Below, one piece after another: positions 1 to 64,000 of a DNA stretch of 64,000 nucleotides. Source of the DNA: Burkholderiales bacterium (GTDB taxonomy: Bacteria > Pseudomonadota > Gammaproteobacteria > Burkholderiales > Burkholderiaceae_C); assembly GCA_947474755.1 (NCBI GenBank), contig CANJJE010000005.1, positions 114,137 through 178,136 on the forward strand. The letters are read 5' to 3'. The notes beneath the pieces are model-generated. The model was not told the DNA's origin. It saw only the letters and a list, made by a program, of their open reading frames with translations, and did not search any database. The translations under genes were made by a program, and so were the position numbers. Positions within the stretch are counted from its first letter, which is position 1. Every line of letters begins with the position of its first letter.

Positions 1-895
1 GCGCAGCCTGGACGAAGAGTTGAATCAGTGCCGGATGCGTGTCTTCCCGCGCGACCAGCGTGGCTGTGGGTGCCACCAAGTGCACATCCTGTGGCGGCAG
101 GTTAGCAGCCAGATCGACAACACCGCGCGGCAGCGTGACCGGGCTCATGAACGGGAATCGGCGGGAATAAGCCTCTGCCTGTGCGAAGTCGAACAGCTTT
201 ACGCCCGGCGTTTGCAGCAGCATTTGCACCATCTGCGCCTCGGGCGCCGACGCGAACACCAGCGCATCCGATTCGGCCCCGAGCAAGGCCATCACCGCGG
301 GCGTTTGTGGTTCCTGCAGCAGCGTGATCTGCGCCGGATCCATCCGGTTGGCTTCGAGCAGCTTCTTCATCAGGTTCGGCACGCCACTGCCAGGCGCGCC
401 GATGTTGAGCCTCCAGCCGCCCAGTTGCGAGATGCTTGTCAGTGAGTCCGAATTCAGCAGGCGCCGCGCTGCATCTTCCCTGTAGAACAGCCACACTGGC
501 TCGAAGAACATGCTGCCCAGAGAAACCAGCGTGGGCTTGTCGTCTTCGGTCTCGGCGCTCTGGAGAGCTTGATCGGCGCCACCCTGCACGAAGGCGATTT
601 GCACTTCCGACGAGGGGTCGCGCAGCAGCGCGAGGTTCTCCGCTGCCCCCTGTGTGTTTCGCAGTTCGACCTGGATGCCGTATGGTTTCAGGATCGCCTG
701 ATAGCGCTTGCCAAACGCGTGGTAAGCCCCTTGTTCCGCGCCAGTGGCCAGCACCACCTTCTTCGGTGGTGTCGGGTCAAGCACGTAATAAGCAGGCACG
801 AGCAACGCCAGCGCCAGCGCAATGAAAGGACCGACGGTGGCCAGCAGGTCGCGAATGGACAGCAAGGTCTGGCGCAGCGAGTCGGGCATGGCCAT
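1..895 (-). CDS. TAXI-family TRAP transporter solute-binding protein (C-terminus beyond window)
   Basis: Reverse-strand reading from ATG ~895: MAMPDSLRQTLLSIRDLLATVGPFIALALALLVPAYYVLDPTPPKKVVLATGAEQGAYHAFGKRYQ..., a TAXI/NMT1-like periplasmic domain with N-terminal TM; no stop before window start. Confidence 0.7.
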   Translation of the reverse strand, partial: MAMPDSLRQTLLSIRDLLATVGPFIALALALLVPAYYVLDPTPPKKVVLATGAEQGAYHAFGKRYQAILKPYGIQVELRNTQGAAENLALLRDPSSEVQIAFVQGGADQALQSAETEDDKPTLVSLGSMFFEPVWLFYREDAARRLLNSDSLTSISQLGGWRLNIGAPGSGVPNLMKKLLEANRMDPAQITLLQEPQTPAVMALLGAESDALVFASAPEAQMVQMLLQTPGVKLFDFAQAEAYSRRFPFMSPVTLPRGVVDLAANLPPQDVHLVAPTATLVAREDTHPALIQLFVQAA

Positions 896-905
896 CGGGC
901 GGGAT

Positions 906-1868
906 TCAGCCGATGCGGCCGATCAGCAGGTACTCCATCAAGGCCTTCTGTACATGCATGCGGTTCTCGGCCTCGTCCCAGACCACGCTTTGCGGGCCGT
1001 CGATGACATCGGCGTCGACTTCCTCTCCGCGGTGGGCGGGCAGGCAGTGCATGAACAAGGCATCGGGCTGGGCCACGGCCATCATGTCGCGGTCTACGCG
1101 CCAGTCGGCGAAGGCCTTCTGCCGGGCCTCGTTCTCGGCTTCGTAGCCCATGCTGGTCCACACATCGGTGGTCACGAGATGCGCGCCGCGGCAGGCATCC
1201 ATCGGGTTGTCGAAAACCTTGACGCAGGACTGGTTGGTGACACCCGCCACCGCGGGATCGATCTCGTAGCCGCTGGGCGTGCTGACATGGAGCGTGAAGC
1301 CGAGGATGTCGGCGGCCTGCAGCCAGGTGTTGGCCATGTTGTTGCCGTCGCCGACCCAGGCCACGACCTTGCCCTTCAGGCAAGCGAGAGCGCCAGCTGT
1401 CGTGGTCGCGTCGCCTCGGTGCTCGATGTAGGTGTAGACATCGGCCAGGATCTGGCAGGGGTGGTACTCGTTGGTCAGTCCGTTGATGACCGGCACACGC
1501 GAGTGCGCGGCGAAGGCCTCGATCTTCGTCTGTTCGTAGGTGCGGATCATCACCAGGTCAACCATGCGGCTGATCACGCGGGCGCTGTCCTCGATCGGCT
1601 CTGCGCGGCCCAACTGACTGTCACCGGTGGTCAGGTTCACCACCGAGCCACCCATCTGGTACATGCCCGCCTCAAAACTCACACGTGTGCGGGTACTGGC
1701 CTTCTCGAAAATCATCGCCAGCGTGCGGTCGACCAGCGGCGTGTACTTCTCGTAGTTCTTGAAGCGCCGCTTGATCTCGGTCGTGCGGGCCAGCAGATAA
1801 CCGTATTCCTCGGCGCGCAAGTCCTTGAACTGAAGGTAGTGCCGGATCAGTGTCTTGCCGGGTTTCAT
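906..1868 (-). CDS. argF: Ornithine carbamoyltransferase
   Basis: MKPGKTLIRHYLQFKDL...EKASTRTRVSFEAGMYQMGG...MHCLPAHRGEEVDADVIDG: OTC signature motifs STRTR and HCLPAHRGEEV. Confidence 0.95.
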   Translation of the reverse strand: MKPGKTLIRHYLQFKDLRAEEYGYLLARTTEIKRRFKNYEKYTPLVDRTLAMIFEKASTRTRVSFEAGMYQMGGSVVNLTTGDSQLGRAEPIEDSARVISRMVDLVMIRTYEQTKIEAFAAHSRVPVINGLTNEYHPCQILADVYTYIEHRGDATTTAGALACLKGKVVAWVGDGNNMANTWLQAADILGFTLHVSTPSGYEIDPAVAGVTNQSCVKVFDNPMDACRGAHLVTTDVWTSMGYEAENEARQKAFADWRVDRDMMAVAQPDALFMHCLPAHRGEEVDADVIDGPQSVVWDEAENRMHVQKALMEYLLIGRIG

Positions 1869-1879
1869 GGCGGGTGTGT

Positions 1880-3097
1880 TCACGAAGGCACGGTTTCTTG
1901 CAGGAAGGATTCGATCAGCGGGCACAGGATGGCCACGATCTGGTCCGCCTCGGGGGCATTGAGGATCAGTGGCGGCACCAGGCGCACGACACGTTCAGCG
2001 GTGACGCTGAGCAGGAGACCGGCCTCGGCTGCGCGCCCAAGCAACTCGCCGCAGGGGCGGTCGAGCTCGATGCCCAGCATCAGGCCCTGTCCGCGGATCT
2101 CGACCACACCGGTCACGTCTGACAACTCGCGCACCAGCCCGGCACGCAGGGCCGCGCCCACCGCGCTGGCGTTTTCCAGCAGACGGTCTTCCCGCATGAT
2201 GCGCAGTGTTTCGATGCCTGCGCGCATCGCCAGTGCGTTGCCACCGAAGGTCGTGCCGTGGTTGCCCGGTTGCAGGACGGTGGCTGCGCGGGGGCCGCAA
2301 ACCACCGCGCCGACCGGCACTCCCGAACCCAGCCCCTTGGCCAAGGGCATCACATCAGGCAGGATGCCTGCCCACTGGTGCGCGAACCACTTGCCGGTGC
2401 GCCCGATGCCGCACTGAACCTCGTCGAGCATCAACAGCCAGTCGTTCTCGTCACAGAGGCGGCGGATCGCTCGCAGGTAGTCCGTCGTTGCGGGGTTCAC
2501 ACCGCCCTCGCCCTGGATCACTTCGAGGAAGACAGCGACCACATTCGGCCGGGTGTTCGCGACCTCGTCGATTGCTGCGACATCGTTCAAGGGGACCCGA
2601 ACGAATCCTTCGACCAGCGGCTCGAAGCCAGCGTGAATCTTCGGATTCGCCGTTGCCGACAGGGTCGCTATCGAACGGCCATGGAAGGCCTTCTCGTAGA
2701 CGATGATCTCTGGCCTGGCGATGCCCTTGTCATGGCCGAATTTCCGCGCGATCTTCAGTGCTGCCTCATTGGCTTCGAGGCCGCTGTTGCAAAAGAACAC
2801 CCTATCGAGCCCGGACAGTTCACACAAGGTCGATGCCAGGTTTTCCTGCAGCGGCGAGGCGTAGTAGTTCGAGGTGTGGATCAGGCGGCCGATCTGTTCC
2901 TGGAGCGCCGGTACGAGCTTGGGATGCGCATGGCCCAGTGTGTTGACGGCGATGCCGCCAAGCCCGTCGAGGTACCTCTTGCCCGCGGTGTCCCAAACCC
3001 AGCAGCCGCGTCCGTGCGACATGGCCATCGGCAGGCGGGCGTAGGTATGCATCACATGCGGTTCAGGATCGGCGATAACGGTTTCGGGTGCGTTCAT
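1880..3097 (-). CDS. argD: Acetylornithine aminotransferase, class III PLP
   Basis: MNAPETVIADPEPHVMHTYARLPMAMSHGRGCWVWDTAGKRYLDGLGGIAVNTLGHAHP...; LMLDEVQCGIGRTGK motif; adjacent to argF. Confidence 0.92.
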   Translation of the reverse strand: MNAPETVIADPEPHVMHTYARLPMAMSHGRGCWVWDTAGKRYLDGLGGIAVNTLGHAHPKLVPALQEQIGRLIHTSNYYASPLQENLASTLCELSGLDRVFFCNSGLEANEAALKIARKFGHDKGIARPEIIVYEKAFHGRSIATLSATANPKIHAGFEPLVEGFVRVPLNDVAAIDEVANTRPNVVAVFLEVIQGEGGVNPATTDYLRAIRRLCDENDWLLMLDEVQCGIGRTGKWFAHQWAGILPDVMPLAKGLGSGVPVGAVVCGPRAATVLQPGNHGTTFGGNALAMRAGIETLRIMREDRLLENASAVGAALRAGLVRELSDVTGVVEIRGQGLMLGIELDRPCGELLGRAAEAGLLLSVTAERVVRLVPPLILNAPEADQIVAILCPLIESFLQETVPS

Positions 3098-3316
3098 GGC
3101 TGGGATCCACAGGTCGCCAGAGGGCAAGTAACTTGCCGCAGCGCGGCCGCACGTGCAGAGGCACGGGCAAGGGATTCTAAGGAGGCGCCGAAGTGAAGGA
3201 CTGTGTGGCCGTCAGGCGGCTGTCAGGCGGCACAATCGGCACGCGTGTTGCGTTGCATCAAAACAAGGGCGAAGCAACGCTCTGGAATTTGCCAATCTGT
3301 CTGCATCACTGGAAGC

Positions 3317-3643
3317 ATGAGTTCATCCCCCGCTCGAGAAGTGTTCATCAGAGGCATCACCCTCGAGGGGCACGCTTTTCGACCCAGCGATTGGGCGGAG
3401 CGTCTGGCCGGTGCGATGTCCTGCTTCCGGCCGGAAGGCTCCGTGTCCGACCGCTCGTCGTTTATCGGCTACTCGCCGTATTGCGTGCCGCGGGTGATCG
3501 GCGGCGTGAAGTGCGTGATCGTCAATGAGGCGCTGCGCGACGCCGAGCCGATGGCCTGGGACTTTGTCATGAACTTTGCGCGCGACAACAAGTTGCAAGT
3601 GGTTTACGCCACCGCGTTGCCGCCGTCGCCGACCGAAATCTGA
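3317..3643 (+). CDS. DUF3579-family protein
   Basis: MSSSPAREVFIRGITLEGHAFRPSDWAERLAGAMSCFRPEG...IGYSPYCVPRVIGGVKCVIVNEALRD; typical of a small betaproteobacterial family upstream of argD. Confidence 0.7.
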   Translation: MSSSPAREVFIRGITLEGHAFRPSDWAERLAGAMSCFRPEGSVSDRSSFIGYSPYCVPRVIGGVKCVIVNEALRDAEPMAWDFVMNFARDNKLQVVYATALPPSPTEI

Positions 3644-3657
3644 GTCCCTGAAACGCC

Positions 3658-3680
3658 AAAGGCCCGCTATGCGGGCCTTT
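3658..3680. terminator. Bidirectional Rho-independent terminator
   Basis: AAAGGCCCGC TAT GCGGGCCTTT perfect hairpin between convergent DUF3579 gene and rpsT. Confidence 0.85.
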
Positions 3681-3701
3681 GAAGGGGAGCCAAAGCGCGA
3701 A

Positions 3702-4004
3702 TCAGGCCGCTGCAGGCAACGCCTTGATCTTGGCCGACAAACGGCTCTTGTGACGCGCTGCCTTGTTCTTGTGGAACAGGCCCTTGTCGGCGACCGAGTC
3801 TATGACCTGCTCGGCGGTCTTGAACAGGTCGGCAGCCTTGGCCTTGTCACCAGCGATCACGGCCTTCTGGACGTTCTTGATGACAGTGCGGAATTTCGAG
3901 CGCAACGCGGTGTTGGCTGCGTTCAGCTTCACGTCCTGACGCACCCGCTTCAAGCCAGAAGCGATGCGGACGGTTTTCTTCTTGGCTTTGGATGCTGTTG
4001 CCAT
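3702..4004 (-). CDS. rpsT: 30S ribosomal protein S20
   Basis: [49 protein letters not shown]...[20 protein letters not shown]. Confidence 0.95.
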
Positions 4005-4138
4005 GATTCTTGAGTGAGCGGTTAGAGCGAAGCCGTCGAGTATAGCAGCCAAGCCACCGGCGTGGGGAACGCCATTCGTGGAAGGCCCATGGTCGATCGG
4101 GCGCTGCCTATACTGGATCGGATCGTGCCCTTGACGCC

Positions 4139-5695
4139 ATGAACCTGCTCCGTGCCGCCTCCACCGTTTCGCTGCTGACCCTCGCGTCGCGTATCACTGG
4201 CCTGGGCCGTGAACTGATCGTCGCGGCAAGCTTCGGCGCCAGCGCCCATACCGACGCGTTCAACGTCGCCTTCCGTATTCCGAATCTGTTGCGCCGCCTG
4301 TTCGCCGAGGGCGCTTTCTCTCAGGCCTTCGTGCCGATCCTGGCCGCCACCCGCGCTACTGCGGGCGACGACGCTACGCGTCTGTTGGTCGATGCAGTCG
4401 CCACCGTGCTGGCCTGGGCGCTGGCGCTGACCTGCGCGATCGGCATCGTTGCCGCTCCGCTGCTGGTGTGGTTGATGGCCTCAGGGCTCGAAGAATTCGA
4501 CGTCGCGGTGCTGATGACACGGCTGATGTTTCCGTACATCGGCTTCATGTCGCTGGTGGCGCTCGCCGCCGGCGTGCTGCAGACCTGGAAGCGCTTTGCG
4601 GTGCCCGCAGTCACGCCGGTGCTATTGAACCTGTCGGTGATGTTCGCCGCCTGGCTGTTGACTCCCTGGTTGCGGCAGCGCGGCATCGAGCCGATCTATT
4701 CACTGGCCGTCGGCGTGATGCTGGGCGGCGTGCTGCAACTGGCAGTGCAGTGGCCCGCGCTGCATGCCATCGGCATGCGCCCGCGCATCGGTGGATCCTG
4801 GCGTTCGCTGCGTGCCGCGCTTGGCCACCCTGGCGTGGGCCGCATCCTCAAGCAGATGGCCCCGGCGCTAATCGGCGTTTCTGTGGCACAGCTTTCGCTG
4901 CTGATCAACACGCAGATCGCGTCGCATGTCGGCGTGGGCGCAGTGTCGTGGTTGACTTACGCCGACCGGCTGATGGAGTTCCCGACAGCTTTGCTTGGTG
5001 TGGCACTCGGTGTGGTGCTGCTACCTCAGCTGTCAGCCGCTCAGGCCAGTGGCGACCACGCCGCCTATTCCAGTCACCTGGACTGGGGCTTGCGGTTGGT
5101 GCTGCTTCTGGCTGTGCCGTGCGCCGTTGCATTGCTGGTGTTTCCGGAGGCGATGGTGTCCGTGCTCTATCACTACGGGCAGTTCAGCGCGCTTGACGTA
5201 CAGCAAACGGTTCGCGCGCTGATGGGCTATGGCGTCGGGTTGCTGGGACTGATCGGCATCAAGGTACTGGCGCCCGGCTTCTATGCGCGGCAGGACATCC
5301 GCACCCCGGTCAAGATTGCAGTCGTGGTCTTGATCCTGACCCAGTTGATGAATCTCGTCTTTGTGCCCCAACTGGGTCACGCTGGCTTGGCGCTGTCCAT
5401 CGGGTTGGGCGCGTTGATCAATGCTGGCTGGCTGCTCGTAGGGCTGCGGCGTCAGGGCACCTATGTGCCGTTGGCCGGCTGGCCTGGGTTCAGCTTGCGG
5501 GTGCTGTGCGCGAGTGTCCTCCTGGGTGCGGCACTGGCCGCAGCGTCGGTCAGCATCGACTGGGTCGGCCTGGGCAGCCAGCGCTTGTTGCGCGTTGGTT
5601 TGCTCGCGGGCTGTCTGGTTGGCGTTGCGATGCTCTACTTTGTGGCGCTGCGGTTGATGGGTATCCGCCTGAATGACTTTGCTCGCCGGGGCTGA
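4139..5695 (+). CDS. murJ: Lipid II flippase MurJ (MviN)
   Basis: [67 protein letters not shown]: MviN signature. Confidence 0.95.
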
Positions 5696-5735
5696 CGCGA
5701 GCACGGCCGCCGCGACTCCGCCGTACACTTCGAAA

Positions 5736-6617
5736 ATGTCCAGAAAGTTTCAGTTTGCGACGCCAACCGCTCTAGACTATTTCAGCGCTTTGGTCGCAGA
5801 CGATGCCACTCTGCCATTGCTGGAAGCAGCGGCATCGATCGGCTTGGACGAGTATCCGCAACTCGACCTCCAGGCGGTGCTCTCCGAGGTCGATGAACTG
5901 GCTGACAGGCTCAGGCGCCGCATCCCGGCCGATATCGTTCCTCTGCAGCGACTTCGCTGGTTGAACCGCTATTTTTTCCATGAACTGGGCTTCCGCGGCA
6001 ACGTCAACAACTACTACGACCCGTGCAACAGTTACGTGCACGAGGTGCTTCGCACCCGCCGCGGCATCCCGATCACGTTGGCGATCCTCTACGTCGAGAT
6101 GGCCACGCACATCGGCCTGCGTGCTCATGGCGTGTCCTTTCCAGGGCACTTCCTGGTCAAGGTCAGCAAGCTGAACGGGCCGGGCAACGGTGAGGTTGTG
6201 ATCGATCCGTTCAGCGGCAAGTCGCTGTCTCGAGAGGAACTGGACGAGCGTCTCGGTCCTTACAAGGTCAAACAAGGGCTGGTCGGCGATTTCGACGCGC
6301 CACTGGGCCTGTTCCTGCAAAGCGCGCAGCCGCGTGAGGTGCTGGCCAGGATGCTGCGCAACCTGAAGGAAATTCACAGCACCGCCGAAGACTGGCTGCG
6401 CCTGATGCCGGTGCTCGATCGACTGGTCGTGCTGCTGCCCCATGCCCACGAAGAGCGCCGCGATCGGGGACGGGCATGGGCCCAAATCGGGCAGGCGAGC
6501 AAGGCGGCTGAAGACTTCGAAGCCTATTTGCGCGACCGACCTGATGCCGACGACAGTCGCGCGACGGCCGAGCAGTTGGACCGATTGCGCCGGGGCGAAC
6601 GCCCGAGACTGCATTGA
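5736..6617 (+). CDS. SirB1 family transglutaminase-like protein
   Basis: MSRKFQFATPTALDYFSALVADD...LNRYFFHELGFRGNVNNYYDPCNSYVHEVLRTRRGIPITLAILYVEMATHIGLRAHGVSFPGHFLVKV. Confidence 0.85.
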   Translation: MSRKFQFATPTALDYFSALVADDATLPLLEAAASIGLDEYPQLDLQAVLSEVDELADRLRRRIPADIVPLQRLRWLNRYFFHELGFRGNVNNYYDPCNSYVHEVLRTRRGIPITLAILYVEMATHIGLRAHGVSFPGHFLVKVSKLNGPGNGEVVIDPFSGKSLSREELDERLGPYKVKQGLVGDFDAPLGLFLQSAQPREVLARMLRNLKEIHSTAEDWLRLMPVLDRLVVLLPHAHEERRDRGRAWAQIGQASKAAEDFEAYLRDRPDADDSRATAEQLDRLRRGERPRLH

Positions 6618-6675
6618 CCCCGGGGGCGTTGTCAGGCGCGAGGCGCGCATTGCAAGCCAAACAGTGGTTGGCGCC

Positions 6676-7377
6676 GTGAGGCAGATTCCGCTCCCGATTG
6701 CCTCCGGCAGCCAGCCGACATTCGACTCCTTCGTTGCCGGGTCCAATGCGATGGTGCTGGCTCAGTTGCGTGCGGCCTGCGAGTCCGGTGCCGCCACGAC
6801 GCCGCTGTATTTGTGGGGAGGGCAGGGCGTAGGCAAGACACATCTTCTGCGGGCCCTCGTGCACGTCTTTCAGCAGCGTGGCGGGAGCGTCGGCTGGTTC
6901 GATGCTGCGCAGCCCGCTCCCTGGCCGCATAAAGACAGCTGGAGTTTGCTGGTGTTCGATGGCTGCGAATCCTACGACGCGACGCAGCAGCACGCGGCGT
7001 TCACCTTGTTCGTCGAGGCAACCGCGCAGGACACCCTGGTGGCCTCGTCGGGGCGTCTCCCTCCGGTTGATCTGCCGCTGCGCGATGACCTGCGGTCGCG
7101 ACTGGGCTGGGGTCATGTGATGGCGGTACAGGCGCTGTCTGAAGCGGAGTCTCGGGCTGCGCTGCGCCAGGAAGCTGACCGGCGCGGCCTGTTCCTGTCC
7201 GACGACGTGATCGACCACCTTCTTCATCGCTACGCCCGCGACTTGAAGCACCTGATGGCTCAGCTTGATCGACTCGACGAATTCGCGATGGTGCACAAGC
7301 GCGCGCTCACCGTGCCGCTGCTGCGTCAGATGCTGGCCGAAGCCGATCCCCGCAGTAGAACGGAGGTGATGCCTTGA
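6676..7377 (+). CDS. hda: DnaA regulatory inactivator Hda (GTG start)
   Basis: MRQIPLPIASGSQPTFDSFVAGSNAMVLAQLRAACESGAATTPLYLWGGQGVGKTHLLRALVHV; DnaA-like ATPase, short. Confidence 0.85.
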   Translation: MRQIPLPIASGSQPTFDSFVAGSNAMVLAQLRAACESGAATTPLYLWGGQGVGKTHLLRALVHVFQQRGGSVGWFDAAQPAPWPHKDSWSLLVFDGCESYDATQQHAAFTLFVEATAQDTLVASSGRLPPVDLPLRDDLRSRLGWGHVMAVQALSEAESRAALRQEADRRGLFLSDDVIDHLLHRYARDLKHLMAQLDRLDEFAMVHKRALTVPLLRQMLAEADPRSRTEVMP

Positions 7378-8042
7378 ACCTCTGCCTGTTCGACCTCGAC
7401 GACACCCTGCTGCCACTCGATTCCGATCACGCCTGGGGCGAGTTCGTGATCTCCCTCGGCTGGGTCGACGAGTCCAGCTTCCGGCGCGATAACGATGGGT
7501 TCTTCGCCCAGTACCAGGCGGGCCAGCTCGATGTCCACGGCTACATCGAATTCGCGACCCGCCCTCTGCGTGAGCGTTCCGCGCAGGAGCTCAGTGCCGC
7601 GCAAGCCCTGTTCATGCAGCGGGTGATCGAGCCTGCCCTGCGCGACAGTGCCCGCGAGCTGGTGCGCCGACACCAGGCGCAAGGCGATCAGGTGGCGCTG
7701 GTCACGGCGACCAATGAATTCGTCACCGCGCCGATCGCGGCGGCGTTCGGGATTCCCGTGCTGATCGCGGTACAGCTTGAGCGTGACACGCGCGGTAGCA
7801 TCACCGGCCGCATCCGAGGCATACCGAGCTACCGGGAAGGGAAGGTCCGGCGTGTCGAGGAGTGGTTGGGCGACCAGGGCGTCTCTTGGCGCGACTGTGG
7901 CCGCATCACCGTCTACAGCGATTCGCTGAACGACCTGCCGCTGCTTGAAAAAGCTACCGATCCGGTGGCGACCAATCCGACGCCCGCGCTGCGCGCGCTC
8001 GCTCACCAGCGCGGCTGGCCAACGTTGAATCTGTTCACATGA
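7374..8042 (+). CDS. HAD-IB family hydrolase (phosphoserine phosphatase-like)
   Basis: MNLCLFDLDDTLLPLDSDHAWGEFVISLGWVD...DSLNDLPLLEKATDPVATNPTPALRALA. Confidence 0.85.
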   Translation: MNLCLFDLDDTLLPLDSDHAWGEFVISLGWVDESSFRRDNDGFFAQYQAGQLDVHGYIEFATRPLRERSAQELSAAQALFMQRVIEPALRDSARELVRRHQAQGDQVALVTATNEFVTAPIAAAFGIPVLIAVQLERDTRGSITGRIRGIPSYREGKVRRVEEWLGDQGVSWRDCGRITVYSDSLNDLPLLEKATDPVATNPTPALRALAHQRGWPTLNLFT

Positions 8043-9601
8043 TCAAGAAGTTTTTCGACAAGCTGCTGGGCAAGCCGACTAAGAAAGCGAGCGCAGGCTC
8101 CTTGCTCGGCAAACGTGTCGAGGTCCCGAAGAGCGAACATCAGATCGATCCGTCGCTGGTCGATGAGCGCGCCGCCAAAGTGGTGCAGACGCTGGTCGAC
8201 GGTGGCCACGAGGCCTACATCGTTGGCGGCGCGGTACGCGACCTGCTCCTCGGCCTGCGCCCGAAGGACTTCGATGTGGCGACCGATGCAACGCCAGAGC
8301 AAGTGAAGGCACTGTTCCGCCGTGCCTTCATCATCGGTCGGCGCTTTCGCATCGTCCATGTGGTGTTCGGACGCGGCCGACAGGATCGGGGTCTGAGCGA
8401 GGTCATCGAGGTCTCGACCTTCCGCGCGCTGATGGATGCAGCCACCGCCGAGCAGGTGCTCGGCAACGAGAAGACGCTGAAAGCCGAAGGCCGTCATGCG
8501 AGCGGGCCCAGTCACGTGGTCGATGCCGATGGCCGAGTGCTGCGCGACAACGTCTGGGGCCCGCAGATCGAGGACGCAGCACGGCGCGATTTCACCGTCA
8601 ACGCCATGTACTACGACCCGGTACGCGAGCTGGTGGTCGACTACCACGGCGGCATCAAGGACGCGAAAAAGAAGCTGTTGCGGATGATCGGCGACCCTGA
8701 GACCCGCTACCGCGAAGACCCGGTGCGCATCATCCGTGCGGTACGTTTCGCAGCCAAGTTGGCCTTCGAGATCGAGCCAAAGACGCGCGCGCCTATCCAG
8801 GCGATGTCGGCACTGTTGGAGAACGTGCCGCCGTCGCGTTTGTTCGACGAGATGATCAAGCTGCTGCAGACTGGCCATTCGCTCGCCAGCCTCGCCGAAC
8901 TGCGCAAGCAGGGCCTGCCGGCAGGTACCTTCCCGGTACTCGACACGCTCCTGGACGACAGCCGTGGCAGTGCGGCGCACCGCGAGTTCGTGCGTTTGGC
9001 GCTGGCCGATACGGACCGCCGCGTGGGCGAGGGCAAGCCGGTCGCCCCCAGCTTCATGCTGGCTTGCATGCTGTGGCACGACGTGCAGCTGAAGTGGGAC
9101 CAACTGAAGGCCCGCGGCGAGCCCACATTCGCCGCGCTCCAGCAGGCCGTCGAAGCCATCTTCGATGCTCGTATCGGCGACATCTCGGGGCGCGGCAAGC
9201 TGGGCGGTGACATGCGCGAGATCTGGCTGATGCAGCCGCGGTTCGAGCGTCGTGTCGGTAACGCGCCGTTCACGCTGGTCGAGCAGCCGCGCTTCCGTGC
9301 CGGATTCGATTTCCTGCGCTTGCGCGCCGATGCGGGCGAGGCTTCGGATGAACTGGCGCGCTGGTGGGAAGACTTCTCTTTGGCTGATGAAGACGAGCGT
9401 CGGCGTTTGATGGAATCGGTGCGGGGACATGACACCCGCCACGGTGGCAAACGTCAGGCGAAGCCCTCTGAAGCGACGGAATCCGACGCGGAGCCGGCAA
9501 CCGCTGCCGAGCCGGCCAAGAAGCGCCGTCGTCGTCGCCGCAAGCCGGCCGAAGCGGGAGTCCAGGCCGCTGCTGAAGGCAGCGACCCCGGCGCGGTGTG
9601 A
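8039..9601 (+). CDS. pcnB: Poly(A) polymerase I
   Basis: HEAYIVGGAVRDLLLGLRPKDFDVATDATPEQVKALFRRAFIIGRRFRIVHVVFG nucleotidyltransferase motif; basic KKRRRRRRK C-terminal tail. Confidence 0.93.
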   Translation: MIKKFFDKLLGKPTKKASAGSLLGKRVEVPKSEHQIDPSLVDERAAKVVQTLVDGGHEAYIVGGAVRDLLLGLRPKDFDVATDATPEQVKALFRRAFIIGRRFRIVHVVFGRGRQDRGLSEVIEVSTFRALMDAATAEQVLGNEKTLKAEGRHASGPSHVVDADGRVLRDNVWGPQIEDAARRDFTVNAMYYDPVRELVVDYHGGIKDAKKKLLRMIGDPETRYREDPVRIIRAVRFAAKLAFEIEPKTRAPIQAMSALLENVPPSRLFDEMIKLLQTGHSLASLAELRKQGLPAGTFPVLDTLLDDSRGSAAHREFVRLALADTDRRVGEGKPVAPSFMLACMLWHDVQLKWDQLKARGEPTFAALQQAVEAIFDARIGDISGRGKLGGDMREIWLMQPRFERRVGNAPFTLVEQPRFRAGFDFLRLRADAGEASDELARWWEDFSLADEDERRRLMESVRGHDTRHGGKRQAKPSEATESDAEPATAAEPAKKRRRRRRKPAEAGVQAAAEGSDPGAV

Positions 9602-10080
9602 GCGAGTCGCAAGCCTGCATTGGTCTCGGCGCCAATCTGGGCGATGTCCGGGCAGTGCTGGCGGCGGCTTATGCCCAGGTAAGGCAGTTGCCCGGCACGC
9701 GCTATCACCGCTGCTCCCCCTGGTTCACCAGCGCGCCGATCGATTCAAGTGGTCCTGATTACCTGAACGCGGTTGCCTGCTTCGACACCACCTTGTCACC
9801 TCAAGCCTTGCTGGAGGCGCTGCAAGGTATCGAGCGCTGCCATGCGCGCGAACGCCCTTACCGCAACGCGCCGCGCACGTTGGACCTCGACCTGCTCCTG
9901 TACGGAGATCAGCAGATCGCCACATCCACCCTTACTGTGCCGCACCCACGGATGCACGAACGTGCCTTCGTGCTGCTACCGTTGGCTGCTCTGCTGCCAA
10001 CGGTGGTGATTCCTGGCCTCGGGCCTGTCAGTACGCTGCTGTCGTCGGTGGCGGGGCAGTCGGTGTGGCGGGCTGGCTGA
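9598..10080 (+). CDS. folK: 2-amino-4-hydroxy-6-hydroxymethyldihydropteridine pyrophosphokinase
   Basis: CIGLGANLGDVRAVLAAAYAQVRQLPGTRYHRCSPWFTSAPID...RPYRNAPRTLDLDLLLYG. Confidence 0.93.
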   Translation: MSESQACIGLGANLGDVRAVLAAAYAQVRQLPGTRYHRCSPWFTSAPIDSSGPDYLNAVACFDTTLSPQALLEALQGIERCHARERPYRNAPRTLDLDLLLYGDQQIATSTLTVPHPRMHERAFVLLPLAALLPTVVIPGLGPVSTLLSSVAGQSVWRAG

Positions 10081-10537
10081 GCGACTGCGCCTCGGTCTCG
10101 GCCTGGTATTCGAAGTAGCGCTGGGCTACGAAGGCAATGGTCGCCATCAGCACGCCAGCACCCACCATCAGAGCCAGCAACACGCCGAGTACCGCGGCCC
10201 AGCCACTGCGAGAGGCCGTGCGACCGGCATTGAAGCGGGCATTCCATTTGTCGTCGCTCGTCAGCCCGTAGACGATGGCGCAAAGCATCGATGCCGCAAT
10301 CGTGCAGCCGACGAACGGGATCAGTACCCACGCCAGTTGGTCATCCTGGCCTAGTGATCGCGCCCGCATCACGCCGTGCAGGCCGATCAACGTGGGCAGT
10401 GGGTAGAGCCAGCCGAGCAGGTCGCGAAATCCGTGCAGGTAGAAACGATGCAAGCCCAAACCGCCAGCGACGATAGCGGTCCAGGTGGCGACGGTCTTCG
10501 ATTTGTCGGCGGACTGAGTGGGTTCGATGGCGTTCAT
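10028..10537 (-). CDS. TM2-like domain membrane protein
   Basis: MNAIEPTQSADKSKTVATWTAIVAGGLGLHRFYLHGFRDLLGWLYPLPTLIGLHGVMRARSLGQDD; TM2-like GxxGxHRFYL motif. Confidence 0.7.
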   Translation of the reverse strand: MNAIEPTQSADKSKTVATWTAIVAGGLGLHRFYLHGFRDLLGWLYPLPTLIGLHGVMRARSLGQDDQLAWVLIPFVGCTIAASMLCAIVYGLTSDDKWNARFNAGRTASRSGWAAVLGVLLALMVGAGVLMATIAFVAQRYFEYQAETEAQSLSQPATPTAPPPTTAAY

Positions 10538-11073
10538 ACGGTCTTTCGGGGTGCTGATTCTGCGCCCATGCCGAGCCGTCGTTGCATTAACACCACGTCC
10601 AGCCAGCGTTCGAGCTTCCAGCCGACGGCCGTCAACAGCCCGGCAGGCTCGAAACCCAGGGCGCGGTGCAGTCCGATCGAACCTGCATTTGCTGCGTCGC
10701 CGATCACCGCGATCATCTGTGTCGCCCCGCTTGCCTTGCATTGCGCAATCAACTCCGCCAGCAACAGCCGTCCAGTGCCCTGCCGCTGGCAATTTGCTGC
10801 CACGTAGACCGAGTCTTCGACACAGTGACCAAAGGCGGCTCGGGGCCGAAACGACTGAGCGCAGGCATAGCCGATCATCTGGCTAGCTCGCTCAGCGACC
10901 AGCCAGGGCCAGCCCTGGAACTTGGCCTGCTGATGCCGTTGCGCCAACTGTTGGGCATTAGGCGCTTCCAGCTCGAAAGTGCCCGTGCCTTTGCGCACAT
11001 GCCAGGCATAGACGGCCGCTAGCGCAGCGATGTCGCCGTGCGCGCAGGGTCTGATCAGCAGTGGCGATGTCAC
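10534..11073 (-). CDS. GNAT N-acetyltransferase, phosphinothricin-acetyltransferase-like
   Basis: IRPCAHGDIAALAAVYAWHVRKGTGTFELEAPNAQQLAQRHQQ...GWPWLVAE...FRPRAAFGHCVEDSVYVAANCQRQGTGRLLLAELI. Confidence 0.85.
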   Translation of the reverse strand: MTSPLLIRPCAHGDIAALAAVYAWHVRKGTGTFELEAPNAQQLAQRHQQAKFQGWPWLVAERASQMIGYACAQSFRPRAAFGHCVEDSVYVAANCQRQGTGRLLLAELIAQCKASGATQMIAVIGDAANAGSIGLHRALGFEPAGLLTAVGWKLERWLDVVLMQRRLGMGAESAPRKTV

Positions 11074-11277
11074 GGGCTTGGAAATTCGACTCGCACGCAG
11101 TTTACAATTTAAGGTTCACGTGACGGTCGGTGGGCTCGATGCGCTATGGCGCGCCTGGGCTCGGCGGCGTATCTACGGCACTGATCTTCGTCGTGGCCAT
11201 GAGGCCGCGACTCCATGTTCTGCGCGACCGGAGTGTCTCCCGGATGCGGCGGGCAACCCATCATTCAAGGAAATACC

Positions 11278-11529
11278 ATGGTTGTGATTCGACTTGCTCG
11301 CGGCGGCGCCAAGAAGCGCCCTTTCTTCAACATCGTCGTGACTGACTCACGCATTCGCCGTGACGGCCGCTTCATCGAACGCGTCGGGTTTTACAACCCG
11401 GTTGCCTCCGGTGGTGAGCAACCCTTGCGCGTCGCCTTCGACCGCATCGACTACTGGGCCAGTACCGGCGCGCAGTTGTCACCGACAGTGGCGCGTCTGG
11501 TCGAGCAGGCCAAGGCTGCGACGGCCTGA
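11278..11529 (+). CDS. rpsP: 30S ribosomal protein S16
   Basis: [43 protein letters not shown]. Confidence 0.97.
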
Positions 11530-11573
11530 GTCCGAATTGATCGTCGGCGCTATCGCCCCTTTCGACGCGCCGG

Positions 11574-12167
11574 ATGCAGCCCATGGCTGATGCCGGTGCC
11601 GACACGGCGCCCTGGCCCGACGACGCTATCGAGGTCGGCATCATCATCGATGCCTGGGGCGTCAAGGGCTGGTTCAAGGTCAAGGCGTTCTCCGCCAACC
11701 CGCAAGCGCTGTTTTCTTCCAAGCGCTGGTTGCTGAGGCCACCCGAGGCAACCGGACCGAGATCGGTGCTGAACACCGTTCCCTTGCCACCGCTGTTGAA
11801 GATCGTGGCCGCCAAGGAGCACGGCGATCTGGTGGTTGCTCACGCTCAGGACGTCGTCGACCGGCCCGGCGCCGAGGCCTTGCGGGGCGCCCGTGTGTTC
11901 GTGCCGCGCGGCAGTTTCCCGACAGCGGGCCCTGACGAGTATTACTGGGTCGATCTTATTGGCCTCGCGGTCGTCAATCGACAGGGTGAACAGCTGGGCG
12001 ACGTGGTCGGCCTGATCGACACTGGTCCGCACACCGTGTTGCGTGTGGCCCCGGCCGGTGTGACCGACGAAGCCGAACAGCGGCTGATCCCGTTCGTGGC
12101 AGCTTTCGTCGATGCGGTCAGCCTCCCCGAGCGACGCATCACCGTCGACTGGGGTCTGGATTACTGA
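11574..12167 (+). CDS. rimM: Ribosome maturation factor RimM
   Basis: IEVGIIIDAWGVKGWFKVKAFSANPQALFSSKRWLL...; operon position between rpsP and trmD. Confidence 0.92.
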   Translation: MQPMADAGADTAPWPDDAIEVGIIIDAWGVKGWFKVKAFSANPQALFSSKRWLLRPPEATGPRSVLNTVPLPPLLKIVAAKEHGDLVVAHAQDVVDRPGAEALRGARVFVPRGSFPTAGPDEYYWVDLIGLAVVNRQGEQLGDVVGLIDTGPHTVLRVAPAGVTDEAEQRLIPFVAAFVDAVSLPERRITVDWGLDY

Positions 12168-12186
12168 CCGTCGAGCCAACGCGGCC

Positions 12187-12975
12187 ATGCGCTTCGATGT
12201 CATCACGCTGTTTCCCGAGCTTTTCGGGCCGCACCTGATCAGTGGCATCACGCGTCGCGCTTATGAGTCCGGGCAGGTCGATGTTCGGTTGTGGGCCCTG
12301 CGCGACTTTGCTGACGGCCATTACCGCCGAGTCGATGACCGGCCGTACGGCGGTGGCCCCGGCATGGTGCTGCTCGCCGAGCCGCTGGAGCGCGCCTTGG
12401 CGGCGGTGTACGCCGGGAGGGAGTCGGATTCGGCAGATGCAGGTGTTGACGTCCGCCCCAGAGCTCCGGTGATTCACTTCACGCCGACCGGTCAGCGCAT
12501 TGACCAGCGACTGGTGCGCGAGATGGCGGTCGGTCCCGGTGCGGTGCTGCTGTGCGGCCGGTACGAGGGCATAGACCAGCGCGTGCTCGACCGCCATGTC
12601 GATCTCGAACTGAGTCTGGGCGACTTCGTGCTGTCCGGCGGCGAACTGCCCGCGCTGGCCTTGCTCGACGCTGTGGCGCGGCTGCAGGACGGTGTGCTTG
12701 GTGACGCGCAGTCGCACCAGCAGGACAGTTTTTCTGACGGCCTGCTCGAAGGTCCGCATTACAGCCGCCCTGAATTGTTGTCTACCGACGATGGCCCACT
12801 GTCGATCCCGTCAGTGCTGCTGTCTGGCCACCACGGGCGCATTGCGCGCTGGCGTCGGGAGCAGTCGCTGGCGCTGACGTCATCCCGGCGGCCCGATCTG
12901 ATCGCTGCGGCGCGAGCTGCGAACCGGCTCAGCGCTGAAGACGAGCGCTTTCTGGCTGCGCGCGACGTATACTAG
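12187..12975 (+). CDS. trmD: tRNA (guanine-N1)-methyltransferase
   Basis: MRFDVITLFPELFGPHLISGITRRAYESGQVDVRLWALRDFADGHYRRVDDRPYGGGPGMVL...LLCGRYEGIDQRV. Confidence 0.96.
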   Translation: MRFDVITLFPELFGPHLISGITRRAYESGQVDVRLWALRDFADGHYRRVDDRPYGGGPGMVLLAEPLERALAAVYAGRESDSADAGVDVRPRAPVIHFTPTGQRIDQRLVREMAVGPGAVLLCGRYEGIDQRVLDRHVDLELSLGDFVLSGGELPALALLDAVARLQDGVLGDAQSHQQDSFSDGLLEGPHYSRPELLSTDDGPLSIPSVLLSGHHGRIARWRREQSLALTSSRRPDLIAAARAANRLSAEDERFLAARDVY

Positions 12976-13081
12976 AAGGCTTTTCTGATCCTCTGCCACG
13001 CCCGGCCGCACGTTGTTCACACGCGTTGTAGGTCCGGAACAATTCCTCCACCCAGCGTGGGCAAGATCACACGGAGAAACC

Positions 13082-13435
13082 ATGGACCTGATCCAAACCC
13101 TCGAGCAAGAGGAAATCGCCCGTCTGAACAAGACCATCCCGGCCTTCGCGCCAGGTGACACGGTCATCGTCAACGTGAATGTCGTCGAAGGAACCCGCAA
13201 GCGCGTGCAGGCCTACGAAGGCGTTGTCATCGCCAAGCGCAATCGCGGTCTGAACTCCAGCTTCATCGCCCGCAAGATTTCCAGCGGCGAAGGTGTCGAG
13301 CGCACCTTTCAGCTGTACAGTCCGCTGATCGCGTCGATCGAAGTCAAGCGCCGCGGCGATGTCCGGCGCGCCAAGCTGTACTACCTGCGCCAGCGCTCCG
13401 GCAAGTCGGCGCGTATCAAAGAGAAATTGGCCTGA
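13082..13435 (+). CDS. rplS: 50S ribosomal protein L19
   Basis: [83 protein letters not shown]. Confidence 0.97.
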
Positions 13436-13544
13436 CCACGGGTTAGCCTTGCGCGTTACGCACGGTCACACGCGAGCGTGCGGCCAGTTCTCGACGCGAT
13501 CTGGCGTAACCATCCTCGCTCAAGGCTGGTGACATGCTGAGCTG

Positions 13545-13570
13545 AAGCCGCCTCCCGAGGCGGCTTTTTC
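13545..13570 (+). terminator. Rho-independent terminator downstream of rplS operon
   Basis: AAGCCGCCT CCCG AGGCGGCTT followed by TTTC. Confidence 0.8.
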
Positions 13571-13586
13571 AATTCCGAGGACATCG

Positions 13587-14273
13587 ATGCCGCTGAGTTT
13601 CGATCCGCAACAGTGCCCAGTGCTCGCGATCGACGATCACTTGCCTGCGGTGCCTCGCGATCGACTGGTGGCAGATGCGTTGCGTGACCGGTTTGAACGC
13701 GCACCGGTCTGGCAGCCGGAGCTTCTGGCAGATCGACTGCAACCGACGCGGCCACCTGTGCGCGCCTCGGTGCTGGTGCCACTAGTGGTGCATGGGGGTG
13801 ACATCACGGTATTGCTGACAAAGCGCTCCGACCAACTCAGTGACCACCCCGGACAGATCAGTTTTCCCGGTGGGCGGGCTGAACCAGAAGACCTGACTGC
13901 CATTGCCACCGCGCTGCGCGAAGCAGAAGAAGAGATAGGTCTGACGCAGGACTTTGTTCAGGTGCTCGGCACCCAACCGCACTACACAACCGTCACCGGC
14001 TACGTCGTCACGCCGGTGGTGGCGCTGGTACGGCCGGGCTTCAGTTTGCGGGTTGAGGCGTCTGAAGTGGCCGAGGTGTTCGAGGTGCCGCTGGCTTTCC
14101 TGATGACGCCTGCCCACCATCGCCGCCACGCAGTCGGCGAGGGCAACAACGCTCGCGAATTCCTGTCGATGCCGTGGATCACCCAGGCGGCGAATGGATC
14201 GTCAAAGCGCTATTTCATCTGGGGTGCCACTGCGGCGATGCTCCGCAACCTCTACCGCTTCCTTTCAGCCTGA
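13587..14273 (+). CDS. NUDIX hydrolase (CoA pyrophosphatase-like)
   Basis: GQISFPGGRAEPEDLTAIATALREAEEEIGL: NUDIX box. Confidence 0.88.
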   Translation: MPLSFDPQQCPVLAIDDHLPAVPRDRLVADALRDRFERAPVWQPELLADRLQPTRPPVRASVLVPLVVHGGDITVLLTKRSDQLSDHPGQISFPGGRAEPEDLTAIATALREAEEEIGLTQDFVQVLGTQPHYTTVTGYVVTPVVALVRPGFSLRVEASEVAEVFEVPLAFLMTPAHHRRHAVGEGNNAREFLSMPWITQAANGSSKRYFIWGATAAMLRNLYRFLSA

Positions 14274-14316
14274 TTGCACCGGGCTCCAAGCGACCGGCCG
14301 CTATGATCGGGCCGCA

Positions 14317-15306
14317 ATGAGCCTTTTCTCGGTCCTTCTGGCGTTGCTGCTCGAGCAGCTGAAGCCCTTGCAGCGCGGCACGGCGATCCACGCTGCGATG
14401 ACTTCGTGGCAGCGCTGGGTCGGCCGGAATTTCGACGCGGGCCGCGACCGCCACGCTTGGGTCGTCTGGATCATCACCGTCGTGTTGCCCGGCGTTCTGG
14501 TGTGGGCGGTCCATGCCAGCGTCGCGCATTACAGCCTGTTGCTCGGGCTGGTGTGGAATGTCGCGGTTCTGTACCTGACCCTGGGCTTTCGCCAGTTCAG
14601 TCACTACTTCACCGACATTCGCGACGCGCTCGACCGCGAAGATGACGCCGAGGCGCGTCGGCTGCTGACCGAATGGCGCCACCTTGACGTCAGCGAACTT
14701 CCGCGCACCGAACTGCTGCGCCATGTGATCGAACATTCGCTGCTGGCCGCGCACCGCCATGTGTTCGGCGTGTTCTTCTGGTTCGTCGTGCTGTCGTCGC
14801 TGGGATTCGGCCCTGCCGGTGCGGTGCTCTATCGATGTGCCGAGTTCGCGAGCCGCTACTGGGCTTTTCGCAGCCGCACTATTGGAGAGCCCACCAATGA
14901 GCGGCTGATGGCCCTGTCGCAACGCCTGTTCGGGCTGATGGACCGCATCCCTGCGCGCCTCACCGCATTCGGCTTCGCGGTGGTTGGCAACTTCGAAGAG
15001 GCGATCAACGGCTGGCGCCGTGACGCTGAGCTGTGGCTGCACCCGAACGAAGGCATCATCCTGGCGGCAGCCGCCGGTGCGGTGGGAGTGCAACTGGGTG
15101 GCATGGCCGCGCCCGGCGTGACGCCCGACCGATCGAAGACTTTCGAAAAGGGCGTCGGCTTCGAGGATCTGGCAGCGGTTGGCTCGACGGCTGGCATGAC
15201 GCCGGTGCTCGGCCATTTGCGAAGCATCGTCGGCCTGGTCTGGCGCTCGGTGGTGCTGTGGATGCTGCTGCTGGCCTTGCTGACGCTGGCGAACCTGGTC
15301 GGGTGA
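14317..15306 (+). CDS. CobD/CbiB family membrane protein
   Basis: MSLFSVLLALLLEQLKPLQRGTAIHAAMTSWQRWVGRNFDAGRDRHAWVVWIITVVLPG...HRHVFGVFFWFVVLSSLGFGPAGAVLYR. Confidence 0.75.
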   Translation: MSLFSVLLALLLEQLKPLQRGTAIHAAMTSWQRWVGRNFDAGRDRHAWVVWIITVVLPGVLVWAVHASVAHYSLLLGLVWNVAVLYLTLGFRQFSHYFTDIRDALDREDDAEARRLLTEWRHLDVSELPRTELLRHVIEHSLLAAHRHVFGVFFWFVVLSSLGFGPAGAVLYRCAEFASRYWAFRSRTIGEPTNERLMALSQRLFGLMDRIPARLTAFGFAVVGNFEEAINGWRRDAELWLHPNEGIILAAAAGAVGVQLGGMAAPGVTPDRSKTFEKGVGFEDLAAVGSTAGMTPVLGHLRSIVGLVWRSVVLWMLLLALLTLANLVG

Positions 15307-15318
15307 CCCTGGCCCGTA

Positions 15319-16236
15319 CTACCAGCGCGTGCCTTCCAGTTCCTGGCGGATCTCTCCATAGATTCGGTAGCGCGCTTCGCTGATTTCGCCCTGAGTCAGC
15401 GCCTGTCGCACGCCGCAGCCCGGCTCCTGGCGGTGGGTGCAGTTGTAGAAGCGGCAATGGGTTGACGCCTCACGCAGGTCGGGCATCAGGGCTGGCAGCT
15501 TTTGCGCATCGACCTGCCTCAGGCCGAACTCCTGGAAGCCCGGTGAATCGATCAGGCCGGTATGGCGTTCGGCATCCAGCCAGTACCACTGTGTCGAAGT
15601 GGTCGTATGCCGTCCCGAGTTCAAGGCTTGCGACACCTCGCCAACCTGCGCGCGGGCATCAGGCGCAAGCAGGTTGATCAGCGTGCTCTTGCCGGTACCA
15701 CTGGGTCCGAGCACCAGCGAGGCCTGGCCCGCCATCAGCGGCATCAGCAGCGCGCGCGAGGCATCGGGCTGAGCCCTCAGCGCGACCTCGACGACCCGGT
15801 AGCCCATCGCAACATAGGGCTTGAGCCGCTCGCGTGCTGCGGCGATCTGCGGCAGGTCGGCCTTGTTCAGCAGGATGCTTGCCGCGATGCCTGTGCTCTC
15901 GGCTGCGATCAGCGCACGAGCCAGTTGCGACTCGCTGAATACCGGCTCGCTTGCCACCATCACCAGCACCTGGTCGAGGTTGGCGGCGAAGGCCTTGGTC
16001 TTCCATTCGTCCTGGCGGAACAGCAGGTTGCGCCTTGGCTCCAGTTCCTCGATGACGCCCTCGTCGCCTGTGATCTGCCAGCGCACCCGGTCACCGACCA
16101 CGCACAGGCTCTTCTTGCCGCGCGGGTGGCAGATGGTTCGCACACCAGTATCGGATTCGACGACGTAGTGGCGGCCGAAACCCGAGACCACCAGCCCGGA
16201 GGTGGTCGGCGCATCGCCAGCCTTTGCCTTGCTCAA
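15319..16236 (-). CDS. rsgA: Ribosome small-subunit-dependent GTPase A
   Basis: ASLVLGPSGTGKSTLINLLAPDARAQVGEVSQALNSGRHTTTSTQWYWL...GLIDSPGFQEFGL: circularly permuted GTPase; Cys/His zinc region CRFYNCTHRQEPGC. Confidence 0.93.
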   Translation of the reverse strand: MSKAKAGDAPTTSGLVVSGFGRHYVVESDTGVRTICHPRGKKSLCVVGDRVRWQITGDEGVIEELEPRRNLLFRQDEWKTKAFAANLDQVLVMVASEPVFSESQLARALIAAESTGIAASILLNKADLPQIAAARERLKPYVAMGYRVVEVALRAQPDASRALLMPLMAGQASLVLGPSGTGKSTLINLLAPDARAQVGEVSQALNSGRHTTTSTQWYWLDAERHTGLIDSPGFQEFGLRQVDAQKLPALMPDLREASTHCRFYNCTHRQEPGCGVRQALTQGEISEARYRIYGEIRQELEGTRW

Positions 16237-16258
16237 GGCGCTGATCTGCGGATGTGGA

Positions 16259-17545
16259 TCATGATGGCTTCAGGTCCAGTGCCTGCATTGCCGCCAGCCG
16301 TTCAGCGGCGGGCGGGTGCGAGTAGTAGAAGCGGGCGTACAGCGGGTCGGGAGTCAGCGTTGAGGCGTTGTCCTTGTAGAGCTTCAGTAGCGCCGACGAC
16401 AGCTCACGACCGTTGGCATGAGCGCAGGCGTAGGCGTCGGCCTGGAATTCATGGCGTCGCGACAGCCCGGCGAACAGCGGCGACACGAAAAAGCTGAACA
16501 CCGGCACGATCAGCATGAACAGCAGAAGCGCGACCGCGTCATTCGGTGCCGTCATGGACGGTTGCACGCCGAAGGCGGTGTAGAACCAGATACGGTGAGA
16601 CATCCAGCCCAGCACCGCGAAGCCGGCGAGGCTGATCGCAAACATAGAGGCGATACGCTTCAGGACGTGCCTGTGCTTGAAATGTCCCAGCTCATGCGCC
16701 AGCACCGCCTCGACTTCGCCTGGCAGCAGCTTGGCCAGCAAGGTGTCGAAGAACACCACCCGCTTGGCACTGCCGAAGCCTGTGAAGTAGGCGTTGGCAT
16801 GTGCCGAGCGCTTGCTGCCGTCCATCACGAAGAAGCCCTTGGCGAGGAAGCCGCACTTCGCCATCAGCGATTGCACCCGCGCTTCCAGCGAGGCGTCGGT
16901 CAGCGGCTTGAAGGTGTTGAAAAGCGGCGCGATGACTGTCGGATACAGCACCAGCGCCAGCAGGTTGAAGCCCATCCATGCGCCCCAGGCCCACAGCCAC
17001 CACAGCGCACCGGTGCTGCTCATGATCCACAACATGCCTGCGGCCAATGGCAGACCGATCAGGGCGCCGAGCACGAAGCCCTTCAGCGCATCGACGAGGT
17101 AGAGCTTCCAGGTCATCCGGTTGAAACCGAAGTCCTGCTCGATGCGAAAGGTACTGTACAGATCGAAGGGCACATCCAGCACACAGCCGATCACCACGAA
17201 GGCGGCCAGCAAAGCCAGTTGGTAGGCCATGTCGCCGTAGGTCGGCTGCACGGCCTCGCGGATGGCGTTGTTCAGCACACCGAGGCCGCCGAGCAGCGTC
17301 CAGCCGATAAGGATGGCGGCGCTGAAGGCCATTGCCCACAGGCCAAAGCTGCCCTTGGCGAGGGTGTAGCGGGCGGCCCGGCGGTGCGCGTCCAGCGTCA
17401 CGGTGTCGGCGAAGGCCAGGGGCACCGCACCACTGTTCGCGGCCACATGGCGCATCTGCCGTGTGGCGAGCCAGAAGCGGATCAGCAGGGAAATGACGAG
17501 GGCTACAGAGAAGAGCAGCGCGAGCAGCGAGGCAGGGTGGTTCAA
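16259..17545 (-). CDS. M48 family (Ste24/HtpX-like) zinc metalloprotease; start uncertain
   Basis: LNHPASLLALLFSVALVISLLIRFWLATRQMRHVAAN...VEAVLAHELGHFKHRHVLKRI (HExxH); C-terminal FYYSHPPAAERLAAMQAL. Confidence 0.88.
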   Translation of the reverse strand: MNHPASLLALLFSVALVISLLIRFWLATRQMRHVAANSGAVPLAFADTVTLDAHRRAARYTLAKGSFGLWAMAFSAAILIGWTLLGGLGVLNNAIREAVQPTYGDMAYQLALLAAFVVIGCVLDVPFDLYSTFRIEQDFGFNRMTWKLYLVDALKGFVLGALIGLPLAAGMLWIMSSTGALWWLWAWGAWMGFNLLALVLYPTVIAPLFNTFKPLTDASLEARVQSLMAKCGFLAKGFFVMDGSKRSAHANAYFTGFGSAKRVVFFDTLLAKLLPGEVEAVLAHELGHFKHRHVLKRIASMFAISLAGFAVLGWMSHRIWFYTAFGVQPSMTAPNDAVALLLFMLIVPVFSFFVSPLFAGLSRRHEFQADAYACAHANGRELSSALLKLYKDNASTLTPDPLYARFYYSHPPAAERLAAMQALDLKPS

Positions 17546-17638
17546 GGTGGCTTTGGCAGGGAGTGTCGGAGCGCAGTGTAGGGCGCAGGGCATGACGCGG
17601 CCGTGGCCGTAAGACAATCTCCGCAAGGAGTACACACC

Positions 17639-18196
17639 ATGACCACCCCACTGCCCAAGAGCGATCAGAACCTGATCTGGATCGACCTCGAGATGACCGG
17701 GCTGTACCCGGAGACCGACCGCATTATCGAGATCGCGGTGATCGTCACCGATTCACAGCTGAACGCGCGTGTCGAAGGCCCGACCATCGCCGTGCATCAG
17801 AGCGACGCCACGCTCGACGCGATGGACGCATGGAACAAGGGCACACACGGTCGCAGCGGACTGATCGATCGCGTCAAGGCCTCGACTTTCGACGAGGCGC
17901 AGGCCGCGGCGCAGATCATTGCGTTCCTGCAGGCTTACGTGCCCAAGGGCAAGTCGCCGATGTGCGGCAACAGCATCTGCCAGGACCGGCGCTTTCTGGC
18001 GAAGACGATGCCGACGCTGGAAGAGTTCTTCCACTACCGCAATCTCGATGTCAGCACGCTGAAGGAACTGGCCAAGCGCTGGAAGCCGGGCATCCTTGAC
18101 GGATTCAAGAAGGCCCAGGCACACACCGCGCTGGCCGACATTCGGGAGTCGATCGAGGAACTGGTCTATTACCGCGAGCACTTTCTGGCGGCGTGA
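17639..18196 (+). CDS. orn: Oligoribonuclease
   Basis: [31 protein letters not shown]...[40 protein letters not shown]. Confidence 0.96.
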
Positions 18197-18318
18197 GCTG
18201 GCGGTCTGCCGATCGAGACTGGAGCTGCAGCACTGCGCCGGGCCTGTGTGTTGCGTTCATGTCCTGCGGGCCAGTCACCCTGCAACCGCGTCTGCACCGC
18301 ACAGGTACGCTCACGCGA

Positions 18319-19515
18319 TCAGTAATTGATCCCCATCGCATCCCGCACATCACGCATCGTCTCCCGAGCCACCGTGCGGGCGCGTTCGGTGCCAACCTCG
18401 ACGATCCACTGCACCTGTTTCGGGTTGCTCAGGTAAGCCTCGGCGCGCTCGCGCCAGGGTTGTTGTTCGCGAATGATCGCGTCAATCACTGGCTGCTTGC
18501 ACTCCAGACAGCCAATGCCGGCGGTCTTGCACCCCTTGACGACCCATTCCTTTGTCGCGGCGTCCGAATAGACCTGGTGGAACTGCCACACCGGGCAACG
18601 CTCCGGGTCACCAGCATCGGTGCGCCGCACGCGCTGCGGGTCAGTTGGCATGCGCCTGACCTTGCGCTCGACTTCGGCCGGTTCCTCGCGCATCGCGATC
18701 GAATTGCCGTAGCTCTTGCTCATCTTCGCGCCGTCGAGGCCGGGCAGCTTGCTCACTTCGGTGAGCAGGGCTTCAGGTTCGTGCAGGATCGTCTTGCCGG
18801 CGCCGCGCAGGAAGGCGTCGAGCCGTTCGCGGTCGGCCGCGCTCAAGGCGCCGCTGGCAGCGATCAGCGCACGGGCCTGCGCCAGTGATTCATCGCTGCC
18901 AGTCTCCTGAAAGGCCTTGCGCGCAGTCGCGAATGCCTTGCCATCGTTCTTGCTCATCTTCTTGACGACGGCCAGCGCCAAGGCTTCGGCATTCGCTTCG
19001 CGGCCATACAAATGATTGAACCGGCGCGCCACCTCGCGGGTGATCTCGACGTGCGGCGCCTGGTCTTCTCCGACTGGCACGAAGGCAGCCTTGTAGATCA
19101 GGATGTCGGCCGCCTGCAGCAGCGGGTAGCCAAGGAAGCCGTATGTCGCGAGGTCGCGGTCCTTCAGCTTTTCCATCTGGTCCTTGTAGGTCGGCATGCG
19201 TTCGAGCCATGCCAGCGGCGTGCCCATCGCCAGCAGCGTGAACAGCTCGGCGTGTTCGGGCAGGCGGCTCTGGATGAAGATCGTGCACTGCTCGGGCTCC
19301 AGCCCGGCGGCGATCCAGTCGATCACCATGTCGTAGACGTTCTTCTCGATGACCTCGCGGTCTTCGTAGTGCGTGGTCAGCGCATGCCAGTCGGCGACGA
19401 AATAGAAGCAGTCGAAGCCGGCCTGCAGCCGCACCCAGTTCTTCAGCGCGCCGTGGTAGTGGCCAAGGTGCAGGGCACCGGTGGGGCGCATGCCGGACAG
19501 GACTCTCTGTTTCAT
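18319..19515 (-). CDS. trpS: Tryptophanyl-tRNA synthetase
   Basis: MKQRVLSGMRPTGALHLGHYHGALKNWVRLQ...KMSKSYGNSI (HIGH/KMSKS-like). Confidence 0.96.
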   Translation of the reverse strand: MKQRVLSGMRPTGALHLGHYHGALKNWVRLQAGFDCFYFVADWHALTTHYEDREVIEKNVYDMVIDWIAAGLEPEQCTIFIQSRLPEHAELFTLLAMGTPLAWLERMPTYKDQMEKLKDRDLATYGFLGYPLLQAADILIYKAAFVPVGEDQAPHVEITREVARRFNHLYGREANAEALALAVVKKMSKNDGKAFATARKAFQETGSDESLAQARALIAASGALSAADRERLDAFLRGAGKTILHEPEALLTEVSKLPGLDGAKMSKSYGNSIAMREEPAEVERKVRRMPTDPQRVRRTDAGDPERCPVWQFHQVYSDAATKEWVVKGCKTAGIGCLECKQPVIDAIIREQQPWRERAEAYLSNPKQVQWIVEVGTERARTVARETMRDVRDAMGINY

Positions 19516-19615
19516 GGGAACGCTCGGTGGTGAGTCCGTCGATTGTAGGTTTCGACTCCTTGCGGGACCGATACACTGCGGCGCGCTGCTGCACCGCTAC
19601 CTCACACTCTGCGTC

Positions 19616-20251
19616 ATGAAGAACCTCGTCATCCTCATCTCCGGTCGTGGTTCGAACATGGTGGCGATTGCCGAGGCCTGCGCTGCCGAGGGCTGGGATG
19701 CGCGCATCGCAGCGGTGATCAGCAACCGCATCGATGCGCAAGGTCTGGTCTACGCGCAGCGCAACGGCATTCCGACGGCGGTGGTCAATCACCGCGATTT
19801 CGAAGATCGTGAGGCCTTCGATGCCGCGCTGGCGCAGGTCATCGACGGGTTTGAGCCTGATCTGGTCGTGCTCGCAGGCTTCATGCGCATCCTGACACCG
19901 GGCTTCGTCCAGCACTACTCCGGGCGCATGCTCAACATCCACCCATCGCTGCTGCCGGCCTTCCCGGGCCTGCACACCCACCGCCGCGCGATCGAGGCTG
20001 GCTGCAAGGTCGCGGGCACCACCGTGCACGTGGTGACGCCGGAACTCGACCACGGTCCGATCGTCGCGCAGGCGGTCGTGCAAGTGCGGCCCGACGACAC
20101 CGAGGACACGCTGGCGGCCCGGGTGCTGGTGATGGAGCATCGGCTGTACCCGCGTGCGCTGCGCTGGTGGATTGAGGGCGTGCTGGAGGTGACCGTCGAC
20201 GGGCGGGTCGTCCATCTCGGCGGCGAGCCGCAGCAGCTGATCGGCGGCTGA
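19616..20251 (+). CDS. purN: Phosphoribosylglycinamide formyltransferase
   Basis: MKNLVILISGRGSNMVAIAEAC...LVVLAGFMRILTPGFVQHYSGRMLNIHPSLLPAFPGLHTHRRAIEAG. Confidence 0.95.
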   Translation: MKNLVILISGRGSNMVAIAEACAAEGWDARIAAVISNRIDAQGLVYAQRNGIPTAVVNHRDFEDREAFDAALAQVIDGFEPDLVVLAGFMRILTPGFVQHYSGRMLNIHPSLLPAFPGLHTHRRAIEAGCKVAGTTVHVVTPELDHGPIVAQAVVQVRPDDTEDTLAARVLVMEHRLYPRALRWWIEGVLEVTVDGRVVHLGGEPQQLIGG

Positions 20252-20288
20252 ACGGCTCGGGCCAAGGACGCCCCGGATAATCGGGGCG

Positions 20289-21548
20289 ATGCACCCCAAC
20301 GCTTTGCTTGAACTCGCCACGGAACTGCTGCATCGGGTGATGCAGTTTCAAGCTCCGGCCGACAACGTTGTCTCCGACTTCTTCCGCCAGAACCGCGGCC
20401 TCGGCATGCGCGAGCGGCACACGCTGGCCGAAACTACCTACACCGTGCTGCGACAGCGACTGCTGTTCCAGCATCTGGCGCAGTCGGGCAAGGGCGAGAT
20501 CGAGCGCCGACTTGTACTGCTCGGCTGGCAAGGCAACGCTGCCTTTCTGCGCGCCGCCTTGCAGGACCACGAGGTTCAGTGGCTGGAGAAGGTGGCTGCG
20601 GTCGATCGCTCTGCGCTGCCTGACAAGCTGCGCCACAACCTTCCCGAATGGCTGGCTGATCGGCTGCAGGCTGAGGTCGGCGACGAGTTCTGGCCGCTGG
20701 TTCATGCGCTGAATGGGAGCGCGCCGCTGGACCTGCGGGTCAATACATTCAAGGCGAAGCGCGACGCGGTGCAGGCCGAGTTCAGGGCGGCCAACATCGA
20801 TGCGCTGCCAACGCCGTATTCGCCGTGGGGCTTGCGCATCGAAGGCAAGCCTGCGCTTCACAAGATGGAGGTCTTCCTGCGCGGCGACGTCGAGGTGCAG
20901 GACGAAGGTAGCCAGCTGCTGGCGATGCTGACCGATGCGAAGCGCGGCGAGATGGTCGTCGACTTCTGCGCTGGCGCGGGCGGCAAGACGCTCGCGCTCG
21001 GCGCCTCGATGCGCAACACCGGACGCCTGTATGCGTTTGACACCTCGGGCCACCGGCTTGCATCGTTGAAGCCGCGGCTGGCACGCAGCGGGTTGTCCAA
21101 CGTGCACCCGGTGCAGATCGCACACGAGCGTGATGATCGCATCAAGCGTCTGGCGGGCAAGATCGACCGGGTGCTGGTCGATTCACCGTGCTCAGGGCTG
21201 GGCACGCTGCGCCGCAATCCGGACCTGAAGTGGCGGCAGTCACCTCAGTCGATCGATGAATTGCGCGTCAAGCAGGCGGCGATCCTCGCCAGTGCGTCGC
21301 GGTTGGTCAAACCTGGCGGGCGTCTCGTTTATGCGACCTGCAGCTTGCTGCAGGGCGAGAACGAGGTCATCGCCGACGCGTTTTCCGCCGAGCGCATGCG
21401 AGATTTCAAGCCGATTGAGGTGGAATCCTTGCTCGGGGACGCACATGTGGCGCGAGCCGACATGCTTGTCAGTGGTCCGTATCTGCGCCTGTGGCCGCAC
21501 CGCCACGGTACCGATGGCTTCTTCGCTGCGGTCTGGCAACGAGCTTGA
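20289..21548 (+). CDS. RsmB/NOP-family RNA (cytosine-5) methyltransferase
   Basis: VVDFCAGAGGKTLALGASMRNTGRLYAFDTSGHRLASLKPRLARSGLSN...DRVLVDSPCSGLGTLRRNPDLKWR. Confidence 0.88.
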   Translation: MHPNALLELATELLHRVMQFQAPADNVVSDFFRQNRGLGMRERHTLAETTYTVLRQRLLFQHLAQSGKGEIERRLVLLGWQGNAAFLRAALQDHEVQWLEKVAAVDRSALPDKLRHNLPEWLADRLQAEVGDEFWPLVHALNGSAPLDLRVNTFKAKRDAVQAEFRAANIDALPTPYSPWGLRIEGKPALHKMEVFLRGDVEVQDEGSQLLAMLTDAKRGEMVVDFCAGAGGKTLALGASMRNTGRLYAFDTSGHRLASLKPRLARSGLSNVHPVQIAHERDDRIKRLAGKIDRVLVDSPCSGLGTLRRNPDLKWRQSPQSIDELRVKQAAILASASRLVKPGGRLVYATCSLLQGENEVIADAFSAERMRDFKPIEVESLLGDAHVARADMLVSGPYLRLWPHRHGTDGFFAAVWQRA

Positions 21549-21662
21549 TCAGAGCGCGATTGGCCTCAGCTTCCCAGGACGTCGGCGTGGTTTCAGGTCA
21601 TCCCTGATTGAGGTGCCGCCTACAATGGGAAGTTGTTTTCGTTTCAGCGTGGACCCGATTTC

Positions 21663-22886
21663 ATGAATGTATTGACGACGGTGTTGGACAGTCTCTTGAA
21701 CTGGTTGGCCAACGGCTTGATAGAAACCACCTGGTGGCAGGTGGTTCTGTATGCGCTTCTGACGACGCACATAACGATCGCAGCAGTGACGATCTTCCTG
21801 CACCGGTCGCAGGCGCACCGCTCCCTTGATCTGCATGCAATACCCTCACATTTTTTCCGTCTGTGGCTGTGGCTGGGCACTGGCCAGGTCACCAAGGAAT
21901 GGGTGGCGGTGCACCGCAAGCACCATGCGAAGTGCGAAACCGTCGAAGACCCGCACAGCCCGCAAACGCGAGGAATCAAGACGGTGCTGCTGACTGGTGC
22001 CGAGTTGTACCGGGTCGAGACGAAGAATCCCGACACCCTGGCCAAGTACGGCCTCGGCACGCCGGACGACTGGCTGGAGCGCAACCTGTACACGCGCTAC
22101 AGCTGGCAAGGCGTAGGCGTGATGATGTTGATCGACCTGGCGTTGTTCGGCGCCGCGGGCCTAGCGGTATGGGCCGTCCAGATGGCCTGGATTCCGATCA
22201 CTGCAGCCGGCATCATCAATGGCCTGGGCCACTGGTGGGGCTACCGCAATTTCGAGGCGCAGGACGCATCGACCAACATTTCCCCCTGGGGCATCCTGAT
22301 CGGCGGTGAGGAATTGCACAACAATCATCACACCTATCCGACCTCTGCCAAGCTGTCAGTCAAGCCTCATGAATTCGATATCGGCTGGATGTACATCCGC
22401 GCGATGGAAATGATCGGCTGGGCCAAGGTGCGCAAGACCGCGCCCCTGCTGAAACTCGGCGCCGTCAAGCCAGTCGCCGACTCGAAGACGCTCGAGGCGA
22501 TCATCGCCAACCGATATGAGGTGATGGCGAAGTACGCCAGCCACCTGCGAGACGAATGCCGCAGCGAACTGGCGCGGCTGAAGGCCGAAGGCGCACATGG
22601 TGGCGTTCACTGGAAAGACATGCTTCTGGCCAAGCGCTGGCTGCATCGGGATCACGACAAGATCCCCCAGGGTGTGCAGGAAAGAGTGGCCTCGGTGTGT
22701 GCCCAAAGTGCCGTTCTGTCGAAACTGGTGACGATGCGCGAAGAGTTGCGTGGCCTGTGGACGCGCACCAACGTGTCCGCTGATCAGTTGGTGATTGATC
22801 TGCAGGTCTGGTGCAAGAAGGCCGAGGACAGCGGCATCGCGGTACTGCACGATTTCTCGCTGAAACTTCGCGCGGCGCACGCTTGA
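21663..22886 (+). CDS. Acyl-CoA/fatty-acid desaturase
   Basis: IFLHRSQAHRSLDLH...WVAVHRKHHAKCETVEDPHSP...ELHNNHHTYPTSAKLS: three histidine boxes. Confidence 0.92.
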   Translation: MNVLTTVLDSLLNWLANGLIETTWWQVVLYALLTTHITIAAVTIFLHRSQAHRSLDLHAIPSHFFRLWLWLGTGQVTKEWVAVHRKHHAKCETVEDPHSPQTRGIKTVLLTGAELYRVETKNPDTLAKYGLGTPDDWLERNLYTRYSWQGVGVMMLIDLALFGAAGLAVWAVQMAWIPITAAGIINGLGHWWGYRNFEAQDASTNISPWGILIGGEELHNNHHTYPTSAKLSVKPHEFDIGWMYIRAMEMIGWAKVRKTAPLLKLGAVKPVADSKTLEAIIANRYEVMAKYASHLRDECRSELARLKAEGAHGGVHWKDMLLAKRWLHRDHDKIPQGVQERVASVCAQSAVLSKLVTMREELRGLWTRTNVSADQLVIDLQVWCKKAEDSGIAVLHDFSLKLRAAHA

Positions 22887-22926
22887 ACCAGACGCCCTGA
22901 AGCCGAACCGGCCGGGGCGTCACAAC

Positions 22927-22964
22927 AAAAACCCCGCAGGACAGTGATGCCCTGCGGGGTTTTT
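22927..22964. terminator. Bidirectional Rho-independent terminator
   Basis: AAAAACCCCGCAGG ... CCTGCGGGGTTTTT perfect inverted repeat between convergent desaturase and rpmG. Confidence 0.9.
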
Positions 22965-22983
22965 GCTTGGGGAAAGCCAGCGC

Positions 22984-23151
22984 TTACCGCAACTTCGTTT
23001 CCTTGTACATCACGTGCTTGCGCGCCTTCGGATCGAATTTCATGATCTCGATCTTCTCGGGCTTGGTCTTCTTGTTCTTGTCGGTCGTGTAGAAGTGACC
23101 AGTGCCGGCTGACGATTCCAGCTTGATTTTTTCGCGTCCACCTTTTGCCAT
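22984..23151 (-). CDS. rpmG: 50S ribosomal protein L33
   Basis: [55 protein letters not shown]. Confidence 0.96.
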
Positions 23152-23164
23152 GATCCGCTCCTGA

Positions 23165-23398
23165 TCAGATTTCGCCGCGGGTGCGGAGGTCGGCAACGAC
23201 CTGCTCGATGCCCACCTTGTCGATCAAGCGCAGTGCCGCGTTAGAGATGCGCAAGCGCACCCAGCGGTTTTCGGTTTCGAGCCAGAACCGGCGATATTGC
23301 AGGTTAGGCAGAAAACGACGCTTGGTCTTGTTGTTCGCATGGGAAACATTGTTTCCCGACATCGGGCGCTTGCCCGTGACTTGACAGACGCGTGCCAT
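23165..23398 (-). CDS. rpmB: 50S ribosomal protein L28
   Basis: [52 protein letters not shown]. Confidence 0.97.
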
Positions 23399-23584
23399 GA
23401 CGCTGCTCCAATAGGTTCGTGTTTCAGATTTCGCTGATGCGGCACGCCTGAGGCGTCGGCTGCATCGTGGCTTGCGCCCACGTGGCCGCTGCACGACGAC
23501 CCTCGAACGACAGAGGCCCCAAGCACAGCGAAGCCTGCGAGTATAACCAGCTAATCTTGGGAGGAGCCAGATCGCGGGATCTGG

Positions 23585-24604
<1,020 letters not shown>

Positions 24605-24687
24605 TCAATGGGGACAATAGAGAAATTTGGTTTGTCCAGTGAATTTCTCACAAGCCCTGCCGATAACCGCAGCAAAGGAGTTCCACG

Positions 24688-25350
24688 ATGGCGATGCTTT
24701 CAAATCTCGACCTGATCCGGCGCGTTCCGATCTTTTCGCTATTGACCAACGATCAGGCACAAGGCATTGCCGATGCCGTCGTCAAGCGGCGGTATCGGCG
24801 GGGCGAATTGGTGGTCGAGCATGGCAAGAAGTCAAATGCCTTGTTCATCTTGCTCACTGGCCGAGCGAGAGTGCTGACGGCTGATTCCCGCGGTCGAGAG
24901 GTGATCCTCGCGGTGCTGGAGTCCGGCGATTACGTTGGCGAGATGAGCCTGATCGACAACGAGCCGCATTCGGCCACGGTTCGCGCCGAGATCCAGACCG
25001 ACATGCTGATACTCGGTCGTCCCGAGTTCGCCCGGTGCCTGCCCGAGAACTCCAGCTTGTCCTACGCGATCATGCGTGGCCTTGTTGCGCGACTGCGCAG
25101 CGCCGACCGGCAGATCGAATCGCTGGCGCTGCTCGATGTGTATGGCCGAGTGGCGCGCTCGCTGCTCGACATGGCAGACACCATCGGCGAGGTCAAGATC
25201 ATCCGCAACAAGGTGTCGCGTCAGGATCTGGCGAAGGTTGTCGGCGCCTCGCGCGAGATGGTCAGCCGGGTCATGAAAGACCTTGAAGAGCGCGGCATGA
25301 TCGCGACGCAGGAAAACGGCTCGGTGATCCTGAAGGAGCGTCTGACCTGA
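24688..25350 (+). CDS. Crp/Fnr family transcriptional regulator
   Basis: cNMP-binding fold (GDYVGEMSLIDNEPHSATVRA) and HTH (SRQDLAKVVGASREMVSRVMKDLEERGMI); no FNR Fe-S cysteine cluster. Confidence 0.88.
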   Translation: MAMLSNLDLIRRVPIFSLLTNDQAQGIADAVVKRRYRRGELVVEHGKKSNALFILLTGRARVLTADSRGREVILAVLESGDYVGEMSLIDNEPHSATVRAEIQTDMLILGRPEFARCLPENSSLSYAIMRGLVARLRSADRQIESLALLDVYGRVARSLLDMADTIGEVKIIRNKVSRQDLAKVVGASREMVSRVMKDLEERGMIATQENGSVILKERLT

Positions 25351-25396
25351 CGCTGGATGCTGAGTCCGCTGTCGCAGCTTCGGCCACAATGAGCGG

Positions 25397-27793
25397 ATGA
25401 CATTTCCGCTCGGTTCGCTGCGTACTTCCTCGGCAGGTTCCTCATCGGCCGCGGACATCGCCAGTGGCGATTCACGCCAGCGTGATGACGTCCGCGGCGC
25501 ATCGAGGTCCTTCGCTCACGGTGCCGACTTGCAGCGACAGGCGCTCGTGCTGATCGGTGGCGTGCTGTGGCTGCTGATGCTGATCGCGTTGCTCACCCAC
25601 AGCCCGCTCGACAAGGCGTTCTCGACCTCGGGTTCGGGTGATGCGGCCCGCAACAGCGTGGGCGCGCTGGGCGCCTGGTGGTCGGACATGTTGCTGTTCC
25701 TGTTCGGCTTTTCCGCCTGGTGGCTGATGGCGCTGGGTCTGCACCGCTGGCTGGCTGCGCTGGCCGACCTGCTGCGCCGCAGGGGCGTCGACGCTGCCCA
25801 TGCCACGTCAACACGGTCGGGCTGGCCCTCGTGGGTGTCCTGGCTCGGGCTGATTCTGTTGCTCTCAGCGAGCACCTCGCTGGAATGGACGCGGATGTAC
25901 CACGCCGAGTCACTGCTTCCTGGTGGCCACGCAGGTGGTGTGCTGGGCTACCTGCTCGGTCCGCTCAGCATGAAAGGCCTGGGCTTTGCCGGCTCCGGCG
26001 TGCTTTGGATCGCCATGCTGGTGGCTGGCCTGTCACTGGCCTTCCGCTTTTCCTGGCTGCAATTGGCCGATGCGATCGGAGAGCGGCTCGATGCGTGGCG
26101 CGATCAGCGCGTCGAGCGCATCGAGCGCGCCGAAGACATGCGTCTGGGCGAGCAGGCGCTGCGCGAGCGCGAAGACATCGCCGAGGTCGAACACGAACTC
26201 GGGGAAGACCACGCGCCGATCGTCATTGCCGCACCGGTGATCGAGGTGCCCCGAAGCGATCGCGTGGTGAAGGAGCGCCAGAAGCCGCTGTTCCTCGAAC
26301 TGGCAGACACCAAGTTGCCGCAGGTCGATCTGCTCGATGCCGCGCCCGGCCGCACCGAGACCGTGTCACTCGAGACGCTGGAGATGACCTCGCGGCTGAT
26401 CGAGAAGAAGCTGAAGGATTTCGGCGTCGAAGTGCGAGTCGTTGCCGCGTCGCCCGGACCGGTCATCACCCGCTACGAGATCGAGCCGGCCACTGGCGTC
26501 AAGGGTGCTCAGGTGCTGGGTCTGGCGAAAGACCTGGCGCGCAGCCTGAGCCTGGTCAGCATCCGCGTTGTCGAAACCATCCCTGGCAAGACGACGATGG
26601 CGCTCGAACTGCCGAATGCGCGCCGCCAGACGATTTACCTGTCGGAAATCCTCGGTTCCCAGGCCTACAACAGCGCGTCGTCGATGCTGACGATGGGCCT
26701 GGGCAAGGACATCGTGGGCGCACCCGTGGTGGCCGACCTGGCCAAGATGCCGCACTGCCTCGTCGCGGGCACGACCGGCTCCGGCAAGTCGGTGGGCATC
26801 AACGCGATGATCCTGAGCCTGCTCTACAAGGCCGAGGCGCGCGATGTGCGGCTGATCCTGATCGATCCGAAGATGCTCGAGATGAGCGTCTACGAAGGCA
26901 TTCCGCACCTTCTGTGCCCGGTCGTCATCGACATGAAGCAGGCCGCCAATGCGCTGAACTGGGCGGTGGGGGAGATGGAGCGCCGCTACAAGCTGATGAG
27001 CAAGCTGGGCGTGCGCAACCTCGCCGGCTACAACAAGAAGATCGACGAAGCCGTCGAGCGCGGCGAGACGCTGCCCAACCCCTTCAGCCTGACGCCCGAG
27101 GCGCCCGAGCCACTTCAGCGCTTGCCGCATGTGGTCATCGTGATCGACGAACTGGCCGACCTGATGATGGTCATCGGCAAGAAGATCGAGGAGCTGATCG
27201 CCCGGCTGGCGCAGAAGGCCCGCGCTGCCGGCATCCATCTGATTCTGGCGACCCAGCGCCCGAGCGTTGACGTCATCACCGGCCTGATCAAGGCCAACAT
27301 CCCGACGCGGCTGAGCTTCCAGGTCAGCAGCAAGATCGACAGCCGAACCATCCTCGACCAGATGGGTGCCGAGGCCCTGCTCGGCATGGGTGACATGCTC
27401 TACATGCCATCGGGCACCGGCCTGCCAATCCGGGTGCATGGCGCCTTTGTCAGCGACGACGAAGTTCACCGTGTCGTTGCCTATCTGAAGAGCCAGGGTG
27501 AGCCGAACTACATCGACGGCATCCTCGAAGGCGGCACGCTCGACAACGAGTCTGGCGAAATCGCCGTCAACGATGGCGGTGGACCCGGCAACGAAAGCGA
27601 TGCGATGTACGACTCCGCAGTGGCTATCGTGCTGCAGCACAAGCGCGCGTCGATCTCGCTGGTACAGCGCCACCTGCGCATTGGTTACAACCGTGCGGCA
27701 CGGCTGCTGGAACAAATGGAGAAGTCGGGGCTCGTATCCGCCATGGGTACCAATGGCAACCGCGACATCATCGTCCCGGCGCGCAGCGAATGA
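25397..27793 (+). CDS. ftsK: DNA translocase FtsK
   Basis: N-terminal TM segments; [24 protein letters not shown]-terminal gamma winged helix [38 protein letters not shown]. Confidence 0.95.
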
Positions 27794-28410
27794 AGCGCGC
27801 CTCCAGGTGGCTTGCCGTGTGGAGTGCGCTGGCGCTCATTCCGTTGTCGGCGCATGCCGACGCCGTCGATGCGCTGAAGTCCTTCGTGCAGCAAGTGAAG
27901 ACCGGCCGCGCCACCTTCGTCCAGACGGTGACTTCGCCCAATGGAGCCAAGACCAGGACATCAAGCGGCAGTTTCGAATTCGCCCGCCCCGATCGTTTTC
28001 GCTTCGCTTACAGCAAGCCGTTCGAGCAATTGATCGTCGCTGACGGACAGAAGGTCTGGATCTACGACAGCGACCTGAACCAGGTCAGCAGCCGCAAGTT
28101 CTCGCAGGCACTCGGCGCCACACCGGCGGCCTTGCTGGCCGGTGGTGACCTGGGACGGGACTTCGACGTGCTTGCCGAGCCGTCGAAAGACGGACTCGAC
28201 TGGGCGAAGGCCACGCCCAAAGCCGGGGACGGAGCGTTCGAATCGATACGCATCGGCTTCAAGGGCAAGCAACTCGTCGCGGTCGAGATCACCGACAACT
28301 TTTCCCAGCGCTCGCGGCTGACGTTCGCGCAGTTCGACGCCAATGTCGATATGCCGCCAGAGACCTTCAGGTTCATCATCCCGAAGGGCGTCGATGTTCT
28401 CGAACAGTGA
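27790..28410 (+). CDS. lolA: Outer-membrane lipoprotein carrier protein LolA
   Basis: Signal peptide, then [76 protein letters not shown]; downstream of ftsK. Confidence 0.93.
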
Positions 28411-28472
28411 AGTCGCGGTGAGGTCGTTCGGCGCTGCACGAGGCCGCTGTTCGTGCTGGGCAGGGCAGACGC

Positions 28473-29789
28473 TTGGCTGACCTCTTCGCGGCGGCTCCGA
28501 CGGCGCCGTGGGCCGAGGCCTTGCGGCCGAAGGCCCTGGACGAGGTCATCGGTCAGTCTCATCTCATCGCCGCGGGCAAGCCGCTGAGGTTGGCGTTCGA
28601 ATCCGGCAAGCCGCATTCGATGATCCTGTGGGGCCCGCCTGGTGTCGGGAAGACGACGCTCGCCCGGTTGACGGCTTCGGCCTTCCGGTACGAATTCATC
28701 GCCTTGTCCGCCGTGTTCTCGGGCGTGAAGGACATTCGCGAGGCGATGGCACAGGCGGAACAGAACCTCGCGCTGGGCAAGAAGACGATCCTGTTCGTCG
28801 ATGAAATCCATCGGTTCAACAAGGGCCAGCAAGATGGGCTGTTGCCCTTCGTCGAATCAGGGCTGGTCGTGTTCGTCGGCGCGACAACGGAGAACCCGTC
28901 GTTCGAGGTGAACTCGGCGCTGCTGTCGCGTGCGCAGGTGTACGTTCTGCAAGCACTGACCGACGATGAACTCAAGCAACTGTTCAGGCGGGCGCATGAA
29001 ACATTCATGGCGCAATTTCGGTTCGAAGATGCGGCGGTGGAGGTTCTGGTCGGTTATGCCGATGGCGATGCCAGGCGATTGCTGAACCTGCTGGAGCAGA
29101 CCGACACGGCCGCACGTGCCGCAGCGTTGCAGACGATCGATGCGCCTTTCGTCAACAACGCGCTGACTGCCAGCGGCCGTCGTTTCGACAAGGGCGGTGA
29201 GCATTTCTACGACCAGATCTCGGCCTTGCACAAGTCGGTTCGGGGGTCCAATCCCGATGGTGCGTTGTACTGGCTTTGCCGGATGCTCGATGGCGGGGCT
29301 GACCCGAAGTACCTCTCTCGCCGCATCGTGCGCATGGCCTGGGAAGACATCGGTCTGGCCGACCCGCGAGCCATGCAGATCGCCAACGATGCTGCGACCA
29401 CCTACGAACGCCTGGGCTCGCCGGAGGGCGAACTGGCGCTGGCGCAGGCGGTCATTTACCTGGCGGTCGCCGCGAAAAGCAATGCCGGCTACAAGGCCTA
29501 CAAGCAAGCCAAGGCCTTTGTGAAGCAGGACAAGTCACGCGAAGTGCCGATTCATCTGCGTAATGCCCCGACGAAGCTGATGAAGGAACTCGGCTACGGT
29601 CACGAGTACCGCTATGCGCACGATGAACCGCATGCGTACGCAGCGGGTGAGAGCTACCTGCCCGATGACATGCAGGAGCCCTCGTGGTATCAGCCTGTGC
29701 CTCGGGGGCTGGAGGCCAAGATCGCGGAGAAGCTGGGGTTCCTGCGCCAACTGGACGAAGACGCTCGACGCTTGCCGCCTTCCGAGTAG
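28473..29789 (+). CDS. rarA: Replication-associated recombination protein A
   Basis: WAEALRPKALDEVIGQSHLIAAGKPLRLAFESGKPHSMILWGPPGVGKTTLARL...ATTENPSFEVNSALLSRAQVYVL. Confidence 0.94.
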   Translation: MADLFAAAPTAPWAEALRPKALDEVIGQSHLIAAGKPLRLAFESGKPHSMILWGPPGVGKTTLARLTASAFRYEFIALSAVFSGVKDIREAMAQAEQNLALGKKTILFVDEIHRFNKGQQDGLLPFVESGLVVFVGATTENPSFEVNSALLSRAQVYVLQALTDDELKQLFRRAHETFMAQFRFEDAAVEVLVGYADGDARRLLNLLEQTDTAARAAALQTIDAPFVNNALTASGRRFDKGGEHFYDQISALHKSVRGSNPDGALYWLCRMLDGGADPKYLSRRIVRMAWEDIGLADPRAMQIANDAATTYERLGSPEGELALAQAVIYLAVAAKSNAGYKAYKQAKAFVKQDKSREVPIHLRNAPTKLMKELGYGHEYRYAHDEPHAYAAGESYLPDDMQEPSWYQPVPRGLEAKIAEKLGFLRQLDEDARRLPPSE

Positions 29790-32059
29790 TGCGCCGAGTG
29801 AGGCGGCTCGGCCTGTGACATCAGCTGATCGCGCAGTCGCACCAGGTGCTGCGGCTCGCTGAGCAAGCGCATCTGGTCGCCGGCGCTCAAGCTGTCCAGG
29901 TCGTGCGTGGCGCGCAGGCGGCCTACCAGCCGTCGGCGGGCGCGGCCGCGTTGACCCCACATCGTGCTGCGCGGTCCCATGGCCTTTTGCACCACATCGA
30001 ACAGCCACGCGTTCTCCAGGGCGTCGCGCCAGTTTGCGAAACGGCTCTGTTGGCGTGCGTTCTGCCGGGCATACGACGCTGCTTCGCGCAACACGGTCGG
30101 CGTGCGTGTTTCTTCGGGCGTGACGAGCAGGCCGAGTTGTCGCACCCGTTCGCCCAGCCCCGCGCGGCTGGTCAGTACCGCCAGCGGCACCGCGAGCAGC
30201 AGCGGAATGCCGACCGGCGCCAGCCACAGCAGCGTCTCCGGTGCCAGCATGAGTGCGGTGCCGCCCAGCGCCAGCATCACCACGCCGATCAATGCAAAGC
30301 GATTCGACGCATCGGCCCAGCCGATGTCGTTGGCTTCGCGCGGTGGCGACTTCCAGTCCAGTTTCAGGCCGCTCAGCGCGACGACGACGAACAGCGTGTG
30401 CGCCACCATCCGCAGCGGCGCCTGCAGCACCGAGAGTGTTCCTTCCACTGCTGCGCCGCGCACCAGTGCGGCGGTACCGCCATACAACGCCTGTTCGCGG
30501 CGCAGCACGATGGCCACGACGCCCAGGGCGCGTGGCATCACCAGCATGGCCAGCGTACCAGCCCACAAGGCGAGGATCTCCACCGGCACGGCGCTGTCGG
30601 TGCTGAATGCGGGATGGCCACCGAATAGCCACAGGGTCACCCCGAGCACCACATAGGCCAGCCACAGCGGTGCGGATAGATAAGCCAGCGCGCCGGTCAC
30701 GAGCATGGCGCGGTGCACGCTGTGCAGGCCGGGTTCGGCCAGCAGTCGGGCGTTCTGCAGATTACCCTGGCACCAGCGGCGATCGCGATGCAGTTCTTCC
30801 AGCAGGTTCGGTGGTTGCTGCTCGTAACTGCCTTCGAGGTCATTGACCAGCCAGACGTGGTAACCGGCACGGCGCATCAGCGCTGCTTCGACGAAGTCGT
30901 GCGACAGGATGTGGCCGCTCAGACCACCGCGGCCCGGCAGCGCCGCGAGGGCGCAATGCTTCATGAAAGGCGCCATGCGCAGGATCGCGTTGTGGCCCCA
31001 GTAGTGGGATTCGCCCAGCTGCCAGTACTGCATGCCGGCGCTGAACAGTCGGCCGGTCACGCGGCCTGAAAACTGCTGGGCGCGCGCGTGGATGGTCGAC
31101 AGCCCGCTGGCTTGCGGCGCCGTCTGGATGATGCCGGCATCAGGGTGGGCTTCCATCAGGCGCACGAGGCTCAGCAAGCAGTCGCCGGTCATCACGCTGT
31201 CGGCATCCAGCACCACCATGTAGCGGTAGTTCTTGCCCCAGCGGCGACAGAAGTCGGCCACATTGCCTGACTTGCGCTGCGTGCGGCGCTGGCGCCAGCG
31301 GTAGTGGATGCGGGTGCTGGCGCCCATGGCGTCGCGCAATTCGGCCCACGCGGCCAGCTCGGCGGTACGAATCGCCGGGTCGCTGGTGTCGGAGAGCAAA
31401 TAGACATCGAACAGCCGGGCGCCACCGGCCGCGATCAGCGACTCCACCGTGGCGCGCAGCCCGGCGAACACGGTCGACACCTGCTCATTGCAGATCGGCA
31501 TCACCAGCGCCGTGCGTGCATCGGCGGCGATTGGATGGTGTGCGACCGATCGGCTCGACAGGGCATGTGGGTCACCGCGTGACTGCACCCAGAAGCCCAT
31601 CATCGCGGTGTAGAAGCCGGCCGACACCCAGCCGAACAGGATCGCAAACAAGCTGATCTGCGCAGTGCGCAGCCAATCGTTGCCATGGGCCGGAAGCACC
31701 TGGTCGAGCATCGCGGTGGCGCTGAACACTGACAGCGCGATCAGCGCCAGCAGCGTGCGGCGACGGTGCGTCGCAGCTCGCTTCCAGGCGGCGGTGCTTG
31801 CAGCGTTGGTCTGTAACGGTGCCTCGCCATCGAAGCGCACGCGATGCGGGTCATCGCTACCCGCCAGGCGTGTCGCCAGCGCGATCCATCCATCCAGCAC
31901 ACCACCAAGAAAACCGCGCCACGGCCGTGCGGTCATCGAGCCGCGGTTCGTCGGTGGCATGCTGGCACCTGGCTTCGCGGTGCGGTCCGGCGCGTACGCG
32001 CCGCCGCCGCCAGCTTCGGTCCAGGAGCGGTTCAGTCGGTTGACAGGGCGGTGGTTCAT
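29690..32059 (-). CDS. opgH: Glucans biosynthesis glucosyltransferase MdoH/OpgH
   Basis: TALVMPICNEQVSTVFAGLRATVESL...YMVVLDADSVMTGDCLLSLVRLMEAHPDAGIIQTAP...LSHDFVEAALMRRAGYHVWLVNDLEGSYEQQPPNLLEELHRDRRWCQGNLQN. Confidence 0.93.
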   Translation of the reverse strand: MNHRPVNRLNRSWTEAGGGGAYAPDRTAKPGASMPPTNRGSMTARPWRGFLGGVLDGWIALATRLAGSDDPHRVRFDGEAPLQTNAASTAAWKRAATHRRRTLLALIALSVFSATAMLDQVLPAHGNDWLRTAQISLFAILFGWVSAGFYTAMMGFWVQSRGDPHALSSRSVAHHPIAADARTALVMPICNEQVSTVFAGLRATVESLIAAGGARLFDVYLLSDTSDPAIRTAELAAWAELRDAMGASTRIHYRWRQRRTQRKSGNVADFCRRWGKNYRYMVVLDADSVMTGDCLLSLVRLMEAHPDAGIIQTAPQASGLSTIHARAQQFSGRVTGRLFSAGMQYWQLGESHYWGHNAILRMAPFMKHCALAALPGRGGLSGHILSHDFVEAALMRRAGYHVWLVNDLEGSYEQQPPNLLEELHRDRRWCQGNLQNARLLAEPGLHSVHRAMLVTGALAYLSAPLWLAYVVLGVTLWLFGGHPAFSTDSAVPVEILALWAGTLAMLVMPRALGVVAIVLRREQALYGGTAALVRGAAVEGTLSVLQAPLRMVAHTLFVVVALSGLKLDWKSPPREANDIGWADASNRFALIGVVMLALGGTALMLAPETLLWLAPVGIPLLLAVPLAVLTSRAGLGERVRQLGLLVTPEETRTPTVLREAASYARQNARQQSRFANWRDALENAWLFDVVQKAMGPRSTMWGQRGRARRRLVGRLRATHDLDSLSAGDQMRLLSEPQHLVRLRDQLMSQAEPPHSAHYSEGGKRRASSSSWRRNPSFSAILASSPRGTG

Positions 32060-32259
32060 CGGGCGCTCGAAGGGACGATGGGATCCCTAGCGCAACCTGC
32101 ATGCCAGTGTCGAAAATTCTTTATGAATCAAGCACTTGAGCGAGAAATCCCGCTTTCTGGCACTGGATTGCGGGTTTTTACCACCTTGAGCCGCGTTTTC
32201 TGTCCCGATTCAGCGACAGACGAACTGGGCACGGCGCCCAAGTCCTTGATGTGTATGGA

Positions 32260-33669
32260 CTAAACGCTGTCGCCGCGTGGCGACAATGGTGCCGACGGTG
32301 TCGTCTCGCCCGGCAGTTCAGACCGAGCGTCGTTGCGAAACAGGCCCGGCGTCAGGCCGTGCTTCTGAAGCAGTCGATAGAACTCGGTGCGGTTGCGATC
32401 GGCGAGCCGGGCGGCATCGGCCACGTTTCCGTCGGTCAGTTTCAGCAGCCCGACCAGGTAGTCGCGTTCGAAGCGCTCGCGCGCCTGCGCGTAACTGAGC
32501 ACTTCGACGCTCGGTACCCGCAACGCGCGTTGCACCAGTGCCAGCGGTACCAGCGGCGTGGTCGTCAGCGCGCAGACCTGCTCGACCACGTTGTGCAGCT
32601 GGCGCACATTGCCAGGCCAGGGTGCGGTGGTCAGCGCCTTCAGCGCTTCGGGCGCGAAGCCGTTCAGGCGCTTGCCGTACTTCTCGCTCAGCCTTGACAG
32701 GAAATGGTTGGCCAGCAGCGGGATGTCCTCTCGCCGCGCGCCCAGCGCCGGCAGCGTCAGGGCAACGACGTTCAACCGGTAGTACAGGTCTTCGCGGAAC
32801 TGGCCCTGCGCCATCGCTGCATCGAGATCGCGATGTGTGGCCGACAGGATGCGTACATCGATAGGTACCGACTGGTTCGCGCCGACTGGCCGAACCGAAC
32901 GTTCCTGCAGCACACGCAGCAGCTTCACCTGCAGCGCTGGCGGCATGTCGCCGATCTCGTCGAGGAACAGGCTGCCTCCGTCCGCGGCCTGGAACAGACC
33001 GCGGTGGTTGGTGACCGCACCGGTGAATGAGCCCTTGACGTGACCGAACAGCTCCGATTCGAGAAGCGCTTCGGGGATCGCGCTGCAGTTGACCGCGACG
33101 AAGGGCTGCGGGGCGCGCGGGCTGGCACGGTGGATCGCCTGCGCCAGCAGCTCCTTGCCGCTGCCACTTTCACCGCAGATCAACACGCTGGCGTCGGATG
33201 CGGCCACCATCTTCGCTTCGGCCAGCACTTCGGCCATCACTGCCGAGCGGCTGACGATCGGTGCACGCCAGGCCTCGTCGCCGCCTTGCGGGTGTGCGGC
33301 CGGTGCGCCTAGCGCCAGCGCCTGGCCGATCTTGTCGAGCAGCGCCTTGCCGTCGAAGGGCTTGGTCAGATAGGTGAACACACCGCGGGCGGTGGCCTCC
33401 ACCGCGTCGGGGATGGTGCCGTGCGCGGTCAGCAGGATCACTGGCAGGGCAGGGTGCCGCGCGCGGATCGCATCGAACAGCGCCAGCCCGTCGCGCCCTG
33501 GCAGTTGCACATCGCTCACCACCAGCTGCGGCCGCGAGACTTCGAGGTGCGCCAGGGCTTCCTCGGCCGAGCCGACGCCGGTCACGTGGTAGCCCGCCGC
33601 CGTCAATCGCATTGACAGCAATTGCAGCAGGTCGGCATCGTCGTCAACGACCAGCAGCTTGGCGGTCAT
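32260..33669 (-). CDS. Sigma-54-dependent response regulator (GlrR/QseF-like)
   Basis: [32 protein letters not shown] receiver; [58 protein letters not shown]+ (GSFTGA). Confidence 0.92.
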
Positions 33670-33739
33670 CTCCGCCCCCTTCGTCCTGCAGCCGTTCCCG
33701 CAGGGCGGGAATGGGCTCCTCCTGGCTGACGTGCGGCGC

Positions 33740-34441
33740 TCATGACGGAGGTGCCTTGCGCGGAACTGCCCTGGCACGCGGCGAGCTGGTCTCCGGCAAG
33801 ACCGGGGTGGCGCCATTGGCAGCCGTTCCTGGCGTGACCGACGAGATCGGCCGCGGCGCCAGACTGCGCTCGATCGCCTTCAATGCTTCCAGCTTTTCGT
33901 TGAGCTGCTTGACATCGCGCTGGCTGTCGCGCAAATCCTGGTTGCGGCGGTCGAGCAGCTCTTCGAGGCGTCGTAGCTCCAGCAGGCGCGACAGCAGCAA
34001 TCTGGCGATCGGCTGCCAGTCTTCCGATTCCGGTGTTGCACCTCTTGCCAGAGGTTCGACCAGGCTGATGGCGCGATTCTGTTCGCCGCCGTTTCGTGTC
34101 AACAGCAGCGCCATCGCGAGGTCGATCGAGGTGTCCGGCGTGGGGGGCAGGGCGCTCAGGCGGGCGATCTCCTGCGCCAGTTCGTTGGGCGGCAGGCCAC
34201 GCAATTGCTCGTGGTTCGCCAGCGCACGCCGCGCTGCCAGGTCACTGGGCGTGGCGGCTTCAATCGGTACGTGGGGCAGCGTCGGTGCCGCGGCGATCAC
34301 CAGCGCTGGGGGCGCCACCACGGCTGGCGGTGGTGTGGGGATCGGCGCCGGCTCTCGCCGCAGTACCGAGCAGCCCGACACGCCGATCGCCACCGCGACC
34401 ACGAGAACAACGGCAAATGGTTGAAGCAAACACCGCCTCAT
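33740..34441 (-). CDS. Putative lipoprotein, QseG/YfhG-like, between response regulator and sensor kinase
   Basis: MRRCLLQPFAVVLVVAVAIGVSGCSVLRREPAP (lipobox) and C-terminal coiled region LLSRLLELRRLEELLDRRNQDLRDSQRDVKQLNEKLEALKAIE; gene order. Confidence 0.6.
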   Translation of the reverse strand: MRRCLLQPFAVVLVVAVAIGVSGCSVLRREPAPIPTPPPAVVAPPALVIAAAPTLPHVPIEAATPSDLAARRALANHEQLRGLPPNELAQEIARLSALPPTPDTSIDLAMALLLTRNGGEQNRAISLVEPLARGATPESEDWQPIARLLLSRLLELRRLEELLDRRNQDLRDSQRDVKQLNEKLEALKAIERSLAPRPISSVTPGTAANGATPVLPETSSPRARAVPRKAPPS

Positions 34442-34448
34442 GGCGGTC

Positions 34449-35912
34449 TCAACGTACAGGGACATGGGGCAATTCAATCCGGAAATGGGCGCCCGGCGGG
34501 GAATTGTCGTCGGGCATCAGGAGGTCGATCTGACCGTCGTGGGCGCGCACCAGTTCCTGCACGATCGACAGGCCGATGCCGCTGCCGCGCGGTGCGTCAG
34601 GCGGCTGGCGCTCGCCTCGGAAAAAGGGCTCGAACACCCGCGCTCGGTCGACCGCTGCGACGCCCGGGCCTTCATCGGTGACATCGATGCGCGCCCGGCC
34701 CGGCCACAGCGACACGTCAAGGACGATGCGCCCGCCGATCGGGCTGAATCGGATGGCGTTCGACAGCAGGTTGCCCAAGGCCGTGCCCAGCTTCTCGGCA
34801 TCGACTTCCACCTGGATGGGCCAGCCAGTCACGGCGACCTTCAGCTTGCGTGCCTGCCATTGCAGCTTCTGCATCTCGACCTGTTCGGCGATCAGGGCCT
34901 TCAAGTCGACAGGCCGTCGCACCAGCCGACGCGCGTCGAAGGCGGCGGTGTTGAATCGCAGAAGGTCTTCAATCTGGTTCTGCAGCACGGCGGTGTTCTG
35001 CCGCAGGATGCGTGCGACCTCCCGCTGAGGCTCGTTCAACGGGCCGGTGACGCCGTCCTCCAGCAGCGCGACGCCTTCGCGCAGCGCGGCCAGAGGTGTC
35101 TTCAATTCATGCGATACGTGGCGCAGAAAGCGCGCCTTGTCGGCATCGAGCTCGGCCAGCCGCAGCCGCAGCCATTCGAGGCGACGGCCAAGCTGGCGCA
35201 CGTCGGCCGGGCCCCGCATGTCGATGGCTTGGTCGAGCCGGTTCTCGCCCAAGCCGACGATCGCCGCCTCCAGTCGTTTCAGCGGACGCGCCAGCCAGAC
35301 GCCGAAGGCCAGTGCCAGGCCGACGGCTACCGCGATCGCCACAACGATCTGTCGGGCCAGTTCGGCTCGGCCCGATTCCAGTCGATCGAGCAGCGCCGCG
35401 TTGCGCGATTCGGTAGCCCGCCGCACCTGCTCGGCGAGGTCGACGTTGATCTGGCCGAGTTCGCGAAAGGACGCGGTGAGCGTCTGTTCGCGCTCGCGAA
35501 GCGAGGCGGGGTCTCCGCTGAGCTGCTGGTGCAGTGTCCGCAGTGTTCTGCGCCATGCGTCGGCGAGCGACTCCGATCCACTGGACCCTGGCTCCACTTC
35601 GCGCGTACCGGTCGCCAGCTGTTCCAGCGCCTCACGCGCTTCTTGTGCCGCCTCGTCAAAACGCTGGCGCAGCAGCGGGTCGTCGAGTACCAGAAACTGG
35701 CGCGCCGCTCGCTCCATCGTGACGCTGCGCTCGGCCAGCCGCTGCGCAGCGGCACTCAGCGACACCGCCTGCTGCGCGCCGTCGCTGCTTTGCGTGATCA
35801 GAGCCTCGATCGTGAACAAGCTGCGAAGCGATGCCGCACTGAGCAGACCGGCGATCAGCAGGAACGCGACCAGCAGCAGTTGGTGGAACGAAAAGCGATC
35901 CAGCGAGATCAT
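34449..35912 (-). CDS. Sensor histidine kinase (GlrK/QseE-like)
   Basis: Two TM segments, HAMP, FLRHVSHELKTPLAALREGVALLEDG H-box, GNLLSNAIRFSP N-box, GSGIGLSIVQELV G-box. Confidence 0.92.
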   Translation of the reverse strand: MISLDRFSFHQLLLVAFLLIAGLLSAASLRSLFTIEALITQSSDGAQQAVSLSAAAQRLAERSVTMERAARQFLVLDDPLLRQRFDEAAQEAREALEQLATGTREVEPGSSGSESLADAWRRTLRTLHQQLSGDPASLREREQTLTASFRELGQINVDLAEQVRRATESRNAALLDRLESGRAELARQIVVAIAVAVGLALAFGVWLARPLKRLEAAIVGLGENRLDQAIDMRGPADVRQLGRRLEWLRLRLAELDADKARFLRHVSHELKTPLAALREGVALLEDGVTGPLNEPQREVARILRQNTAVLQNQIEDLLRFNTAAFDARRLVRRPVDLKALIAEQVEMQKLQWQARKLKVAVTGWPIQVEVDAEKLGTALGNLLSNAIRFSPIGGRIVLDVSLWPGRARIDVTDEGPGVAAVDRARVFEPFFRGERQPPDAPRGSGIGLSIVQELVRAHDGQIDLLMPDDNSPPGAHFRIELPHVPVR

Positions 35913-36116
35913 GCAGTCGATTCTGCCTGCGCGATTACCGGGTGCGATGGGCTCACGCCGATATGCTCGCGTGGCCGTCGATAATGAACTTCGAATTCCG
36001 GAAAGGGTGGAATGCGCGGCCTGAACCCGTTCAGTGTCATTCCCTCCATACTCCGCAGGCGGCAGACCCCGAGGGCGTCATCGCCCACTGCCAGTGACTT
36101 GCAAGATTGAAAGCTG

Positions 36117-37286
36117 ATGATGAGACGCCTGAAGTTGGGGTGGGTGGCGGGGTTGGTCGTGGTGCTGATGGTCGCTGGCTTTGTTGCACGCACGCTCTAT
36201 GTGCGAGCGCAGGCGCGAGCCGAAACCGCTGCACCGGCCAAACCACCGCAGGCGATGGACCTGGGCGCGAGCGACATCGTGGTGGCCCGTACGCAGCCGT
36301 TCAAGCGAACGCTGCCGATCTCCGGCAGCCTGAAGGCGGTAGACAGTGCAGTGGTGCGAGCCAAGGTCGCTGCCGAGCTCAAGACGCTCCTGGTACGCGA
36401 AGGCGACGCCGTGACCTCGGGGCAGAAGATCGGCCAGCTCGACACGCTGGAAGCTGATCTGCGAGTGCAGCAGGCCGACCAGAACGCGGCTTCGTCGCGG
36501 GCCCAATGGGACATTGCGCAGCGCGCGCTGAACAACAACCGAGCGCTGGTGGCGCAGGGATTCATTTCGGCCACCGGGCTGGAAACCTCGATTTCCAACG
36601 AGGCAGCGGCACGCGCCGTCTATGAAGCGGCGCTGGCGGCCGTCAATCTGGCCCGCAAGGCACGCAACGACACGCAGCTGGTCAGCCCGATCTCGGGGCA
36701 GGTGTCGCAACGGCTGGCGCAACCGGGCGAGAGAGTCTCGGTCGATGCGAAGCTGGTCGAGATCGTCGACCTGTCGCGTATCGAGCTCGAGGCGGCGATC
36801 GCGCCCGAGGATATCGGTGGCGTTGCCATCGGCCAGACGGCGCGCCTCGCAGCCGAAGGACTGGACGGTCCGGTCACTGCACGGGTGGTTCGCATCAATC
36901 CGAGCACGCAGGCCGGCACTCGGGCGGTGCTGACCTACCTGCGGCTCGTTCCGCGCCCCAATCTGCGTCAGGGCCTGTTCCTGACCGGATCGATCGAACT
37001 CAGCTCGGGTAACGCGCTCACAGTGCCGGTGTCGGCGGTGCGCGTCGACCAGGCGCAGCCTTACGTACTCGTACTGGTGGGGGACCGTGTCGAGCAGAGG
37101 AAGGTGACCCTCGGTCAGCGGGGTGAGTTGCCGATCGATGGTCGTATCGAATCGGTGGTCGAGTTGACCAGCGGTGTCTCCGACGGCACGGTGGTGCTGC
37201 GTGGGTCGGTCGGCGCGCTGCGCGACGGCACGCAGGTGCGCGTGCTGGCTGCGGCTGCAGCTTCCGCTGCGAGCAGCGCACGCTGA
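36117..37286 (+). CDS. RND efflux periplasmic adaptor subunit (MFP)
   Basis: Lipoyl/hairpin/beta-barrel MFP pattern: ISGSLKAVDSAVVRAKVAAELKTLLVREGDAVTSGQKIGQLDTLEADLRVQQADQN. Confidence 0.92.
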   Translation: MMRRLKLGWVAGLVVVLMVAGFVARTLYVRAQARAETAAPAKPPQAMDLGASDIVVARTQPFKRTLPISGSLKAVDSAVVRAKVAAELKTLLVREGDAVTSGQKIGQLDTLEADLRVQQADQNAASSRAQWDIAQRALNNNRALVAQGFISATGLETSISNEAAARAVYEAALAAVNLARKARNDTQLVSPISGQVSQRLAQPGERVSVDAKLVEIVDLSRIELEAAIAPEDIGGVAIGQTARLAAEGLDGPVTARVVRINPSTQAGTRAVLTYLRLVPRPNLRQGLFLTGSIELSSGNALTVPVSAVRVDQAQPYVLVLVGDRVEQRKVTLGQRGELPIDGRIESVVELTSGVSDGTVVLRGSVGALRDGTQVRVLAAAAASAASSAR

Positions 37287-37288
37287 CC

Positions 37289-40200
37289 ATGTGGTTCACC
37301 CGCGTCTCGATCGGCAACCCGGTGATGGCCACCATGGTCATGCTGGCGTTTGTCGTCCTGGGACTCTTCAGTTACCAGCGGCTGTCGGTCGATCAGTTTC
37401 CCAACATTGATTTTCCGACCGTCGTCGTGCAGTTCGACTACCCCGGCGCCTCGCCCGAAATCGTCGAGACCGAAGTCACGAAGAAGGTCGAGGAAGCGGT
37501 CAACACCGTGGCGGGCATCAGCTCGCTGTACTCGCGTTCCTACGAGGGCAACTCGATCGTGATCATCGAGTTCAACCTGAACGTCGACGGCCGCAAGGCG
37601 GCCGAGGATGTGCGCGAGAAAGTCGCACTGGTGCGACCCAGCCTGCGTGACGAGGTCAAGGAGCCGCGCGTCTCGCGCTTCGACCCGGCCAGCACGCCGA
37701 TCTTCAACCTTGCCGTGCTGTCGCCGACCGGCAAGCAGACACCGCAGGAGCTGACCACCTGGGCCACACAGGTGCTGCAGAAGCGGCTGGAAAACGTGCG
37801 GGGCGTCGGGTCGGTCAGCGTGGTGGGCGGCGTGTCGCGGCAGATCAATCTCTACCTGAAGCCAGCCGCCATGGAGGCGATGGGCGTCAGCGTGGACAAC
37901 GTCATCAACGCGGTGCGCAGCGAGAACCAGGAACTGCCGATGGGCGCCATTCGCTCCGTCGACCAGGAGCGCGTGGTGCAGATCAATGCCCGGCTGAAGC
38001 GGCCGGAGGAGTTCCGCGACATCGTCGTCGCCCGCCGGGGGGCGGCCACGCCTGGAACGGGTAACGCGACGGTCAGTGGCGGCTCGCCAGTCAAGCTGTG
38101 GCAGGTGGCTGATGTGGTCGACGGCCCGCAGGAGGTCGAAAGCCTGGCGCTGTACAACGGCCAGCGAACCGTGCTGCTGTCGGTGCAGAAGTCGCAGGGC
38201 GAGAACACCATCGAAGTGGTTGATGGCCTGCGCAAGGCTCTTGCGGCTGCAGCTTCGGTGACGCCGCCGGGCATCGTGGTCGAAGTGAACCGCGACAATT
38301 CGCGATCGATCCGTGTCGCCGTCGCGAACGTCAAGCACACCCTGTTCGAGGGCGCGGCGCTCACCGTGCTGATCGTCTTCCTGTTCCTCAATTCCTGGCG
38401 CAGCACCGTCATCACCGGCCTCACGTTGCCGATCGCACTGATCGGCACCTTCGGCTTCATGTACATCTTCGGCTTCACCATCAACAGCATCACGATGATG
38501 GCGCTGAGCCTGTGCGTGGGCCTGCTGATCGACGACGCGATCGTCGTGCGCGAGAACATCGTGCGCCATGTGCAGATGGGCAAGAGCGCTCATCAGGCGG
38601 CGCTCGACGGCACGCAGGAGATCGGCCTGGCGGTGATGGCGACCACGATGTCCATCGTCGCGGTCTTCCTGCCGATCGGCTTCATGGGCGGCATCGTCGG
38701 CAAGTTCTTCCACGAGTTCGGCCTGACCATCGTGGCCGCGGTGCTGATCTCCATGTTCGTCAGCTTCACGCTCGACCCGATGCTCTCCAGCATCTGGCAC
38801 GACCCTCAGGCTTCGCACCGAACCGGCACACCGCGCGAGACGACCAGCCTCTACGACCGCACGCTGGGCCGCGTCACAGAGGTGTTCGAGCGTTTCACCG
38901 TGTGGCTGGGACAAGGCTACCAGTCCATCCTGGGCTGGTCGCTGCGACAGCGGGTGGCCACGCTGGCGATCGCGGCAGCCACCTTCGGCGGCAGTTTCCT
39001 GCTCATACCGGTGCTGGGCGCCGAGTTCGTTCCGAAGGCCGATTTCTCGGAGACCACGGTCAACTTCTTCACGCCCGTCGGCTCGTCGCTCGAAGTGACC
39101 GAAGCCCGCGCCAGGCAGGTCGATCTGGCACTGCGCGAGCTACCCGAGGTCAAGTACACGGTCACCACGATCAACAGTGGATCTGCCGCCGGCAAGATCT
39201 TCGGCTCCACCTATGTGCGACTGGTCGATCGTGATCTGCGTCAGCGCGGCCTGGAGCAGATGACGGTGCCCATGCGCGAGCGCCTCGAGCGCATTCCGGG
39301 CATCACCGTCACCAACATGGGTTCGCCCGATCTGGGCGGCGGCAAGAGCCTGCAGTTCTCGATCCAGGGAAGCGATCTGCGCGAACTCGAGCGGCTGTCC
39401 AAGATCATCACCGCACAGCTGCAACAGGTGCCGGGACTGGTCGATCTGGACACCACCTTGAAGCCCGACAAGCCCACCGTCGCGATCGACGTGAAGCGCG
39501 AGGCGGCGTCTGATCTGGGGCTCAATGTCAACATGCTGGCCAACACGCTGCGCTCACTGGTGGCTGGCACGACAGTGGGCAACTGGCGCGCGCCTGATGG
39601 CGAAAACTACGACGTGATCGTGCGGCTGACGCCCGAAAGCCGCACCTCTCTGGCCGACCTGCAACGCCTGCCTGTTCCTGTGGCTGCCGGTGCCGACGGG
39701 TTGCCTCGCATCGTGCGACTGTCGCAGGTGGCCGATGTCACTGCATCGGCCGGACCGAACCAGATCAACCGGCGCGACCTGAACCGGGAGATCAACATGG
39801 ACGCAAACGCCTATGGCCGCAGCGCCGGCGAAGTGTCTGCCGATATCCGACGCATCCTGGACAGCGTGGCCTGGCCCCCGGGCTACCGCTACAGCTTCGG
39901 TGGCAGCACGAAGAACATGGCCGAATCATTCAGCTACGCGATCGGCGCGCTGGGCCTGGCGGTGGTGTTCATCTACATGATCCTCGCCAGCCAGTTCCGC
40001 AGCTTCCTGCAGCCGATGGCGCTGATGACCTCGCTGCCGCTGACGCTGATCGGGGTGGTGCTGACGCTCTTGATGTTCGGCTCGACCTTGAACATGTTCA
40101 GCATCATCGGTATCGTGATGCTGATGGGTCTGGTGACGAAAAACGCGATCCTGCTGATCGACTTCGCCATCCGCGCGCGCGAAGGAACCGTGCCCGGCGA

Positions 40201-40507
40201 GGTGGCGATGGATCGTGAAAGCGCGCTGATGCTTGCCGCCCGTGTGCGTCTTCGTCCGATCCTGATGACTACGCTGGCGATGATCTTCGGCATGGTGCCG
40301 CTGGCCTTTGCGCTGTCCGAAGGGGCGGAGCAGCGTGCCCCCATGGGCCAGGCAGTGATCGGCGGCGTGATTGCCTCGTCGCTGTTGACACTGGTCGTGG
40401 TGCCGGTCGTCTACTGCTACCTGGATGACCTGGCAGTGTGGGCCAAGCGGCGCTGGTCCCGCCACCCCCGCGCCACGGCCACGCCACCTCTGATCGTGGG
40501 GAAATAA
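37289..40507 (+). CDS. RND efflux transporter permease (AcrB/MdtB-type)
   Basis: 1072 aa; [55 protein letters not shown]...; 12-TM RND pattern. Confidence 0.95.
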
Positions 40508-40584
40508 AATGCCCGCCTGCCGATCAGCGCCGCTCGTTTGCCCTCACCGCATGACAACTCACTGCCGCGAAGCCCTGTACCGCC

Positions 40585-41268
40585 ATGGACATTGAACACG
40601 CCCGCTTCAACATGATCGAGCAGCAGATCAGACCCTGGGAGGTACTCGATGCAGAGGTGTTGTCGCTGCTGGCGGTAATCCGGCGAGAGGATTTCCTGCC
40701 GCCTGCAACTCGCTCGATGGCCTTCGTCGACACCGAAGTCGTGCTGCCCACGTCCACCGGACCAGCGCAATCGATGCTGGCGCCGAGGGTCGAGGCGCGG
40801 CTCCTGCAGGAACTCGATGTCGGCAAGCACGAGCGGGTGCTCGAGGTCGGCGCTGGCTCGGGCTTCATGGCGGCCTTGCTCGGCCATCGGGCTCAACAGG
40901 TGCTGAGCCTGGAGATCGATGCCGATCTGTCTTCATTCGCCATGGCCAACCTGCGCCGCGCCGGGGCTTCGAACGTCTCGGTGCGCCATGCCGATGGATC
41001 GAAGGGCAGCGCCGCTGACGGACCGTTCGACGTGATCGTGCTCTCCGGCTCGGTCCCCCAGGTCCCGCAGGTGCTGTTCGATCAACTGAAGACCGGTGGC
41101 CGGCTGGTGGCTATCGTCGGCCAGCTGCCGATCATGCAGGCGGTTCTGTACACCCGCAGCGCGTCGGGCGGTGCGGGTGAGCGCAGCGCGATCAGCAGCG
41201 TCGAGCTGTTCGATACCGTGGCGCCGCGGCTGACCGGCTTCGAAGAGCCGAGCCGGTTCCACTTCTGA
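40585..41268 (+). CDS. Protein-L-isoaspartate O-methyltransferase family
   Basis: MDIEHARFNMIEQQIRPWEVLDAEVL...VLEVGAGSGFMAALLGHRAQQVLSLEID. Confidence 0.88.
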   Translation: MDIEHARFNMIEQQIRPWEVLDAEVLSLLAVIRREDFLPPATRSMAFVDTEVVLPTSTGPAQSMLAPRVEARLLQELDVGKHERVLEVGAGSGFMAALLGHRAQQVLSLEIDADLSSFAMANLRRAGASNVSVRHADGSKGSAADGPFDVIVLSGSVPQVPQVLFDQLKTGGRLVAIVGQLPIMQAVLYTRSASGGAGERSAISSVELFDTVAPRLTGFEEPSRFHF

Positions 41269-41633
41269 TGCAGCACATAGGCGCGCGGGAGTTTGCGGCA
41301 CTGCTTGCAGGCGCTGATGCACTGGCATCGACAGCGACGTCGTCAGTCGCGTTGCCCCTGCTGCTCGATGTTCGTGAGCCCTGGGAGGTCGAGCTGGCGT
41401 CCCTGCGTGCCGATGGCCTCGTCACCGTCAACCTGCCGATGAGCGAGATCGTCCAGCGCATCGGTGAACTCGATCCCGCGCGACCGACCGTCTGCCTTTG
41501 CCACCATGGCATGCGCAGCGCGCAGGTGGCGGCCTTCCTTGAACAGCGCCATGGCTTTGCTTCGGTCACCAACTTCACCGGCGGCATCGATGCCTGGTCG
41601 GTCGAGGTTGATGCGAGCGTGCCGCGTTATTGA
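41268..41633 (+). CDS. Rhodanese-like domain protein
   Basis: LLLDVREPWEVELASLR...TVCLCHHGMRSAQVAAFLEQRHGFASVTNFTGGIDAWS (active-site Cys loop CHHGMRS). Confidence 0.92.
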   Translation: MQHIGAREFAALLAGADALASTATSSVALPLLLDVREPWEVELASLRADGLVTVNLPMSEIVQRIGELDPARPTVCLCHHGMRSAQVAAFLEQRHGFASVTNFTGGIDAWSVEVDASVPRY

Positions 41634-41668
41634 GCGCCCGTCGTCGATCCTCCCACCGAGCCGCACCC

Positions 41669-43045
41669 ATGCCTGCCCTGCCGATCACCCTTCGACATGC
41701 CGATTCAGCAACGAAACCACGCCGGTGGGCGCGCCTGCTCGCTGTCACCGGTCTGAACCTGACCGCGCTCTGCCTGGCCACCGCGCAGGCGCAAAGCCTC
41801 GACGAGCTTTACACCGCTGCACGCGGCTACGACGCCACCTACCTGTCGGCCCGCTCACTCGCCGACTCGGCTCCCTACCGCGCTGCGCAGGCCAACGCAC
41901 TGCTGCGCCCGAGTTTGAACCTGGATGCCAGCGCCAACACTGGCCGCGTCGAGACTGCCTCGAACAACGCATCTTTCAGCACCCGGTCGGGACAGTTATC
42001 TGCGCGTCAGCCGCTGTTCAACCGCAGCAGCAGCGTCACCATTGACCAGGCCGAGCGTGAGCTCCAGGCTTCCGCCTTGCGGCTGGAGCTGGCCGAGCAG
42101 GACCTGATCGTGCGGCTGGCCCAGGCCTACTTCGATGTGCTGGCGGCGCAGGATGCACTGACCACCACGCGCACCAGCAAGGTCGCGATCAGCGAGCAGC
42201 TAGCGTCGGCGAAGCGCAATTTCGAGGTCGGTACCGCCACCATCACTGACACCCGTGAAGCGCAGGCCCGCTTCGATCTGGCCACCGCGCAGGAGCTCGC
42301 TGCCGACAACGACCTTCGCAACAAGCGCATTGCTCTGGACCTGCTGGTCGGCCGCAGCAACGTCGAGCCCAGGGGCCTGACGCCGCCGGTCACCCTGCCG
42401 CCGATCACCCCCGCCGACGCGGATGCATGGGCCCGCAACGCTGACGCCCAACACCCTTCGGTGCGGCTGGCGCAGCTGTCGCTGGAGGTCGCTCGGCTCG
42501 AAACCAGCAAGGCCCGCTCGGGCCACCTGCCCACGCTCGACGCGGTGGCCAGCGTCATCAGCCAGTACAACTCCTCCGGCAGGAGCGGCAGTCAGTTGTC
42601 GGGTGTCGGCACCACGAACACCGGCAGCATCGGTGTGCAGTTCAATCTGCCGTTGTTCACCGGGCTGTCGGTGCAGAACCGCATCAAGGAAACACTGGCG
42701 CTCGAGGACAAGTCGCAGAACGATCTGGAGGCCGCGCGCCGGGCGGTATCGCTGGGGACTCGTCAGGCCTACTTCGGCGTGCAATCTCTGCAGGCGCAGG
42801 TGCTGGCGCTGGAAGCGGCCGAATCCTCCAGCGCCCTGGCCCTGGAAGCCACTCAGCTCGGCTACCGCGTCGGCGTGCGGGTCAATATCGATGTGCTGAA
42901 CGCACAGACGCAGCTCTACACCACCCGGCGAGACCTGTCCAAAGCCCGCTACGACACCCTGCTCGGCGGTCTGCGGCTGCGTCAGGCCGCAGGCCAGTTG
43001 AAACCCGAGGATGTGACGGCTGTCAGCCGCTTGTTGAGTCCCTGA
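41669..43045 (+). CDS. TolC-family outer membrane efflux protein
   Basis: AQSLDELYTAARGYDATYLSARSLADSAPYRAAQANALLRPSLNLDASANTGR...FEVGTATITDTREAQARFDLA. Confidence 0.92.
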   Translation: MPALPITLRHADSATKPRRWARLLAVTGLNLTALCLATAQAQSLDELYTAARGYDATYLSARSLADSAPYRAAQANALLRPSLNLDASANTGRVETASNNASFSTRSGQLSARQPLFNRSSSVTIDQAERELQASALRLELAEQDLIVRLAQAYFDVLAAQDALTTTRTSKVAISEQLASAKRNFEVGTATITDTREAQARFDLATAQELAADNDLRNKRIALDLLVGRSNVEPRGLTPPVTLPPITPADADAWARNADAQHPSVRLAQLSLEVARLETSKARSGHLPTLDAVASVISQYNSSGRSGSQLSGVGTTNTGSIGVQFNLPLFTGLSVQNRIKETLALEDKSQNDLEAARRAVSLGTRQAYFGVQSLQAQVLALEAAESSSALALEATQLGYRVGVRVNIDVLNAQTQLYTTRRDLSKARYDTLLGGLRLRQAAGQLKPEDVTAVSRLLSP

Positions 43046-43061
43046 CTGCGATGCGGTCGCA

Positions 43062-43976
43062 TCAGCGCCGCATCAGCGTGCTCTTGCCGAACAGACTTTC
43101 GATCAGGTCTACGGCCACTTCGGCGGTCTGGTTTCGCACATCGAGGGCGGGGTTCAGTTCCATCACGTCGAGGCTGGCCAGCCGACCGGTATCGGCGATC
43201 ATTTCCATGCACAGCTGCGCTTCGCGGTAGGTCGGCCCGCCCAGCACGGTGGTACCGACGCCGGGCGCGACCGCGGGGTCGAGGAAGTCGACGTCGAAGC
43301 TGACATGCAGGTGCGTGTTGGCGTCCAGCGTGGCCAGCGCCAGTTCCATCGCGTGGCGCATGCCCATCTCGTCGATGAAGCGCATGTCGAACACATCGAG
43401 TTCCTGCTCGTGCACGAAGCGCTTCTCGCCGGCATCCACGCTGCGGATGCCGATCTGGCGCACCCACTTCGGGTTGATCGCTGGAACCTGACCGCCGATC
43501 TCGATCAGCCCCTCGGGGCCGTGACCGCACAGGCAGGCGACCGGCATGCCGTGAAGGTTGCCGCTGGGCGTGAGCATCTGCGTGTTGAAGTCGGCATGCG
43601 CATCCAGCCACAGCACGCGCAGTCGCTTGCCGACATCGCGGCAGTGGCGCGCCACCGCGCTGATCGAGCCGATGCCCAGGCAATGGTCGCCACCCAGCAG
43701 CACGGGCATGCGGTTCAGTTTCAGCTCGGCGTAGACCGCGTCGTGCACCAGGCGGTTCCAGGCGATCACCTCTGGCAGGTGCCGATAGCCGTCTGCTGCT
43801 GGCAGCCAGGGGTTGGTCGGGCCGCTGAGGTTGCCGCGGTCAAGCACCTCGAGCCCGTGACCCCGCAAGGCCGGCACGATGTTCGCGACCCTCAGCGCTT
43901 CGGGCCCCATGCTGGTCCCGCGCGCGCTGGCGCCGATGTCGGTCGGTGCGCCTATCAGGCTCAGGTGCAGGTTCAT
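43062..43976 (-). CDS. Arginase
   Basis: MNLHLSLIGAPTDIGASARGTSMGPEALRVA...VLLGGDHCLGIGSI...LWLDAHADFNT...HVSFDVDFLDPAVAPGVGTTVLGGPTYREA. Confidence 0.93.
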   Translation of the reverse strand: MNLHLSLIGAPTDIGASARGTSMGPEALRVANIVPALRGHGLEVLDRGNLSGPTNPWLPAADGYRHLPEVIAWNRLVHDAVYAELKLNRMPVLLGGDHCLGIGSISAVARHCRDVGKRLRVLWLDAHADFNTQMLTPSGNLHGMPVACLCGHGPEGLIEIGGQVPAINPKWVRQIGIRSVDAGEKRFVHEQELDVFDMRFIDEMGMRHAMELALATLDANTHLHVSFDVDFLDPAVAPGVGTTVLGGPTYREAQLCMEMIADTGRLASLDVMELNPALDVRNQTAEVAVDLIESLFGKSTLMRR

Positions 43977-43995
43977 GCGCAGGCGCTCGATGGCG

Positions 43996-44898
43996 TCAGA
44001 TGTCGACTGCGAACTCGCCGGACTGCGTCGACGGTGCTTCGAAGCCGTATTCCGATTCGAGTGCGGCCCAGGCTTCCTCGGCGGTCTCGACATAACGGAA
44101 CAGGTGTACATCCTCAGGCGAAATCATGCCGGTATCGATCAGCACGTCGAAGTTGATCAGCCGCGACCAGAACTCGCGCCCGAACAGCAGGATCGGCCGC
44201 TTGCGGCACTTGCCTGTCTGCACCAGTGTCATCGTCTCGAACAGTTCATCGAGGGTGCCGAAACCACCAGGAAAGCACACCAGCGCGATGCTGCGCATCA
44301 GGAAATGCATCTTCCGAAGCGCGAAGTAGTGGAACTGGAAGCACAGTTCCGGCGTGATGTACGGGTTCGGCTCCTGCTCGTGCGGCAGCACGATGTTCAG
44401 GCCGATGCTCTTGCCACCGACCTCGAAAGCACCCCGGTTGCCAGCTTCCATGATGCCCGGGCCACCGCCGGTGACCACATAGACCGGCGTGTCCATGTCG
44501 GCGGTGCGTTGCGTGACAAGGGCGGCAAAGCGACGGGCCTCATCGTAGTAACGCGACATCCGCGCGCGGCTTTCAGCAATGCGGATGGCGAACGCATCGT
44601 CGCGGCCCTGGGCTTGCGCCAGATCGGCGGCGGCGGCCTCGGGCGACAGGATGCGCGAGCTGCCGAAGATCACGATCGTCGACTGGATGCCCGCTTCCTT
44701 CTGCACCATTTCCGGTTTCAGCAGTTCGAGCTGCATGCGCACCGGCCTCAGCTCCTCGCGCAGCAGGAAATCGTTGTCTGTGAAGGCAAGCCGATAGGCG
44801 CTCTCCGGCCCGCCGTAGAGAGACGGCGGCGCGGCCGTACTGGCGTCCTCCTGGGCCGTCGGGAAGTTTCGGGCGGTGAGTTCTTTGCGTTTGTCCAT
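43996..44898 (-). CDS. LOG/TIGR00730-family protein (cytokinin riboside phosphohydrolase-like)
   Basis: VTGGGPGIMEAGNRGAFEVGGKSIGLNI...LVCFPGGFGTLDELFETMTLVQTGK (PGGxGTxxE). Confidence 0.9.
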   Translation of the reverse strand: MDKRKELTARNFPTAQEDASTAAPPSLYGGPESAYRLAFTDNDFLLREELRPVRMQLELLKPEMVQKEAGIQSTIVIFGSSRILSPEAAAADLAQAQGRDDAFAIRIAESRARMSRYYDEARRFAALVTQRTADMDTPVYVVTGGGPGIMEAGNRGAFEVGGKSIGLNIVLPHEQEPNPYITPELCFQFHYFALRKMHFLMRSIALVCFPGGFGTLDELFETMTLVQTGKCRKRPILLFGREFWSRLINFDVLIDTGMISPEDVHLFRYVETAEEAWAALESEYGFEAPSTQSGEFAVDI

Positions 44899-44934
44899 GC
44901 GGTGCAGCTTAGCGTGTCGTTGGATAAGGCAGTC

Positions 44935-45705
44935 TCAACGGCGTGCCGAAGCGCACACCGGGCAGCTCGGGTTGCAGACCAGTCGCATCTCGGTCCATTC
45001 CATCCGGCGTGCGTCCAGCATGTGCAGCCGACCGGCCAGCGAGGAGCCGACACCGGCCAGCAGCTTGAGTGCTTCGGCGGCCTGCACGCTGCCGATGATG
45101 CCGACCAGCGGCGCGAATACGCCCATCGTCGCGCAGCGCGCCTCCTCGAACGTGGCATCGGGCGGGAAGATGCAGGCATAGCAGGGATGGCCGGCAGTGC
45201 GGTGGTCGCGCGGGTCGGTCACGTACACGGAGACCTGCCCGTCGAAGCCGATCGCCGCCCCCGACACCAGTGGCCGGGCATGCCGCACACACGCCACGTT
45301 CACCGCCTGCCGCGTCGCGAAGTTGTCGCAGCAATCGACCACCAGGTCCGCCTGGGCGACCAGTTCGTCCAGCCGCGCGGCATCGGCACGTTCGCGCAGT
45401 GCGACCACCCGCACCTCGGGGTTGACCGCATGCACCGTGGCCGCAGCCGAGTCGACCTTGGCTTGGCCCAGGCTCGCCATCGAGTGGGCGATCTGGCGCT
45501 GCAGGTTCGTCAGCTCGACCGTGTCGTCATCGACGATCGTCATCTTGCCGACTCCGGCAGTGCCCAGGTACATGGCCACCGGCGAGCCCAGCCCACCGGC
45601 ACCGATCACCAGCACATGCGCTGCCAGCAACCGCTGCTGGCCCTCGATGCCGATGTCGTCGATCAGGATGTGGCGCGAGTAGCGCAGCAGTTGGTTGTCG
45701 TTCAT
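44935..45705 (-). CDS. HesA/MoeB/ThiF family adenylyltransferase
   Basis: LLRYSRHILIDDIGIEGQQRLLAAHVLVIGAGGLGSPVAMYLGTAGVGKMTIVDDDTVELTNLQRQIAHS. Confidence 0.93.
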   Translation of the reverse strand: MNDNQLLRYSRHILIDDIGIEGQQRLLAAHVLVIGAGGLGSPVAMYLGTAGVGKMTIVDDDTVELTNLQRQIAHSMASLGQAKVDSAAATVHAVNPEVRVVALRERADAARLDELVAQADLVVDCCDNFATRQAVNVACVRHARPLVSGAAIGFDGQVSVYVTDPRDHRTAGHPCYACIFPPDATFEEARCATMGVFAPLVGIIGSVQAAEALKLLAGVGSSLAGRLHMLDARRMEWTEMRLVCNPSCPVCASARR

Positions 45706-45721
45706 CAGGGCGAGGGCACGA

Positions 45722-45750
45722 AAAAACGCCCGCGTGCAGCGGGCGTTGGA
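45722..45750 (-). terminator. Rho-independent terminator for ctpA
   Basis: Minus strand AACGCCCGC TGCAC GCGGGCGTTTTTTCG. Confidence 0.8.
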
Positions 45751-45814
45751 GACCTGGGAGCATGGCTAGCCATCAACGGCGGGCTTTGAGCTGCCCTGAT
45801 CGCTGCGGCTCCCC

Positions 45815-47257
45815 TCAGTTCGAGTCGAGATCAACCTTGCGCTCGGTCATCGATTTGCTGACCATCACCGGCTTGCCCTTCAAGCGGTTGATGGCTTGCG
45901 CGAGCTGGAAGTCTTCGCTGCTGCCGAATTCGGCCGGTGGCTTGATCGGTGCGCTGGCTTTCTTGGCACTTTCTTCTTCCAGCTTCTTGCGGGCAATCTC
46001 GCGTGCCTTCTCGCGTGCTTCGTCCTTGACCTCGGTGCCCTGGCCGCTTTGCAGGTGCTTTTCCAGGTCGGCTTCACGAGGGCGCAAGGCCGAGAACAGG
46101 TTGCCCTCGGCAGTTTCGTCGATCATCACGTCGGGCACGATGCCCTTGGCCTGAATCGACTTGCCGCTCGGTGTGTAGTAGCGCGCGGTGGTGATCTTCA
46201 GCGCAGTGTCCGGCGACAGCTGCCTTACCGTCTGCACCGAGCCCTTGCCGAAAGTCTGGGCGCCCATCACCGTGGCGCGCTTGTTGTCCTGCAATGCTCC
46301 GGCGACGATTTCGCTGGCAGAGGCCGAGCCTTCGTTGACCAGCACCACCAGCGGCACTGATTTCAGCGCTTCCGGCAGGCGCCGCAAGGGGTCGACGCCA
46401 CCGCGTCGCAGGTAGTACTCGGGCCCCGCCTTGAATATCGACTTCGATTCGGGAATCTGGCCGTTGGTCGTGACCACGATGGCATCTGCCGGCAGGAAGG
46501 CCGACGAAACGGCCACCGACGCTTCGAGCAGACCCCCCGGGTCATTGCGCAGATCGAGAACGATGCCCTTGAGGTTGGGGTCCTGCTTGTAGATCTCCTC
46601 GAGCTTGCGGGCGAAGTCCTCGACCGTGCGGTCCTGGAACTGGCTCACGCGCAGCCAGGCATAACCCGGCTCAACCATCTTTGCGCGCACACTGATCGTG
46701 CGGATCTCCTCGCGCACGATAGTGACGGGGAAAGTACGGTCCTCGGATTTGCGGAACAAGGTCAACACGACTTTCGTGCCCGGCTCGCCACGCATGCGCT
46801 TGACCGCCTGCTCCAGTGTCAGACCCTTGACCATGGTGTCGTCGATCTTGGTGATCAGGTCGCCGCTTTTCAGTCCCCCACGGAAGGCTGGCGAGCCTTC
46901 GATCGGCGTGACCACCTTGACCAGACCATCTTCCATGCCGATCTCGATGCCGACACCGACGAAACGCCCGGTGGTCCCTTCGCGGAATTCCTTCCACGAT
47001 TTCTTGTCGAAATACTGTGAGTGCGGGTCGAGCCCTGCCACCATGCCGCTGATGGCGTCGGTGATGAGTTTCTTTTCGTCAACCGGTTCGACATAGTCGC
47101 TCTTGACCATCCCGAAAACCGCCGCCAGCTGCTGCAATTCTTCCAAGGGAAGCGAGCTGACCGAGTTGCGCGCCGTCGCCTGCAACTGCATCGTGACCAG
47201 CGCTCCAGCCACGGCACCCAGTGCGATCCAACCTGAAATCTTGAGCTTCATACCCAT
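45815..47257 (-). CDS. ctpA: S41 family C-terminal processing peptidase
   Basis: PDZ domain and LVNEGSASASEIVAGALQDNKRATVMGAQTFGKGSVQTV catalytic Ser/Lys region. Confidence 0.93.
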   Translation of the reverse strand: MGMKLKISGWIALGAVAGALVTMQLQATARNSVSSLPLEELQQLAAVFGMVKSDYVEPVDEKKLITDAISGMVAGLDPHSQYFDKKSWKEFREGTTGRFVGVGIEIGMEDGLVKVVTPIEGSPAFRGGLKSGDLITKIDDTMVKGLTLEQAVKRMRGEPGTKVVLTLFRKSEDRTFPVTIVREEIRTISVRAKMVEPGYAWLRVSQFQDRTVEDFARKLEEIYKQDPNLKGIVLDLRNDPGGLLEASVAVSSAFLPADAIVVTTNGQIPESKSIFKAGPEYYLRRGGVDPLRRLPEALKSVPLVVLVNEGSASASEIVAGALQDNKRATVMGAQTFGKGSVQTVRQLSPDTALKITTARYYTPSGKSIQAKGIVPDVMIDETAEGNLFSALRPREADLEKHLQSGQGTEVKDEAREKAREIARKKLEEESAKKASAPIKPPAEFGSSEDFQLAQAINRLKGKPVMVSKSMTERKVDLDSN

Positions 47258-47525
47258 GTCCGACCCTCTAACTGGCTTGTGCATACGATTCTCGTCTCAG
47301 TATAGAACCCGCTAATGTGTTGATGCTGCGCGGGCTGGCTTAGTTTCGGATGATGAAGCAGCGACGCAAAGAAATTTCGACTGGGCGGCAAGGCTGACGC
47401 ATTCGACGGGATCAGCCGGTCAAGTTTTCTCGCGGGCCGCCGATAGCGAGCGGACGTCCTTGGGCTCGTGGCGATGACATCCAGCCGCCGGCTCACAGCT
47501 CGTCGACCGACTTCGAGGCCGCGCG

Positions 47526-47801
47526 ATGTTCAGCCCGTTCAGATTCTCCAAAACCCATCAGGTGCCGACGCTGACCGCGGTTGACAGCGCACCCGCTGAT
47601 CCGGTTCCATCCGTTCTCGACGCTCGGCAGCGACGCACGATGCCCAGCGCGCCTGACAGAGTGCTGTCCGTACAGGCGCGGCAATGGTTGCGCCGCTTGC
47701 CTGCGAGGGAACGGCCGCTCGCGTTGTGCTCGATGTACTCGCGCCTTGCCAACCGCCTGGCTGCCGTCTCGGCTTTCCCCCGATGGTGGCCCTCGAACTG
47801 A
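47526..47801 (+). CDS. Hypothetical small protein
   Basis: 91-aa ORF in an otherwise empty intergenic region; basic-hydrophobic C-terminal half (ARQWLRRLPARERPLALCSMYSRLANRLA) reads like protein. Confidence 0.45.
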   Translation: MFSPFRFSKTHQVPTLTAVDSAPADPVPSVLDARQRRTMPSAPDRVLSVQARQWLRRLPARERPLALCSMYSRLANRLAAVSAFPRWWPSN

Positions 47802-47868
47802 TGCGATTGCACCGGCTGCACGAAAAGCGCCTCGCGCCGAGCGACGGCGTTTGAAGCCCTGGCCGCTC

Positions 47869-48438
47869 TCAGGCCCTGCCGAGGTGCTCGACCAGGATCC
47901 CGACGCCCATGGCGGCGAGCACGACGCCTCCGCCAATCTCTGCCCACCTTCCAGCAACGCTGCCGAGCGCGCGTCCAACCATCACGCCCAACGTGACTGC
48001 GACAAAGGTCGTGAGGCCAATGGCAACGGCCACAGGAACGACATCGACATCGATCAATGCCAGTCCGACACCGACCACCATGGCATCGATGCTGGTGGCG
48101 AATCCGGTCAAGGCAAGCAGCCAGAAGGGGTGTCGGGTCAGCCTTTCCCCCGCTTGCAGGCTTGAAGCCTTGAAGCCTCTGTAGACCATTCGAAGGCCCA
48201 GGCCACTCAGGATGACGAAGGCAATCCAGTGGTCCGAGGCCTTGACGTAGCTGGCGACGGTCAGGCCGAGCGCCCAGCCGATGACCGGCGTGATGGCTTC
48301 GATGACACCGAAAATGGCGCCCGTGCGCAACGCTTCGCTCCAGCGCGGTTGGTGAAGCGCAGTGCCTTTGCCAACGGCAGCGGCGAAAGCGTCGGTGGAC
48401 ATGGCGAGCGACAGCAGCACGATCGAGAGAAAACTCAT
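47869..48438 (-). CDS. mntP: Manganese efflux pump MntP
   Basis: MSFLSIVLLSLAMSTDAFAAAVGKGTA...GVIEAITPVIGWALG...FATSIDAMVVGVGLALIDVDVV; preceded by yybP-ykoY element. Confidence 0.95.
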   Translation of the reverse strand: MSFLSIVLLSLAMSTDAFAAAVGKGTALHQPRWSEALRTGAIFGVIEAITPVIGWALGLTVASYVKASDHWIAFVILSGLGLRMVYRGFKASSLQAGERLTRHPFWLLALTGFATSIDAMVVGVGLALIDVDVVPVAVAIGLTTFVAVTLGVMVGRALGSVAGRWAEIGGGVVLAAMGVGILVEHLGRA

Positions 48439-48517
48439 CGGGGGAAGTGCATTTCCGGCCGGGCGAGCAATTCGGCACATCGGCACTGTCCGGCTTACGT
48501 CGTGCTGACGCGCCGAT

Positions 48518-48620
48518 GGTCTCGCCAACCAGAATGGTTACCAGCGCCACGGCCTGCGAGACAGGCCGAGTATGTTGACGCAGGCGCTTTCAGCTGAAAG
48601 CCGGCTACTCCCCAACGGGA
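48518..48620 (-). promoter_or_regulatory. yybP-ykoY (Mn2+) riboswitch upstream of mntP
   Basis: Minus strand TTGGGGAGTAGCCGGCTTTCAGCTGAAAGCGCCTGCGTCAACATACTCGGCCTGTCTCGCAGGCCGTGGCGCTGGTAACCATTCTGGTTGGCGAGACC: hallmark GGGGAGUAG, GUCAACAUACUCG and GGCGAGACC blocks. Confidence 0.93.
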
Positions 48621-48911
48621 GCGCAGAGTGTACGGGATGTGTGCAGACCGACCCTTGCGCTCCGCGAACCGGATGAAATCCTGGGACCGAGCAGTCGCCG
48701 CGCATCGACAACGGTGAAAACATGTTCCCAAACGGGGCGCTGCCAGGGCAGTCCGTGCAGCACCGGATCGACTCGCAGCAAGGGATGGAGAGGCGCAACA
48801 TCCCCGCCATGCAACGGGACATGACGCACCATGGCTCGAGGTCCCTGACCCCTCATTGCCCGCCGCGATGACAATAGCACTGCCAAGAGGGCCAATCGCC
48901 CTCTCAGGCCA

Positions 48912-48946
48912 CCAGCCAGTCCTGTTGACTGGCTGGAACCTTTTTC
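48912..48946 (+). terminator. Strong orphan Rho-independent terminator / attenuator
   Basis: CCAGCCAGTC CTGTT GACTGGCTGG AACCTTTTTC, perfect 10-bp stem; no convincing CDS upstream on + strand. Confidence 0.7.
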
Positions 48947-48960
48947 ACAGAGCAGTGCAG

Positions 48961-49089
48961 ATGTCCGAAATGCTGGCCCACAGAACCAAGAACAAGCTTG
49001 CCAAGATGTACGCCATTGGAATCGTCGTTTTCAGCGCCGGCTTTGGTTTGCTGACGTTGTTTTTCATCTTCTTGGCGCATCTGAAATGA
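48961..49089 (+). CDS. Putative 42-aa single-TM small membrane protein
   Basis: MSEMLAHRTKNKLAKMYAIGIVVFSAGFGLLTLFFIFLAHLK: basic N-terminus then one hydrophobic helix. Confidence 0.4.
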   Translation: MSEMLAHRTKNKLAKMYAIGIVVFSAGFGLLTLFFIFLAHLK

Positions 49090-49514
49090 TGCAGGAACCT
49101 TCAACGGTGTCAGGCGACACCAATCTCAACGTTCGATGGATCGCAATGGGGTTCAGATTACGAAATGGTCATGTTCTGCACCGCGATGACGGTATCGACG
49201 GATTGTTCCAAGGAGCAATGACAGTGTTGAAACTTGCTTTGGCGGTGTCACGCATTTCCCTACCGGCCCTGCCTTCACGCTACAGCGCCACGAAGGCGGG
49301 TTGACCTGCTCTTCTCGGCACTTGCCGCCACTCTCTACCTACCCACAGACAGCATCGGACGTTTCAACGAGTCACCGTTGCGGCTTCATCACGAGACGAC
49401 CACGCGCCGCGCCACCGCGGTGCGCAATTCGTCGGTCTGCGTGTCGCGACCAATGAAGGCTCTCTCACAAGGTCCCATCTGTAGCGGGCTCCGGGCCTCA
49501 CCTGCATCTTGTTG

Positions 49515-49542
49515 CTATTGAGAAGGCGTTATTATTCAATAG
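49515..49542. promoter_or_regulatory. Candidate Fur-like operator upstream of TonB receptor
   Basis: CTATTGA-N14-TCAATAG inverted repeat around AT-rich GAGAAGGCGTTATTATTC, ~60 bp before ATG. Confidence 0.35.
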
Positions 49543-49600
49543 TCGCAAGAACGAGCTTTTCTCGCTCCGCTCCCCGCTAACTTCGATTCGACGAGCCCCC

Positions 49601-51727
49601 ATGAAACGCTACAAGCGCGCTGCGCTGATGCTTTGCTCCTCCTCCCAACTTGCACTCACCGCTGTGGCCCAAGAGGCGAGCCCAGGCGTGCGGCTGGACG
49701 CCGTCACCATCACCGGCACTCGCCAGGCCTACCAGGGCGATTTCAATCGACTGGAAACACCGCAAACCGAACAGTCCATCGATGCGGAGACCCTGCGCGC
49801 TTCGGGTGCGGTCGACCTGACCCGAGCGCTGGACCTGTCGGCGTCGGTGGCCCGGCAGAACAACTTCGGCGGGCTGTGGAACGCCTTTGCGCTGCGTGGC
49901 TTCGTGGGCGACGAGAACCTGCCGAGCAACTACCTCGTCAACGGCTTCAATGCCGGCCGGGGCTTCGGTGGGCCACGGGATCTGTCAGGAATCGAGTCGG
50001 TCGATGTGCTCAAGGGGCCACGCGCAGCGATGTTCGGGCGCGGTGAGCCTGGCGGCACGGTCAACCTGGTAACCAAGCGTCCCACGTTCAAGACCGCCGG
50101 CGAGTTTCGTGTCGCCGCCGGCAGTTTCGACACCTACCGAACCGATGCCGACTGGACGACACCGCTATCAGATGCAGTCGCCGTCCGCCTGATCGGCTTT
50201 GCCGAAGACGCACGCAGCTTCCGCGACACCGTCGAAACCCGCAAGTACGGCATGAGCCCGTCGCTGGCGTGGCGCATCAGCCCACAAAGCAGGCTGATCT
50301 ACGAACTGGAGCTCAGCCATCAGGAGATCCCGTTCGACCGCGGTGTGCTGGCGATCAACGGCGAGCTCGGTCGCCTGCCGCGAAGCCGCTTCCTGGGCGA
50401 GCCGGGAGACGGTCCGCTGAAGGCCGACGTGCAAGGTCACCAGCTCGAGTTTCAGCATGACTTCAGCAAGGACTGGAGCGCCCTGTTGGGGCTCACCACG
50501 CGCGAGACCTCACTGGAAGGCTTCTCGACCGAAGCGGAGCTGGCTACCAATCGCCAGAAGCTGCTGGTGGATGGCCGCACGCTAACCCGGCAGCGCCGCT
50601 TCCGCGACTACGACGCCGACTACCAAGTGCTGCGGGGTGAGATCAACGGCCGCTTCCAACTGGCCGGGCTGCAGCACCGCCTGATATTCGGGGTCGATGC
50701 CGATCGTTTCGAGAACGACCAGATCTTTCTGCGCGCCCGCGCGCCCGCGCTGGCCAGCAATCCGACGCTGGCCCAACAGCAAGCGATCGACATCTTCAAC
50801 CCGATCTACGGCAGCTACCCCTTGCCCACCCCAACACCACTCACCAATCGAGTGGAGACGCAGAAGTCGGTGGGCGTGTTCGTGCAGGACCAAATCAACC
50901 TGAGCGAGAGCCTGCAGCTGCGATTGGGCGCACGTTTCGAAGACTACCGGCAGACCCTTCTCAACCGGGCGAACAAGCAGAAGTCGTCGCAGAAGGAAAC
51001 GCGCACCAGCCCGCAGATCGGCGTCGTGCTCCGGGCAACCGATGCCCTGTCGCTGTATGCCACGTACGGCGAGAACTTCCGCCCGCTGTCAGGGGCCGAT
51101 GCCCAAGGCAACGGCTTCGAGCCCAACCAGTCCACCTCCATCGAGGCAGGCGCGAAGTTCTCGCTGGGCGGCATTGACGCCACGGTGGCCGTGTTCCATA
51201 TCAAGCAGAAGAACATCCTCGTCGCCGCAGACGCCAGCGCAGCAACCCAGCTGGCCATCGGCAAGGCACGAAGCCGGGGCCTGGAGATTGACTTACAAGG
51301 CGAGATCACCAAAGACCTGAGCCTGTGGGCGTCGTATGCCTATGTCGACGCGAAGACCTCAAACACCTTCAACGACCCCAACTTCGGCGTTGCGGTGCCT
51401 GCCGGCTCGCGCTTGCTCAACGTGCCCAAGCACACTTTGAGCCTGCAACTGGTTAACTCGATGGCTGTGGCCGGTCGCGGCCTGCAGCTCGGCGGCGGTC
51501 TCCTCCACGTGGGTGAGCGCTCGGGCGAGTTCACCACCAACTTCAAGTTGCCGTCTTACACAGTGGCTCGGGCGTTTGCCGCCTATGAGGTGAACCGGTC
51601 GATGACCTTGCGCCTTGACGTTGACAACCTCTTCAACGAGACCTACTACACCAACTCGTTCTCGGCGCTGTGGGTGCAGCCGGGTTCGCCACGCAGCGCG
51701 CGGGTGTCCGCCTCATTCAAGTTCTGA
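49601..51727 (+). CDS. TonB-dependent siderophore-type receptor
   Basis: Signal peptide; plug AVTITGTRQAYQGDFNRLETPQTEQSIDAETLRASGAVDLTRALDLSASV...VLKGPRAAMFGRGEPGGTVNLVTKRP; C-terminal ...SPRSARVSASFKF. Confidence 0.93.
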   Translation: MKRYKRAALMLCSSSQLALTAVAQEASPGVRLDAVTITGTRQAYQGDFNRLETPQTEQSIDAETLRASGAVDLTRALDLSASVARQNNFGGLWNAFALRGFVGDENLPSNYLVNGFNAGRGFGGPRDLSGIESVDVLKGPRAAMFGRGEPGGTVNLVTKRPTFKTAGEFRVAAGSFDTYRTDADWTTPLSDAVAVRLIGFAEDARSFRDTVETRKYGMSPSLAWRISPQSRLIYELELSHQEIPFDRGVLAINGELGRLPRSRFLGEPGDGPLKADVQGHQLEFQHDFSKDWSALLGLTTRETSLEGFSTEAELATNRQKLLVDGRTLTRQRRFRDYDADYQVLRGEINGRFQLAGLQHRLIFGVDADRFENDQIFLRARAPALASNPTLAQQQAIDIFNPIYGSYPLPTPTPLTNRVETQKSVGVFVQDQINLSESLQLRLGARFEDYRQTLLNRANKQKSSQKETRTSPQIGVVLRATDALSLYATYGENFRPLSGADAQGNGFEPNQSTSIEAGAKFSLGGIDATVAVFHIKQKNILVAADASAATQLAIGKARSRGLEIDLQGEITKDLSLWASYAYVDAKTSNTFNDPNFGVAVPAGSRLLNVPKHTLSLQLVNSMAVAGRGLQLGGGLLHVGERSGEFTTNFKLPSYTVARAFAAYEVNRSMTLRLDVDNLFNETYYTNSFSALWVQPGSPRSARVSASFKF

Positions 51728-51773
51728 AATGAAGCCCCCACGCTCACGTCTTTCGCTGCCTCCCGAGGGGGCT

Positions 51774-51807
51774 GTCAGTACCGTCGCAACGGCGAGTCGG
51801 TACTGAC
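51774..51807 (+). promoter_or_regulatory. Perfect 10-bp hairpin abutting ABC ATPase start codon
   Basis: GTCAGTACCG-TCGCAACGGCGAGT-CGGTACTGAC followed directly by ATG at 51808. Confidence 0.6.
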
Positions 51808-52533
51808 ATGGAGTCCGAACTCAGGCTGCAGGCGGACAAACTGCGCGTGCAGCGCGGCGGCAAGGAGGTGCTGGCCGGTGTCAGCTTCGCAGTGGCCTGC
51901 GGTGAGGTGTACGGTCTGCTGGGTGGGAACGGCGCCGGCAAGTCGACAACGCTGGCGACCTTTCTAGGCTTCCTGCCCGCTGCCAACGGCCGCGTGCTCG
52001 TCAACGGCCAGGATGTCGGCAACGACCTGTTGGCCGCCCGCCGTGCCATGGCCTATCTGCCGGAGGCCGCCTCGCTGTACGAACACCTGGACGCGCGCGA
52101 GAACCTGACCTACTTCCTGCAACTGGCGGACGTGCGCTGCAGCAAAGCCGACATCGACACGGCGCTGGACCGAGTCTCGCTTGGCACCGACGCGCGCAGC
52201 CTCAAGCTTCGTGGTTACTCCAAGGGCATGCGCCAGAAAGTGGCCATTGCTCTGGCGATCCTGCGCGACACGGACATCCTGCTGCTCGACGAGCCGACGT
52301 CCGGGCTGGACCCGACGGCGATCGACGAGTTCCACGATCTGGCGCGCGGGTTGGCCAATGCCGGCAAGGCCATCCTGATGGTGACGCACGATGTGTACGG
52401 CGCCTGCCAGGTGGCCGACCGCATCGGCCTGCTGCGCGGCGGGCAGCTGGTGGACCAGTTCCAAGCGCCCGCCGGCGACCGCATCGACACCGAGACCGTG
52501 CACCGCGCCTTTTCTGCGAAAGCGGCCGCGTGA
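51808..52533 (+). CDS. ABC transporter ATP-binding protein
   Basis: VYGLLGGNGAGKSTTLATFLGFL (Walker A), LRGYSKGMRQKVAIALAILRDTDILLLDEPTSGLDPTAIDEF. Confidence 0.93.
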   Translation: MESELRLQADKLRVQRGGKEVLAGVSFAVACGEVYGLLGGNGAGKSTTLATFLGFLPAANGRVLVNGQDVGNDLLAARRAMAYLPEAASLYEHLDARENLTYFLQLADVRCSKADIDTALDRVSLGTDARSLKLRGYSKGMRQKVAIALAILRDTDILLLDEPTSGLDPTAIDEFHDLARGLANAGKAILMVTHDVYGACQVADRIGLLRGGQLVDQFQAPAGDRIDTETVHRAFSAKAAA

Positions 52534-53966
52534 GACGCCTGTTCATCATCGCCGGCGCTGAATGGCGCTACTGGCTGCGTTCACGCCTGGCCCTCAGTGG
52601 GGCCCTTCTGTTGGCCGGGCTGCTGATCGCAACCACGGTGCTGACCACGTTGCGCATGCAGGGCGAAGCAGCGGATCGTGCGCACCACCAAGCCGACGCC
52701 GAAGCGGCCTTCCTCTCGCAGCCTGCCCGCCATCCGCACCGCATGGTGCACTACGGCCACTATGTCTTCCGAACGCCAGCACCACTGGCCTTGTTCGACC
52801 CCGGGCTGGATCCGGTCACGGGCCAGTCGATCTTTCTCGAAGGACACCGCCAGAACACGGCGATGTTCGCGGCGTCCGGCGCCAGCGCCGATCTGGGCGG
52901 CTTCAGCTGGCTGAGCCCGGCAACGGTCTACCAGCTGTTCGCTCCGCTGCTGGTGATCCTGCTGGGGCATGGCCTGATCGCGCGCGAACGCGAGGCCGCG
53001 ACGCTGGCGACCCTGCTCGCCCAAGGCACGCCGGGCCGGGTGCTGCTGGCGGGCAAGGCACTAGCGCTGCTTTCCTTTGTGGTGTTGCTGCTGGTGCCGC
53101 TGGCGATCAGTGCCGGTCTGGCCGTCCGTGCGGGCGAGCAGGCGCTGGCTGCCTGGGCCTTGTTCGGCGCGTACGTGCTGTACCTGGTCATCTGGGCCGC
53201 GCTGGCTTTGCTGGCTTCTGCACTGCTGCGCCGTCGCTCGGCCGTGCTGGCGACCCTGGTGACGCTGTGGATCGCACTGAATCTGGTGCTACCTGCGGTG
53301 GCGGCCAGTTGGGCGTCGAATGCCGCCCCGATGGTGGGTAAGCTCGAGACCGACCTGGCGATGCTGTCCGACCTGCGCAAGCTGGGCGACGGCCACAACG
53401 CCAACGATCCGGCGTTCGCCCAGCTGCGCGCCGACCTCCTGGCCAAGCACGGAGTACAACGTGTCGAAGACCTGCCCGTGAACCTGCGCGGCGTTGTGGC
53501 ACAGGTCGGCGAGCAAAAGCTCACCGAGACGCTGAACCGCTACGCCCGCGTACAAGCGTCGGCAGAGGTCCGGCAGGCGGCGGTGCTTGCCAGCCACGGC
53601 TGGTTCACCCCGCTGCTCGCGGTGGCCGAGGCTTCACGCGCCGTGGCCGGCACCGATCTCGTGCACCACCACCGCTTCCTGCAGGAGGCCGAAGCGCTGC
53701 GCTACGCCTTCGTGCAGGGCCTGAACAAGGTACACGCCGAGAAGCTGGCCTACAGCGACGACGTCCGCCGCAGCGGCGATGCGTCGGCTGAGGAGCGTAC
53801 GCGCGTGGACTCCACAAACTGGCAGCTGCTGGAGCGCTTTCGTTTCGAGCCCGATGCGGCAGGCAACCGCATCGCCCGGGCGGGCCCGCAGTGGCTGATG
53901 TTGTGCGCTTGGTGCGTCATCCTGGTCGGCACTGGGTTCTGGGCTGGCGGAAGGCTCACGCCATGA
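52530..53966 (+). CDS. ABC-2 type permease, DUF3526-like
   Basis: N-terminal TM, large periplasmic insert, TM cluster LFAPLLVILLGHGLIAREREAATLATLLAQGTPGRVLLAGKALALL; overlaps upstream stop by 4 bp. Confidence 0.85.
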   Translation: MRRLFIIAGAEWRYWLRSRLALSGALLLAGLLIATTVLTTLRMQGEAADRAHHQADAEAAFLSQPARHPHRMVHYGHYVFRTPAPLALFDPGLDPVTGQSIFLEGHRQNTAMFAASGASADLGGFSWLSPATVYQLFAPLLVILLGHGLIAREREAATLATLLAQGTPGRVLLAGKALALLSFVVLLLVPLAISAGLAVRAGEQALAAWALFGAYVLYLVIWAALALLASALLRRRSAVLATLVTLWIALNLVLPAVAASWASNAAPMVGKLETDLAMLSDLRKLGDGHNANDPAFAQLRADLLAKHGVQRVEDLPVNLRGVVAQVGEQKLTETLNRYARVQASAEVRQAAVLASHGWFTPLLAVAEASRAVAGTDLVHHHRFLQEAEALRYAFVQGLNKVHAEKLAYSDDVRRSGDASAEERTRVDSTNWQLLERFRFEPDAAGNRIARAGPQWLMLCAWCVILVGTGFWAGGRLTP

Positions 53967-55249
53967 GTGCGCCGTCCGCTTCCGTAGGCACGTGGCCCGC
54001 TGTCCTCCGCGAGACCGCCTTCCTGGCCCGCGACCGGTCGGTGTGGGCCTGGTGGCTAGTCGTGCTGTGCCTGTCGGTGCTGGCCGTGTCGGCGGGGCTG
54101 TCAGAGATCCGGCAGCAGAAGGCCACGATCGAACGCCTGGTCGAAGCCGACCGCGCCGATCGCCTGAACGTCCTGAAGACGCAGAAGGACTGGGGCGGCG
54201 CCGCGTACTACAGCTTCCACCTTACCTTCGAACCGCCGTCGGACTTCGCATTCGCGGCGCTGGGTCGGCGCGATGACGTGGCGTGGAAACACCGCGTGAG
54301 GATGCTGGCGTTGGAAGGACAGATCCATGAGCGCGATGTCGGTCATCCCTTGCTGGCCCTGATCGGTCGATTCGACTTCGCCTTCCTCGCGGCCTTCGTG
54401 CTGCCGCTGGTGCTGATCGTGCTGCTGCACGACCTGCACGCCAGCGAGCGCGCGGCAGGGCGCCACGACCTCCTGGCGGCCACCGCCGGTCACCCGGCAA
54501 GGCTGTGGTGGCTACGCGCTGGACTGCGTGCCGGCGGCGTGTTGGTTTGTGCTGCACTACCTTTGCTGGTGGCCGCGGGCCTGAGTGGTAACGCCGCGCC
54601 GACGCTGCTGGCGGCCTGCGCGCTGCTGTTCGTCTACCTGCTGTTCTGGACTATGGTCTGCACGGCTCTTGCGGCCTGGCAGCAAACGGGCGAGGTGATC
54701 CTGGCCACGCTGGTGGCGCTGTGGATTCTGCTGGGTGTCGTGGCCCCGGCCGCCGGCCGCATGGCCATCGACCGTGCGGTGCCCGTGCCATCGGGTGCGG
54801 ACATCATCATGACCCAGCGCGAAGCAGTGAACGACGCCTGGGACCTGCCCAAGACCACCACGATGACGGCCTTCGTCGAACGCCATCCGCAGTGGGCGGC
54901 CTACACCGCTGTCGAACGCCCATTCGAGTGGAAGTGGTACTACGCATTCCAGCAAGTGGGTGACCAGAAGGCGCAGGCGCTGTCGAAGGCCTACACCGCG
55001 GGTCGCAAGGAGCGTGACCGGTTGGCTGGCTGGCTGGCCGTCATCGCACCGCCAGTGCTGCTGGAACGCTCTCTGCAGAAACTGGCGGGGACTGACCTGG
55101 GGACATTGCTGGCTTACGAGGCCAGGGTACGAACCTTTCATGCCTCATTGCGCGATTTCTACTACCCGCGGTTCTTTCTTGACAAGGCCTTCGAACCTCG
55201 CGAACTGGATGGCTTACCTCGCTTTGCTGCGCCAGCGGGCCGCAACTGA
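53963..55249 (+). CDS. ABC-2 type permease, DUF3526-like (second copy)
   Basis: FLAAFVLPLVLIVLLHDLHASERAAGRHDLLAATAGHPARLWWLRAGLRAGGVLV; overlaps upstream stop by 4 bp. Confidence 0.85.
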   Translation: MSAPSASVGTWPAVLRETAFLARDRSVWAWWLVVLCLSVLAVSAGLSEIRQQKATIERLVEADRADRLNVLKTQKDWGGAAYYSFHLTFEPPSDFAFAALGRRDDVAWKHRVRMLALEGQIHERDVGHPLLALIGRFDFAFLAAFVLPLVLIVLLHDLHASERAAGRHDLLAATAGHPARLWWLRAGLRAGGVLVCAALPLLVAAGLSGNAAPTLLAACALLFVYLLFWTMVCTALAAWQQTGEVILATLVALWILLGVVAPAAGRMAIDRAVPVPSGADIIMTQREAVNDAWDLPKTTTMTAFVERHPQWAAYTAVERPFEWKWYYAFQQVGDQKAQALSKAYTAGRKERDRLAGWLAVIAPPVLLERSLQKLAGTDLGTLLAYEARVRTFHASLRDFYYPRFFLDKAFEPRELDGLPRFAAPAGRN

Positions 55250-55415
55250 GCGCCGATGATGCCTGCCCCAAGGTTTGGGCAATTGGATGGCTTCGCATGA
55301 GGGTCGGGTTCGGTCGACCTCCCCGGAGGCTCTGGAGTCAAGGACCCGTCTTGCGCGATGGTAGACAAGCCACGCATTGGGCAGACGTCATGCTTAGCTG
55401 CGCTCGCGGCGAGAG

Positions 55416-55802
55416 TCATCTTGGTACGTGTGGGGATGTCGGCAGTGGCGCTGGCAGTCGCGCCAGGATCCCCTCGCGCAATCGCTCAGGCCGCGCCGTG
55501 CGGGTCATGAAACCATCGTCACTGGCCAGGTGTAAGGCTGCGCAGGCCAATACCTGTTCGGCGCTGGTCTCATCGGCCGGCAGGTCGCCGAAGAAGTAGG
55601 TGGTCTTGCCGGGAGCCTGCAGCGCCACGGTGCAGTGGCGGTGACAGCCGCTCATGCACTCCACGGGGCGGATGGCGAAAGCCAATTCGTCGCGCAGGGC
55701 GATGTTCTCGATGGCTTCGAGCAGCGCACGCCCAGGGCGTGGATGATCTCGCGGCAATTCGGCCGGGCGGCAGAGTACGCAAACAAGAATCTCAGTGGTC
55801 AT
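55416..55802 (-). CDS. DUF1636-family putative metal-binding protein
   Basis: MTTEILVCVLCRPAELPRDHPRPGRALLEAIENIALRDELAFAIRPVECMSGCHRHCTVALQAPGKTTYFFGDLPAD: conserved cysteines (CVLC, CMSGCHRHC). Confidence 0.75.
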   Translation of the reverse strand: MTTEILVCVLCRPAELPRDHPRPGRALLEAIENIALRDELAFAIRPVECMSGCHRHCTVALQAPGKTTYFFGDLPADETSAEQVLACAALHLASDDGFMTRTARPERLREGILARLPAPLPTSPHVPR

Positions 55803-56187
55803 AAACAACGCTCCATGTGTAATGGACGGGCAGCATCGAGCGCCAGAACCAGACGCGCCAGCCCGGTGTCGGAGATGCGAAGTGAACGGTGCACGATGCC
55901 GCTGTCATGCTGCTGGACAGGCCAACCGCAGCCTTTGAACAAGGCAACTTCGCCCGCTTGCAGGTCCATCGCCTGGGGTGCCTTGTCATCAGGTTGATCC
56001 ATCATCGAAGTGCCCATGGCGGGTGGCGCCTATTGCGTGCCAGGGCCTCGGTAAGTGCAGATCGGCCGCAGTTGCGCGGTGCGGATTTGCGCCACAGCGG
56101 GAAAGCTGGCGACGAGGCCGGGCAATGTCGCCAACCACATCCGCACTGCGCCCGATGCACACGACCGACAGCACAGTTCTGAGCCGG
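55799..56187 (-). pseudogene. DUF1826-family remnant (N-terminus missing, internal amber stop)
   Basis: Minus-strand LRPICTYRGPGTQ* APPAMGTSMMDQPDDKAPQAMDLQAGEVALFKGCGWPVQQHDSGIVHRSLRISDTGLARLVLALDAA; both pieces in one frame, broken by TAG where family pattern suggests Trp. Confidence 0.6.
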
Positions 56188-57201
56188 TCAAGCGGCTGCC
56201 GTGCCACGCTGCCATAACAGCCCGATGACAAAGGCGGCCCCGATGCTGGCGGTGACGATGCCCACGGGAAGCTCCTGCGGCGCCATGAGCACGCGCGCGA
56301 GCAAGTCGCTGCCCAGCAGCAGAAGCGCGCCCATCAAGGCGCAAGCGGGCACCAGCGCGGCGTGCAGCAAACCAGCCGAGCGGCGCATGAGGTGCGGCAC
56401 CATCAACCCTACGAAGCCGATGACGCCCGCCAAGGCCACGCAGCAGGCGGTGGCCAATGCGGTGACGATGAGCACCTCCCTGCGCAGGCGCTGTGGCGCA
56501 ACGCCCAGGCTATGCGCCACCTCGTCACCGGCCAGCAAGGCGTCCAGCGCGCGGTGTTTGGCTGCCACGAAGAGGGTCAGAGACAGGCAACCGGCCAAGG
56601 CCAGCGCCAGGTTGTCCCAGCGCGCCTGGCCCAGGCCACCCAGAGACCAGAAAAGGACCGAGTGCGCCGCACGCTGGTCGCCAGCAAACACCAGAACATG
56701 CGTCAAGGCACCGAACAGGAATGACATAGCCAGACCCGCCAGCACGATGGGCTCTGCTCCGTGCCCCGCGCTGCGCTGCGCCAGCAGCAGCACGCCACCG
56801 GCGGCCACCAGCCCACCAGCAAACGCCGCCACGGGAAGCGTCCAGACACCGAAGCGCTCACCCGTCAGCGAAATCACCGCCACCGCACCGGCAGCAGCCC
56901 CAGAAGACAACCCGAACAGAAACGGGTCGGCCAAGTCATTGCGCGTAGCCGTTTGCAACAGTGCGCCAGACATCGCCAGAGTGGCGCCCACCAGCACTGC
57001 CAGCAGCACACGAGGCAGGCGTAAGTCGACCACGATGGCGCGGGTGGCGGCTTCGGCCACGTTCAAGGTGGCATCGCCAGGTGACATCAGGCTGGCCCAC
57101 ACGCTGCCCGCCGCAATGTGCGTGCCGCCCAGGCTGAGACCCAGCACCAGAAACAACGGCAGGCCTGCCGTCAACGTGGCATGAACGTGCCAGGGCTTCA
57201 T
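56188..57201 (-). CDS. FecCD/BtuC-family metal-complex ABC permease
   Basis: VDLRLPRVLLAVLVGATLAMSGALLQTATRNDLADPFLFGLSSGAAAGAV...GVIGFVGLMVPHLMRR. Confidence 0.93.
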   Translation of the reverse strand: MKPWHVHATLTAGLPLFLVLGLSLGGTHIAAGSVWASLMSPGDATLNVAEAATRAIVVDLRLPRVLLAVLVGATLAMSGALLQTATRNDLADPFLFGLSSGAAAGAVAVISLTGERFGVWTLPVAAFAGGLVAAGGVLLLAQRSAGHGAEPIVLAGLAMSFLFGALTHVLVFAGDQRAAHSVLFWSLGGLGQARWDNLALALAGCLSLTLFVAAKHRALDALLAGDEVAHSLGVAPQRLRREVLIVTALATACCVALAGVIGFVGLMVPHLMRRSAGLLHAALVPACALMGALLLLGSDLLARVLMAPQELPVGIVTASIGAAFVIGLLWQRGTAAA

Positions 57202-58172
57202 GGCGCAAGCGCGTTCAAGGCGCGGGACAGCTTCTCAACGGCATCAATGTTGGCTGGGCCGGGTGTGAGCTCGGCATAACGCATGGCGATGAAGCGCTGG
57301 TGCTTCACGGCACTGGTGTGGCGCATGGCTGGGTGTGCCTGCAAGGTGGCCATCAAGCGGCTCGGGCCTGCGCCGTCCTGGTAGTCCAGCAGGATCAAGA
57401 ACTGGGGGTCGCGCGCGGCCACTGCCTCCCACGAACTGTGGGCCCAGCTGGTCCGCATGTCGTCCATGATGTTTCGGCCGCCCGCTGCTTCGATCACTGC
57501 CGTGGCCATGGCTGCAGCACCGGCGGTAAAGGGTTTGTCTTCGCCAGAGTCGTAGACGAATACCCGCAGAGGTGTGACGTTCGGTGATGCCACCGCGGTG
57601 GGACTCTGCACCAAGGCCTGCAAACGCTGGCGCCACTGCGTCACCAGGGCCTCGGCGCGCAGGCGCTGGCCGAACACGGTGCCCAGGCGCAGCATGTCGT
57701 TGTAGAGCAGGTCCATAGTGGCGCGAGGGCGCTGTTGCCCGGTGTGGACACAACTCTCAGTCAACACCAGCGTAGGGATGCCATGCCGTGCCAGCGTGGC
57801 GGGCGTCACGTCACTACCGGGCTTCATGCCGTAGTACCAGCCGGCGAAGAACAGGTCTGGGCGCGCTGCCAACAGGTTTTCAAGCGTGGGGTACTTGGGT
57901 GCCAGCTCAGGAATGGCACCCAGCGCGGCTTTGAAGCTGGCATCGGTCTTGTACCAACCGGTGATGCCCGTGACGCCTGCAATCTGCGCCTGCAGGCCCA
58001 GCGCCAGGGCCATCTCGGTCATGTTCAAGTCGTGGATCACCGCGCGCTGCGGCGGCGCGGTGATGCGCAGCGGCGTGCCGCAGTTGTCCACCGTGACAGG
58101 AAATGCGTGAACGCCGCAGACCATGCTGATGCCGAGCAGGAGCAGTCCGCACCCGTTCACGAGGCGTGTCAT
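57198..58172 (-). CDS. FecB/BtuF-like ABC substrate-binding protein
   Basis: Signal peptide, VTVDNCGTPLRITAPPQRAVIHDLNMTEMALALGLQAQIAGVTGITGWYKTDASFKAALGAIPELAPKYPTLENLLAARPDLFFAG. Confidence 0.9.
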   Translation of the reverse strand: MTRLVNGCGLLLLGISMVCGVHAFPVTVDNCGTPLRITAPPQRAVIHDLNMTEMALALGLQAQIAGVTGITGWYKTDASFKAALGAIPELAPKYPTLENLLAARPDLFFAGWYYGMKPGSDVTPATLARHGIPTLVLTESCVHTGQQRPRATMDLLYNDMLRLGTVFGQRLRAEALVTQWRQRLQALVQSPTAVASPNVTPLRVFVYDSGEDKPFTAGAAAMATAVIEAAGGRNIMDDMRTSWAHSSWEAVAARDPQFLILLDYQDGAGPSRLMATLQAHPAMRHTSAVKHQRFIAMRYAELTPGPANIDAVEKLSRALNALAP

Positions 58173-58960
58173 GCAGCCAGCTTCTCGAAGACCCACAGAT
58201 CGCGTTGCTCCTGCGGGTGTCGGGTGCGCACCAGGGCCATGCCGAAGACCCGCGCCACCAGGGGTGCCGTCATGGTTTCTTCCGGAGAACCTTGCCCCAC
58301 CACGCGGCCACCGCTCACCACCACCACGCGGTCGGCAAAGCCCGCCACCAGCGACAACTCATGCAGGGCCGCCACCACTGTGATGCCGAGGCCTCGCACC
58401 AGATCCAGCAGTTCGACACGGGCACGCAGGTCCAGGTGGTTGGTGGGTTCATCCAGCACCAGCAGCGCTGGCTCCTGCGCCAGCGCCCTCGCCAGGTGGG
58501 CACGCTGGCGCTCGCCACCCGACAGCGTGTGCAGCCCCCGCTGCGCGGCGCCTTGCAAACCGCACAGCTGCAACGCATGGGCCACCACTTCGCGGTGGTG
58601 CGCGCTGGCGCAGCGTCCCTGGTGAGGCACGCGGCCCAGGCCCACGTAGTCGTGCACACGCAGGCGCAGATCGGCGTGTTCGGTCTGGCCTACGGTGGCC
58701 ACCTGGTGCAGGTGGGGCTGCACACTGGGAGGTGCGCCAAGTTGAGCGTGCCCTGGCAACTGACCCACCTGGACACGGCCCGCTGTGTGCCGCAAGCGAC
58801 CGCTGATGAGACCCAGCAAGCTGCTCTTGCCCGCGCCATTGGGCCCGATCACGGCGCATCGTTCACCCGCACCCACGGCCATGTTGATGCCATCCAGCAG
58901 CACCACACCCTGCGCGGTTTGAAGGCTGACACCCTCCATCTGAACCGATGCGCAACCCAT
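58169..58960 (-). CDS. FecE/BtuD-like ABC ATPase
   Basis: CAVIGPNGAGKSSLLGLISGRLRHTAG, LHTLSGGERQRAHLARALAQEPALLVLDEPTNHLDLRARVELLDLV. Confidence 0.93.
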   Translation of the reverse strand: MGCASVQMEGVSLQTAQGVVLLDGINMAVGAGERCAVIGPNGAGKSSLLGLISGRLRHTAGRVQVGQLPGHAQLGAPPSVQPHLHQVATVGQTEHADLRLRVHDYVGLGRVPHQGRCASAHHREVVAHALQLCGLQGAAQRGLHTLSGGERQRAHLARALAQEPALLVLDEPTNHLDLRARVELLDLVRGLGITVVAALHELSLVAGFADRVVVVSGGRVVGQGSPEETMTAPLVARVFGMALVRTRHPQEQRDLWVFEKLAA

Positions 58961-58968
58961 GCCGCGCC

Positions 58969-61239
58969 TCAGAACTGCAAATTGAGTGACAGCTCCACGG
59001 TGCGCGGCGCGCCCAGCAGGATCTGATCCGGGTAGAACGGGTCGCTCCACAAGGCATAGCTGCGATCGGTGAGGTTGCGCACGCGCAGGCTCAGTCGCGT
59101 GCGGGGCTGCAGATCCACCGCGACGGCAGCATCAGCCACGGTGTAGGCAGCCAACTTCACGGTGTTGGCGTCGCTGTGGAATCGCTCGCCGACCCGGCGC
59201 ACGGAGCCCGACAGTTCCGTCGGCCAGTCGCCGCCCCAACGGTAGGTAACGCCGGCATTCGTCACCAGCTTGGGTGCGTTGGGCGGTCTGTTGCCACTGA
59301 GTGAGCCGCTGGTGGTGCTGTAGTCCTCATAACGGGTACGGTTGAGCGCCACGTTGCCCCACACGTACCAGCCGTGCGCCGCGCGCCATGACGCCGAGAG
59401 TTCGGCCCCGTGTGACGCTTGCTTGCCCGCCAGCGCCAGCGCCTGGCCTCCCTGTGCTGCGTAGACGTTGCGGCGCACGGTGTCGTAAAGCGCCAGCGTC
59501 CATTCACCACGCTGTGACCAGAAGCTTTGCTTCACACCCACTTCCACGGTGCGCGTACGCGTCAGGTCCAGGGGCTGGTTGGCGCGCAGCAAGAACAGGT
59601 TGTTCGCAGCCACGTCGGCAGCCGTGGCGTACTGGCCATAGAGCGTGAGATCTGGCGTCAGGTCCCAGGTCAGACCCAGCCGACCAGTCGTTGGTCGCCA
59701 CGTTTTGCCGAACGGGAAGCCCGGGCGTTGAACACCGGCGGCGTTGGCCGAACTGCGGTCCAGTTCGATCGACTCGTGACGCAAGCCCGCGATGATCGCC
59801 ACGCCCGGGCTCACGACCAGACGGTCTTCAACAGCCAGCGCCACGTTGGTGATGTCGGAGGTTTGCCGCTGTTTTGTAAGCAGGCCGTAGGTGCCACGCT
59901 GCGGGGCCACCAGACTCACGCTGTCGCCAGGGAAATTGGCCGCACCGGGCCGCTCAAACTGCGTGTCGGCCCACTCCAGCGCTACAACCAAGCGGTTGCG
60001 CAAACCGCCAATGGGCGCGTCCCATTGCAGTTCGCTCTTGTTGCCCACTGTGGTCTGATCATGGGCCACGTAGAAGCGCTCACGGTCCACCAGACCGGTG
60101 CCAGCATTGAAAGCCGTCACTTCGTTGTTGAACCACTCGCGATCAGCGCTGAAACGGTAGAACTGGGTGCGCAAGGTCAAGTCCGTGCTGACCTGCCAAT
60201 CGGCGCCCAGGCGCAGCCAGCGTTCTTCTGCTTCGTTGCGGTTGTCCAGCACGTTGTAGTTGGTGCGACGCGTTCGGCGATCGATGGTCACCGCGCCCAG
60301 GTCGCTGCCGTTGAAGCCCGACACGTACGTGCCCGACACCACGCCCGATTTGCCTTGCACGCCTGGCGCCGCGACCGACACCAGCGGCGTACCCCAGTAC
60401 GCGCTGCTGTCGTCTTCCTTGAACTCGACCGCACCAAACAGTTTCAAGCCTGGCTGGGCGTACCAGTCCAAGCCTCCTGACAGATGCCAGTTTTCATGGC
60501 GCGTGTCTTTGATGAAACCATTGCCAGCCGAGCGGTTGAGGTCGATGCGGTAGTCCAGGCTTTCCACTGCCGTGGTGCCACCCGAGCCAAAGCCGCTGCG
60601 CACGGCACCGTACGAGCCTGTGGAAAGATTCAGTTCGTGCTGCGGCTTGCCGCGTTGCGGTTGCCGCGTCACGAAGTTCACCGCACCGCCAGAAGCCCCT
60701 TCACCGGACATCAGCGAGGCGGGGCCTTTCAGGAACTCGATGCGCTCGAGGTTGCCCACGTCCATCACACGCGAGGTCATGTTGGGCGGCCCGATCTTCA
60801 GGCCGTTGTACAGCGTGTTGATCTGACTGTTGGCAAAGCCACGCATCGAGAAGTTGGCCGGCTCGGCAGGGAAGTCACCTGCCGTCACCCCCGTGGCTGC
60901 GAGGGCCGCCTCAGTGACACTGCGCGCACCTCGCTCGCGCAGCAGGCTCTGGGAAAGCACTTCGATCGACGCAGGCGTTTCCCGCAGGGTCAGGCCCAGG
61001 CGAGAGGCCGAACCCGACGGCTGCTGCAACGCGGGTTGCTCGCGCTCGCCGACGATGGTCACCCGCGGCAACGCGGTCTGGCTCGGCTCGGCAGCTTGGG
61101 CGGGTTGGGCCAGCACTTGGCCGCTGTGGATCAACACAGCCAGCGACGCAATCCACCTCGCGGTCTGCAGTTGTGAAGTCATGGGGACTGTCTGGAGTTG
61201 TGAAGTCATGGGGACTGGTTTGCGAGTGAGCTTTGACAT
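58969..61239 (-). CDS. TonB-dependent siderophore-type receptor (FhuA-like); start ambiguous (61239, 61209 or 61182)
   Basis: LGLTLRETPASIEVLSQSLLRERGARSVTEAALAATGVTAGDFPAEPANFSMRGFANSQINTLYNGLKIGPPNMTSRVMDVGNLERIEFLKGPASLMSGEGASGGAVNFVTRQPQ; terminal VELSLNLQF. Confidence 0.93.
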   Translation of the reverse strand: MSKLTRKPVPMTSQLQTVPMTSQLQTARWIASLAVLIHSGQVLAQPAQAAEPSQTALPRVTIVGEREQPALQQPSGSASRLGLTLRETPASIEVLSQSLLRERGARSVTEAALAATGVTAGDFPAEPANFSMRGFANSQINTLYNGLKIGPPNMTSRVMDVGNLERIEFLKGPASLMSGEGASGGAVNFVTRQPQRGKPQHELNLSTGSYGAVRSGFGSGGTTAVESLDYRIDLNRSAGNGFIKDTRHENWHLSGGLDWYAQPGLKLFGAVEFKEDDSSAYWGTPLVSVAAPGVQGKSGVVSGTYVSGFNGSDLGAVTIDRRTRRTNYNVLDNRNEAEERWLRLGADWQVSTDLTLRTQFYRFSADREWFNNEVTAFNAGTGLVDRERFYVAHDQTTVGNKSELQWDAPIGGLRNRLVVALEWADTQFERPGAANFPGDSVSLVAPQRGTYGLLTKQRQTSDITNVALAVEDRLVVSPGVAIIAGLRHESIELDRSSANAAGVQRPGFPFGKTWRPTTGRLGLTWDLTPDLTLYGQYATAADVAANNLFLLRANQPLDLTRTRTVEVGVKQSFWSQRGEWTLALYDTVRRNVYAAQGGQALALAGKQASHGAELSASWRAAHGWYVWGNVALNRTRYEDYSTTSGSLSGNRPPNAPKLVTNAGVTYRWGGDWPTELSGSVRRVGERFHSDANTVKLAAYTVADAAVAVDLQPRTRLSLRVRNLTDRSYALWSDPFYPDQILLGAPRTVELSLNLQF
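61169..61217 (-). repeat. Tandem duplication of the translation-start region of the TonB receptor
   Basis: AGTTGTGAAGTCATGGGGACTG at 61169-61190 and 61196-61217 (period 27 nt) encodes MTSQLQTVP/MTSQLQTAR. Confidence 0.85.
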
Positions 61240-61243
61240 GGCT

Positions 61244-62239
61244 TCAGCGCTGCGGCGCCTGCCGAACACCGGCTACGCATTGCGCCAATCCATCCAGCAA
61301 CACGTCCTTTGGCATGACGCGGCCGATGAAGACCATCTTGGATTCGCGCTTTTCGCTCCGCTTCCAGGCCGCGCCCGGCTCCGAGGCCATCAGCATGTGC
61401 ACACCCTGGTAGACGACACGCCTGTCGATGCCCTTGATGTTGAGCACACCCTTGTAGCGCATCAGCTTCGCGCCATAGATCTGCACGATGGAGCCAAGAA
61501 AGGCCTCGACACGTTTCAAGTCCAGCGGCTTGCTCTCGCGGAATACGAACGACGTGACGTCATCGTCATGCTCGTGGTCGACGTCAGTCAGGAAGTCGGG
61601 GTCGATCTCGAGAATGGTGTTCAGGTCGAAGCCCCGGATGTCCAGCAAGTCGTCGATCGAGGCGACGCCATGCTTCGCCTCGCCGATCCTGGCGCGCGGG
61701 TTCATCTTCACCAGACGCTGACGCAACTCGTCCACGTTGTGGGGTTGCACCACGTCGGTCTTGGTGATGAGAATGCGGTCGGCAAAGCCGACTTGCTCCT
61801 GCGCTTCGTGGTGCTCATCGAGTTGCGCGGGCGCATGCTTGGCATCGACCATGGTGACGATGGCGTCCAGCAGGTACTGCCGGCCGATCTCGTCTTCAAC
61901 GAAGAAGGTCTGCGCCACTGGCGCCGGGTCGGCCAGCCCGGTGGTCTCGATGATCACCCGGTCGAAGTGAAGCGTGCCGGCGGTCTTCTTGGCGTGCAAC
62001 TCACCCAGTATGCGCACCAGGTCGCCGCGCACGGTGCAGCAGATGCAGCCGTTGTTCATCTCGATGATCTGCTCGTCGCGGTCTTGCACCAGCAGTTCGT
62101 TGTCGATGCCGGCCTCGCCGAACTCGTTCTCGATGACGGCGATGCGATGACCGTGCTGTTCCTTCAGGATGCGGTTGAGCAGCGTGGTCTTGCCGCTGCC
62201 CAGGAAGCCGGTGAGGATAGTGACGGGGATTGGGTTCAT
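61244..62239 (-). CDS. CobW/COG0523-family GTP-binding metallochaperone
   Basis: [25 protein letters not shown] (Walker A), [14 protein letters not shown] (CxCC), ITKTD, HEHDDD. Confidence 0.94.
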
Positions 62240-62451
62240 GGTCAGGTTCCTGTCGAAGTTCATGTCAGGGCGCGGCGCACCCGTTCAAACCATTGCTGCA
62301 CATGCAGCCGATGCGCGTCGCCATGGAGCCGTGCGAATCGCCGCGACTCTTCATGGCTCGCGGTGCGCCGCGCTGCCAGCTGCTACTCGGCGCAGGCGCG
62401 GGTTGGTCATGGCGGCTGCGATCGATACACACATCGGATGCGCTCTAGATC

Positions 62452-62469
62452 GTAATGGTAACGCATTAT
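62452..62469. promoter_or_regulatory. Candidate Zur/Fur operator in the cobW-zur divergent intergenic region
   Basis: gTAATG-GTAACG-CATTAt inverted repeat, 35 bp before Fur-family start, within cobW upstream region. Confidence 0.5.
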
Positions 62470-62504
62470 CAGTAGAGGGCCCTGGAATCCGGTAACCTCC
62501 ACCC

Positions 62505-62960
62505 ATGGAACGCAACACCCGCCAACGCAGCGCGATCCGCGATGCCATCGCCCTGGCCGACCGGCCGTTGCTGCCGCAAGAGGTCCTGGAAGCTGCTCAG
62601 CACGTCGTGCCGGGGCTGGGCATCGCCACGGTCTATCGCAACCTCAAGGTGCTGGTGGAGGAAGGCGAACTCCAGGTCGTCAACCTGCCCGGCGAGAACC
62701 CGCACTTCGAACTGGTGGGCCACCAGCACCATCACCATTTCCAGTGTCGGCAATGCCAGCGCGTGTTCGACGTACACGCCTGCCCAGGCGACCTGAGGCG
62801 AATGGCACCGCAGGGCTTCACGGTGGAAGATCACGACCTGACGCTGTACGGACGATGCAAGGACTGCGTGGCGCCCGAGGACAAGTGCACCACGAGCGAG
62901 GCCTGCGATTTGGAAAACCATAAGCACACGACCGCTCACACGCGCCGACATCGCGGCTGA
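62505..62960 (+). CDS. Fur-family transcriptional repressor, probable Zur
   Basis: MERNTRQRSAIRDAIALADRPLLPQEVLEAAQHVVPGLGIATVYRNLKVLVEEGELQVVNLPGENPHFELVGHQHHHHFQCRQCQRVFDVHACPG...LYGRCKDC; divergent from COG0523 gene. Confidence 0.88.
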   Translation: MERNTRQRSAIRDAIALADRPLLPQEVLEAAQHVVPGLGIATVYRNLKVLVEEGELQVVNLPGENPHFELVGHQHHHHFQCRQCQRVFDVHACPGDLRRMAPQGFTVEDHDLTLYGRCKDCVAPEDKCTTSEACDLENHKHTTAHTRRHRG

Positions 62961-63408
62961 ACATGCAGGGATGGCCGTGCTGAGTTTGCGCACTCCTGAG
63001 AACCGGTCACTGACAGCACAGCAAGGATCCGCAGACCCATCGGAAACTGCTGGTCTCTCTGGACGACGACAACGAGCACGGTAGCCGAGGGTCCTACCTT
63101 GACCTGACGGGTGGCACAGCCGCCGCGCGCACGGACTGCATGAGCGCTCGCGGCTGGCGGCGCGCGGAATCGCTCGAGGAGTTCACGGCCATGGTGGGCG
63201 CAGAGTTGCAAGCCTGCGACCAGCATCCCTCGCCGATGACGCGGTGCTGCCTCAACCCGCATGCGCCCTGCAAAGCGGCATCACATCCACGCACGAGCCA
63301 CGCTACGTGCTGACGCTGCAGCAACTTCCCGAACTTCCCGATGACGTCCTCGAGATTCCGCGCATGGATGTCGAATTCCGTGACGTCGAGATTTGAGCCC
63401 GCAGGAGC

Positions 63409-63510
63409 GTCCTCGACAGCCATGTCCTTTCGGAACTGCGCAAGGAGCCGCGCAACCAGGATCCCAAGGTCTGTGCCTGGTCGCAGACCCAGTCGGCGAG
63501 CGAGTTCTAA
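63409..63510 (+). pseudogene. N-terminal fragment of a PIN-domain (VapC/FitB-like) toxin
   Basis: VLDSHVLSELRKEPRNQDPKVCAWSQTQSASEF*, matching family pattern vLDTNVlSELRK..DPkV.aW...Q; ends in stop after 33 codons. Confidence 0.5.
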
Positions 63511-63511
63511 C

Positions 63512-63795
63512 TGACACCGTGATCGATGCCACCTTGATCGCTGCGCCGAGCGTGACCTTGAGATGCACCAGAGCAAGAAGGGCCAGCAGTGGTACTTCGG
63601 CTTGAAGTCGCACATCGGCGTGGACGCCTAATCGGGCCTTGTGCACACAGTGCGGAGCACGGCCGTCAACATCAGCGGCCCGATGCTGACCCGAAGGCGA
63701 CTTGGAACGTGGCCATCCGGCCGGGCAAGAGGAATCAGCTGGACAAGAGCCAGGTGCGCGCTGGCCAACCTGTGGCTGGTGCGCGGCAAATGCCA
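63512..63795 (+). mobile_element. Degenerate IS5-family transposase remnant
   Basis: Frame-broken pieces in order: [14 protein letters not shown] / [23 protein letters not shown] / SGLVHTVRSTAVNI / KATWNVAIRPGKRNQLDK / ALANLWLVRGK. Confidence 0.75.
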
Positions 63796-63872
63796 GGCTT
63801 GAGCTGAGTTGGCGCGGTGAGCTTGATCGGCAGAGCCCAACCACGGCGGTCGGGCAGTTCTGCAGACCTTCC

Positions 63873-64000
63873 CTAGAACAACTGGCCCTGCCCCTTGGGA
63901 CTTCCCCGAGACGCACGGCGTCCGGATGACGTGGGCGGCAGGCCGCTCTTGCGCGAGCCGTGCTTGTCCTGGATGGCTTTGGCCTCTGCGTGAGCTTGGC
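63873..64000 (-). CDS. C-terminal end of an unidentified protein (partial, runs off window)
   Basis: Minus-strand frame ...QAHAEAKAIQDKHGSRKSGLPPTSSGRRASRGSPKGQGQLF*. Confidence 0.25.
   Translation of the reverse strand, partial: QAHAEAKAIQDKHGSRKSGLPPTSSGRRASRGSPKGQGQLF

Follow-up and report, generated by a model that had tools for sequence, protein, structure and literature searches.

COG0523 proteins occur in B12 regulons as well as in zinc regulons, and it is still an open question why cells starved of zinc import cobalt. Among known systems, one of the closest to the operon described here is PA2911-PA2914 of P. aeruginosa, a Zur-regulated set of a TonB receptor and an ABC importer that is induced by zinc starvation (PMC4542158, PMC11481552, PMC13083405). 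Cobalt uptake with pyochelin by this system has been reported under zinc starvation (PMC11481552, PMC13083405). In Caulobacter, the znuK/znuGHI genes for a TonB receptor and an ABC-2 system are also regulated by Zur (PMC4176598).

The window, by which we mean the whole stretch of 64,000 nucleotides analyzed here, contains one operon with a receptor, an ATPase, a substrate-binding protein (SBP), and a permease, together with a Zur-type box. This arrangement resembles that of PA2911-PA2914. The operon can be read as importing a cobalt-containing ligand, either a corrinoid or a Co-chelate, under the control of Zur, and thereby as functionally similar to PA2911-PA2914. The probability of this reading is roughly 0.57.

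Gene content of the operon

The order of the genes on the minus strand is cobW (YjiA-like)-TonB-FecE-SBP-FecCD-DUF1826 (decayed)-DUF1636, with the Zur-type gene in divergent orientation (Table 1). Pfam and the list of open reading frames agree with the first-pass annotation on every gene, strand, and position between 55416 and 62960. Of the tiny gaps and overlaps described there, likely 4-bp ATGA overlaps are seen at the fecE/SBP, SBP/fecCD, and DUF1826/DUF1636 junctions. The true start of the receptor is probably the ATG near 61181, that of FecE is probably internal, near 58960, and that of the SBP is probably the ATG at 58172. DUF1636 likely starts at the ATG at 55802.

Table 1. Positions of the operon, its regulator, and the adjacent operon in the window
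Feature	Position	Strand	Basis
Neighboring operon: TonB receptor, ABC ATPase, two DUF3526 ABC-2 permeases	49601..55249	+	Pfam
DUF1636, small Cys-rich protein	55416..55808	-	PF07845, 109 bits
DUF1826 pseudogene remnant, in-frame stop	55799..56071	-	PF08856 at 55799-56017, profile positions 155-202 of 202
FecCD/BtuC-type permease	56188..57201	-	PF01032, 291 bits
Periplasmic SBP, FecB/BtuF class	57198..58196	-	PF01497 Peripla_BP_2
FecE/BtuD-type ABC ATPase	58169..59050	-	PF00005 ABC_tran, 99 bits
TonB-dependent outer-membrane receptor	58969..61269	-	PF07715 Plug + PF00593 TonB barrel
COG0523 GTPase, YjiA-like, CICC motif	61244..62263	-	PF02492 cobW, 194 bits + PF07683 CobW_C
Predicted Zur-type operator GTAATGGTAACGCATTAT	62452..62469	.	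Divergent intergenic region; 0 mismatches to RTAATGN6CATTAY
Fur-family regulator, Zur type	62505..62960	+	PF01475 FUR, 72 bits

The GTPase, annotated earlier as a COG0523 protein with CxCC, has CICC in its translation along with the cobW and CobW_C domains, which places it in the YjiA subgroup. Its score against NF008578 is 314 bits, under the cut-off of 361. YjiA-type COG0523 proteins prefer Zn(II), according to calculations on Salmonella (PMC7895991). The DUF1826 remnant covers the C-terminal third only and shows 52% identity to residues 164-245 of an intact 253-aa protein of Limnohabitans (tblastn). This partial match and the in-frame stop demonstrate the decay that had been proposed. In Limnohabitans, DUF1636 is followed by FolE2.

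Judged from its sequence, the receptor is of the siderophore-receptor type and not of the BtuB type: it scores 220.7 bits against TIGR01783, the TonB-siderophore subfamily (cut-off 223.5), and 56.7 bits against TIGR01779, BtuB (cut-off 599.7). The SBP scores 36.9 against the BtuF model PRK03379 (cut-off 234), and is closer to uncharacterized and haem-binding proteins than to BtuF. The structural prediction suggested by the first-pass annotation yielded an AF2 model (pLDDT 88), for which the best Foldseek matches are 4mlz and 4n01, but the fold does not discriminate between ligands, as the matches include helical-backbone SBPs that bind haem, siderophores, or B12.

As noted earlier, neither a cobalamin riboswitch (Rfam, B12 box search) in this region of the window nor genes for metallophore biosynthesis among the neighboring genes scanned with Pfam were found; export genes were likewise absent from these neighbors. 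One Rfam match in the window, to mir-587, is due to chance (E 0.11, below gathering).

The adjacent plus-strand operon with the DUF3526 genes had been missed by the earlier annotation. No exact Zur box was found before it. In Acidovorax, homologous ATPase and DUF3526 genes adjoin the zur ortholog and its box, and among 14 control genomes DUF3526 is seen in Caulobacter alone. This operon is possibly part of the same response.

The divergent regulator and the predicted operator

Two Zur-type paralogs are encoded in the genome: the divergent gene and a znu-linked one elsewhere. The divergent regulator is 42% identical to the latter, and both contain the HACPG motif, while its identity to Fur of the same genome is 34% over 89 aa. 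This comparison favors Zur over Fur, as the first reading had it. The NCBIfam Zur model gives only 23.9 bits (cut-off 167). Regulators of Acidovorax are 68-70% identical to that of the window, and these likewise face a box.

The putative operator between the two transcription units had not been recognized before. It is the only exact match to RTAATGN6CATTAY in the 3.06-Mb genome, where about 0.08 matches are expected; a control pattern has 0. The box, GTAATGGTAACGCATTAT, is similar to the site upstream of zur in Acidovorax, TTAATGATAATGCATTATC. A scan of the divergent region revealed no sigma-70-type promoter around the box. As an exact palindrome in the shared intergenic region is the sole exact match in the genome, the predicted link of the operon to Zur is well supported, in line with the original proposal. 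The Zur-type regulator, the Zur-type boxes of relatives, and FolE2 in Limnohabitans point in the same direction.

The operon might instead be an ordinary importer of an iron siderophore, next to which the Fur-family gene is located by chance. The receptor falls just below the cut-off of the TonB-siderophore subfamily, and the transporter is of the FecBCDE type. Against this stand the Zur-like regulator, the genome-unique box of the Zur type, the relatives with Zur boxes or cobalamin riboswitches, and the context of COG0523, DUF1826, and FolE2. Because there is no Fur link of any sort, this explanation is set aside as very improbable, and the earlier statement that this is not a classical Fe siderophore system is retained.

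Relatives and their control elements

Neighboring genes of the relatives were called automatically on the basis of codon usage. According to Rfam, a cobalamin riboswitch precedes the orthologous TonB gene at five Acidovorax/Comamonadaceae loci, and a riboswitch lies directly 5' of the homologous transporter at seven other loci. In Acidovorax, the entire TonB-FecE-SBP-FecCD set stands behind the riboswitch; in Rhizobiales, the FecE-SBP-FecCD set is behind a cobalamin riboswitch at most loci, and a B12 box precedes nearly all of them. The SBP, permease, and receptor of homologs behind riboswitches show 62-70% identity. In the SBP tree, the group of the window and the riboswitch-bearing Acidovorax group form one clade with a support of 99. 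In Pelomonas, a homologous SBP-FecCD pair is grouped with cobW-cobN-chlI-VWA-DUF1636-cobB.

Other homologs are preceded by gamma-type Zur boxes: one locus in Vibrio, two in Pectobacterium, one on a Klebsiella plasmid, and two more. On the Klebsiella plasmid, the gamma-type box at 7574 is strong and is the one considered here. The automatic scan also reported a weak N6-type match within a gene of this plasmid, which is probably due to chance. One genome (G593) contains one copy per control type, one with the riboswitch and the other with a Zur box. Both elements are found before one operon at many Mesorhizobium loci and at two Acidovorax-type loci. In Rhizobiales, 29 of the 55 loci with a riboswitch have a Zur-type palindrome (≤3 mismatches) just 5' of the aptamer; none of 165 control windows has one, and neither do all but 3 of 275 shuffled sequences.

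The neighborhood comparison proposed in the first-pass annotation thus turned out mixed: Zur boxes at relatives and FolE2 in Limnohabitans agree with its link to Zur, but its exclusion of B12 is contradicted by the riboswitches and the cobN/cobB cluster elsewhere. It can be speculated that one family of cobalt-ligand importers is controlled by two signals, Zur at the promoter and a cobalamin riboswitch in the leader, each alone or both together, and that the lineage of the window is without the riboswitch and responds to zinc alone. We hold this tentatively, at somewhat less than even odds.

The ligand could also be a zinc chelate made by other organisms and imported under Zur control, with the riboswitches and cobN of the relatives reflecting a different ligand there. 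The Zur box with its Zur-type gene, the presence of FolE2 and DUF1826 in the cluster of Limnohabitans, ZigA and azt genes adjoining relatives, and the resemblance of the DUF3526/TonB neighbor to znuGHI/znuK of Caulobacter (PMC4176598) would suit such a zincophore. It has difficulty in explaining homologs of 62-70% identity behind cobalamin riboswitches, and the genome already has its own zur-znuCBA elsewhere. We consider it unlikely. A cobalt or corrinoid ligand fits better because relatives stand behind cobalamin riboswitches and in the cobN/cobB cluster.

A corrinoid ligand might serve B12 supply only. The operon would then be a second, specialized B12 importer, and Zur control would serve to let B12-dependent steps take over from those that need zinc, not to supply cobalt. 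This overlaps with the cobalt-ligand reading and differs only in the use of the ligand. The riboswitch control of relatives and the presence of MetH alongside two MetE-type domains in the genome are consistent with it. The receptor is not BtuB-like, the COG0523 GTPase is left unexplained, and a canonical riboswitch-btuBFCD locus is present elsewhere in the genome. We regard it as quite improbable.

Predicted role and comparison with known systems

From the gene content, the operator, and the riboswitch and Zur contexts of the relatives, we infer the following route for the Zur-controlled cobalt-ligand importer. When cellular zinc is low, the divergent Zur-type repressor would leave the predicted operator and the operon would be transcribed. 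A corrinoid or cobalt chelate would pass both membranes by way of the TonB receptor and FecE-SBP-FecCD. Handling of the metal would fall to the COG0523 GTPase, perhaps together with DUF1636, and cobalt could replace zinc or feed B12-dependent enzymes. As the closest relatives elsewhere are B12-switched, the sequences suggest that zinc hunger is answered by cobalt import, as a chelate or a B12-like molecule. Counted against a cobalt or corrinoid ligand are the lack of a riboswitch in the window, the non-BtuB receptor, the distance of the SBP from BtuF, the calculated Zn(II) preference of YjiA-type proteins, the riboswitch-btuBFCD locus of the genome, which leaves no obvious need for another corrinoid route, and the lack of a sigma-70-type promoter around the box.

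The operon and its relatives are natural pairs, in which the same transporter is under a B12 riboswitch, Zur, or both, and the link between zinc and cobalt is therefore directly testable. If the dual-signal reading is true, uptake of corrinoids or cobalt chelates partly meets zinc starvation, and a zinc-to-cobalt switch would exist in soil, aquatic, and plasmid-borne systems. Klebsiella plasmids commonly carry homologs, one of them with a Zur box, so that the question extends past one bacterium.

The kind of system is known; what is new is that control by zinc and control by B12 share, or exchange, one transporter family. With PA2911-PA2914, the operon has in common a TonB receptor and a FecBCD-type ABC importer with a Zur box, a likeness of architecture. 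Unlike PA2911-PA2914, it starts with the COG0523 GTPase and also has DUF1636 and a Zur-type gene in divergent orientation. The transporter architecture is also similar to BtuBFCD, and relatives use the same riboswitch class, RF00174, as BtuBFCD, whereas the window is without the riboswitch and its receptor is outside the BtuB family. The CxCC COG0523 protein, the Zur box, and DUF1826, with FolE2 in the Limnohabitans relative, are common to the Zur-regulated COG0523/DUF1826/FolE2 clusters of Haas et al. 2009 (PMC2770081), from which the operon differs by its full TonB-ABC importer and its decayed DUF1826. The neighboring operon is composed of parts of the same kind as znuK/znuGHI of Caulobacter (PMC4176598), in which the ABC-2 part differs from the FecBCD importer described here.

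Operon layout and the Zur-type operator

The first-pass annotation named eight genes here; their positions are confirmed and every family assignment is upheld (see table). ATGA overlaps of 4 bp are readable at the fecE/SBP (substrate-binding protein), SBP/fecCD and DUF1826/DUF1636 junctions, and the true starts of the receptor and the ATPase are probably downstream of the longest-ORF starts. With the intact 253-aa DUF1826 protein of Limnohabitans (locus L055) as the tblastn query, residues 164–245 alone are matched and an in-frame stop is present. The window DUF1826 is a pseudogene; the gene is intact in Limnohabitans and decayed in the window genome.

Genes of the operon and the facing regulator (window coordinates)
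Gene	Position	Strand	Remark
cobW	61244–62263	minus	
TonB receptor	58969–61269	minus	
ATPase (fecE)	58169–59050	minus	
SBP	57198–58196	minus	
Permease (FecCD)	56188–57201	minus	
DUF1826 remnant	55799–56071	minus	between permease and DUF1636
DUF1636	55416–55808	minus	
Fur-family gene	62505–62960		divergent from operon

The 241-bp divergent region contains GTAATGGTAACGCATTAT at 62452–62469, which matches RTAATGN6CATTAY exactly. This is the single exact match in the 3.06-Mb genome, and the reversed control pattern has 0 matches. Base composition predicts by chance ~0.08 matches genome-wide and 6e-6 for the intergenic region alone, figures that are somewhat flattering because the pattern was picked after inspecting the sequence. 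Independent evidence also supports it: the site aligns with TTAATGATAATGCATTATC, which Acidovorax zur orthologs (68–70% identity) face, and has the same AATG-N6-CATT spacing as CCAATGCAATTGCATTAG, faced by the znu-linked Zur of the window genome. Paracoccus Zur binds in vitro to promoters with GTAATGTAATAACAT-type sites (PMC5387054).

The window genome contains two Zur-type genes. The divergent regulator is nearer to the znu-linked Zur (42% identity, HACPG motif in both) than to the genome's Fur (34% over 89 residues). Because the NCBIfam Zur model scores just 23.9 bits against a cut-off of 167, it is the znu-linked paralog and the context that suggest a Zur-type regulator.

zur-znuCBA is located on contig 22, and contig 2 carries another ABC system of ZnuA type. 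On contig 8, a riboswitch is followed by BtuB, BtuF, BtuC, BtuD and CobT-type genes (names read from translations). Since standard zinc and B12 routes are thus present elsewhere, the window operon is additional to both. The neighboring plus-strand region 49601–55249 (TonB receptor, ABC ATPase, two DUF3526 ABC-2 permeases) is possibly a second zinc-starvation system. In Acidovorax L062, L063 and L066, homologous ATPase/DUF3526 genes adjoin the zur ortholog with its box and are contiguous with the riboswitch-TonB-ABC set. Among 14 control genomes, DUF3526 is seen only in Caulobacter, whose Zur regulon includes an ABC-2 system.

Relatives of the transporter

Relatives were collected with the SBP as bait, and neighborhoods were compared using the window's proteins. 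The close SBP form is present in 11 of 301 sampled genomes of the family, the window's own included (61–79% identity outside it); the distribution is patchy, and three same-genus genomes lack it. Across 84,980 species genomes, the best 80 loci have 57–85% identity and come from taxa including Comamonadaceae, Rhizobiales, Stappia, Vibrio, Pectobacterium and Pantoea. The order COG0523–TonB–ABC–DUF1826–DUF1636, which the first-pass annotation suggested looking for, is found in Limnohabitans L055, with an extra COG0523 gene: zur, then COG0523–TonB–FecE–SBP–FecCD–COG0523–DUF1826 (intact)–DUF1636–FolE2 (PF02649). L058 has zur, then cobW–TonB–FecE–SBP–FecCD. In the SBP tree, the window's group (L055–L058) and the Acidovorax group form one clade with support 99.

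Zur-type boxes and cobalamin riboswitches

In Vibrio sonorensis L115 (TGCTATGTTATAACATAACA) and Pectobacterium L128 and L130 (TGTTATGTTATAACATATCA), a gamma-type Zur box immediately precedes the set. In Klebsiella pneumoniae plasmid NZ_CP057100.1 (L155, 7574–12583), the gamma-type box TGATATGTTATAACATATCA is followed by a broken cobW, ATPase, SBP, permease and ZigA. SBP matches are seen in 557 Klebsiella plasmid records (best 58–60% identity), and gene order was read in this one. In five Acidovorax/Paracidovorax loci, where Rfam finds no riboswitch, the TonB gene is preceded by a palindrome resembling TTAAYGCAA-N5-TTGCRTTAA. It is likely a Zur-type site, because one of the same kind separates a COG0523 gene from a Fur-family repressor on the Klebsiella plasmid described above. 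At L134, the palindrome is flanked by the TonB gene on one side and, on the other, by a divergent cluster of COG0523, hexapeptide-repeat (gamma-carbonic-anhydrase-like) and Fur-family genes, but the regulator in that cluster is of Fur type. The Comamonadaceae loci L037/L067, L039/L061 and L068 carry it in tandem upstream of metal-transport clusters.

The cobalamin riboswitch RF00174 (Rfam) lies directly before the orthologous TonB gene (67–68% identity) in Acidovorax L062, L063, L066 and L071 and in L040. It also precedes the set in L073, L098, L106, L110, L156, L157 and L158 and, at a distance of a few kb, in L042 and L043. By a simple search, a B12 box precedes nearly every Rhizobiales locus. 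Pelomonas L133 has SBP–FecCD–cobW–cobN–chlI-type ATPase–VWA–DUF1636–CobB/CobQ-type, and CobN is downstream in L042 as well. These riboswitch and cobN contexts point to cobalt or corrinoids, and a zinc chelate would fit them badly.

Both elements can occur together. The riboswitch of L071 is preceded by a Zur-type box, and L040 has a GCAA-N5-TTGC site with one mismatch alongside its riboswitch. In the Rhizobiales set, a Zur-type palindrome (≤3 mismatches) lies within the 160 bp adjoining the aptamer on its 5′ side at 29/55 riboswitch loci, mostly Mesorhizobium and hence not independent, against 0/165 windows further upstream and 3/275 shuffles. In L073–L132 (Mesorhizobium and kin), the palindrome is ~225–300 bp upstream of the B12 box, before (DUF1636–)FecE–SBP–FecCD; control by zinc and B12 appears to be dual there. 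Among 369 genomes sampled at class level, five besides the window's own have SBP matches under E 1e-30, four of them at ≥46%. One (G593) has two copies, L157 behind a riboswitch and L162 behind a Zur box. A riboswitch is found at L158, a Zur box at L159 and a weaker Zur-like box at L160; L161 (fifth genome, 33% identity) has neither element. On the 92-row SBP tree, 8 changes are counted for the riboswitch and 13 for the Zur-type box, which can be read as switching several times, the exact number being unsafe because some labels were hand-added (L155, L067, L068, L042, L043, L158 and the Mesorhizobium list).

Possible ligand and comparison with known systems

Most likely, low zinc would free the operator, after which a cobalt-containing ligand could enter through the receptor and ABC transporter, and the COG0523 GTPase might aid the placing of the metal. 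Zinc-starved Cupriavidus cells can partially use cobalt (PMC11340326). YjiA is calculated to prefer zinc (PMC7895991), which speaks against the GTPase acting on cobalt. The predicted SBP model (pLDDT 88) matches uncharacterised, haem-binding and B12-binding proteins alike, so that structure leaves the ligand undecided.

In architecture, the window operon resembles Pseudomonas aeruginosa PA2911–2914, a TonB-ABC system that is Zur-regulated there. Cobalamin import was suggested as a possibility for it by Pederick et al. (PMC4542158); cobalt is reported to be taken up by it with pyochelin and to ease zinc starvation (Secli et al., PMC11481552; a 2025 study, PMC13083405). Among the best-ranked matches in the open-licence literature, no paper was found that places a single transporter family under Zur as well as the cobalamin riboswitch. 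TonB-ABC importers controlled by Zur, zinc clusters with COG0523, DUF1826 and FolE2, and B12 importers controlled by riboswitches have each been described separately; the apparently new aspect is that a single transporter family appears, from its upstream elements, to be under both controls.
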